Part shown: piece by piece, positions 1 through 41,622 of the stretch
How the letters are laid out: every line of letters starts with the position of its first letter
How positions within the stretch are numbered: position 1 is the first letter of the stretch
NCBI GenBank assembly: GCA_020846295.1
Contig: JADLEF010000111.1
Location: forward strand, 1 to 41,622
DNA: 41,622 nt
Reading direction: 5' to 3'
From: Acidimicrobiales bacterium
GTDB taxonomy: Bacteria; Actinomycetota; Acidimicrobiia; Acidimicrobiales; CAIXPF01
Position numbers and translations under genes: made by a program
Notes under the pieces: generated by a model
The model's database searches: none
What the model was told of the DNA's origin: nothing
Seen by the model: only the letters and a program-made list of their open reading frames with translations

Positions 1-2
1 CG

Positions 3-1850
3 CTATCCGAAGGCGGCGGCCTGGATGGCGAACAGCTCGGCGTAGCGCCCGCCCCGGCGCACCAGGTCCTCGTGGCTGCCGACCTCCACCACCGCGGCGC
101 CGTCGAGCACCACGATCAGGTCGGCCATCCGCACGGTGGAGAACCGGTGCGACACCAGCACGGTGATGCGGCCGTCCTCGTTGCGTTCGGCGGTGCGCAC
201 CGCGTCGGCGTAGCGCTCGAACAGGGCGTGCTCGGTCTCCGCGTCCAACGCGGCGGTCGGTTCGTCGAGCAGCAGCAGCAGCGGAGCCTGTCGCATGAAG
301 CCGCGGGCCAGGCCCACCTTCTGCCACTGGCCGAAGCTCACCTCCACCCCGCCCGGCCACGCCGAGCCCAACTGGGTGTCCAGCCCCGACGGCAACCGAG
401 CCACCACGTCGGCCGCTCCGGCCGCGCCCACCGCCACCTCGACCGCCGCCCGGTCGTCGCGCCGCGGCTCGTCGCCCACCCCGACGCTGTGCTGCGCGGG
501 CAGCTCGAAACGGAAGAAGTCCTGGAACGCCCCCGCCAGCCGCTCCCGCCACGCCGACGGCTCCATGGTGGCCAGATCGACCCCGTCCACGGTCACGCGG
601 CCCTCCGTCGGGCGGTACAGCCCGGCCAGCAGCTTCACCAGCGTGGACTTGCCCGCCCCGTTCTCGCCCGCGATGGCCACGACCGTACCGGCCGGTAGGT
701 GCAGGTCGGCGTGCCGCAACGCCCACGCCGCGCTGCCCGGATAGCGGAAGGAGACGTCCGCGAGCCGGATCCCGTCCTCCAGGCGGGCGGGCGGCGGCGC
801 CGCCTCGGCCGGGCGACGGGCCGCAGTGAACAGCTCGAGCCAGCGCAGCCGCCGCGCCGCATCCAACCAGAACCCGCGCAGGAACCCCAGCTCCGACGCC
901 GCCGCCGAGATGTACAGCGACAGCCGCTGGCCCGCCGCGGTGACGAGCACCACCGGCCCGACCCCGGCGTCGATGCCCGCCGCCACGAAGGCGATCGCAC
1001 CGCCGTAGGCCACCCCGAAGCACGCCCAACCCAACGCGTGCCAACCGGCCGATCGCCACCGCACCCTGGCCCGCGGCCGCTGCCACGCCGACCAGGCCTC
1101 GCGGCGCCGCTGCTGCAACCGGGGAGCGAGGCCCAGCACCCGCAGCTCCTTGGCCGGCCCGGCGTTCGTGCCCAGCGCGAACAGGTGGCGGGCCTGGCGC
1201 TCCTGCGCGGCGACGCGCTCCTGCGTGCGGCGCTCCACCTCGGGCCGCCACGACGAGGAGAGCACCGTCGGTAGCGCGGCGACGAGCAACAGCACCAGCG
1301 CCGGGTGCACGGTCGCCAGCAGCGCGACGGTGACCAGGAGGCGGAAGATCCACCCCACCGTGGACAGCAGCGACAGGAACAGGTGGTCGAGGGTGAACAC
1401 CTGCTCCCGCAGCACCGACAGCCGGTCCAAGTACTCCGGCCGCTCCTGGTGCTCGAGCGTCGGCACGGCCAACTGCAGCTCCGCCACGTGCGCCTCGAGC
1501 ACCACCGCGATGCGGTCCCGGAACCGGCGCTGCACCCGCTGGGCGATGATCGACAGCCACCACGTGGCCACCGAGGACACCGCCAGCCCGGCGACACCGA
1601 TCACGACGGTGCGTCGGGTGCCGTCGGTGAGGCCCTCGGCCAGCAGGCGCAACCACCAGGCCAACAGGGCGTCGGGCAGCATGGTGGCCAGCGTGGTGGC
1701 CAGGGACAGGCTGAGCAGCCCCCGCTCGTGCTGCCAGCCGAGCTCGAACATGCGCCACAGCGAGCGGCCCGCCGGGGGCAGCGGTTCGATCGGGTCGATC
1801 CCGTCGGCCTCGGGCGCGGCGGCGGCCCCCATCGTCTCAGAGCGTGTCAT
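3..1850 (-). CDS. ABC exporter subunit, fused membrane and ATPase domains (half A)
   Basis: Half-transporter of about 615 aa with an N-terminal membrane domain of about six helices and a C-terminal ATPase domain. Walker [10 protein letters not shown] starts near residue 395, Walker B LLLLLDEP near 529, and the H-loop is in LVSHRF. The ABC signature is unusual: SFGQW stands where LSGGQ is expected, although the Walker B glutamate is kept. The gene follows another half-transporter of the same size with a 14-nt overlap, so the two probably form a heterodimeric exporter of lipid, peptide or drug; the substrate cannot be read. I use ATG 1850; ATG 1832, four nt after the upstream stop, is the alternative. 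The stop lies at 3-5. Confidence 0.88.
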
Positions 1851-3642
1851 GGACGAGCTCCTCGCCGGTCTCCGGGTCGAGCTCCACGAAGCGCGACGCC
1901 TGCAGGTCGAACATGGTCCGGTAGCGGCCACCGTGCGCCATCAGCTCGTCGTGCGAGCCGAGCTCCACCACCCGGCCGCCCTCCAGCACGCAGATGCGGT
2001 CCGCCCGACGCACCGTCTGGAAGCGGTGCGACACCAGGATGGTGGTGCAGTGCCGGGTGGCGGCCAGCACCCGCTCGAAGATCTCCGCCTCCCCCCGCAC
2101 GTCGAGCTGGGCGGTCGGCTCGTCGAGCAGCACCACCCGGGCACCCGCCGCCACCGCGCCCAACGTGCGGGCCAGCGCCACCCGCTGCCACTGCCCGCCG
2201 GACAGGTCGGTGCCGCCGGGGTACCCCTTGGCCAGGACGGTGTCGAGCTCGGCGAGCCCGTCGGCGCCGGCGGCGCGCAGCGCCCGACCGAGCTCATCGC
2301 CCACTCCGTGTTCGCGGTCGAGGCGGCCGGCGGGATCGACGTTGTCGCGCAGCGTCCACTCCAGGCGCAGGTAGTCCTGGAACACGGCGGTCGTGCGGTG
2401 GCGCCAACGCTCGAGGTCCAGCTCCCGCAGGTCGGTCCCATCGATGGTGATGCGACCCGAGCCGGGGTCGTAGAGCCGGCACAACAGCTTGGCCGCCGTG
2501 GTCTTGCCCGCGCCGTTCACCCCCACGATGGCCATCGACGTACCGGCCGGGATGGTCAGGTCGAACCCGTCGAGCACGGATCGCTCGGTGCCCGGATAGG
2601 TGAACCCCACGTGCTCGAAGCGGATCTCCGGCGCATCGTTCCGCGGAACCTGCCGGCCCGTACCGAGCGGGATGGTACGGAGTGCCCCCTCGATGCGGGC
2701 CACCGCTCCCACCGGTGCGGCTGCCCCGTCGAGCGCCCAGTTGAGCCCCCCGAAGGCGATGGCGCTCGCGCCCAGCGCGGCTTGGAGGAACACGATGGTG
2801 CGGGCCACGCTGAGCCCGCCGTCGAGCGCGGCGTCGGCGATGGCCCAGAAGACCAGCGCGTTGCCGGCGCTGACCACGGCCAGCGCGGCCAGCACGGAAC
2901 GCTCCCGCAGCCTCGTCGCCTCGTACTGCAGTGCATGGAGCTGCCGGCGCCGCTCACGGAAGCGATCGAGCACCCACGGCCCGAGCCCGAACAGCCGCAC
3001 CTCCTTCGCCGCCGGGGGATCGACCGCCAGGCGGTAGGCGTACTCGGCGTGCTGCTGGGCCTGGCGTACCGGCGCCGTGTTGCGGTCCTTCCACACCCCG
3101 GACTCGCGCAGCAGCCAATGGGTCGAGGACCAGGTCGCGAGCAGCACCAGCGGCGCCCACCAGCGGAAGCCGAACAGGATCATCGACGCAGCGACACCGG
3201 TACCGAGCAGGATCAGCCCGTCGGCGATGAAGTCCATCGACACGTGCAACGGCGGGCCGGTCATGCCCAGATCGAAGTCCCGGGCGACGGCCAGGTCCCC
3301 GGCCAGCTCGGGGTTCTCGAGGTGGGCGATGCCGTCGGGCCGCAGGCACGCCACCAGCAGCCGGTCGTTGAGGTGCTCGGCCAGGCGGTGGCCCACCTCG
3401 GTGGACAGCGCTTGGTGGAGCGGACCGAGGAGCTGGACCAGGGTGAACAGGCCGCCGATGGTCAGCAGCGGGACGAGCAGGGAACCGCCGCCGGCCACCG
3501 CGCCGACCAGCCAGCCGGTGGCCAGGGCGAGCAGGGCGGGCAGCACCGCTCGCAGCACCAGCACGGCGTACCACGCGGTACCCAGCGGTCGGGACGCCCG
3601 AGGAAGCTCGGCGAAGAAGGCACGCTGGTCGGCGTTGAGCAC
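1837..3642 (-). CDS. ABC exporter subunit, fused membrane and ATPase domains (half B)
   Basis: Half-transporter of 601 aa. Hydrophobic segments in the first 300 residues (for example [16 protein letters not shown]) form the membrane domain. The ATPase domain has Walker [10 protein letters not shown] near residue 374, a canonical LSGGQWQR signature, Walker [13 protein letters not shown] and H-loop VSHRF. It is the likely partner of the next gene downstream, whose signature is altered, so one of the two composite ATP sites would be canonical and the other degenerate. I chose GTG 3642 because a GAGGG ribosome binding site lies about 9 nt before it. An upstream CTG at 3651 would overlap the preceding stop. 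The gene follows a LigD-type polymerase with almost no gap. Confidence 0.87.
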
Positions 3643-3647
3643 GGCGT

Positions 3648-4667
3648 TCAGCCCTCGGTCTTCTTGGCCCGGCTCGGCGCGACGCGGGGCGGTTCGTTGG
3701 GCTGTTTCGGGTACACCGGCGGCCACGGCGCATCCTGCAGACCGGCGGCCATGTCCCGTTCCGACATCGCCAGGAGGGCGTCGAGCGACTGCGGCGCGTC
3801 GTCCATCGCCGCCCACGGATCGCCGCCGGCTGCCACCCGGGCGGGCACCGTCGCCAGGGTCAACGCTTCGGGATCCACCGTCGCCACCTCGTCCCACGCC
3901 AGTGGGGCGGACACCTGCCCGCCCACCCGGGCCCGCACCGCCCATGGCCCGAACACCGTCTTGTGCGGCGCGTTCTGGTTGTAGTCCACGAACACCCGGG
4001 CGCCGCGCTCTTCCTTCCACCACGCTGCGGTCAGCAGGTCCGGCCGTCGCCGCTCCAGCTCCCTGGCCAACGCCACCGCCGCCGCGCGCACCTGGTAGGA
4101 GTCGTAGCGCGGCTCGCAGCGGGCGTAGATGTGCAGCCCCCGGTTGCCGGTCGTCTTGGGGAACGAGGCGATGCCGAGCTCTTCGAGCAGCGCCCGCACC
4201 TCCGCCGCCGCCTCCCGGACCCGGTCGAAGTCGACGCCCGGCTGGGGATCGAGATCGATGCGCAGCTCGTCGGTTCGCGACGGGTCGGCGGCGAGGTACG
4301 GCCAGGGATGGAACCCGAGGCAGCCCAGGTTCACCATCCAGATCACGTGCGCCGCGTCGGCCAGCACCAGCGCGTTCGACGTCGTCCCGTTCGGCGTGGT
4401 GACCACGGTCGTCTGCACCCAGTCCGGGGTGTCGGCGGGAACGCGCTTCTGGAAGAAGCTCTTGCCCGCCGCTCCGTCCGGGTACCGCTCCATCAGCGTC
4501 GGGCGGCCTCCGACGGCGCGCAGCAACGGTTCCGCCACGGCCAGGTAGTACTGGACCAGATCCCCCTTCGTCTCGCCCCGAGCGGGGAAGAAGACCTTGG
4601 AGGGGTTGGTCACCCGGACCTCGCGCCCGGCGACGTCCACGGTGAGCACTTCGGTGGCTTTGGCCAT
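3648..4667 (-). CDS. LigD-type DNA primase/polymerase domain protein (stand-alone)
   Basis: This 339-aa protein matches the archaeo-eukaryotic primase-type polymerase domain found in bacterial NHEJ ligase LigD (family knowledge). Visible motifs are RIDLDP with metal-binding aspartates D138 and D140, TTGNRGLHIY with the nucleotide-binding histidine near 179, and FVDYNQN as the third acidic motif. There is no ligase or phosphoesterase domain in the frame, and no Ku gene in the window, so it is a polymerase-only form. Such proteins add ribonucleotides at breaks together with separate Ku and ligase. ATG 4667 has AGGG close upstream and lies 12 nt after the ThuA-like gene. The downstream ABC gene starts at its stop. 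Confidence 0.9.
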   Translation of the reverse strand: MAKATEVLTVDVAGREVRVTNPSKVFFPARGETKGDLVQYYLAVAEPLLRAVGGRPTLMERYPDGAAGKSFFQKRVPADTPDWVQTTVVTTPNGTTSNALVLADAAHVIWMVNLGCLGFHPWPYLAADPSRTDELRIDLDPQPGVDFDRVREAAAEVRALLEELGIASFPKTTGNRGLHIYARCEPRYDSYQVRAAAVALARELERRRPDLLTAAWWKEERGARVFVDYNQNAPHKTVFGPWAVRARVGGQVSAPLAWDEVATVDPEALTLATVPARVAAGGDPWAAMDDAPQSLDALLAMSERDMAAGLQDAPWPPVYPKQPNEPPRVAPSRAKKTEG

Positions 4668-4679
4668 CGCCCTATGCGA

Positions 4680-5306
4680 TCAGCTCTCACCCACCCAGCG
4701 CAACGCCCGCTGCAGGATCACCTGGTTGGCCGGCAGCGACAGCGACTCCGCGTCGTAGGCGAGCGAGTCCACCACCAGCCGGCCGTCGCCCCGAACCGCC
4801 GTCCACACCACGGCGTCGTCGCCGCAGTGGGCCAGCACATCGGTGCCCGGCTCGGCGCCGAACCGCGGCAACCGGTCGGTCAGGTCGAGCACCGCGTCGA
4901 GCCCGGCCACCACCGGGTGGCGGCGGGAGGCGAACTCGACCGGGGCCAGCGGCAGCACCGGCCTGCCGGTCAGATCGACCAGCACCCGGGTCTCGGTCAA
5001 GCGGGCCCCGAGGAACTCCGGCCATTCGGGCCAGTCCTCGAACCACTCGGTCGCGGCCCGGCACGCGACCAACCCGCCGCCTTCGGCGACGAAGCCGCGG
5101 ATGGCCTCACCCCAGCTGCGGTCGGGCGACAGCGGCAGGCTCGGGTGACCGCCGACGAACACTGCGTCGAAGCCGCCGCGCTCCAGCACGCTGCAGTCCA
5201 TGTCGAGGGGATCGACCAGTTCGCTGGCGAAGCCCATCGACTCCACCAGGTGGGCGAACGGCAGCGCCGCCGACCAGCTCACCAGGGTGAGGACCCTTCG
5301 CATCAT
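4680..5306 (-). CDS. ThuA-like / class I glutamine amidotransferase-fold protein
   Basis: A 208-aa cytosolic protein with the Rossmann-like layout of ThuA-fold proteins: a first strand RRVLTLVSW, the loop VFVGGHPSLPLS, then GGGLVACRAATEWFEDWPEW, followed by HPVVAGLDAVLDLTDRLPRF and a closing strand. The HPVVAGL stretch resembles the HPI-x-G-L motif of ThuA (trehalose utilisation) proteins. No nucleophilic cysteine elbow of a working amidotransferase is evident, apart from the Cys in VACRA. The substrate is unknown. ATG 5306 overlaps the stop of the acyl-CoA ligase (ATGA), which implies translational coupling. A second ATG follows immediately. Confidence 0.7.
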   Translation of the reverse strand: MMRRVLTLVSWSAALPFAHLVESMGFASELVDPLDMDCSVLERGGFDAVFVGGHPSLPLSPDRSWGEAIRGFVAEGGGLVACRAATEWFEDWPEWPEFLGARLTETRVLVDLTGRPVLPLAPVEFASRRHPVVAGLDAVLDLTDRLPRFGAEPGTDVLAHCGDDAVVWTAVRGDGRLVVDSLAYDAESLSLPANQVILQRALRWVGES

Positions 5307-6862
5307 TCCGGCGCAGGATCCGAGAACTGCTCGCGCAGCACCCGCTTGAGGACCTTCCCGGAGGGGTTGCGCGGGATCTCATCGGCGAACACCACCGCCT
5401 TCGGCAGCTTGAAGCGGCCGAGCTTCCCGTCACAGAACCCCATCACGTCAGTGTCGGTCAGATCGCCGTCGGCCTTGACCACAACCGCCAACGGCGACTC
5501 GCCCCACTTCTCCGACGGGATGCCGATGACCGCCACCTCCTTCACGCCGGGATGGGCCAGGATCACGTTCTCGATCTCGGCGGGGTAGATGTTCTCCCCG
5601 CCCGAGATCAGCATGTCCTTGATGCGATCCTGCACGTAGAGGAACCTGTCGGCGTCCTGCACGCCGGCGTCGCCGGTGCGCAACCACGTGCTGCCGTCCG
5701 CCGGGTCGACCCACAGCGCCGCTTCCGATGCGTCGGGCCGCTGCCAGTAGCCCTGCATGAGGAACGGGCCGCGAACCAGGATCTCGCCCTGCGTGCCGGG
5801 CGGTACGTCGCGCAGTTCGTCGTCGGCGATGCGCACATCGGCCAGGAAGTAGGGCAACCCGGCGGTGCCCGGCCGTTCGATCGACTGCTCCGCCGTCGAC
5901 GCGGTGGCCACCGCGTAGGACTCGGTCAACCCGTACAGCTGCGAGATGGGGATGCCGAGATCGGTGTACGCCTGGATCGAGGTGACCGGCACCGGCGCTG
6001 CGCCGCTCTGCGCCCAGCGCAGCGCCGAGTGGTCCGGCTTGACCTGCTCGTACACGCCGAGCATGAACGTGAGCATCGCCGGCACCAGCAGCGTGCCGGT
6101 GCAACGCTCGGCCTCCAGCAGCTTCCAGGACTCGAACGGGTCGAACTCCCGCATGATCACCGCGGTGGCCCCCAGGTGCACCAGCGCCTGGGCCGGGAAC
6201 AGGGCGCCGATGTGGAACATCGGCAGGCACACCTGGTAGCGGTCCGCCGGGCGCAGGTCGAAGGTGAGCGCGGCGTTGACGGTCGCCCAGTAGCCCGACG
6301 CCTGGGTGTGCACCGCACCCTTCGGCAGGCCGGTGGTGCCCGAGGTGTACATGATGTGCAGCAGGTCGTCGTCGGTGGCGACGATGATGGGCTCGTCCCC
6401 CGACGCCGCCTCGAGCAGATCCTCGTAGCGCTGGGCGAACTCGAGCACTGGGCGCCGGCCGATCTGCACCCAATGGCGCAGCGCGGTGCGATCGCCCCGG
6501 GCGTGCAGCTCGCCGGCGGTCTCGAGGAAGTCGTCGTCGAACACCAGGGCGATCGCCCCCGAGTCCGCCAGGATGAACTCCAGCTCGTCGGGCACGAGCC
6601 GCCAGTTCAGCGGGACGACGACGATGCCCAGCTTCGAGCACCCGAAGAACGTCTCCATGAACTCGGGACCGTTCTTGGCCAGCACGGCGATGCGGTCGCC
6701 GCGCCGAACCCCGAGCCGCTGGAGCAGGTTCCCCGCCCGGTTGGCGCGCTCGTTCCACTGGCGGAACGTGAAGCGCCGGCCGGTGGCCCAGTCCACGACG
6801 GCGTCAGCGTTGGGGTCGCGCCGGGCGCGACGGGTCAGGATCTCACCGACGTTCACCTTCAT
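5303..6862 (-). CDS. AMP-dependent acyl-CoA synthetase (FadD-like)
   Basis: A 519-aa adenylate-forming enzyme that would activate a carboxylic acid to its CoA thioester through an acyl-AMP. The AMP-binding P-loop MYTSGTTGLPKG is at 171-182. It is followed by YGLTESY (adenine binding), TWLRTGDAG (ribose-binding Asp) and DRIKDMLISGGENIYPAEIE at the hinge. Catalytic lysine K503 lies in NPSGKVLKR. The size fits medium- or long-chain fatty acid or aryl-acid ligases, and chain length cannot be read. ATG 6862 has CCTCCC before it rather than a Shine-Dalgarno, and a CAGAAT -10-like box sits 7 nt upstream, so the mRNA may be leaderless. It probably heads the operon running down to position 3. Confidence 0.93.
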   Translation of the reverse strand: MKVNVGEILTRRARRDPNADAVVDWATGRRFTFRQWNERANRAGNLLQRLGVRRGDRIAVLAKNGPEFMETFFGCSKLGIVVVPLNWRLVPDELEFILADSGAIALVFDDDFLETAGELHARGDRTALRHWVQIGRRPVLEFAQRYEDLLEAASGDEPIIVATDDDLLHIMYTSGTTGLPKGAVHTQASGYWATVNAALTFDLRPADRYQVCLPMFHIGALFPAQALVHLGATAVIMREFDPFESWKLLEAERCTGTLLVPAMLTFMLGVYEQVKPDHSALRWAQSGAAPVPVTSIQAYTDLGIPISQLYGLTESYAVATASTAEQSIERPGTAGLPYFLADVRIADDELRDVPPGTQGEILVRGPFLMQGYWQRPDASEAALWVDPADGSTWLRTGDAGVQDADRFLYVQDRIKDMLISGGENIYPAEIENVILAHPGVKEVAVIGIPSEKWGESPLAVVVKADGDLTDTDVMGFCDGKLGRFKLPKAVVFADEIPRNPSGKVLKRVLREQFSDPAPE

Positions 6863-6908
6863 GGGAGGAATTCTGGCAGCGGTTGCGGTGGCGAGCAGTT
6901 GCAGCCGC

Positions 6909-7499
6909 TCAGATCTTGACCGGGTCGATCCATTTCTCCGGCCGGGGTGGCTCGTTGGCGGCGAGCCTGGCCAGCAGGCCGGCCGGGTCGGCGTCGGCCA
7001 CCAGCAGGTCGATGTTGGCCTGCTTGACGAAGCCGGTATCGACCGTGTGCTGCAGGAACGCCAGCAGCTGATCGAAGTAGCCGTCCACGTCCAGCAGGCC
7101 GACCGGCTTGGCGTGCAGGCCGATCTGGGCCCAGGTCAGCGTCTCGAACAGCTCGTCGAGGGTGCCGAGCCCGCCCGGCAGCGCGATGAACGCGTCGGCC
7201 AGCTCGTACATCAGCGCCTTGCGCTCGTGCATCGAGTCGGTGTGGCGCAGCTCGGTGATCGCCTCGTGGCCCACCTCACGGGAGAACAGTCCCTTGGGCA
7301 GCACCCCGATCACGGTGCCACCGGCCTCCATCACCGCGTCGGCGATGACGCCCATGAGGCCGACCGCACCGCCGCCGTAGACCAGCTCGATGCCGCGCTC
7401 GGCCAGGGTGCGGCCCATCGCCGACGCAGCCTCCCGGTAGCGCGGGTCGGTGCCCGAGCTCGATCCGCAGAACACGCACACCCGCCGCAGTCGTCGCAT
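6909..7499 (-). CDS. LOG family nucleoside 5'-monophosphate phosphoribohydrolase
   Basis: A 196-aa member of the LOG (formerly lysine decarboxylase-like) family. It contains the hallmark PGGLGTLDE at 108-116, preceded by HERKALM and the nucleotide-binding start CGSSSGTDPRY. Family members cleave N6-modified AMP (cytokinin nucleotides) or AMP to free base and ribose 5-phosphate. The physiological role in bacteria is uncertain. ATG 7499 is 8 nt behind a TACCCT -10 box, so it likely has its own promoter and a leaderless or nearly leaderless start. It ends 46 nt before the acyl-CoA ligase gene. Confidence 0.92.
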   Translation of the reverse strand: MRRLRRVCVFCGSSSGTDPRYREAASAMGRTLAERGIELVYGGGAVGLMGVIADAVMEAGGTVIGVLPKGLFSREVGHEAITELRHTDSMHERKALMYELADAFIALPGGLGTLDELFETLTWAQIGLHAKPVGLLDVDGYFDQLLAFLQHTVDTGFVKQANIDLLVADADPAGLLARLAANEPPRPEKWIDPVKI

Positions 7500-7507
7500 C
7501 GGCGGGC

Positions 7508-7513
7508 AGGGTA
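7508..7513 (-). promoter_or_regulatory. -10 box of LOG gene, leaderless-type
   Basis: TACCCT on the minus strand fits the actinobacterial TAnnnT -10 consensus. It ends 8 nt before ATG 7499, leaving no room for a ribosome binding site. Confidence 0.5.
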
Positions 7514-7542
7514 GGGCGCCCGCCGATGGCGCCCAAGCGGAT

Positions 7543-8706
7543 TCAGCTGACGGTCACCGTCTTGCTGACCGTCGCGCACGTCTCCTCGGCAGCGCCCTTG
7601 CAGACGGTGAGCGTGATGATCGTGTCGCGGTTGACAGAGGTCGTCACGCCCTTGGACTTGTTCGAGCTGACCGTGTTGCCGTTCCACTGCCAGGTCCAAC
7701 GGGTGGGACCGCCGGAGGAGCGGTCCACGAGCGTGATGGTGCCACCCGCCTGCGCCGGATCGGGGGTCCAGGCGAAGTCGGCCACCAGCTCGCCGTTCGA
7801 CGCGGACGGCGTCGAGGCGCTGGTCGGGGTGGTCGAGGTCGGTGCATCGCCCGCGCCCGAGGTCGCGGTGGTCGGGGTGGCGGAGGTGCTCGAGCGGGGG
7901 CGGGTGCTCGGCGTCGGCCTGGAGGTGCCCGTCGTCGACGGCGGCCGGGCGGTCGTGGGCGGCGAGGCGGCGAGCTCGGTGCCCTCGCCATCGGAGTCGC
8001 CGGCGAGGGCCATGCCGCCGACCATCCCTGCGCCCACCAGCACCACCGCAGCCACGCCGGCGATCGCCGTGAGCAGCGCGTTGGAAGGGCGCCTCGGCCC
8101 CCGTCCCGCTGCTCCCGGACCCGGCCCGGATGGTCCAGGCCCCGCCGGTCCGGGCCCGGATGGTCCCGGCCCCGTCGCGGGGTTCGGTCCGAACGCCGGT
8201 CCGATCATCGACGGGGCCATGACGGCGCCCGTGCCGGTGATCCCGGGGCCGCCGGCCGGCTCGGTGCCCGGCCCTGGGGACGAGAAGGCGTCGGGATGCG
8301 GGGCAGGGTCGGCCGGCGTGGATCCGGCCGTGGGCGCACCGGGGGGCATCGGAGGGGGCGCGCTCACCGGACCGGGGTGCAGCTGCGTTCCGGTCGGTGT
8401 GCGCAGGACGGCGCCCGGGCTGGACAGCCCGGCGAACCCGCCGGTGGAGCGCGGGGAGGGGCCGTCGAGGGTGGGGAACGTATCGGTGTCGACGAACGGG
8501 TCCCGATCGGGGATCGACGACGCCGCGCCGGATGCGGGCCCGGGTTGCTCGGGTGCGGGTGCGGGTGCGGCCAGGTCGGGGGGTTGCTGGTCGGCCGAGG
8601 TGACATCGTCCGACGCAGCCGTGCTGGTCGGGTCGCCCGGACCGGAGGCGGGAGGCTGCGAGGGGGTCATGGCCCCGACGATGGGACCCTCCGCGATCGG
8701 GGACAT
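7543..8706 (-). CDS. Pro/Gly-rich membrane-anchored protein with C-terminal PKD-like domain
   Basis: About 387 aa in four parts. A disordered Pro/Gly/Ala-rich N-terminal half ends in GPGP-type repeats near 180-200. One transmembrane helix follows at about 209-236 (LLTAIAGVAAVVLVGAG). Then comes a Thr/Ser/Pro-rich linker, typical of wall-spanning stalks. The last 80 residues look like a PKD beta-sandwich (FAWTPDPAQAGGTITLVDRS, then TRWTWQWNG), with two cysteines (VCKGAAEETC) that could form a disulfide. It is predicted to place the PKD domain outside the cell with the long N-tail inside. I prefer ATG 8706, which has AGGGG 9 nt upstream; ATG 8715 is possible. No enzymatic domain is seen. Confidence 0.7.
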   Translation of the reverse strand: MSPIAEGPIVGAMTPSQPPASGPGDPTSTAASDDVTSADQQPPDLAAPAPAPEQPGPASGAASSIPDRDPFVDTDTFPTLDGPSPRSTGGFAGLSSPGAVLRTPTGTQLHPGPVSAPPPMPPGAPTAGSTPADPAPHPDAFSSPGPGTEPAGGPGITGTGAVMAPSMIGPAFGPNPATGPGPSGPGPAGPGPSGPGPGAAGRGPRRPSNALLTAIAGVAAVVLVGAGMVGGMALAGDSDGEGTELAASPPTTARPPSTTGTSRPTPSTRPRSSTSATPTTATSGAGDAPTSTTPTSASTPSASNGELVADFAWTPDPAQAGGTITLVDRSSGGPTRWTWQWNGNTVSSNKSKGVTTSVNRDTIITLTVCKGAAEETCATVSKTVTVS

Positions 8707-8762
8707 CGGGGACATCCCCTACTGGACCCCCCGAATCCCCTATGGGCCCCGATGACCCCGAC

Positions 8763-8781
8763 CGTTCCGTTGAGAGGAACG
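8763..8781. promoter_or_regulatory. Inverted repeat CGTTCC-N7-GGAACG, possible operator
   Basis: Perfect 6-bp arms separated by 7 nt, in the 128-bp gap between the divergent PKD-protein and ferredoxin genes, about 50 bp upstream of the ferredoxin start. The position suits a regulator site for the ferredoxin-dioxygenase pair; the binding protein is unknown. Confidence 0.35.
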
Positions 8782-8821
8782 ATCAGGGGTGACCGCCGCG
8801 ATGCCCTGTGACAACGGTCTC

Positions 8822-8827
8822 TAACAT
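8822..8827 (+). promoter_or_regulatory. -10 box TAACAT of ferredoxin gene, leaderless
   Basis: TAACAT followed by exactly 6 nt and then GTG 8834. This places the transcription start at or next to the start codon. No Shine-Dalgarno is visible. Confidence 0.6.
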
Positions 8828-8833
8828 GCCGGC

Positions 8834-9178
8834 GTGGTCACCGTCGCCATCCGCCTGCTGCCCGACGATGTGGTCCTGCAGGGCAGGCCGGGCGAGCCCA
8901 TCCTCGACACGCTCCGACGCGCCGGGTACTCCCACCGCTTCGGCTGCCGTCGTGGCGGCTGCGGGGTGTGCCGCGTCGATCTCGTCGAGGGCAGCACGAC
9001 CGACGGCGCCGTCGTCAGCGAGGCCGTGCTCACGCCGGAGGAGCGCGCCGCCGGCGTGCGTCTGACCTGTCGGGCCGTACCCGACGGCGACGTCACGTTG
9101 CGCCTGCGCGAGGACGACACCCTGCGCTGCGTGTCGCCGTTCCTTGCCCGCTATGTAACCAGGAGCTCTCTCACATGA
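8834..9178 (+). CDS. Plant-type [2Fe-2S] ferredoxin (XylT-like)
   Basis: A 114-aa protein with the cysteine pattern of plant-type ferredoxins: C38, C43, C46 (FGCRRGGCGVC) and C79 (LTCRA). It lies 13 nt before a catechol 2,3-dioxygenase gene. Small ferredoxins of the XylT type are known to re-reduce the active-site iron of extradiol dioxygenases after oxidative inactivation, and that is the likely job here (inference from neighbour and size). The start is GTG 8834, chosen because a TAACAT -10 box lies 6 nt upstream and the fold begins at TVAIRLLP. The last residues after ARYV are not part of the domain. Confidence 0.88.
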   Translation: MVTVAIRLLPDDVVLQGRPGEPILDTLRRAGYSHRFGCRRGGCGVCRVDLVEGSTTDGAVVSEAVLTPEERAAGVRLTCRAVPDGDVTLRLREDDTLRCVSPFLARYVTRSSLT

Positions 9179-9191
9179 AGGGGAACCAACC

Positions 9192-10103
9192 ATGAGCATC
9201 ATGCGTCTCGGGTACGTCCACGCCCGGGTGACGGACCTCGAAGCCTCCCGGTCCCACTACTCGGACACGCTCGGCATGGAGGTCAAGGCCGAGGGTGACG
9301 GGAAGCTGTACCTGAAGGGCTGGGACGAGTACGACCACCACTCCGTCGTGCTCGAGGAAGGTGGCGTCGGCGCGGTCAAGTTCGGCTTCAAGGTGAGCCA
9401 CGCCACCGATCTCGAGCAGTACGAGCGGGCGTTGCAGCAGTTCGGCGTCACCGTCGAGCGCATGGCCAAGGGCGACAACCTCGCCACCGGGGACGGCGTG
9501 CGCTTCATCTCCCCGACGAACCACGTCTTCGAGCTCTACCACGAGATGGACTACGCCGGGACCGAGACGGGCACCCTCAACCCGCAGACCTTTCCCCGCC
9601 ACCTCCGCGGCGTCGGCGTGCCCCGCCTCGACCACACCCTCATCACGGGTGACGACGTCGAGGGCATGGAGCGGTTGTTCATCGACTGCTTCGGCTGGCA
9701 CATCTCCGAGCGGGTGATCGCCTCCCCCGAGGAGCCGACCTGCCTGGCGACGTTCCTCTCCGCCGGCCACAAGGCCCACGACCTCGCCATCCTCAAGGGC
9801 CCGGACTCGAAGCTGCACCACTTCGCCTTCATCCTCGACGACTGGAACGCGGTGCTGCGCGCCGGGGACCTCTTCGCGATGGACGACGTGCCCGTCGACA
9901 TCGGCCCGACCCGCCACGGCATCACCCGGGGCACGACGATCTACTTCTTCGACCCCTCCGGCAACCGCAACGAGGTCTTCGCCGGCAGCTACACCAGCTG
10001 CGCCGACTTCCCCACCATCACCTGGACCGCCGACCAGCTCGGCCGCGCCGTCTTCTACCACGCCCGCGAGCTGAACGACCGCTTCCTCTCCGTCTTCACG
10101 TGA
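9192..10103 (+). CDS. Catechol 2,3-dioxygenase (type I extradiol, XylE-like)
   Basis: A 303-aa vicinal-oxygen-chelate protein with two tandem domains. The C-terminal domain keeps the Fe(II) triad: H148 in RLDHTL, H209/H210 in LHHFAF and E261 in GNRNEVFAG. It also has the second-shell residues expected of XylE: His196 (KAHDLA), His242 (TRHGITRG) and Tyr251. Length and spacing are close to the 307-aa XylE family. It would cleave catechol or a substituted catechol to a 2-hydroxymuconic semialdehyde. GGGG lies 8 nt before ATG 9192. The ferredoxin just upstream probably maintains it. No other meta-cleavage pathway gene is in the window. Confidence 0.93.
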   Translation: MSIMRLGYVHARVTDLEASRSHYSDTLGMEVKAEGDGKLYLKGWDEYDHHSVVLEEGGVGAVKFGFKVSHATDLEQYERALQQFGVTVERMAKGDNLATGDGVRFISPTNHVFELYHEMDYAGTETGTLNPQTFPRHLRGVGVPRLDHTLITGDDVEGMERLFIDCFGWHISERVIASPEEPTCLATFLSAGHKAHDLAILKGPDSKLHHFAFILDDWNAVLRAGDLFAMDDVPVDIGPTRHGITRGTTIYFFDPSGNRNEVFAGSYTSCADFPTITWTADQLGRAVFYHARELNDRFLSVFT

Positions 10104-10108
10104 TAGCT

Positions 10109-10123
10109 GGCGCCTTCGGCGCT
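10109..10123 (+). terminator. GC hairpin after the dioxygenase gene
   Basis: GGCGCC-TTC-GGCGCT, six base pairs with one G-T pair, begins 6 nt after the stop codon. There is no U-tract, which is usual in this GC range. Confidence 0.45.
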
Positions 10124-10128
10124 CCCGG

Positions 10129-10208
10129 ATGGGGCCCCAACCCCATCCTCCTCCCGAGCATGGGGCCCCAACCCCATCCTCCTCCCGAGCATGGGGCCCC
10201 AACCCCAT
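10129..10208. repeat. 31-bp tandem repeat, 2.6 copies, each a short hairpin
   Basis: Copies start at 10129, 10160 and 10191 (period 31), and the third stops after 18 nt. Each begins with ATGGGGCCCCAACCCCAT, whose ends ATGGGG and CCCCAT can pair over a CCCCAA loop; the rest of the unit is a pyrimidine-rich linker. The copies are identical. They sit between the dioxygenase and the carboxylase genes, both on the plus strand. Confidence 0.9.
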
Positions 10209-10304
10209 GCCCGGCCGTGGCGGGCGGGGGTGGCTGGCGGTTGGACGAGGTCCCTCGACGGGGCTGACGGGGTCGCGAACTTCTGAGGCGGGGGCGCGTC
10301 CAAC

Positions 10305-10310
10305 TACCCT
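10305..10310 (+). promoter_or_regulatory. -10 box TACCCT of carboxylase gene
   Basis: TACCCT ends 8 nt before ATG 10319, so the transcript would be leaderless or carry one or two leader bases. Confidence 0.5.
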
Positions 10311-10318
10311 TCACCGCC

Positions 10319-11869
10319 ATGGCTGACCACCCGCTGCGGGAGCGTCTCGAAGAGCTCAACAAGCGCAAGGAGGAGGCGCTGCACGCCGGCCCGGAGCGGG
10401 CCGTCCAGCGCCAGCACGACAAGGGCAAGATGCTGGCCCGCGAGCGGATCGACTACCTCCTCGATCCCGGCTCGTTCCACGAGCTCGACATGCTCGCCCG
10501 CAGCCGGGCCGAGGGCGCCACCGAACGGCCCTACACCGACGGCGTCATCACCGGGTGGGGCACCGTCGACGGCCGCAAGGTGTTCGTCTTCTCCCAGGAC
10601 TTCACGGTGTTCGGCGGGGCTCTCGGCGAGGTGTTCGCCGAGAAGATCCACAAGGTCATGGACATGGCGCTCAAGGTGGGCGCGCCGATGATCGGCCTCA
10701 ACGACGGCGCCGGCGCCCGCATCCAGGAGGGCGTCGTCTCGCTCGACGCCTACGGCGGCATCTTCCACCGCAACGTGCTCTCCAGCGGCGTCATCCCCCA
10801 GATCTCGGTGATCCTCGGCCCGTGCGCCGGCGGTGCGGTCTACAGCCCGGCCATGACGGACTTCATCTTCATGGTGCGCGAGAAGTCGCACATGTTCATC
10901 ACCGGTCCCGACGTGGTGAAGACGGTGACCGGTGAGGAGGTCACCCTCGAGGAGCTCGGCGGCGCCGGCTCCCACGCCTCCAAGAGCGGGGTCGCCACCT
11001 TCGTGGCCGACTCTGAGCAGCAGGTCCTCGACGACGTGAAGTACCTGCTGTCGTTCCTGCCGCAGAACAACCTCGAGGAGGCGCCGCCCGTCGCCACCGA
11101 GGACGATCCCGAGCGCCTCTGCCCCGAGCTGCTCGACATCATCCCCGCCGCCTCGAACCAGCCGTACGACATGAAGAAGGTCATCGCGTCGATCGTGGAC
11201 GACGGTGAGTTCTTCGAGTACTTCCCCAGCTGGGGCCGCAACATCGTCTGCGGGTTCGCCCGGGTCGACGGGCGCTCGATCGGCGTGGTCGGCAACCAGC
11301 CGATGGTGCTGGCCGGCGTGCTGGACATCGAGTCCTCGGAGAAGGCGGCCCGCTTCGTGCGAACCTGCGACGCCTTCAACATCCCGCTGCTGACGCTCGT
11401 CGACGTGCCCGGCTTCCTGCCCGGCGTGGACCAGGAGTACGGCGGCATCATCCGCCACGGCGCCAAGCTGCTCTACGCCTACTGCGAGGCCACCGTGCCC
11501 CGCATCCAGGTGATCACCCGCAAGGCCTACGGCGGCGCCTACGTCGTCATGGACTCCAAGTCGGTGGGGTCGGACCTGTCCTTCGCCTGGCCGTCCGCCG
11601 AGCTGGCCGTCATGGGCCCGCAGGGCGCGGTCGAGATCACCAAGCGTGCCGAGATCGCCGCCGCCGAGGATCCGGTGGCCCGCAAGGCCGAGCTGGTGGA
11701 CGAGTACACCGAGCGCTTCGCCAACCCGTACATCGCCGCCGAGCGAGGCTACGTGGACGACGTGATCGATCCTTCCGAGACCCGCCGCAAGGTGGTGGCC
11801 GGGTTCTCGCTGCTCGCCTCGAAGCGGGAAGAGCTGCCCCGCCGCAAGCACGGGACCGTGCCACTGTGA
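10319..11869 (+). CDS. pccB: Propionyl-CoA (acyl-CoA) carboxylase beta subunit
   Basis: A 516-aa biotin-dependent carboxyltransferase of the PccB/AccD5 type, moving CO2 from carboxybiotin to propionyl-CoA or a related acyl-CoA to give methylmalonyl-CoA. The first oxyanion region is NDGAGARIQEG near residue 125, and the second is KAYGGAYVVM in the C-terminal half. The typical VDVPGFLPGVDQEYGGIIRHGAKLLYAY region (split here only by prose) is present as VDVPGFLPG followed by QEYGGIIRHG. The biotin-carrying alpha subunit is not in the window. The next gene overlaps its stop and encodes the small epsilon subunit, as in other actinobacteria. Its product links to the mutase chemistry further along. 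Confidence 0.95.
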   Translation: MADHPLRERLEELNKRKEEALHAGPERAVQRQHDKGKMLARERIDYLLDPGSFHELDMLARSRAEGATERPYTDGVITGWGTVDGRKVFVFSQDFTVFGGALGEVFAEKIHKVMDMALKVGAPMIGLNDGAGARIQEGVVSLDAYGGIFHRNVLSSGVIPQISVILGPCAGGAVYSPAMTDFIFMVREKSHMFITGPDVVKTVTGEEVTLEELGGAGSHASKSGVATFVADSEQQVLDDVKYLLSFLPQNNLEEAPPVATEDDPERLCPELLDIIPAASNQPYDMKKVIASIVDDGEFFEYFPSWGRNIVCGFARVDGRSIGVVGNQPMVLAGVLDIESSEKAARFVRTCDAFNIPLLTLVDVPGFLPGVDQEYGGIIRHGAKLLYAYCEATVPRIQVITRKAYGGAYVVMDSKSVGSDLSFAWPSAELAVMGPQGAVEITKRAEIAAAEDPVARKAELVDEYTERFANPYIAAERGYVDDVIDPSETRRKVVAGFSLLASKREELPRRKHGTVPL

Positions 11870-12102
11870 GCGACGCGGAGCGAGCGAACCCGGCAAGCGC
11901 TGTGAGCGAGCTGCAGATCACCCCGACGCCGGACGACGAGGAGGTGGCGGCGATCATGGCCGCCTACGAGGCGTTGTGGCCCAAGCCGGTCGTGCTCGGG
12001 GGCGGGGCCGGCGGTGCGCCCGAGGGGTCGCGCTGGCGGTTCTCCGGACGCTGGGGGTCCAAGCCGGTGGCGCTGCGACGCGACCGGCCGGTCGCGTTCT
12101 GA
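11866..12102 (+). CDS. accE: Acyl-CoA carboxylase epsilon subunit
   Basis: A 78-aa protein starting at GTG 11866, which overlaps the beta-subunit stop (GTGA). The middle ELQITPTPDDEEVAAIMAAY and the tail SRWRFSGRWGSKP match the actinobacterial AccE family: a short conserved helix followed by a Trp/Arg-rich end. AccE binds the carboxyltransferase core and raises activity of the alpha-beta complex in mycobacteria and streptomycetes. Translational coupling to pccB supports that role. Confidence 0.88.
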   Translation: MSDAERANPASAVSELQITPTPDDEEVAAIMAAYEALWPKPVVLGGGAGGAPEGSRWRFSGRWGSKPVALRRDRPVAF

Positions 12103-12104
12103 GC

Positions 12105-12932
12105 TTGGACTTCAGCGACGACACCGCGCTCCGCGAGCTCGGCGCGGGCCGCTTCGAGGCGACCATCACCGATCGGTGGTGGATCGTCACCGGGCCCAAC
12201 GGTGGTCTGCTCGCTGCACTGCTGCTGCGGGCGACCGAGGCGGTCGTGGCGGAGCGCCGCCCTGAGCTGGCTCCCCGCATCCTGACCGTGCAGTACCTGG
12301 CCGGCCCGCAGGAGGGTCCGGTCCGGCTCGACGCCGCCATCGAACGCGAGGGCCGGCGGGTCGCGTTCACCACGGTGACGATGACCCAGGGAGAGCGGAC
12401 CATCTGCCAGGCCAAGGTCACCTTCGCCGCCGCGCTGGGCGATGAGTTCGACGTGGCCGACCAGGTCATGCCGGCGGTCCCGGCGCCCGCCGACTGCCCG
12501 CAGCACGACCGTCGCGCCAGCTACGGCAACGCCCGCACGCGCTGGGAGCGACGTGACGGCCGCCTGGACGAGCCCGGCACGATCGCCGGCTGGCTACGGC
12601 TCGATCCGCCGGTGCCGGTCGACGCCGCGGTGCTGGCGCTGATGTGCGACAACCTGCCGCCGTCGCTGCGGGCCCACGAGCCCGATCCCGAGCTCGCCGA
12701 GCGCCTGCACACCACCACCATCGAGCTGTCGGTCTACTTCCGGCGGGCGACGCTCGACCTCGAGCCCGACGCGCACTGCCTCACGGTCCTGCGCTCGGCG
12801 TCCGCCGTGGACGGCCTGCACCAGGAGGAGGCCGAGGTGTGGTCGCCCGATGGACGGCTGCTCGCCACCAGCCGTCAGCTGGCCTTGGTGTTCCGCAGGC
12901 CGGCGAGCAGCACCTCGAGCAGCGACTCGTAG
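12105..12932 (+). CDS. Acyl-CoA thioesterase-like double-hotdog protein
   Basis: About 275 aa. The N-terminal half RWWIVTGPNGGLLAALLLRA and VQYLAGPQEGPVRLDAAIER is characteristic of TesB-like N-terminal hotdog domains. The C-terminal half (IELSVYFRR, then LATSRQLALVF) completes a second hotdog. It probably hydrolyses an acyl-CoA. No ATG or GTG is available near the domain start, so I use TTG 12105, two nt after the epsilon-subunit stop. The family usually ends at ALVFR; here the frame runs on for about a dozen Ser-rich residues into the antisense of the tetR gene, a 58-bp tail-to-tail overlap. Confidence 0.8.
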   Translation: MDFSDDTALRELGAGRFEATITDRWWIVTGPNGGLLAALLLRATEAVVAERRPELAPRILTVQYLAGPQEGPVRLDAAIEREGRRVAFTTVTMTQGERTICQAKVTFAAALGDEFDVADQVMPAVPAPADCPQHDRRASYGNARTRWERRDGRLDEPGTIAGWLRLDPPVPVDAAVLALMCDNLPPSLRAHEPDPELAERLHTTTIELSVYFRRATLDLEPDAHCLTVLRSASAVDGLHQEEAEVWSPDGRLLATSRQLALVFRRPASSTSSSDS

Positions 12933-13483
12933 TTGGCGTCGCGATCCTCGACGAAGCCGATCTCGACCAGTTCCAGCGCCACGATGCCATGGCAGGCGCC
13001 CCACACCAGCTGTCCGGTGGCGACCGGATCGCCGGCGGCGAAGACGCCTTCGGCCATCCCCTGGCTCATGCAACCGACCAGCTCGAGGAACGTCTGCGCC
13101 GCTGCGGCCTTGGCCTCGTCGCCGGGTTCGAAGTCGGGCACCAGCTTCTGGAACATCACGGCGTAGACCGCCGGGTGGTCGAGGGCGAAGCGCCGGTAGC
13201 AGCGCATGCCGGTCCGGAACCGCTGCTCAGCTGAGGTCGCCTCGATCGCCCGCAGGCTGGTGGTCAGCGCCTCGAAGCCCCGCTGGAACAGTGCTTCCAC
13301 GATGCCGTGCTTGCCGCCGAAGTGGTTGTAGAGGCTCATGGGGGCCACCCCGGCCTCCGTCGCGATCCGACGTATCGACAGCGCGTCGGGCCCTTCCTGT
13401 TGCAGCAGGCGGCTGGCCGCGTCGAGCACCGCCGGCACCAGGTCGGCGGTGGCGGTGCGGCTGCGGGTGGGCTTGGGCGACAC
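12875..13483 (-). CDS. TetR/AcrR family transcriptional repressor
   Basis: A 202-aa regulator. The N-terminal helix-turn-helix reads LSIRRIATEAGVAPMSLYNHFGGKHGIVEAL, starting near residue 40. The C-terminal ligand domain contains HPAVYAVMFQKLVPDF, which resembles the TetR_C WHG-type domain. The start is GTG 13483 with AGGAG 10 nt upstream. It is divergent from a DHA2 exporter, and a 28-bp palindrome lies between the two starts, so it most likely represses the exporter and itself until a toxic ligand binds. Its 3' end overlaps the thioesterase gene tail to tail. Confidence 0.93.
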   Translation of the reverse strand: MSPKPTRSRTATADLVPAVLDAASRLLQQEGPDALSIRRIATEAGVAPMSLYNHFGGKHGIVEALFQRGFEALTTSLRAIEATSAEQRFRTGMRCYRRFALDHPAVYAVMFQKLVPDFEPGDEAKAAAAQTFLELVGCMSQGMAEGVFAAGDPVATGQLVWGACHGIVALELVEIGFVEDRDANYESLLEVLLAGLRNTKAS

Positions 13484-13490
13484 GCGACAC

Positions 13491-13520
13491 TTGCTCCTGT
13501 GTAGTACGTCGTTCTATAAC
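13491..13520 (+). promoter_or_regulatory. Promoter of DHA2 exporter gene
   Basis: TTGCTC at 13491-13496 and TATAAC at 13515-13520 are separated by 18 nt. The -10 box lies inside the palindromic operator, so repressor binding would block RNA polymerase. Confidence 0.45.
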
Positions 13521-13533
13521 GGTAGAACCACGT
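13506..13533. promoter_or_regulatory. TetR-type operator, 28-bp inverted repeat
   Basis: The core is GTTCTA-N6-TAGAAC (13511-13528), flanked on both sides by ACGT with one unpaired base between. Apart from that single mismatch pair the arms are perfect. It lies between the divergent tetR and exporter genes and covers the exporter -10 box, the classic autoregulated layout. Confidence 0.75.
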
Positions 13534-13557
13534 TCTCTAGCTGATCGAGGGAGAACC

Positions 13558-15138
13558 ATGGACCGTCATACCATCAACCGGCGCCGTTGGCTGATCCTCG
13601 GCGTGCTCTGCCTGAGCATGTTCCTCGTCGTGGTGGACAACACCATCGTGAACGTGGCGCTGCCAACCCTGTCCAGGGAGCTCGGCGCCTCCACCAGCCA
13701 GCTGCAGTGGATCGTCGACGCCTACTCGCTGGTCTTCGCCGGCCTGCTCCTCGCCGCCGGTTCCTTCGGCGATCGGATCGGCCGCAAGCGGACCCTGCAG
13801 GTCGGACTCCTCCTCTTCGCCGCCACGTCGGTGCTGGCCGCCGTCGCCGGCAGCGCCTCGGAGCTCATCTGGGCCCGGGCCGCCATGGGCATCGGCGCCG
13901 CGCTGGTCTTTCCGGCCACGCTGGCCATCCTCACCAACGTGTTCACCGTCCCCGCCGAGCGGGCCAAGGCCATCGGGATCTGGGCCGGCGTGTCGGGCCT
14001 CGCCGTCGCCCTCGGCCCGCTCAGCGGCGGCTGGTTGTTGCGCCACTTCTGGTGGGGGTCGGTCTTCTTCGTCAACGTGCCCATCGTGCTCGCCGCGCTG
14101 GTGGGCGGCCACGTGCTGCTGCCCGACTCGCGCGATCCCCACGCCGGCCGCTTCGACCGCGTCGGGTTCGTCACCTCGATCGCCGGTATCACCGCCCTCA
14201 TCTACACCGTCATCGAGGCCCCGCACCGGGGCTGGACCGACCCGCTGACCATCGGCGGGTTCGTCGCCGCCGTCGTCCTGCTCGGCACCTTCGTGGCCTG
14301 GGAGCGTCGGGTCGCCCAGCCGCTGCTCGACGTGCGCGTCTTCGCCGACGCCCGCTTCTCCGCCGCCAGCGCCGCCGTCACGGTCAGCTTCTTCGCCCTG
14401 TTCGGGTTCATCTTCCTCGTCACCCAGTACTTCCAGTTCGTGCGGGGCTACGACACCTTCGCAGCCGGCGTGCACACGCTCCCCTTCGCAGCCGCGGCGA
14501 TGGTGACCGCCCCGCTCAGCGCGAGGTTGGCCCTGCGCATCGGCACCAAGGTCGTCGTGGCCTCGGGCCTGGCGCTGATGGGTGTCGGGTTCTGGATCGC
14601 CTCGCTGACCGAGGCCGACTCCTCGTACTGGGGGGTCCTCGTGCCGGCCATGGTGCTGATGGCCGCCGGACTCGGCCTCGTCGGGGCGCCCGCCACCGAA
14701 TCGATCATGGGCTCCCTGCCGCCCGAACGGGCCGGGGTGGGCTCGGCGGTCAACGACACCACCCGGGAGCTGGGCGGCACGCTCGGGGTCGCGGTGGTCG
14801 GCTCGGTGTTCTCCTCGGTGTACGGGCCCCGCATCGTCGACGGCTTCTCCGGATCGGTCGGTCTGCCGGCGCCGGCGGTGGAGGCGGCGCGGGACTCGAT
14901 GGCCGCCGCGGTGGCCGTCGCCGCACAGGCGCCCGAGGCCGGCCGGTCCGCCGTGCTGGACATCGCCCGTCAGGCCTTCATGGACGGCATGTCGATGGGA
15001 TCCCGGGTAGCCGCGGTGGCCTGCGTGCTCGGTGCGCTCATCGCGCTGCGCGCCCTGCCGGCGCGAGCAGGGACCGGACCCACCTTGCAGCAACCGGGCC
15101 GGCCACAGGCCCAGCGGCCCGACCCGGTCACGGTCTGA
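13558..15138 (+). CDS. MFS drug exporter, DHA2 family (14 TM)
   Basis: A 526-aa major facilitator with the DHA2 (EmrB/QacA) length. The first helix reads [19 protein letters not shown] and carries the D-x-T-I-V-N-V-A-L-P signature. Motif A follows as [11 protein letters not shown], and the motif C-like stretch is [18 protein letters not shown]. It would export hydrophobic drugs or metabolites in exchange for protons. ATG 13558 has GAGGGAG upstream. Control by the divergent TetR repressor through the 28-bp operator is strongly suggested. The Pro-rich C-terminal tail is cytoplasmic. Confidence 0.94.
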
Positions 15139-15152
15139 GCGAGGGCGTCGCG

Positions 15153-15173
15153 CGCCGCGCCGGAACCGCGGCG
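15153..15173. terminator. GC hairpin between convergent genes
   Basis: CGCCGCG-N7-CGCGGCG, seven perfect base pairs. It lies between the end of the exporter gene and the stop of the minus-strand gene at 15185, so it could serve both directions. Confidence 0.5.
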
Positions 15174-15184
15174 GGGACGGTGGT

Positions 15185-15622
15185 TCAGGGCAGCAGGATC
15201 GACCCGTTCAGCTCGACGAGCACGCCGTCGGCGAAGTGGGCACCGAGCGTGTGCTCGTCATCCCAGGGCACCCGGTAGGCGACCTCGAGCACGTGCCGGC
15301 CGTCGAGGCGCACCACCGCCACACCCACCGGCTTCGGTCCAACGGCATCGATCAACGGCGGGCAGCCCGCATCGCGGCGGTGCTCATCGAGCGCGGCCTC
15401 GATCGACGCTCGGCAGCGGTCGAACTCCGCCCCGAGTCGCCGGGCGAGCAGCAACGCCGCTGGATCCGGGCCCCGTCGGGCTCCGGGCAGGCTCACCGGC
15501 ACCACGATCGTGGCCGGGCCGTGATCGAGCCCCACCTCGCCACGCCAGCGCCCCCGGCGGCGGCGCAGGACGCCCAGCTGCGGATCGTTCACCGTCGCCT
15601 GTGCTCCGAACACCAACCGCAT
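15185..15622 (-). CDS. Small DUF6985-like protein
   Basis: About 145 aa from ATG 15622; an upstream frame extends to 15706 but looks non-coding. The start [15 protein letters not shown] followed by a RWRGEV strand, and the end [24 protein letters not shown], resemble the pattern of DUF6985/DUF2004-type proteins, which occur widely as small cytosolic proteins, sometimes as immunity proteins. The assignment is from memory of the pattern, with no decisive motif. No partner toxin is nearby. It is divergent from the ABC-2 exporter genes, with a 249-bp gap. Confidence 0.5.
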
Positions 15623-15858
15623 CCCGTTCGATCGACCGACCCGCCATGGCGCTGGAGAGTCCAGCACGCCCCGACGCGTTCCTCCACCATCATCGCTCGC
15701 GTCCACCGCCGACGGGTGCGACAGGGTGCGACCGGGTGGACGTCGCCAGACGGGGTGAGGCGGGGCGAGGCGTGGTCATCGGCGGGCGGGCCGGGTCCAA
15801 AGTGCGGGATCGTTGCGCCGAACGACCCGATCCGACCCGCTCGCCGCCCAGGTGGGCG

Positions 15859-15864
15859 TACCGT
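15859..15864 (+). promoter_or_regulatory. -10 box TACCGT of ABC-2 exporter operon, leaderless
   Basis: TACCGT ends 7 nt before ATG 15872. No Shine-Dalgarno is present. I see no other clear signal in the 249-bp gap upstream. Confidence 0.55.
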
Positions 15865-15871
15865 CGCGGCC

Positions 15872-16786
15872 ATGGGTGCAGACGCCGCCGTTCGCTGTGA
15901 GGCGCTGATCAAGACCTTCGGGCCGACTCGGGCGCTCGACGGCCTCGACCTCGACGTGCGCGTCGGCGAGGTGCACGGGTTCCTCGGGCCGAACGGAGCC
16001 GGCAAGACGGTCACCATGCGGATCCTGCTCGGGCTGCTGCGCGGCGACGGGGGCCGCGCCACCCTGCTCGGCGGCGACCCGTGGGCCGACGCCGTGGCGT
16101 TGCACCGCCGCCTCGCCTACGTGCCCGGCGACACCAACCTGTGGCCCAACCTCACCGGCGGCGAGATCATCGACCTGCTGGGCAACCTGCGCGGCGGCCT
16201 CGACGAGACCCGCCGCGCGGAGCTCATCGACCGCTTCGACCTCGATCCCCGCAAGAAGGCCAGGGCGTACTCCAAGGGCAACCGGCAGAAGGTGGCGCTG
16301 GTGGCCGCGCTGGCGTCGCGCGCCGAGCTGCTGATCCTCGACGAGCCGACCGCCGGGCTCGATCCGCTGATGGAGGCGGTGTTCCAGGACTGCGTGGCCG
16401 ACGCCCGGGCCGAGGGCCGCACCACCCTGCTGTCGAGCCACATCCTGGCCGAGGTGGAGAAGGTGTGCGACCGCGTCACCATCATCCGCAAGGGCCGCAC
16501 CGTGCGAAGCGGCTCCCTCGAGGAGCTGCGGGTCCTCGCTCGCACCACGATCTCGGTCCAGGTCGCCCACGACGGCATGGAGATCGCCGGATGGCCGGGG
16601 GTGTTCGACGTGCGCCGGGACGGCGTTCGCGTCAGCTTCGAGGTCGACCAACCGGCGGTGGGCGCCGTCGTCGAGCGCCTCGCCGCGCTCGGCATCGTCG
16701 CCCTGGAGAGCCACCCGCCCACGCTGGAGGAGCTGTTCCTGCGTCAGTACGACGCCGAGCTGGCCGAGGCCGGGGTCCACCAATGA
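15872..16786 (+). CDS. ABC-2 exporter ATP-binding protein (Rv1218c-like)
   Basis: A 304-aa ATPase with Walker [11 protein letters not shown], signature [11 protein letters not shown], Walker [13 protein letters not shown] and H-loop SSHILAEV. The signature is YSKGN rather than LSGGQ, as is normal in this antibiotic-exporter subfamily. The C-terminal 80 residues form the accessory domain of DrrA-type ATPases (LEELFLRQY at the end). It is translationally coupled (ATGA) to the permease that follows. Together they resemble the Rv1218c-Rv1217c tetronasin-type multidrug efflux pair. ATG 15872 follows a TACCGT -10 box by 7 nt. Confidence 0.92.
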
Positions 16787-18393
16787 CCGGCACCACGCTG
16801 GTCGGTACGGGGCGGCTGGTGCGGCTGATCCTGCGGCGCGATCGGGTCCGGCTCCCGTTGTGGGTGGCCGGCCTGATCGGGTTGATGGCGGTCTCCGCCT
16901 CGCAGGTGCAGGCCCTCTACGACACGCCGGCCAAGATCATCGGCTACACCTCCACCATGCGGGACAACCCGGCGCTGGTCATCTTCGCCGGGCCCGGCTA
17001 CGGCTTCGACGACCCCGGCGTCGGGGTGATCCTGGTCAACGAGACATCGCTGTGGATGGCGCTGGGCTGCGCGCTGATGAGCGTGTTCCTGGTGAACCGC
17101 CACACCCGCGCCGAGGAGGAGAGCGAGCGGGCGGACCTGCTGCGCTCCACCGTGGTGGGCCGCCACGCCACCATCAGCGCAGCGCTGATCGTGGCCCTGA
17201 TGGCCAACGTCGTCGTCACCGCATCCACCACCGTGTTGACCACCGCAGTGGGCTACGGGTTCGCCGGGTCGCTGGCGCTGTGCGGGTCCTTCGGGATGGT
17301 CGGCGTCGCGTTCGCGGCGGTCACCGCGGTGGCCGCGCAGCTGGCTTCCACCGGTCGCGCCGCACTCGGGTTGGGCGCCGCGCTGGCCGGGTTGGCGTTC
17401 ATCGCTCGCGGCATCGGCGACATCAGCACCTCCTGGTTGGCCTGGCTATCGTGGTCCTCGCCGTTCGGTTGGGCCATTGGGGTTCGCGCCTTCGCCGGCG
17501 AACGGTGGTGGGCCATCGCGCTGCTGGCGGCGTTCTCCCTGGCGGTCACCGCGGCCGCCTTCGAGCTGTCGGTGCGGCGCGATCTCGGCAGCGGGATGCT
17601 GACCCAGCGGGCCGGGCCGGCGCGCGCCCCGCGCTGGTCGACCACACCGCTCGGTCTGGCCTTCCGGTTGCAGCGCGGCGCGCTCCTCGGTTGGACCGTC
17701 GGCGTGTTCGTCACCGCCGCGGTGTACGGCTCGGTCGGCAACCAGATCGAGCAGATGCTGGAGGACAACCCGCAGCTGAAGGACTACTTCGCCGCGCTGC
17801 AGGGCGCCTCGATCACCGATGTCTACCTGTCCACCGCGCTGCGGATGATGGCGATGCTGGTGATGGGGTTCTCGTTGTCCTCGGTGCTGCGCAACCGTTC
17901 CGAGGAGACCGCGGGGTATGCCGAGTCGATGCTGGCCACCGCCACCAGCCGATGGTGGTGGGTGGGCAGCCACCTCGTGGTCACCGTGGCCGGCACCGTC
18001 GTGGTGCTCGCCGCCTCCGGCCTCGGCGTGGGGCTGGGCTACGCGCTGGTCATCGGGGACGCGGCGCAGGTGCCGCGCATGCTGGGCGCGTCGCTCGCCC
18101 TGCTGCCGGCGCTGCTGGTGGTGATCGGGCTGGCGGTGCTGCTGTTCGGCTGGCTCCCGCGCGCGACGGTGGCGGTGTGGGGGGCGCTGGCCGCGGTCGT
18201 GGTCATCGGGATCTTCGGCGACGTGCTGCGGTTGCCCGGTTGGGTGCGCGACCTCTCGCCGTTGCAGCACGTCCCCGCCCTGCCCGCCCGGCCGTGGCAG
18301 ACGCTGCCCATCGCCGTGCTGGGCGCGGCGGCGGTGGTCCTCACCGCCGCCGGTCTCGTCGGCTTCCGTCGGCGCGACCTCACCGGTGCGTGA
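16783..18393 (+). CDS. ABC-2 exporter permease (Rv1217c-like, polyketide antibiotic type)
   Basis: A 536-aa integral membrane protein with about twelve hydrophobic segments in two halves, joined by a soluble loop around [21 protein letters not shown]. The periplasmic-side loop [21 protein letters not shown] and the helix [20 protein letters not shown] (repeated in the first half as [20 protein letters not shown]) are typical of the large antibiotic-exporter permeases. It forms the channel for the ATPase encoded just before, with ATGA overlap. The substrate is probably a hydrophobic drug or natural product. No dedicated regulator is adjacent. Confidence 0.9.
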
Positions 18394-18418
18394 CCGCCGT
18401 CCCGATCAGCGCCGGTCA
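18391..18418. terminator. Inverted repeat spanning two convergent stop codons
   Basis: TGACCG (18391-18396) and CGGTCA (18413-18418) form a palindrome whose outer ends are the stop codons of the permease on the plus strand and of the carboxyltransferase on the minus strand. The 22-bp gap leaves space for nothing else. The stem is short, so terminator strength is uncertain. Confidence 0.35.
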
Positions 18419-19999
18419 CATCGGGTTGATGGAACGGAACCTCGGCGGGAACAGCGCCTGTTTGCGGGCCGCGCACCGGTTGAACGTGGCGATGAGCCGG
18501 CGGCGGGTGTGGCGCGGATCGATCACGTCGTCGATGCCATAGGCCTCGGCGCCGCGCAGCGCGTCGCGCTGGTTCTTGAACACGGCGATGAGCTCCTCGC
18601 GGCGGGCCTGCGGGTCGGCCGCCGACAGGTAGTCGTTGCGGTAGGCCACGTCGACGGCACCCTCCACGTTCATGGCGCAGATCTCCGCACCCGGCCACGC
18701 CACCGACAGGTCGGCGTCGAACGCCCGTCCGCCCGCCATCGCGAAGTAGCCGAGCCCGTAGCCCTTGCGCAGCACGATGGCGGCGCGCGGCACCGTCGCG
18801 TTGCCGAGCTCGAAGATCAGCTTGGCGCTGCGCCGCCCGAGCGCGGTGCGCTCCGCGCCGGGGCCGATGAGGAAGCCGGGCACGTCGATGAGCGACACGA
18901 TGGGTAGGCCGAACGCGTCGCACAGGGCGATGAAGTGGGCGCCCTTGTCGCACGCCTTGGCATCGAGCATGCCGGCGAGGTGGCCCGGGTTGTTGGCCAG
19001 GAAGCCGACGGGACGTCCGTCGAGGCGGGCCAGGGTGGTCACCAGGTTGCGAGCGTGGAGAGGTTTCAACTCCATGGTCGACCCGGTGTCGGCGACGAGC
19101 TCGATCACCTTGCGCACGTCGTAGCCCTTGCGGCTGTTGGTCGGCACGAGGTCGAGCAGTTCGTCGGGCCCACGGTCGGCCGGATCGTCGCACGGCGTGA
19201 TCGGCAGCGGCTGCTGGGCGTTGGCCGGGAAGTACGACAGGAACCGCCTGATGGCGGCGAGCGCAGCGTCGTCGTCGTCCACGGCGAGATCGGCCAGCCC
19301 GAACTGCGTGGCCTGCACGTCCGGTCCGCCGAGCTCCTCATTGGTCAATGACTGACCGGTGGCCGCCTTGACCAGCGCCGGCCCGGCAATGCCCATCGTG
19401 GACGACTTGGTCATGACCACGAAGTCGCACATGCCGGCGAAGTTGGTCGGCCCGGCGAACCCGGCGCCCAACATGGCCGCACACATCGGTACCCAACCCG
19501 ACATGCGGGCCATCGCCGCGAACGTGCCCAGCTGGCCGGGGTGGTTGCCCGCCGCCGCGAAGTGACGGGAGTCGAGCCCGTCCTGGATGCGGTGGCCGCC
19601 GCCCTCGAGCAGCAGCACCAGTGGATGGCCGTGCTCGAGCGCGGCGTGGGTGACCCTGGCGTGCTTCTGACCGCCGTGCTTGCCGTTCGAGCCGCCGTAG
19701 ATGGTGAAGTCGAACGACACCACCGATGCGGCGCGCCCGTCGATGTCCCCGATGCCGGTGACGACGCCGTCCCCCGGCGCGTCGAGGTCCTCGGTGAAGG
19801 CGGTCTCGCGGGCCGGTTCGATCAGCGCGCCGGTCTCCACGAACGTGCCGGCGTCGACCAGGGCGGTGACCCGTTCCCGGGCGGTGAGCTTGCCCCGGGC
19901 GTGCTGCTTGTCGACAGCAGCGGGGCGCGACTCGTCGAGCCCCCGGGCCCGCTTGGCCTCGACCCGATCGAGCTCGCGCTGCAGGTCCTCGGCGCTCAT
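18416..19999 (-). CDS. Acyl-CoA carboxylase carboxyltransferase subunit (second paralogue)
   Basis: A 527-aa carboxyltransferase of the crotonase superfamily. The first oxyanion region is LLEGGGHRIQDG (usually DGAGARIQEG), and the second is LRKGYGLGYFAMAGG (usually KAYGGAYxVM). It is therefore a divergent paralogue of the pccB product in this window and may use another acyl-CoA or a non-standard acceptor. It has no adjacent biotin carboxylase or epsilon subunit. Its ATG overlaps the stop of an LLM oxidoreductase (ATGA), suggesting the two act in one pathway. The stop lies 22 bp from the convergent permease gene. Confidence 0.87.
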   Translation of the reverse strand: MSAEDLQRELDRVEAKRARGLDESRPAAVDKQHARGKLTARERVTALVDAGTFVETGALIEPARETAFTEDLDAPGDGVVTGIGDIDGRAASVVSFDFTIYGGSNGKHGGQKHARVTHAALEHGHPLVLLLEGGGHRIQDGLDSRHFAAAGNHPGQLGTFAAMARMSGWVPMCAAMLGAGFAGPTNFAGMCDFVVMTKSSTMGIAGPALVKAATGQSLTNEELGGPDVQATQFGLADLAVDDDDAALAAIRRFLSYFPANAQQPLPITPCDDPADRGPDELLDLVPTNSRKGYDVRKVIELVADTGSTMELKPLHARNLVTTLARLDGRPVGFLANNPGHLAGMLDAKACDKGAHFIALCDAFGLPIVSLIDVPGFLIGPGAERTALGRRSAKLIFELGNATVPRAAIVLRKGYGLGYFAMAGGRAFDADLSVAWPGAEICAMNVEGAVDVAYRNDYLSAADPQARREELIAVFKNQRDALRGAEAYGIDDVIDPRHTRRRLIATFNRCAARKQALFPPRFRSINPM

Positions 20000-21045
20000 C
20001 GGGCGCCCCCGACCCCGACCCCGCCTTTGACCCCGACGACCTCGGCCGGCGCGCCCGCCACCGCGGCCAGGCAGGCCCGTCCGCCGGGATCGTGGGTGAT
20101 CGAGGGCACGACCGCCGTCTCGAGGCCGAGGGCCCGGAACGCCGCCACCCGCTGATTGACCTCCGCCGCGGTGCCGTAGCCGAGCACCCGCTGCAGCATC
20201 TCCTCGGGGATCAGCTCGCGGATGGCGCGGGCGTTGCCGGCCTCGCCGGCGGCCCTGATGACGGATTCGAAGCCCTGCCCGGCGATCACGTCCCGGTAGC
20301 CGGGGGCTCGCACGTACCCCGAGAGGAACCGCTTGCCGCGGGCGATCGTCTCGTCATCGGGGTCGCAACAGCAGTGCACCCACACCGTGATCGGCGGGCA
20401 GGGTCGGCCGGCCTCCTCGGCACCGGCGCGCACCGCATCGGCCATGGCGGCGGCTTGCTCCACGGAGACCATGTTGAACGCGGCCCGATCGGCGACCCGG
20501 CCGGCCAGGTTGAGCATGCGGGGCCCGGCCGCGGCGAGCCCGAGGCGCAGGTCGACCGGGCCGAGGCCGTTGACGAAGCCGCGGGAGCGGGCGGCGGGGT
20601 GATCGACGTCGGTCCGGCCGCCGCCGATGGCCTGGCGCACCCCGGCGAAGAGCGCCTCGGTTGCCGCGACGGTGGTCATCGGGCGACCGTTCCAGCCCTC
20701 GGTCATGGCGGGGCTGGAGGCGCCGAGGAGGAACTCGATCGGCTCGGGGTGGCCGAGGCCTCGCAGGGTGGCGGCGGCCATGGCCAGCTGGGGGGCGGTG
20801 CGCAACGGCAACGGCATCGGGCCCACACCCAGCAGCTGCCCGGGCAGCTCCCGGGTGAGGCCGGCCATGAAGACCATGGCGTCGACCTTGTAGGTCTCAC
20901 CGATCCAGATGCGGCGGTAACCCAGGCCGGCGGCCACCCGGGCGACCTCGAGGAAGTCCTCCACCGGCCCGTCGTGGGCCTGGCCGATGCACACGTCGGT
21001 GCTGGCGGCGGTCGTGCTCGGTGCTGCGTCGGTGGTGTCCCCCAT
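19996..21045 (-). CDS. LLM-class (probably F420-dependent) oxidoreductase
   Basis: A 349-aa TIM-barrel protein of the luciferase-like monooxygenase family. Recognisable pieces are VARVAAGLGYRRIWIGETYKVDAMVFMAGL near the N-terminus, VGPMPLPLRTAPQLAMAAATL, and AAAGPRMLNLAGRVADRAAFN. In actinobacteria many such proteins use cofactor F420 rather than FMN; the cofactor here is inferred. It is co-translated with a carboxyltransferase, so an acyl-CoA or acid substrate is plausible. ATG 21045 lies 7 nt behind TAGCGT, a leaderless-type promoter. The Gly/Val-rich tail is not part of the fold. Confidence 0.85.
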   Translation of the reverse strand: MGDTTDAAPSTTAASTDVCIGQAHDGPVEDFLEVARVAAGLGYRRIWIGETYKVDAMVFMAGLTRELPGQLLGVGPMPLPLRTAPQLAMAAATLRGLGHPEPIEFLLGASSPAMTEGWNGRPMTTVAATEALFAGVRQAIGGGRTDVDHPAARSRGFVNGLGPVDLRLGLAAAGPRMLNLAGRVADRAAFNMVSVEQAAAMADAVRAGAEEAGRPCPPITVWVHCCCDPDDETIARGKRFLSGYVRAPGYRDVIAGQGFESVIRAAGEAGNARAIRELIPEEMLQRVLGYGTAAEVNQRVAAFRALGLETAVVPSITHDPGGRACLAAVAGAPAEVVGVKGGVGVGGAR

Positions 21046-21052
21046 GGGCCGG

Positions 21053-21058
21053 ACGCTA
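21053..21058 (-). promoter_or_regulatory. -10 box TAGCGT of LLM-carboxyltransferase operon, leaderless
   Basis: TAGCGT on the minus strand, then 7 nt, then ATG 21045. Confidence 0.55.
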
Positions 21059-21160
21059 ACCGCGGCAGCCGGGCGGGACCTCAGCCGCCGGGGCCCGCCT
21101 GTGGCGCCCGACCGGCTGCCCGCCTGTGGTGGGGGGCGGCCGGCCGGCCCACGCCCTGGC

Positions 21161-21218
21161 GAATCGGCGCCGATTCGGCGGGAGGGGTCGGGTGGTCACA
21201 CTGAATCGGCAGCGACTC
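21161..21218. promoter_or_regulatory. Two related palindromes 42 bp apart
   Basis: GAATCGGCGCCGATTC at 21161-21176 is a perfect 16-bp palindrome. A second copy at 21203-21218 matches 13 of 16 positions. The 42-bp spacing is four helical turns, so both would face the same side of the DNA. They lie upstream of the LLM operon and downstream of the secreted-protein gene. Confidence 0.45.
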
Positions 21219-21257
21219 GGTCGGTGAAAAATGTCCAATAAAGTCAACGAATACGCA

Positions 21258-22274
21258 TCAGGCGTTGAGCCAGCCCATGTCGGACACGTACAGGTCGGAC
21301 CGGCCCAGCTCGGCGGCGAGTTGGGCGAGAGATGCCGCCGGCTCGTTCCGCACGCGGGGGGTGCACGGCCGCTCCTGGCAGGCCCCGACCTGGCTCAGGG
21401 CGCCCAGGATGTGGAGGGGCCGGCCGGTGGACGCCAGGGCGAAGCGGTTGAGGTTGGCCCACTGCCGGGCCTGGATCCCATCGACCACGTAGATGCCCGG
21501 CATCACAAAGGTCGGGCCCAGGCCACCGTTGACCGCCCACACGTCCGCCGCGGTCCAGGCCGGGAACTCGGCCGAGCCGCAATCGTGCCCGGCGGGCACC
21601 CGGTTGCCGGGGCAACCGGCGGCGTCGCCCACGTTCACCAGCGGCCGCGTCGCCACGCCGTGGTACGCCGCCACCCACGCCCGGGCGTCCTCGGGGCCCA
21701 CGTAGCCGAGCTCGATGTCGTTACCGCCCAACACCCACACCTGCGGGTTGGCCGGCTCGATCCGCGCCGTGGCGGCCGCCGCGAGCCGCGCCATCGCCGC
21801 GCCCGCCGCCGCGTCCGTCCGCCCCGTCGAGGTCGTGGTCGACACCACCAGCACCAACCGGGCGTCGGTCGCCGGCTGCACGCATCGCCGGTACGCGTCG
21901 GCGTAGGCGCCGGCGGCGGCGATGACGTCCTCGGGCGTGGCCGCCCGACCCCGGTAGAGATCGAACACCCAGGCGCCGTTCCGTTGGTACAGCCCGCCGA
22001 AGATCAGCGACACCACGCCGCTGCGGTGCAGCGGGTGCGCCGCCTGGGCCCGGCCCATGGCGCACCCGGCGGTGGCGAAGACGGCCGGGTCCACCGTGGT
22101 GGTGTACCAACTCCGTGTCGGCTGCACCGGGGCAAGGGCGGCGGGGACCGAATCGGCGCCGATGCCGGCGCCCACCTGCTGCGCCCCGACCGAGGAGGTC
22201 GGGAGCGCGGGCGCCCCGGCGGTGGCGGCGAGAAGGGCGAACAGCGCTCCGACGAGCACCCGGCGCAGTCGCAT
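21258..22274 (-). CDS. Secreted protein of unknown function
   Basis: A 338-aa protein with a signal peptide: MRLRRVLVGALFALLAATAG has a basic start and a hydrophobic core, with probable cleavage around residues 22-34. Six cysteines follow (AGCAMG, RRCVQ, AGCPG, HDCGS, GACQERPC), enough for three disulfides. The body has repeated Asp/Trp-rich loops (WVLGGNDIELGY, TAADVWAVNGG) that look like a TIM-barrel glycosidase-like fold, but I do not recognise the family or catalytic residues. ATG 22274 is chosen over TTG 22283 because TAGGTT, a -10 box, ends 7 nt before it. It is divergent from the amidohydrolase gene. Confidence 0.75.
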   Translation of the reverse strand: MRLRRVLVGALFALLAATAGAPALPTSSVGAQQVGAGIGADSVPAALAPVQPTRSWYTTTVDPAVFATAGCAMGRAQAAHPLHRSGVVSLIFGGLYQRNGAWVFDLYRGRAATPEDVIAAAGAYADAYRRCVQPATDARLVLVVSTTTSTGRTDAAAGAAMARLAAAATARIEPANPQVWVLGGNDIELGYVGPEDARAWVAAYHGVATRPLVNVGDAAGCPGNRVPAGHDCGSAEFPAWTAADVWAVNGGLGPTFVMPGIYVVDGIQARQWANLNRFALASTGRPLHILGALSQVGACQERPCTPRVRNEPAASLAQLAAELGRSDLYVSDMGWLNA

Positions 22275-22281
22275 GTCCGGC

Positions 22282-22287
22282 AACCTA
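22282..22287 (-). promoter_or_regulatory. -10 box TAGGTT of secreted-protein gene, leaderless
   Basis: TAGGTT on the minus strand, 7 nt, then ATG 22274. It overlaps the alternative TTG start at 22283, arguing against that start. Confidence 0.55.
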
Positions 22288-22341
22288 CCGGCCGGTCATG
22301 CCCTTTCGGGTGCGAGCGGTGCTCTGCAAAGCTGTCGCCCG

Positions 22342-23985
22342 ATGCGCGTCGATGCCCTCTTCCACAACGGCCGGTTCCACACCCAGGACCCCGACCGGCC
22401 CACCGCCAGCGTGCTCGCCGTGCTCGCCGGTCGGGTGGTCGCCGCCGGTGACGCGTCGCTGGCCGAGCAGTTCGAGCCGGCCCGCCGCTACGACCTGCAG
22501 GGCCGCACCGCTGTCCCCGGCTTCAACGACGCCCACAACCACATGCTGTTCCACGGCATCAACCTCGACGCCGTGGACCTCTCGTCGCCGCCGATGCGCA
22601 CGGTGGCCGACATCTGCCGGGCGATCGCCGAACGCGCCGCCACCACGCCGGCGGGGGAGTGGGTGATCGGCGCCGGCTATGACCAGAACAAGCTGGCCGA
22701 GGGCCGCCACCCGACCGCCGCCGAGCTCGACGCCGTCGCGCCGGGCCACCGGGTCTGGCTCAAGCACACCTCCGGCCACATGTGCACGGTCAACTCGCTG
22801 GTGCTGCACGACATCCGCGACACGCCCGTCCCCGACGGCGGTGCGCTGGTGATCGGCGAGGACGGCCGCCCGAACGGGCTCGTCCAGGAACAGGCGCAGG
22901 CCATGGTGCGCAACCTGACCTACCCGATGTCGGTCGAGCGGATGATCGCCGCCATCGAGCGGGCCAACCGCCAGTACCTGGCCGAGGGGGTCACCTCGGC
23001 CACCGAGGCCGGGGTGGGTGCCGGGCTGGTGGCCAACTCGCCGCTCGAGCTGCGGGCGTGGCAGGAGGCCCGCCGGCGCGGCGTGCTCGACGTGCGCATC
23101 AACCTGCTCGTCGCGGTGGAGGCACTGCACCACCTCGACCACCACCACGACGACGGTGAGATCTTCGCCCTCGACGGGGGCCTGCACAGCGGGTTCGGCG
23201 ACGAGTGGTTGCGCATCGGCGGCACCAAGGTGTTCTCCGACGGCTCGCTGATCGGGCGCACCGCGGCCATGATCGACCCCTTCGAGGGCGGCGGGTGCAA
23301 CTGCGGGTTCTTCCAGACCGAGCCGGAGCTGCTGCGCCGCCGCATCACCGACGCCCACCGCAGCGGCTGGCAGGTGTGCACCCATGCCATCGGGGACCGC
23401 GCCGTCGCCACCGTGCTGGACATCTACGAACAGTGCCAGCGGGAGCTGCCCCGGCCCGACACCCGTCACCGCATCGAGCACTGCGGGGTCATCGCCACCG
23501 GGCTGCTGGACAAGGTGAAGGCGCTCGGCGTCATCCCGGTGCCGCAGGGCCGGTTCATCTCCGAGATCGGCGACGGCATGAAGGCTGCGCTCGGCCTCCA
23601 CCGAACCCCGGACGCGTACCGGCAGCGCTCCTTCCTCGAGCGCGGGATCCCGCTGCCCGGCTCCTCGGACCGCCCGGTGGTGAACGGCGCGCCATTGCTG
23701 GGCATGCACGACATGGTCAACCAGCGCACCGCGTCGGGCGAGCCGTTCGTGCCGGAGGAGGCCATCTCGGTGGCGGCGGCCCTGCGGGCCTACACCGCCG
23801 GCTCTGCCTACGCCGCCTTCGAGGAGGACCGCAAGGGTGCGCTGGCGCCCGGCATGCTGGCCGACTTCGTGGTGCTGGGTGAGGACCTGCTCGCCGTCGA
23901 CCGCGACGGCATCGGGGAGGTGCCCGTGCTGGCCACCGTCGTGGGTGGCGAGGCGAGGTTCGACCGCCTCGGCCTCGGCGACTGA
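22342..23985 (+). CDS. YtcJ-like amidohydrolase (amidohydrolase 3 family)
   Basis: A 547-aa metal-dependent hydrolase. The N-terminal beta-sandwich is followed by the metal-binding DAHNH (His65, His67), then HAIGDRA and RIEHCG with further histidine ligands, and SSDRPV with the catalytic Asp. The C-terminal piece GALAPGMLADFVVLGEDL closes the sandwich. These features and the length place it with YtcJ/NfdA-type enzymes, which hydrolyse N-substituted formamides and similar amides; the true substrate is unknown. ATG 22342 begins 67 bp from the divergent secreted-protein gene. No good ribosome binding site is visible. Confidence 0.88.
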   Translation: MRVDALFHNGRFHTQDPDRPTASVLAVLAGRVVAAGDASLAEQFEPARRYDLQGRTAVPGFNDAHNHMLFHGINLDAVDLSSPPMRTVADICRAIAERAATTPAGEWVIGAGYDQNKLAEGRHPTAAELDAVAPGHRVWLKHTSGHMCTVNSLVLHDIRDTPVPDGGALVIGEDGRPNGLVQEQAQAMVRNLTYPMSVERMIAAIERANRQYLAEGVTSATEAGVGAGLVANSPLELRAWQEARRRGVLDVRINLLVAVEALHHLDHHHDDGEIFALDGGLHSGFGDEWLRIGGTKVFSDGSLIGRTAAMIDPFEGGGCNCGFFQTEPELLRRRITDAHRSGWQVCTHAIGDRAVATVLDIYEQCQRELPRPDTRHRIEHCGVIATGLLDKVKALGVIPVPQGRFISEIGDGMKAALGLHRTPDAYRQRSFLERGIPLPGSSDRPVVNGAPLLGMHDMVNQRTASGEPFVPEEAISVAAALRAYTAGSAYAAFEEDRKGALAPGMLADFVVLGEDLLAVDRDGIGEVPVLATVVGGEARFDRLGLGD

Positions 23986-24028
23986 CCGGAACGGGTCGCT
24001 CGCCTCTGATCCGGACGACTTCCTTCTC

Positions 24029-24060
24029 TACCGCTCGGTATGGAGAATACCGTTCGGTAT
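24029..24060. promoter_or_regulatory. Twin palindromes at the ppk2 start, TetR-like operator pair
   Basis: TACCGCTCGGTA (24029-24040) and ATACCGTTCGGTAT (24047-24060) share the half-site TACCG-N2-CGGTA; their centres are 19 bp apart. The second palindrome runs into the ppk2 ATG at 24059. Short palindromes of this type are typical TetR-family sites. No regulator gene is adjacent. Confidence 0.6.
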
Positions 24061-24988
24061 GAGCATGGCTCACGTGTTGTCCGATGGCGAGCAGATCGCC
24101 GATCCGAACGGCGTTGCCGGGGACGTTGCGCATCCGCACCCCGGCTGGCTCACCGCCGACGCGCTGCTCGCGGTCAACAGCCGCAGCGGCCTCGAGCACC
24201 TGCTGCGCCAGACGCGACCCGACCTGCGCAAGGTCGTCAACGTGTTGCGCTACGAGGCGGAGCTCGAGCTGCTGCAGATCGAGCTGATCAAGCTCCAACG
24301 CAGTGTGCAGGCCGCCAACCGGCGCGTCGCCATCCTCTTCGAGGGCCGGGATGCGGCGGGCAAGGGCGGCGCCATCCGCCGCTTCACCGAGCACCTCTAC
24401 CCCCGCTCGATGCGCGTCGTCGCCCTCGACAAGCCCTCCGAGGTGCAGCGGGGCCAGTGGTACTTCCAGCGCTATGTGGAGCAACTGCCGAACCCCGGCG
24501 AGATCGTCTTCTTCGACCGCAGCTGGTACAACCGCGCCGTCGTCGAGCCGGTCAACGGCTTCTGCACCGACAAGCAGTACGACACGTTCCTCCAGCAGGT
24601 GCCGGAGTTCGAGCACATGCTCTACGAGGATGGGATCGAGCTGATCAAGTTCTGGTTCTCGATCGCCCAGGAAGAGCAGCTGCGGCGATTCCAGGAACGG
24701 CGGTCCAACCCGCTGAAGCAGTGGAAGCTCAGCCCGGTCGATGATCGGGCACAGGAGCTGTGGGATCGCTACACCTCCTACAAGGAAGCGATGCTGACCC
24801 GCACCCACACCTCGTACTCGCCGTGGACGATCGTCAAGGCGAACGACAAGAAGAAGGCCCGCCTCGAATCGATCCGGTACGTCCTCGCCGCGCTGCCCTA
24901 CGACGGCAAGGACGAGGCGCTGGCCAAGCTCTACCCGGACCCCGACATCATCACCCGCTTCCACCGTTCGTCGCGCCGGGTGGACTGA
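24059..24988 (+). CDS. ppk2: Polyphosphate kinase 2 (PPK2)
   Basis: A 309-aa P-loop kinase that transfers phosphate between polyphosphate and nucleotides. Walker A is EGRDAAGKGG (96-104 region), Walker B is FFDRSWYNRAVVEP (153 onwards), and the lid region is FWFSIAQEEQLRRFQERRSNPLKQWKLSP. The length and single domain fit class I PPK2, which converts ADP or GDP to the triphosphate; which nucleotide cannot be read. Two starts are possible, ATG 24059 and ATG 24065; GGAG lies at 24042-24045. The start region is covered by a palindrome, so expression is probably under a repressor. A strong hairpin follows the stop. Confidence 0.93.
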   Translation: MSMAHVLSDGEQIADPNGVAGDVAHPHPGWLTADALLAVNSRSGLEHLLRQTRPDLRKVVNVLRYEAELELLQIELIKLQRSVQAANRRVAILFEGRDAAGKGGAIRRFTEHLYPRSMRVVALDKPSEVQRGQWYFQRYVEQLPNPGEIVFFDRSWYNRAVVEPVNGFCTDKQYDTFLQQVPEFEHMLYEDGIELIKFWFSIAQEEQLRRFQERRSNPLKQWKLSPVDDRAQELWDRYTSYKEAMLTRTHTSYSPWTIVKANDKKKARLESIRYVLAALPYDGKDEALAKLYPDPDIITRFHRSSRRVD

Positions 24989-24999
24989 GCGCTCCGGCC

Positions 25000-25024
25000 C
25001 GGCCCGTTCGACGGGTGCGGGCCG
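25000..25024 (+). terminator. GC hairpin after ppk2
   Basis: CGGCCCG-N11-CGGGCCG, seven perfect pairs, 12 nt after the ppk2 stop and before the CoA-transferase start. Confidence 0.5.
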
Positions 25025-25045
25025 TCGCGGCAACACTGACCGGCT

Positions 25046-26209
25046 GTGAACGACCAGCCTGCGCCGTCCGATCCCGCCGAGGCCCGCCCGCCGCTGGCGG
25101 ACCTGCGCGTCCTCGATCTCGCCACCGTGTTCGCCGGACCGGGCTGCGCCCGCCACCTGGCGGACTTCGGCGCCGACGTCATCAAGGTGGAGCGGCCCGA
25201 CGGCGGTGACACCAGCCGCAACGTCGGCTGGCGGGACCCTGCCGACGATCAGACGCTGTTCTGGAAGTTCGCCAACCGCAACAAGCGGACCATCACGCTC
25301 GACCTCAAGAGCGACGAGGGCCGCGCCCACCTGCTGCAACTGGTCGCCACCGCCGACGTGCTGGTGGAGAACTTCCGGCCCGGCAAGCTCGAGGCGCTCG
25401 GCCTCGGCCCCGACGTGCTGTGGGAGCGCAACCCCAAGCTGGTCGTCACCAGGGTCACCGGGTTCGGGCAGACCGGCCCGTACCGCAACCGCCCCGGCTT
25501 CGCCACGGTGGCCGAGGCCATGGCCGGTTTCGCCGGGCTCAACGGGGAGGCGGGCCGGCCCCCGCTGCTGCCGCCCATCGCCCTGACCGACGAGCTCACC
25601 GCGGTCGCCGCCGCGTTCGCCACCATGGTGGCGGTGCACTCCGGCGTGGGCCAGGTGGTCGATGTGTCCCTCGTCGAGTCGCTGCTGCAGATGATGGGCC
25701 CGCTGGTCTCCGCCTACGGACTGCTCGGCTACCTCATGCCGCGCATGGGATCCCGACTGCCCTACACCGTGCCCCGCTCGTGCTACGAGTGCTCCGACGG
25801 TCGGTGGGTGGCGGTGTCCACCACGGCCGACGCGGTGGCCCGGCGGGTGATGCAGCTCATCGGGGTGGGCGACGACGAGCGTTTCGCCACCTTCGAGGGC
25901 CGCACGGCCAACAGCGACGAGCTCGACGGGTTGATGGCGGCGTGGATGGCGCAGCGCACCGCGGTCGACGCGGTGGTCGCGTTCGAGCAGGCCGAGGCGG
26001 CCGCCGCCATCGTCTACGACATGGCCGACATCTACGCCGATCCGCACCTGCAGGCGCGCGGCGCGGTGGTCGACGTGGGCGGCATGCCCCAGCAGGGCCT
26101 CATCGCCAAGCTGTCGAAGACGCCGGGCGTGCTGCGCTGGTCGGGTCGTCCGCTCGGCTCGGACACCGCCGAGGTCCTCGCCGAGCTCGAGCGCGAGCGG
26201 GACCTCTGA
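25046..26209 (+). CDS. Family III CoA-transferase (CaiB/BaiF)
   Basis: A 387-aa enzyme of the formyl-CoA transferase/CaiB family. The N-terminus LRVLDLATVFAGPGCARHLADFGADVIKVE is diagnostic, as is TRVTGFGQTGPYRNRPGF. The catalytic aspartate is probably D182 in IALTDELTA. It moves CoA between an acyl-CoA and a free acid; the family includes alpha-methylacyl-CoA racemases, but the length and the D182 context favour a transferase. The start is GTG 25046. It is separated from ppk2 by a terminator-like hairpin and converges on the hotdog gene at 26247. Confidence 0.9.
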   Translation: MNDQPAPSDPAEARPPLADLRVLDLATVFAGPGCARHLADFGADVIKVERPDGGDTSRNVGWRDPADDQTLFWKFANRNKRTITLDLKSDEGRAHLLQLVATADVLVENFRPGKLEALGLGPDVLWERNPKLVVTRVTGFGQTGPYRNRPGFATVAEAMAGFAGLNGEAGRPPLLPPIALTDELTAVAAAFATMVAVHSGVGQVVDVSLVESLLQMMGPLVSAYGLLGYLMPRMGSRLPYTVPRSCYECSDGRWVAVSTTADAVARRVMQLIGVGDDERFATFEGRTANSDELDGLMAAWMAQRTAVDAVVAFEQAEAAAAIVYDMADIYADPHLQARGAVVDVGGMPQQGLIAKLSKTPGVLRWSGRPLGSDTAEVLAELERERDL

Positions 26210-26246
26210 GCGGCCGGCTCAACCGGTGCGGCTCCCCGACCGACCG

Positions 26247-27041
26247 TCAGCTGCTGAGGAACGTGCCCTGGCACAACATCCGGTCGTTGTGCAGGTCCTT
26301 GAGCTCGACCCGGCCGGTGACCCCGTGGTTGGTGTGGCGCAGCGCCTGCGCCGTCGCCCGGTACGGCCCGCCCTTCGACGCGGCGAGGTAGTACACGTGG
26401 AGGAACTCGAGCGCCGTGCCCGCACCCTCGAGCGACAACGCCGCCTCCTCCATCGCCACGCCGCTGACGCCGCCCTGCACCGAGCCGGTGCTGTTGCGGA
26501 TCAGATCGGTCAGCTCGAAGCCGATCTGGCCCTCCCGGACCCGGCCGAAGCCGATCACGTCGGCCAGCGGTGCAGGGATCGGTTCCTCCCCCGCCCCGAG
26601 GTACCGCGGGGTATCCACCGGCACCGACGCCGGGGTGCCCTCGCGGTGCGGCAACCGGCTGAAGGTCGTCTCGGCGTACACGATGGGCGCGCCGTGCACG
26701 GTCACCGTCGTCTCGGACACCACGATGTTCTTGCCGGCGCGCACCAGGCGGGTCACGCCGTCGGCCTTGGTGTTCGGTTCCGCCTCGCCGATGCGGTGCG
26801 ACGCCATGTCGAAGGTGGCCGTCCAGTCCGGCGTCACCGAGCGCACCGCCATCGACCCGGCCGCCATGTCGACCATGATCGCGACCGCGGCGAGCCGGAA
26901 CCGCCCGCCGACGAACAGCTGCGGCGTCAACGGCATCGAGGTGTACATCACCGACGTGTCGTGCTGGTCGGGGACCAGCGAGATGTCGAGCCGCCGGATC
27001 AGATGGCCCGGCGGCGGGTATTCCTTCGCCCGGGAGGACAT
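26247..27041 (-). CDS. Double-hotdog thioesterase-like protein
   Basis: A 264-aa protein with two tandem hotdog domains. The first holds FVGGRFRLAAVAIMVDMAAGSMA, and the second TDLIRNSTGSVQGGVSGVAMEEAAL. The latter resembles the PaaI-type pattern N-x-x-G-x-x-x-G-G with a following acidic residue, so the second half may carry the active site. Acyl-CoA hydrolysis or acyl-CoA binding is the likely role. ATG 27041 lies 2 nt after the stop of the crotonase-fold gene, so the two form an operon. A 37-bp gap separates its stop from the convergent CoA-transferase. Confidence 0.78.
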   Translation of the reverse strand: MSSRAKEYPPPGHLIRRLDISLVPDQHDTSVMYTSMPLTPQLFVGGRFRLAAVAIMVDMAAGSMAVRSVTPDWTATFDMASHRIGEAEPNTKADGVTRLVRAGKNIVVSETTVTVHGAPIVYAETTFSRLPHREGTPASVPVDTPRYLGAGEEPIPAPLADVIGFGRVREGQIGFELTDLIRNSTGSVQGGVSGVAMEEAALSLEGAGTALEFLHVYYLAASKGGPYRATAQALRHTNHGVTGRVELKDLHNDRMLCQGTFLSS

Positions 27042-27043
27042 GG

Positions 27044-27904
27044 TCAGCGGTGCTGCTCCCCGCGCTCGAGCCAGGTGTTGAAGGTCGGTTGGCGGCGCTC
27101 CAGGAACGCGGCGCCGCCCTCCTGCGCATCGGGGTGGTGGTCCGCCATCGGGGTGCGCACCGCGATGTCGTCCAGCGCCTGGTTCCACGACAGCTCGGCC
27201 GCGTTGTAGGTGGCCCGCTTGAGCAGCCGCATGGCGACCTGCGGTCCGTTGGCCAGTTCGGTGGCGAGCTCGAGCGCTGCACCCAGCAGCTCCTCCGGCT
27301 CGACGACCTCGTGCACCAGGCCGAGCTCGGCCGCCTGCTCGGCGGTGACGATGCGCTTGCGGAACAGGAAGTCCATCGCCCGGCCGAGGCCAAGGTGCTG
27401 CACCAGCAGGTAGTGGCCGCCCTCGTCGGGCAGCAGACCGAAGCGCAACGTGGCCGAGCCCAACTTGGCGCCCTTCGCCGCGATGCGGAAGTCGCAGCAC
27501 AGCGCCAGCGACAGCCCGGTCTGGATGGCGAAGCCGTTGATGGCGGCGATGGTCAGCTTGTCGAGGTCCCGGATCGCCTTGTTGAGGCCCTGGGACACGA
27601 CCCGCAGACCGTCGTAGGTGCCGAGCGTGTGGCCGTGGCCCGGATCGAGCCGCGCCGTGGCCACCGGCTGGTCGTCGCGGTACTCGGGGCCGATCGTGTC
27701 CCCCGCGCAGAAGCCGGCGCCGGTGCCGGTGAACAGCACCACCCGCACGGAGTCGTCCATCTGCATCTGGGTCAGGATCTCGATCAGGTCGCGCTTCATG
27801 GCCGACGACGTGCCGTTCAGCCGTTCCGGTCGGTTGAAGGTGATGCACGCGATCCCCGGATCGTGCGCCGTCACCTCGAAGCCGCAGTAGGTCCCCGTCT
27901 GCAT
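27044..27904 (-). CDS. Crotonase-fold (enoyl-CoA hydratase/isomerase family) protein
   Basis: A 286-aa acyl-CoA enzyme. The oxyanion-hole motif GAGFCAGDT is at 62-70, and the second region is INGFAIQTGLSLALCCDFRIA. The two glutamates used by true enoyl-CoA hydratases are not there: Gly-Gly-x-Glu is replaced by TGLS, and Pro-Glu by a Ser-Ala-Thr stretch. LLPDEGG (around 158-163) keeps acidic residues at the place used by isomerases such as PaaG. It is therefore more likely an isomerase or another crotonase-fold reaction. ATG 27904 lies 7 nt after TACGGT, so a longer upstream frame is rejected. It is divergent from the dehydratase genes. Confidence 0.87.
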   Translation of the reverse strand: MQTGTYCGFEVTAHDPGIACITFNRPERLNGTSSAMKRDLIEILTQMQMDDSVRVVLFTGTGAGFCAGDTIGPEYRDDQPVATARLDPGHGHTLGTYDGLRVVSQGLNKAIRDLDKLTIAAINGFAIQTGLSLALCCDFRIAAKGAKLGSATLRFGLLPDEGGHYLLVQHLGLGRAMDFLFRKRIVTAEQAAELGLVHEVVEPEELLGAALELATELANGPQVAMRLLKRATYNAAELSWNQALDDIAVRTPMADHHPDAQEGGAAFLERRQPTFNTWLERGEQHR

Positions 27905-27911
27905 GGCCGGG

Positions 27912-27917
27912 ACCGTA
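27912..27917 (-). promoter_or_regulatory. -10 box TACGGT of crotonase-hotdog operon, leaderless
   Basis: TACGGT on the minus strand, 7 nt, then ATG 27904. It faces the divergent promoter at 27950-27955. Confidence 0.6.
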
Positions 27918-27949
27918 CCAGCCACGAGCGGGTCGACGCGGAGGCGCCC

Positions 27950-27955
27950 TACGAT
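27950..27955 (+). promoter_or_regulatory. -10 box TACGAT of dehydratase operon, leaderless
   Basis: TACGAT, 7 nt, then GTG 27963. An ATG at 27954 with GGAGG 9 nt upstream competes as the start; that start would make this box part of the coding region. Confidence 0.45.
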
Positions 27956-28460
27956 GCGGGCTGTGCCAACGGACTCCCTCATCCCCGCCGAGACGGCGGC
28001 CCGGGTCGGCGAGCTCGTCGCCGGGCCGACCACCGCCACCATCACCGCCGAGGGCGCCCAGCGCTACGCCCAGGCTGTAGGGGACCTCAACCCCGTCTAC
28101 TTCGACGAGGAGGCGGCGCGCTCGGCCGGGTACCGCACCCTCACCGTGCCGCCCACCTACGTGGCCTACGCGCTGGTCAAGGGCCGGCCGCTCGACGCCA
28201 TCGGGGTCGACGGGCTGTTCGTGGGGGAGCGGCCCATCACGCTCGACGTCGGGCGCATCATGGTCGGCGGCGAGGAGTGGGACTTCCTCGAGCCGGCGCA
28301 CGTCGGCGACACGGTCGTGGCCGAGACCCGCCTCGCCGCCATCGACCAGAAGGACGGCAGCAAAGGCCCGTTCGTGCGCATCACCCGGGAGACCACCTAC
28401 ACCCGGGTGCCCGACGGCGCCGTCGTCGCCCGCACCCGACAGATCGGGATCGCCCGATGA
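27954..28460 (+). CDS. MaoC/FAS1-like dehydratase, HadA-type subunit
   Basis: A 168-aa single-hotdog protein (165 aa if GTG 27963 is used). The stretch YAQAVGDLNPVYFDEEAARSAGYRTLTVPPTYVAYAL matches the FAS1-like dehydratase domain of HadA/HadC. The hydratase His is replaced (NPVYFD), as expected for a subunit that binds the acyl chain but does not catalyse. The next gene, with ATGA overlap, carries the catalytic pattern. The two would form a heterodimeric (3R)-hydroxyacyl-CoA or -ACP dehydratase. It is divergent from the crotonase-fold gene. Confidence 0.85.
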   Translation: MRAVPTDSLIPAETAARVGELVAGPTTATITAEGAQRYAQAVGDLNPVYFDEEAARSAGYRTLTVPPTYVAYALVKGRPLDAIGVDGLFVGERPITLDVGRIMVGGEEWDFLEPAHVGDTVVAETRLAAIDQKDGSKGPFVRITRETTYTRVPDGAVVARTRQIGIAR

Positions 28461-28897
28461 GCACCGACCGCCGGAGCTCTCAGGTGCACGTCGAGGATCT
28501 CGCCGTGGGCGACGAGCTCCCCGTGGTGGTGCGCAACGCCAGCCGGGTCCAGCTGTTCCTCTACAGCGCGGCGACGTGGAACCCGCACCGCATCCACTAC
28601 GACACCGACTACGCCCGCTTCGAGGGCCATCCCGACATCATCGTGCACGGTCCGCTGCAGGGGGCCTGGCTGTCGCAGTACGTCACCGACTGGGCCGGAC
28701 CTGCCGGTCGCGTGAAGGGCCTGCGCTGGCAGAACCGGGCCAGCGCGCTGCCCGAACGGGACTACGAGTTCCGGGGCATCGTTCGAGGGATCGAGGGCAC
28801 CACGGTCACGCTCGACGTGTGGGAGCAGACGCCGGACGGACAGGTCCTCATGCCGGGCGAGGCCGAGGTGGTCCTGCCGTCGCGGGTCGACCGCTGA
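28457..28897 (+). CDS. MaoC-like dehydratase, HadB-type catalytic subunit
   Basis: A 146-aa hotdog protein with hydratase-2 motif ATWNPHRIHYDTDYAR: the His and Asp pair expected for removal of water from a 3-hydroxyacyl thioester. It overlaps the HadA-type gene by ATGA, so the two subunits are translated together. In mycobacteria HadAB and HadBC work in the mycolic-acid elongation cycle; here the substrate could equally be a CoA ester in degradation, given TesB and crotonase neighbours. Confidence 0.87.
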   Translation: MSTDRRSSQVHVEDLAVGDELPVVVRNASRVQLFLYSAATWNPHRIHYDTDYARFEGHPDIIVHGPLQGAWLSQYVTDWAGPAGRVKGLRWQNRASALPERDYEFRGIVRGIEGTTVTLDVWEQTPDGQVLMPGEAEVVLPSRVDR

Positions 28898-28941
28898 GCC
28901 GTGTCGGCGCGGCGCGCTCGTCCTCGGTCGGTTGGGCGCCG

Positions 28942-29808
28942 GTGCTGGTCATGGCCGGCGCCGTCACCCAGTACCTCGGCGCTGCGCTGGCCGTGCACGT
29001 CTTCGACACGCTCGGTGCCGCCGCGGTGGCCTGGCTGCGGGTCGCGTGGTCGGCGCTGCTGCTGCTCGCCTGGCGCCGGCCGCGGTGGGGTTCGTTCAGC
29101 CCGTCGCGTCGGCGCGAGCTGGCCACCTTCGGCGTCGCGCTGGCGGCGATGAACCTGGCGTTCTACCTGGCCATCGATCGGTTACCCCTGGGTACCGCCG
29201 TCGCCATCGAGTTCAGCGGACCGATCGGCGTCGCCGCGCTGGGCAGTCGGAGCGGGCGCGACCTGCTCGCCGTCGGCCTCGCGGCGGTGGGGGTCGTGCT
29301 CCTGGCCGACGTGCAGTGGCAGGCCAACGCGCCGGGTGTGCTGTTCGCGCTGGCCGCGGCGTCGATGTGGGCGATCTACATCGTGTGGGGACGACGCGTC
29401 GGCGCCGGAGGCGCGGTGGCGGGGCTCGACGGGTTGGCGGTCGCCACCGCGATCGGCGCGCTGGCCGTGGCGCCGATCGGGCTCGGCGGCCTGGCCCGCT
29501 CGACCGCCGGCGTCGACGGGCCCGGGGCGGCCGCCGTGCTCGCCGCGGTGGTGTTGTGCGCCGTGGTGGCGCTGTGCTCCAACGTGGTGCCCTACGCGCT
29601 GGACCAGGTGGTCCTGGCCCACCTCCCCGCCGCCCAGTTCGCGCTGCTCTCGTCGCTGCTGCCGGTGACCGCGCTCGCCGTGGGCGTCGTCGCCCTGGCC
29701 CAGCGGCCCACCGCGGGGGAACTGTTGGGCGTGGGCCTGGTGGTCGCCGCGCTGCTCACCCGCGCCCGCAACGGTGCCCCCACCCCGATCGAAACGGAAC
29801 CCGCATGA
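28942..29808 (+). CDS. EamA-family (RhtA-like) inner-membrane transporter
   Basis: About 288 aa with ten hydrophobic segments in two five-helix repeats, the layout of the drug/metabolite EamA family. VTQYLGAALAVHVFDTLGAAAVAWLR in the first helix, and the pattern of AIEFSGPIGVAAL and VLFALAAASMWAIYIVWGRR, are close to RhtA, an exporter of threonine and homoserine. No ATG precedes the first helix. GTG 28942 starts right at it, and a CTG at 28894 overlapping the dehydratase stop would add 16 residues. The end overlaps the tesB start (ATGA). Why a transporter sits between lipid genes is unclear. Confidence 0.82.
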   Translation: MLVMAGAVTQYLGAALAVHVFDTLGAAAVAWLRVAWSALLLLAWRRPRWGSFSPSRRRELATFGVALAAMNLAFYLAIDRLPLGTAVAIEFSGPIGVAALGSRSGRDLLAVGLAAVGVVLLADVQWQANAPGVLFALAAASMWAIYIVWGRRVGAGGAVAGLDGLAVATAIGALAVAPIGLGGLARSTAGVDGPGAAAVLAAVVLCAVVALCSNVVPYALDQVVLAHLPAAQFALLSSLLPVTALAVGVVALAQRPTAGELLGVGLVVAALLTRARNGAPTPIETEPA

Positions 29809-30680
29809 CCGACGCCGCCGCCTTCGCCGAACTGCTCGCCGTGCTCGACATCGAGCGCAGCGGGCCGGCCACCTTCCGGGCGCGCTCCCCGCACGACCGC
29901 ACCCGCAGCATCTTCGGCGGGCAGCTGCTGGCCCAGGCGCTCATCGCCGCTGGCCGTACCGCGGAGCATGGTCGGCTGGTCCACTCGCTGCACGCCTACT
30001 TCCTGCGCCCCGGGGACCCGACCCGCCCGCTCGACATCACCGTGGAGGCCATCCGTGACGGCCGCGCCTACCAGCACCGTCAGGCCGTGATCAGCCAGGA
30101 GGGCAAGGAGGTGCTGCGGCTGCTGGCCGGCTTCGTCGTGCCTCAGGAGGGCGCCACCTACCAGCAGCCGGTCACCGTCGGCGAGGCCGATCCGGCCGCG
30201 TTCGCGGACTACGTGCGCTGGACGCTCGACGGGTCCCACCAGCCCGATCACCCGTGGGCCTCGGAGTCCCGTCTGGTGGAGCTGCGCTACGAGGGTGCCC
30301 CGCCGCCCGAGCCCGGTCAGCGCGTCGAGGAACCGCTGCGGATCTGGGCTCGCCTGCACGATCGCATCGACAGCGACGACCCGGTGCTGCACGCCGCCCT
30401 GCTGGCATGGATCTCCGACAAGACGCTGGCCGATCTCACCGTGCTCGTGCACGGCCACCGTTGGATGGACCCCGGTGTGACCTCCCTGAGCCTGGACCAT
30501 GCCATGTGGTATGCCGTGGCGGCCCGGGCCGACGGCTGGCTGCTGTTCGAGCAGGAGGTGCTGGTGACCGCGGCCCGGCGCGGGCTGGTGCAGGGCACGT
30601 TCGTGTCGCCCACCGGACAGCGGCTGGCCACCGCGGCCCAGGAGGCGCTGGTCGATCTTCCCGGGCCGGCGGACGGCTGA
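29805..30680 (+). CDS. tesB: Acyl-CoA thioesterase II (TesB)
   Basis: A 291-aa double-hotdog enzyme. The N-terminal domain contains RSIFGGQLLAQALIAAGRT and VHSLHAYFLRPGDP, signatures of TesB. The C-terminal domain has LAWISDKTLADL with the catalytic Asp, SLSLDHAMWY, and VQGTFVSPTGQRLATAAQE with the Gln of the Asp-Thr/Ser-Gln triad. It hydrolyses medium- to long-chain acyl-CoA to free acid and CoA. It overlaps the transporter by ATGA and is the last gene of the 27954-30680 operon. The long repeat-rich gap follows. Confidence 0.93.
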   Translation: MTDAAAFAELLAVLDIERSGPATFRARSPHDRTRSIFGGQLLAQALIAAGRTAEHGRLVHSLHAYFLRPGDPTRPLDITVEAIRDGRAYQHRQAVISQEGKEVLRLLAGFVVPQEGATYQQPVTVGEADPAAFADYVRWTLDGSHQPDHPWASESRLVELRYEGAPPPEPGQRVEEPLRIWARLHDRIDSDDPVLHAALLAWISDKTLADLTVLVHGHRWMDPGVTSLSLDHAMWYAVAARADGWLLFEQEVLVTAARRGLVQGTFVSPTGQRLATAAQEALVDLPGPADG

Positions 30681-30694
30681 GCGCAAGGCCGGCC

Positions 30695-30748
30695 GGGGCC
30701 GGGGCCGGGGCCGGGGCCGGGGCCGGGGCCGGGGCCGGGGCCGGGGCC
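30695..30748 (+). repeat. (GGGGCC)9 hexanucleotide tract
   Basis: Nine perfect copies of GGGGCC, preceded by GGCCGGCC and ended by GGCTCG. The G-rich strand is the tesB sense strand and begins 15 nt after its stop. Runs of four Gs at 6-nt spacing can form G-quadruplexes in DNA or in the tesB 3' RNA. Confidence 0.95.
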
Positions 30749-30829
30749 GGCTCGGGCGACCGGGGACGGGGGTTCGCTCGGTCGGCCGGGGCGTCGGGGC
30801 GGGTCCGGTGGTCGATTCGTAAACCTTAT

Positions 30830-30996
30830 GCGTGAGATCGAATTCGATTCGCCGGGTTGTGATGGTCGGCGGGCCATTGCATGAGATCGAATTCGATTCG
30901 CCGAGTCGGGTCGGTCGGCGATTCGTTGCGTGAGATCGAATTCGATTCGCCGAGTCGGGTCGGTCGGCGATTCGTTGCGTGAGATCGAATTCGATT
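30830..30996. repeat. 49-bp tandem repeat, 3.4 copies with 12-bp palindromic core
   Basis: Copies begin at 30830, 30879, 30928 and 30977; the last is only 20 nt. Copies 2 and 3 differ at one base; copy 1 diverges in its second half. Every copy holds the perfect palindrome ATCGAATTCGAT at 30837, 30886, 30935 and 30984. The second half of the unit can fold, since TCGCCGA and TCGGCGA flank a G-rich loop. Confidence 0.93.
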
Positions 30997-31116
30997 GGCT
31001 CCCTACGGGTTTGAAAGCCCGTCTCAGCACCCGAGCTGGCGGTCCCCTGCCCGGGTGTCCGCCCGGGGGGTGCCGTGCCCTGCCCGCTTTCCGGGCGCGC
31101 CCGCTCGGAGGCCGGG

Positions 31117-32055
31117 TCAGTCAGCGGTGGCGACCTCGATGCGGTCCTGGCGCCATTCCTTCGCCTGACGCAGCGCGTCCTCGGCCTGGCGGAGGATCTC
31201 ATCCCGGTCGAAGGCGTGAGCCGGGTAGCAGGCGATCCCGGCCCACACGGTGTGGATCGTGCCGCTCTCGGCCAGGTGGGTGCGGATCCGCTCCACCGTC
31301 CAGATGGCCCCGTTCTCCGGTGTGTCCTCCAGGACCAGCGCGTAGCGCCCGTCGTCGAGGCGGCAGGCGGTGTCCGCCTCGCGCAGCGTGCGGCGTAGCG
31401 CCGCGGTGACGAGATCGGCATCAGCCGCCGAGGGCTCCGGCGACGCCAGACCCCGCACGACCTCGAGCAGCACCAGCGCCACCGGGCGCAGGCGACGGCG
31501 AGCCGCCGCGATGCGTGCCTCGAGGGCCACGTCGAAGTACGCCTCGCTGAACAACCCGGTCACGTCGTCGGTCAACAGGTGCTGTCCGTCCCGGCCGACC
31601 AGGCCCTCCTCGAGCCCGGCGAGCCCCGACGCGTTCGAAGCCGCCGCTCGGGCAGCGTGCTCCAGCATCTCGATCCGCTGGTTGAGCGCCTGCTCCCGCA
31701 GGCGGGCCAAGGACAGCTCCTCACTCAGCTCCGTGGCCCGCAACGCCTCCAACGTCGAGGTCGGGTCGGGCGCCGGGGCGGACGCCACCTGGGCATGCCG
31801 CCACCCGAGCAGCCCGGCGGTCAGACCGAGCCCTCCGGCCACGACTCCCAGCACCGGTTGCGACGCGGCGAGGCCGACGACACCGATGACCGTTGCTGCC
31901 GCGCCGAGCACGGCCGTTTCCGCTCCATCCAGCAAGCGCACGGTCCTCCATCGGCCCGCGGCGGCGGTTCCTGAAGGGCCCGAACGTCCTGGTGCGCCCG
32001 TTGCGCGGCGCGAATCCCCTCGACCGATGAGGCCGCCCGACGTCGCCTGCGTCAA
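31117..32055 (-). CDS. Membrane protein with degenerate GGDEF domain
   Basis: A 312-aa protein. Two close hydrophobic helices (AVLGAAATVIGVVGLAA, VLGVVAGGLGLTAGLLGW) are followed by a coiled segment, then a GGDEF-like domain starting at LLTDDVTGLFSEAYFD (the usual D-x-LTGL-x-N). The active loop reads LDDGRYALVLED (234-238) instead of GGDEF, so cyclic-di-GMP synthesis is unlikely; a binding or structural role is possible. It starts at TTG 32055, overlapping the stop of the ethylmalonyl-CoA mutase (TTGA), so the two are coupled. It converges on tesB across the repeat gap. Confidence 0.78.
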   Translation of the reverse strand: MTQATSGGLIGRGDSRRATGAPGRSGPSGTAAAGRWRTVRLLDGAETAVLGAAATVIGVVGLAASQPVLGVVAGGLGLTAGLLGWRHAQVASAPAPDPTSTLEALRATELSEELSLARLREQALNQRIEMLEHAARAAASNASGLAGLEEGLVGRDGQHLLTDDVTGLFSEAYFDVALEARIAAARRRLRPVALVLLEVVRGLASPEPSAADADLVTAALRRTLREADTACRLDDGRYALVLEDTPENGAIWTVERIRTHLAESGTIHTVWAGIACYPAHAFDRDEILRQAEDALRQAKEWRQDRIEVATAD

Positions 32056-34016
32056 CCCCGGTGCGCCACCGCCAGATCGGCGATCTCGCCCATGATCCGG
32101 CCCAGCTCGAAGTCCTTCGGGGTGTACACCGCCGCCACCCCTGCGGCCAGCAGCCGGGGCCGGTCCTCCTCCGGGATGATCCCGCCCACCACCAACGGCG
32201 CCTCACAGCCCTCGGCCCGGATGCGGGCCAGCACGTCGGGCACCAGCGACAGGTGCGAGCCGGACAGGATCGACAGGCCGATCACGTCAGGGTCCTCGTC
32301 GCGCGCCGTGGCCGCGATCTGCTCCGGGGTGGAGCGGATCCCCTGGTAGATCACTTCCATGCCGGCGTCGCGGGCCGCCACCGAGATCTGCTCCGCACCG
32401 TTCGAATGCCCGTCGAGGCCCGGCTTGGCCACCAGCAGCCGCGGCGGGCCCCCGGGAAGCGCCTTCACCCGCTCCGCCACGTCGACCAGCGACTCGGTCC
32501 GTCGGCGCCCCACCGCCGCGCTCACCCCGGTCGGCGCCCGGTACTCGCCGAACACCTCCCGCAGCGTCGCCGCCCACTCTCCGGTGGTGCCGCCGGCGCG
32601 GGCCAGGGCGATGGTCGCCTCCATGATGTTCTCGTCGCTCGCCGCCACCCGGCGCAGCTCGTCGATCGCCCGGGCCACCGCATCGGCATCGCGCCCGGCG
32701 CGCCAGGCGACCACGTCGTCGACCATCTCCTGCTCGACGGCCGGGTCCACCTTCAGGATCCGGGCCTCGCCGTCCCCGGCCAGCGCAGAGGGCTCGGTCT
32801 CGGTGAAGGCGTTCACCCCGACCACCGTCTGGTCGCCGGACTCGATGCGCCGCACCCGCTCGGTGTGGGACTGCACCAGCCGGCCCTTCAGCTCGGCGAT
32901 GGCGGCGAACGCGCCCCCCATGGCCAGGATCTCGTCCAGCTCGGCCTGCGCCGCCGCCACCAGCTCGGCGGTGCGCGCCTCGATCACCTTCGACCCATCG
33001 AAGATGTCGCCGTACTCCAGCAGGTCGCTCTCGAAGGCCAGCACCTGCTGCATGCGCAGCGACCACTGCTGGTCCCACGGGGTGGGCAGGCCCAGCGCCT
33101 CGTTCCACGCCGGCAGCTGGATCGAGCGGGCCCGCGCCCGCTTCGACAGCGACACCCCCAACATCTCCAGCACGATGCGCTGGATGTTGTTCTCCGGCTG
33201 CGCCTCGGTCAGGCCCAGCGAGTTGACCTGCACGCCGTAGCGGAAGCGTCGGGCCTTGGCGTCGGTCACGCCGTAGCGCTCGAGGCCGATGCGGTCCCAC
33301 AGCTCGGTGAAGGCCCGCATCTTGCAGATCTCCTCCACGAAGCGGATGCCCGCGTTGCAGAAGAACGAGATGGCGGCGAACACGGCCGGGAAGCCGTCCT
33401 CGGACACCTGGCCCGACGCCTTCACCGCATCGAGGATGTCGATGGCGGTGGCCAGCGAGTACGCCAGCTCCTGCACCGGCGTCGCCCCCGCCTCCTGGAG
33501 GTGGTACGAGCACACGTTGATCGGGTTCCAGCGCGGGATGTGGTGGTGGCAGTAGGCGACCATGTCCACGATCAGCCGGCGCGACGCCTCCGGCGGGAAG
33601 ATGTACGTCCCCCGCGACAGGTACTCCTTGACGATGTCGTTCTGCGTGGTACCGCGCAGCTCCGCCGCCGGCACACCGTGCTCCGCAGCGTTGGCCACGT
33701 ACAGGCCGAGCAACCACGCCGCAGTGGCGTTGATCGTCATCGACGTGTTCATGCGGTCGGTGGGGATCTGGTCGAGCAGCGTTCGCATGTGCCCGAGGTG
33801 GACCACCGGCACCCCGACCTTGCCCACCTCGCCACGGGCGGGGCCGGCGTCGGGGTCGTAGCCGGTCTGGGTGGGCAGGTCGAAGGCGATCGACAGCCCG
33901 GTCTGACCCTTCGCCAGGTTGGTCCGGTACAGCGCGTTCGAGGCCCGGGCCGTGGAGTGACCCGAGTACGTGCGCATCAGCCAGGGTTGCTCACGCGGAG
34001 CCGGTTCGATCGCCAT
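32052..34016 (-). CDS. ecm: Ethylmalonyl-CoA mutase (MeaA/Ecm type, B12-dependent)
   Basis: A 654-aa single-chain mutase. The N-terminal barrel has TYSGHSTARASNALYRTNLAKG and IAFDLPTQTGYD, and the C-terminal B12 domain has KPGLDGHSNGAEQI with the base-off histidine in DGHSNG (535-540). The stretch AQPENNIQRIVLEMLGV followed by LPAWNEALGLP and WDQQWSLRMQQVLAFESDLLEY is typical of MeaA/Ecm rather than of methylmalonyl-CoA mutase. It converts ethylmalonyl-CoA to methylsuccinyl-CoA in the ethylmalonyl-CoA pathway. ATG 34016 is 7 nt after a CACAAT -10-like box. Crotonyl-CoA carboxylase/reductase is not in the window. The GGDEF-like gene is coupled to its stop. Confidence 0.9.
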   Translation of the reverse strand: MAIEPAPREQPWLMRTYSGHSTARASNALYRTNLAKGQTGLSIAFDLPTQTGYDPDAGPARGEVGKVGVPVVHLGHMRTLLDQIPTDRMNTSMTINATAAWLLGLYVANAAEHGVPAAELRGTTQNDIVKEYLSRGTYIFPPEASRRLIVDMVAYCHHHIPRWNPINVCSYHLQEAGATPVQELAYSLATAIDILDAVKASGQVSEDGFPAVFAAISFFCNAGIRFVEEICKMRAFTELWDRIGLERYGVTDAKARRFRYGVQVNSLGLTEAQPENNIQRIVLEMLGVSLSKRARARSIQLPAWNEALGLPTPWDQQWSLRMQQVLAFESDLLEYGDIFDGSKVIEARTAELVAAAQAELDEILAMGGAFAAIAELKGRLVQSHTERVRRIESGDQTVVGVNAFTETEPSALAGDGEARILKVDPAVEQEMVDDVVAWRAGRDADAVARAIDELRRVAASDENIMEATIALARAGGTTGEWAATLREVFGEYRAPTGVSAAVGRRRTESLVDVAERVKALPGGPPRLLVAKPGLDGHSNGAEQISVAARDAGMEVIYQGIRSTPEQIAATARDEDPDVIGLSILSGSHLSLVPDVLARIRAEGCEAPLVVGGIIPEEDRPRLLAAGVAAVYTPKDFELGRIMGEIADLAVAHRG

Positions 34017-34060
34017 GGCGCCAATTGTGAAGCAGCGATGCGCCCGACGGCGAACGCGAT

Positions 34061-34073
34061 GCCCCGCCGGGGC
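34061..34073 (-). terminator. Short GC hairpin after aat
   Basis: GCCCC-GCC-GGGGC directly beyond the aat stop on the minus strand, within the 59-bp gap to the mutase start. Confidence 0.4.
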
Positions 34074-34075
34074 GC

Positions 34076-34792
34076 TCAGGGAGCGGCGGGAGCGCCGTCG
34101 GGCACGTCGAGGCCGAACAGCCTGGCCGGCAGCGGACGGTGCACCGCCCGCTCCAGCCGCGCCATGTACTCGTCACGGTGGATCGCCACCGCGCCCAACG
34201 AGGCCAGGTGCGCTGTGAGCCACTGGCAGTCCACCAGGGTGTCGGGATGGTCGTCCAGCAGGCCGATCAGGTGGACCAGCGCCGCCTTGGAGGCATCGGT
34301 CTCGTGGTGGAACATCGACTCGCCGGCGAACAGCCCGCCGATGGCCACGCCATAGAGCCCGCCGACGAGCCGACCGTCGAGCCAGGTCTCCACCGAATGC
34401 GCCCAGCCGAGCTTGTGCAGTGCCGTGTACGCCTTGACGATGTCCCGGTTGATCCAGGCGTGCGGCCGCCGCGGATCGGCGCAGGACAGCACCACGTCAC
34501 GGAACGCGGTGTCCACCCGCAGCTCGAAGCGGCGCATCGACTTGCGCAGCGAACGGCTCACCGACAGCCCCCCATGGAGGAACACGCCGCGCTGCTCCGG
34601 CGACCACCAGCCCAGCTGGTTGCGGCGCACGTGCATGGGGAAGATGCCGTGGCGGTACGCGTGCAGGAGGGTCCCCGCCTCGAGGTCGGCCCCCACGCCG
34701 ATCACGCCGGCCTCGTCGGCCTGGTCGAGCGGAGGGAACACCCAGGGCGTCGCCGGGGGCTCGATGGGCATGGCCCGTGTCTGTCGGGGCAT
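34076..34792 (-). CDS. aat: Leucyl/phenylalanyl-tRNA-protein transferase
   Basis: A 238-aa enzyme that adds Leu or Phe to N-terminal Lys or Arg of proteins, marking them for ClpAP (N-degron pathway). Diagnostic segments are VGADLEAGTLLHAYRHGIFPM, LGWWSPEQRGVF, HAWINRDIVKAYTALHKLGWAHSVE, and GGLYGVAIGGLFAGESMFH. ATG 34792 gives the full family length; ATG 34771 would drop seven residues. A CACACT box ends 8 nt before ATG 34792. It lies upstream of the mutase and may be transcribed with it. Confidence 0.94.
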   Translation of the reverse strand: MPRQTRAMPIEPPATPWVFPPLDQADEAGVIGVGADLEAGTLLHAYRHGIFPMHVRRNQLGWWSPEQRGVFLHGGLSVSRSLRKSMRRFELRVDTAFRDVVLSCADPRRPHAWINRDIVKAYTALHKLGWAHSVETWLDGRLVGGLYGVAIGGLFAGESMFHHETDASKAALVHLIGLLDDHPDTLVDCQWLTAHLASLGAVAIHRDEYMARLERAVHRPLPARLFGLDVPDGAPAAP

Positions 34793-34882
34793 CGCCTCCA
34801 AGTGTGCCCTGCGGACGGGGTGCCGCGCCGGGCCGTGCGCCAGTCCGGGCGGGGGTGACCGGGGCCTACCCGTCCGCGGCGC

Positions 34883-34888
34883 TAAGTT
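34883..34888 (+). promoter_or_regulatory. -10 box TAAGTT of methyltransferase-like gene, leaderless
   Basis: TAAGTT, 6 nt, then GTG 34895, in the 102-bp gap divergent from aat. Confidence 0.6.
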
Positions 34889-34894
34889 CCGACC

Positions 34895-35434
34895 GTGCTG
34901 CGCCCGCCCGTGGACCCGGTCGACCGCCGTTACCGCGTACCCGGCAGGGTTCGTGCCGAGATCGAGCGACTCCGGTCCGAGCTGCTGACGCGCACGGCCC
35001 ACGAGCCGCTGGCGCTCGAGACGCTGCTGCGCGATCCCGCCCCCAGCCCCCCGCCGCATGCCCTGCTCGGGGTCGCCGCGCTGGCCGGCGGGGACGGCGA
35101 TCCGCTCGAGCTGCTCGATCGGGCGCGACTGGCCCTCGCCCCCGGCGGGCGCCTGCTGCTGCTGGAGCCCTATCGTCGCACCCGATGGATCGGCCGCCTC
35201 GCCGATCTGACCGCACCAGGGCTTCGCCGGATCACCCGGCTGCGGCTCGACCTGCCGGTCGCGGACCTCGTGCGCCGCGCCGGGTTCGTCATCGCTTCCG
35301 TAGAGAGGGTCTCCATGCCAACCCTGATCGCCCCCCTGCGATCGTTCTGCCTCATCGTCGCCGAGGTGTCCGCAGCAGCGTCAGCGCCCGCGGCCGCCAC
35401 CGACGGCGTCGACGGCGTCGGGAGCGCGTCATGA
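34895..35434 (+). CDS. Methyltransferase-like protein lacking the SAM-binding motif
   Basis: 179 aa. The second half looks like the end of a class I methyltransferase: LLDRARLALAPGGRLLLLEPYRR (post-motif region), then DLVRRAGFVIASVERVSMPTLIAPLRSFCLIVAEV as the last strands. The glycine-rich SAM motif I and the acidic motif II expected before it are absent; the first 70 residues are Pro/Leu/Arg-rich. It is thus either a catalytically dead relative or a truncated copy that is still translated. GTG 34895 is 6 nt after a TAAGTT -10 box. Its stop overlaps the next ATG (ATGA), so it is co-translated with the S51-like protein. Confidence 0.6.
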   Translation: MLRPPVDPVDRRYRVPGRVRAEIERLRSELLTRTAHEPLALETLLRDPAPSPPPHALLGVAALAGGDGDPLELLDRARLALAPGGRLLLLEPYRRTRWIGRLADLTAPGLRRITRLRLDLPVADLVRRAGFVIASVERVSMPTLIAPLRSFCLIVAEVSAAASAPAAATDGVDGVGSAS

Positions 35435-36108
35435 GCGGCCCGCTGGCCCTCGTCGGCGAGGGGGAGTGGAGCGAACCGTGCGCCTTCGACGGTGAGCTGC
35501 TGGCTCACAGCGGCGGCACCGTGGTGACCGTGTTGCCCACCGCCGCCGCCTACGAGCAGCCCGATCTGGCCACCGCCCGCGCCGCCGCGCACTTCGCCCG
35601 CTGGGACGCCACGGTCGAGGTCGTCCCGGTGCTGGACCGCAGCGCGGCCCGCGTGGAGGCGAACGTCGAGCAGGTGCGCGCCGCCCGCTTCCTGTACCTC
35701 GCCTCGGGCTCCGCCATGCACTTGCTGTCGGTGCTCAAGCAGACCCCGCTGTGGGACGCCATCGTGGCCGCCAGCGAGGGCGGCGCGGTGCTCGCCGCGG
35801 CCGGTCCGAGCGCCACCGTGCTGTGCGACGCCATGGTCGATCCCCGCGGTGGCGGGTTCGGTGTCGGGCTCGGCCTGGTGCACCAACTCAGCCTGATCCC
35901 CCGCTACGAGCGGTGGTCGAACGAGAAGTCGCGGCGGACCATCCAGATGGCCCCCAAGGGCCTCGTGCTCGCCGGCATCCCCGCCGCCAGCGCGCTGGTG
36001 CGCAGCGCCCAGGGGGTGTGGGCCCCCGCCGGGGAACCGGGCCTGCGCCTGTTCCGCGACGGCCAACCCGTCGAGCTCGCTGCCCTCAACGCCACGAGCC
36101 CCGCCTGA
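35431..36108 (+). CDS. Peptidase S51 / type 1 glutamine amidotransferase-like protein
   Basis: 225 aa in the cyanophycinase/dipeptidase E fold. LALVGEGEW begins the fold, followed by VTVLPTAAAYEQPDLATARAAAHF and ARFLYLASGSAMHLLSVL. The nucleophile elbow reads AAAGPSATVLCD where S51 peptidases have GxSAGA, so the serine is kept but the elbow is altered. Peptidase activity on cyanophycin or small peptides is possible but unproven. It is translated with the methyltransferase-like gene before it and ends at a strong hairpin shared with the convergent cyclophilin gene. Confidence 0.75.
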   Translation: MSGPLALVGEGEWSEPCAFDGELLAHSGGTVVTVLPTAAAYEQPDLATARAAAHFARWDATVEVVPVLDRSAARVEANVEQVRAARFLYLASGSAMHLLSVLKQTPLWDAIVAASEGGAVLAAAGPSATVLCDAMVDPRGGGFGVGLGLVHQLSLIPRYERWSNEKSRRTIQMAPKGLVLAGIPAASALVRSAQGVWAPAGEPGLRLFRDGQPVELAALNATSPA

Positions 36109-36117
36109 GGAGCCGGC

Positions 36118-36145
36118 CTGACCGGGAGCCCTCCGCCCCGGTCAG
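36118..36145. terminator. Bidirectional terminator, 9-bp stem
   Basis: CTGACCGGG (36118-36126), 10-nt loop, CCCGGTCAG (36137-36145). It is perfectly paired and sits exactly between the convergent S51-like and cyclophilin genes. Confidence 0.7.
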
Positions 36146-36151
36146 CGCCGC

Positions 36152-37024
36152 TCAGGACTCGGTGATCTCGATCTTGTCGATCGTGATCACCTGGGTCACG
36201 CCCTGGTCTTGGGTGCCCGCCGCCATGATCGCGGCCACGGTGGTGTCCATGCCCTCCGTCACCGTGCCGAAGATCGTGTAGTTCGGGTTCGACAGGAACG
36301 GGTTGGTCGGGCCGGTGAAGATGAAGAACTGGCTGCCGTTCGTGTCCGGGCCGGAGTTGGCCATGGCCACCACACCGGGCACGTACTGCTCCGGCGAGGC
36401 GGGCAGCTCGTCCGCGAACGTGTAGCCCGGTCCGCCGGTGCCCATGCGGCCGTCCTGCGGGTTGGCGTCGCCCGCCTGGGCCACGAAGTCGGTCACGATC
36501 CGATGGAACGGCAGGCCGTCGTAGTAGTGGTACAGGGACAGGACCACGAAGTTGTTGACCGCCAACGGCGCCTGCTCGGGATCGAACGCGATGGTCAGCT
36601 CCCCGACACTGGTGGTGACCTTGGCGGTGTACTCCTTGGCCGGGTCGATGCACGTGGGCGGGGCCTGCTCGAAGGTGGTGGTGCGCTGCTCGCTGCCGTC
36701 GGCGGCGGGGCACGGCGTGTCACCGGTGATGGTGGCCCCCGGAGCCGGCGCGGTGACCGGCACGCTGACCGGTGGCGCGGTGGACGCCGTCGACGCGGTG
36801 TCCCCCACGGCGGTGGTGGTCGAGCCGTCGGTGGCGACATCCTGCTCGTCCCCGTCGCGGCCGGCCACCAACGAGATGACCAGGGCGGCGACCAGGGCTA
36901 CGACGACGATGCCGCCGATGCGGATGACGCGACGGCGGGTCTGGTTCTTGCGCTGCGCCTCCTGCGCCGCGACGAGCTTCGACTGACGGTTGGCGCGTTG
37001 CCGGTCTCGCTTGGCGGTTCCCAT
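36152..37024 (-). CDS. Membrane-anchored cyclophilin-type peptidyl-prolyl isomerase
   Basis: 290 aa. A basic N-terminal tail of about 35 residues (AKRDRQRANRQSK) precedes a single helix (IGGIVVVALVAALVISLVAG), then a Ser/Thr/Pro-rich linker and a cyclophilin domain facing outside. Cyclophilin motifs are FHRIVTDFVAQAGD and NGSQFFIF. Two cysteines before the domain (TPCPAADG, PPTCIDP) may form a disulfide. The usual catalytic Arg is in FHRIV. ATG 37024 is preferred to GTG 37036; TAGCGT lies 10 nt upstream of it. It probably helps fold exported proteins. It is divergent from lysC. Confidence 0.9.
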   Translation of the reverse strand: MGTAKRDRQRANRQSKLVAAQEAQRKNQTRRRVIRIGGIVVVALVAALVISLVAGRDGDEQDVATDGSTTTAVGDTASTASTAPPVSVPVTAPAPGATITGDTPCPAADGSEQRTTTFEQAPPTCIDPAKEYTAKVTTSVGELTIAFDPEQAPLAVNNFVVLSLYHYYDGLPFHRIVTDFVAQAGDANPQDGRMGTGGPGYTFADELPASPEQYVPGVVAMANSGPDTNGSQFFIFTGPTNPFLSNPNYTIFGTVTEGMDTTVAAIMAAGTQDQGVTQVITIDKIEITES

Positions 37025-37078
37025 ACGGCGGGTCACGCTAGCAACGCTCCGCTGAAGGTTGGTTGCACCCGCGGCGAC

Positions 37079-37084
37079 TATCCT
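37079..37084 (+). promoter_or_regulatory. -10 box TATCCT of lysC
   Basis: TATCCT gives a leader of about 55 nt before ATG 37147. GGAGG lies about 10 nt before the start. The leader is too short for a lysine riboswitch. Confidence 0.45.
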
Positions 37085-37146
37085 TCTCCCGCTGCTTTGC
37101 AGGTGGAGACGGGGAGCGAGTCCGGCTGCCCGGGAGGAAGTTGGGC

Positions 37147-39454
<2,308 letters not shown>

Positions 39455-39475
39455 GGGAGCGGACCGGCGCTGTCG

Positions 39476-40996
39476 CTACAGCGCGTGGTCCAGTCGACCG
39501 CTGCCCCACCCGGACGGGTCGGCCGCCCCGGGCACGGGTCGCGGGCCGCCGGTCAACCCGGCACGCCGGTCACCCGATCGCCGGCCATGGTCCCCCTCGG
39601 AAGTCGGGCCGGCTGTCGGGCCGCCGCCGTCGGGGGTCGCGGGTGGCGGCCCGTTCGCCCCTTCGCCGCCCGGGCCGTTCCCCGGCGTCTCGGGCTCGGG
39701 CTTGCGGTCGGTGGCCCGACGGAAGAACCCGCCCGACATGCCCGACGTCGCGAAGTACAGCTGCGCCGCCTGGTCGATGATGTCCTCGTCGAGGCTGACC
39801 TCGCGGTCCGCGTAGTGGCAGATCGCCTTGGCGATGCGGCAGAAGTCGTTCGGGTAGCAGGCCAGCAGCTGTCCGCTGCCCTTCGTCCGGCAGGTCACCC
39901 GGAGGTGCTCCGCCGCCCCGGGGCTGGTCGGGATGTCGTAGCGCTGGGCCACGCGGGACACGATCCAGTCGAACTGCTCGTCGGACACCGGTCCGACGTA
40001 GATCTTGTTCTGGATGCGCCGGAAGAACGCGTCCTCCTGCAGGTCCGCCGGGTCGAGGTTGGTGGAGAACACCACCATCAGCTCGAAGGGGATGACGAAC
40101 TTCTGGCCGTACTCAAGCGTCAGGTAGTCGACCCGTCGGTCGAGCGGGACGATCCAACGGTTCAGCAACGCCCGGGGTGAGGCGATCTGGCGGCCGAAGT
40201 CGTCGATGAACAGGATCCCGTTGTTGGCCCGCATCTGCAGCGGCGACGTGTAGATCCCGGTGTTGGCGTTGAAGCTGAGCTGGAGCATGTCGAGCTCCAG
40301 CTCGCCGCCCACCGTCACGATCGGCCGGTAGCAGGCGACCCAACGGGGGTCGAGCCCGTGGGGCTGGGGTTCGAGCGGGTGGTGCACCAGCGGGTCGAAC
40401 ACGGTGATGATCTGGCCGTCGACCTCCACCGCCCGCGGAACGAGCACGCCGTCGTGGTAGAGCCGGATGAGGCGCTCGCCGATCGAGGTCTTGCCGGTAC
40501 CGGACGGGCCGTACAGGAACAGCGACTCCTGGGCCGTGAACGCCGGGCCGATCTGGTCGATCAGCTCGTCGTACACGACGAGGTCGGAGAACGCATGGCG
40601 GACGTCTTCGCGGCGCACGTGGGGCTTCGGCCGCTGGGCGGTGACGACCTTGGTGTAGCTGTCGAGGGAGACCGGGGCCACCGAGGCGTACTTCGAGCGG
40701 GTGAACCGCTCGGCCGCCTGCTCCCGCCCGAAGGCGGTGAGGTTGAAGATGTAGTCGTTGCCGACGAGACCCTGGACGTCCGCGTACTTCTTGGTCCGCA
40801 GCTCCTCGAAGACGATGTCGATGACCTTCACCGGCAGCCCGAGCGCGTCGGACAGGCGGCTCACCGACGTCGTGTCGTCGAGGAAGGACCGGCGAAGGAC
40901 GAGATCGACGACCAGGTCGTAGGGGATGTCGAGGTCCGGGATCCCGACGAGGCGGTTCCGGACCGACGCCGACGCGTCCGAGGCGAAGCTGGTCAC
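39476..40996 (-). CDS. AAA+ ATPase with N-terminal winged-helix-like region
   Basis: About 506 aa. Residues 20-110 look like a small DNA- or protein-binding helical domain (VSRLSDALGLPVKVIDIVFEEL). The AAA+ core follows: Walker A GPSGTGKTSIGE, Walker B ILFIDDFGRQ, sensor 1 VVFSTNLDP and arginine finger FFRRIQNKIYVG. Between them is a family-specific insert, ELDMLQLSFNANTGIYTSPLQM. The C-terminal 90 residues are Pro/Gly-rich and disordered. I do not recognise the family by name; it resembles conserved ATPases of unknown role rather than Clp, Lon or FtsH. GTG 40996 is the first credible start; no ATG lies between it and the upstream stop. Confidence 0.8.
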   Translation of the reverse strand: MTSFASDASASVRNRLVGIPDLDIPYDLVVDLVLRRSFLDDTTSVSRLSDALGLPVKVIDIVFEELRTKKYADVQGLVGNDYIFNLTAFGREQAAERFTRSKYASVAPVSLDSYTKVVTAQRPKPHVRREDVRHAFSDLVVYDELIDQIGPAFTAQESLFLYGPSGTGKTSIGERLIRLYHDGVLVPRAVEVDGQIITVFDPLVHHPLEPQPHGLDPRWVACYRPIVTVGGELELDMLQLSFNANTGIYTSPLQMRANNGILFIDDFGRQIASPRALLNRWIVPLDRRVDYLTLEYGQKFVIPFELMVVFSTNLDPADLQEDAFFRRIQNKIYVGPVSDEQFDWIVSRVAQRYDIPTSPGAAEHLRVTCRTKGSGQLLACYPNDFCRIAKAICHYADREVSLDEDIIDQAAQLYFATSGMSGGFFRRATDRKPEPETPGNGPGGEGANGPPPATPDGGGPTAGPTSEGDHGRRSGDRRAGLTGGPRPVPGAADPSGWGSGRLDHAL

Positions 40997-41055
40997 CTGC
41001 CAGAGATCGGCGGTGGGCCGTCGGTGCTTGACCGTGCCGATCGTCCCGGCCGGTG

Positions 41056-41310
41056 CTAGGGGTTCGCCTCGTTGCGGTAGCGCTGCATCGCCTCGTCGAG
41101 GGACAACCCGAGCTGGTTGGCCAGCGACGCAGTCCAGGCCAGGACGTCTCCCAGCTCGTGCAGTTGCTGGGCCGGGGTGCCCTTGCGCACCGCCTGGGCC
41201 AGCTCGCCGAGCTCCTCGCACAGCCACGCCACGGTGGCGGGGATGCCCCGGGCCCGGTCAGCCTCGCCGTAGAGCTGCTCCATCAGCCGCTGCACGTCGT
41301 CGAGGTCCAT
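41056..41310 (-). CDS. MazG-like nucleotide pyrophosphohydrolase
   Basis: An 84-aa all-alpha protein. The metal-binding pattern of MazG-type enzymes is clear: EELGELAQAVRK (E-E-x-x-E) and then HELGDVLAWTASLANQLG (E-x-x-D). It would hydrolyse a nucleoside triphosphate, or an aberrant nucleotide, to the monophosphate. The size fits the short house-cleaning group. ATG 41310 lies 15 nt after the stop of the upstream gene, and a AAA+ ATPase gene follows, so the three may be one operon. Confidence 0.85.
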   Translation of the reverse strand: MDLDDVQRLMEQLYGEADRARGIPATVAWLCEELGELAQAVRKGTPAQQLHELGDVLAWTASLANQLGLSLDEAMQRYRNEANP

Positions 41311-41325
41311 ACCGGCCCGCGATGG

Positions 41326-41622
41326 TCAACCGGCGGCGCGGGCGGTGCGGAACGCCCGGGCCAGCAGCGGGGTGTCGCCGCCGGCCCGCAGCAGGGCCGC
41401 GGTCCCGGCCGACAGGGTGGCGTCGCCTCGGTGCAGCTCGCCGAGGTTGGCCGGCGGCGTCGGGCCGCTCTCGACCGGGTCGAGCAACGAGGCCGGAGCA
41501 GTCGGTGCCGGCGGTGCGGTCGGGCGGGCCGATGCCTTTGCCCGGGTAGGGACCGGGGCGGCGGACGGCACCGCCCCCGCTGCGGCGGCCGCGGGGCGGG
41601 CCGCCGGGCCACCGCCCAGTGA
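41326..41622 (-). CDS. C-terminal part of an unknown protein, cut by window edge
   Basis: The frame is open to the end of the window, so only the last 98 residues are seen. They begin with an Ala/Pro/Gly-rich stretch and end in LLDPVESGPTPPANLGELHRGDATLSAGTAALLRAGGDTPLLARAFRTA, which has helical character. No family is recognised. GTG 41571 could be an internal start, but a longer protein entering from the right is more likely. It lies directly upstream of the MazG-like gene. Confidence 0.5.
   Translation of the reverse strand, partial: SLGGGPAARPAAAAAGAVPSAAPVPTRAKASARPTAPPAPTAPASLLDPVESGPTPPANLGELHRGDATLSAGTAALLRAGGDTPLLARAFRTARAAG

Follow-up and report, generated by a model that had tools for sequence, protein, structure and literature searches.

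A tandem palindrome array in a convergent gene gap of an Acidimicrobiales bacterium probably forms the interior of a species-restricted dispersed repeat

The window, i.e. the whole stretch of 41,622 nucleotides analysed here, contains a gap of 436 bp between an acyl-CoA thioesterase gene, which ends at 30680 on the + strand, and a gene for a GGDEF-domain protein, which ends at 31117 on the - strand. Genes were called with our own codon-usage script and not with a standard predictor. The two gene ends face each other, and the gap is truly convergent, as an earlier note on this DNA had described it; EamA and methylmalonyl-CoA mutase genes lie beyond the flanking pair. The gap holds an array of palindromes inside a longer element, and a perfect run of ten GGCCGG units lies in the same gap (30691-30750). 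Elsewhere in the window, a 31-bp tandem repeat (10122-10208, 2.9 copies, 96% matches) occupies the gap after a gene ending at 10103. The features of the locus are as follows.

29805-30680, + strand: acyl-CoA thioesterase gene, left flank (codon-usage gene calls)
30681-31116: convergent gap holding the element, 436 bp (6, 14 and 6 bp in three congeners)
30824-31008: whole element, 185 bp, inverted termini
30824-30847, + strand: left terminus, CCTTATG-N7-TCGAATTCGA (terminal-pattern search)
30829-30877: repeat unit 1, 39-40/49 identical to units 2 and 3
30837-30848: palindrome 1, ATCGAATTCGAT (exact match)
30878-30926: repeat unit 2, 48/49 identical to unit 3
30886-30897: palindrome 2 (exact match)
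30927-30975: repeat unit 3 (Tandem Repeats Finder and unit comparison)
30935-30946: palindrome 3 (exact match)
30976-30996: partial unit 4, 21 bases, merging into the right terminus
30984-30995: palindrome 4 (exact match)
30985-31008, - strand: right terminus, CCGTAGG-N7-TCGAATTCGA (terminal-pattern search, read on the - strand)
31117-31941, - strand: GGDEF-domain protein gene, right flank (codon-usage gene calls)

Exact copies of the perfect 12-bp palindrome ATCGAATTCGAT start at 30837, 30886, 30935 and 30984, a period of 49 bp, and Tandem Repeats Finder reports a repeat of the same period at 30829-30996 (3.4 copies, 90% matches). Both the four positions and the period agree with the earlier note, which had in addition called the units almost identical. 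This is correct for units 2 and 3, which differ at one base, but not for unit 1, nor for unit 4, which is partial: only its first 21 bases match (20-21/21) before the element ends. Two spacers of the array are identical, and on one side of the palindrome the copies have the flank CTCACGC in common. The four symmetric sites seen previously are real as palindromes, but they lie inside an element with inverted ends and their shared flank is asymmetric. Chance was rejected as the origin of the palindromes, given that the window contains six sites with at most two mismatches to ATCGAATTCGAT (shuffles: mean 0.31, maximum 3) and the genome contains 11 exact copies, compared with none for the reversed control. 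Coding sequence was likewise rejected, no open reading frame through the array being chosen by the gene caller, which bears out the earlier view that the array is non-coding. The same note had held that the array is not a terminator. Its inverted repeats and convergent setting do resemble those of an intrinsic terminator, but no GC-rich stem followed by a T-run was found in 30400-31400, and a conventional terminator was rejected. A known structured RNA family was rejected too: Rfam gave one match in the window, to a microRNA model and far below gathering, and none at gathering in seven other loci.

The array fills the 185-bp element at 30824-31008, which is bounded by inverted 24-bp ends of the form CCKTAKG-N7-TCGAWWTCGA. 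Screening of 17 regions yielded 27 terminal modules. Elements with an inverted end on either side number 13 and range from 38 to 248 bp; at the screening thresholds, the other four of these regions yielded none. The window array thus spans one whole element. The lengths are given below.

Window: 185 bp
C153: 228 bp
C323: 201 bp
C390, two elements: 248 and 166 bp
C66: 195 bp
C229: 167 bp
C349: 108 bp
C371: 162 bp
C396: 165 bp
C439: 166 bp
C70: 38 bp
C260: 38 bp

The two ends of an element match at 15-21 of the 24 terminal bases. All are built from two inverted terminal modules, which adjoin each other directly, back to back (38 bp), or, in 11/13 elements, flank a spacer (108-248 bp). The two 38-bp elements have just one shared core region each, and the interiors of the longer ones are weakly alike outside the arrays. 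Thirteen of the 27 modules have CCGTAGG, which contains GTAG, or are one mismatch off, and 14 have CCTTATG or are one mismatch off. A rule of one GTAG and one TTAT end per element was unsupported: it holds in 9/13, where even mixing would give about half. An end-to-end hairpin in single-stranded DNA is predicted in some elements, although not in that of the window. No constant target-site duplication was found over the 13 elements, exact end matches being 0-3 bp long, or 0-6 bp if the ends are allowed to shift by 2.

The earlier note had asked that the unit be sought elsewhere in the genome, and it recurs there. Seven of the 11 occurrences of ATCGAATTCGAT in the 5.88 Mb genome lie outside the window, and the longer one-sided shared sequence TCGAATTCGATCTCACGCA has 21 matches with at most three mismatches on 10 contigs (control 1). 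The terminal pattern, with its N7 spacing and W-W centre, matches exactly at 17 places in the own genome (reversed-pattern control 0) and once, in G238, among the 396 other genomes of the order. When the spacing was left free, TCGANNTCGA-N(2-10)-CMTAMGG gave 18 matches in the own genome, 17 of them with a gap of exactly 7, versus 46 in 40 relatives with one at this gap, as tallied from the coordinates that the spacing-free search listed. Furthermore, a sequence model of 28 units was run against the own genome with an E limit of 1; with 150/1374 candidates scored, it found at least 72 matches, opposite-strand duplicates included, the best of them with an E of 1.4e-7. Each of the 40 relatives had 0-15, and the best E among these was 7.6e-4. 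A contig scan gave a single match per contig among the matches listed; we read these as chance, and they say little. In composition, the element-bearing contigs do not stand out from the rest of the genome (most of the sampled contigs have 69-74% GC), and a contaminant contig was rejected on this ground. On sequence comparison, the family is species-restricted, with many intergenic copies in one genome and near absence from relatives.

None of the 13 elements lies in a called gene, and neither does a degenerate copy, C369. Five of these 14 are in convergent gaps, seven in tandem gaps and two in apparently divergent gaps, the last two calls being uncertain because of doubt about the right gene of C229 and because that of C390a, close to the end of its contig, was identified by eye. 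Confinement to convergent gaps, the context that the earlier note proposed to check, was accordingly rejected, and the convergent excess is not significant (5/14 vs 57/293 sampled gaps, p 0.17). By eye, GC-rich tandem repeats adjoin many elements (gaps in L049-L058), and a further repeat, whose inverted ends resemble GTCTGTGCACC and whose interior resembles CCCTGGTCACAGCGGTG, is found near three of these loci (L051 about 4900-5060, L056 about 5130-5290 and L205 about 660-760).

Three congeners have the same gene order on both sides of the locus, with protein identities of 57-87%, and their thioesterase/GGDEF gaps measure 6, 14 and 6 bp against 436 bp here, so that the content of the gap, the ten GGCCGG units included, is not found there. 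This empty site is one locus; a second, C153, is uninformative as an empty-site comparison because its upstream neighbour differs. The earlier note would have been refuted by a unit that is unique, absent from the same gap in close relatives and without a bound protein: the absence is what the three congeners show, whereas the unit is not unique.

Core-to-core periods differ between elements, with 49 bp in the window, 47-48 in C153, 37/37/51/38 in C323 and 37/86/38/49 in C390, and the similarity of spacers averages 0.41 within an array (n=21), higher than the 0.24 found between arrays (n=84). Since the spacers differ between elements, the tandem copies probably arose in place, and the periods and spacer likeness suggest that they probably multiplied after insertion. 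The recent expansion proposed earlier is judged likely.

A second palindromic sequence deserves separate mention. Exact copies of the hairpin GCGAATCG-N4-CGATTCGC number 24, 16, 17 and 2 in four genomes of the genus (G000, G001, G002 and G003, respectively) and 3 in G005, which belongs to the same family. Another five genomes have 1-4 each, and the other 387 of the 397 genomes of the order have none (controls 0). Flanking arms extend its stem up to 23 bp. The covariation score was 0.272 over 57/70 rows, against 0.141 (sd 0.011) for shuffles, of which 0/500 reached it, and a maximum of 0.133 when slid. This score is inflated by relatedness of the copies, and only the outer 12 pairs inform it because the inner 8 are fixed by the choice of rows. 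The 13 omitted rows comprise five in called genes, four from one tandem cluster and four left out by judgement; two called-gene rows were kept. G002 has 21 non-coding hairpins, 13 in convergent, 6 in divergent and 2 in tandem gaps, and 2 more in called genes. The 35 matches in fetched loci of G000 comprise 12 in tandem gaps, 9 at contig or stretch edges, 7 in convergent gaps, 6 in coding sequence and 1 in a divergent gap. Tandem arrays of the hairpin are seen in L325 (2470-2588, period 33) and L327 (2457-2584, period 36), and a one-mismatch copy lies in a tandem gap of the window itself (21159-21178). The half GGCGAATCGA is common to the window unit and the genus-wide hairpin; that the unit descends from the hairpin is a guess.

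How, then, should the array be explained? One reading is that a putative dimeric DNA-binding protein, with a nucleoid, segregation or regulatory role, recognises TCGAWWTCGA or the longer module, and that tandem copies raise its occupancy. All 28 units of alignment A1 have the core TCGANNTCGA unchanged, having been selected for it, while their spacers vary; several elements have 4-5 cores; and the recurrence of ATCGAATTCGAT in the genome, with none for the control, would also fit. However, the unequal periods, the single core region of each 38-bp element and the mixed gene contexts fit poorly with such a multi-site array, and near absence from the 396 other genomes of the order would be odd for a core chromosome system. 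We regard this reading as unlikely. It is still harder to maintain that the palindromes are a device at the 3' ends of RNA, i.e. hairpins between convergent genes that end transcripts in both directions or stabilise the mRNA. Both strands do give better folds than their shuffles (z -2.4 for one and -2.7 for the other), and in G002 convergent gaps are enriched in the related long palindromes (13/21 non-coding sites), with background gap counts taken from the G000 sample (57/293 convergent). Against this stand the lack of a terminator-like site in 30400-31400, the elements in tandem and apparently divergent gaps, the 6/21 G002 hairpins in divergent gaps, and the congeners, which manage with a gap of 6-14 bp and no array. 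Finally, the array might be a plain local minisatellite, born by replication slippage where the gap was already rich in repeats, while simple TCGA-rich sequence converged elsewhere to give the dispersed likeness. This would suit the GGCCGG run and the GC-rich tandem repeats seen by eye in other array-bearing gaps, but it is very improbable and largely refuted by the shared ends, as slippage alone could not produce a fixed N7 spacing together with ends that match from locus to locus.

Among known systems, REPINs are inverted REP doublets of Pseudomonas and other bacteria, and, as far as passages of PMC3116915 describe them, they resemble the present elements in having a pair of inverted palindromic modules around a spacer that is less conserved, in being intergenic, in their many copies and in sometimes forming tandem arrays. 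On the other hand, the end sequence here is another one, the copies are fewer and some elements carry short tandem palindrome arrays inside. Moreover, no Y1/RAYT transposase (PF01797) was detected in 11 genomes, the own assembly, which is 88% complete, and 10 relatives, and a RAYT-driven REP proper was rejected for this reason. GTAG-tagged REPs, according to passages of PMC3733652, are short palindromes with a tag at one end, as in the 13/27 GTAG-type modules; however, 14/27 are TTAT-type here, and 7 bp separate the tag from the core. The string 'actinobacteri' has 0 occurrences in the main text of that article. MITEs are similar in being non-coding with terminal inverted repeats, most copies here being 108-248 bp long, but they differ in that no target-site duplication was found here, nor a parent transposon in the transposase search with PF01797. 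The element works like a REPIN or a MITE and fails one defining test of each: as no RAYT was found and there is no target duplication, we have not filed it as a member of either. Judged by titles and the starts of abstracts, no report was recognised as this element or the hairpin, and none of the papers listed for an 8-mer string was about such repeats.

Taken together, the array is probably the interior of one copy of a species-restricted, non-autonomous, REPIN/MITE-like dispersed repeat that was amplified locally in tandem and that the neighbours do not need. A copy-and-insert process acting in trans on the ends would have spread the element, perhaps via hairpins that form in single-stranded DNA, the route proposed for REPINs. 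Slippage or unequal exchange would then have amplified the internal palindrome plus spacer on the spot, which would account for the period of 49 bp in the window and for those of the other arrays. We expect that the thioesterase and GGDEF genes do not require the element; a bidirectional mRNA 3' hairpin is possible as a side effect. A more far-reaching idea, which we put forward as doubtful, is that an undescribed protein, either a binder or a non-Y1 single-strand endonuclease, handles the clade hairpin with its co-varying outer arms, and that the same machinery launched a new miniature-element family in this species, whose interiors, that of the window among them, grew as tandem palindrome arrays.

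The genus-wide hairpin with its co-varying arms is in itself a separate lead, to chromosome organisation or to transcript ends, in a little-studied group. As for the array, what looked like an isolated curiosity becomes a family whose members can be counted, whose ends are defined and which is missing from one site in congeners, so that movement, copy growth and an effect on transcripts are testable. REPIN-like units with no RAYT to be detected would prompt one to ask what else can spread such repeats.
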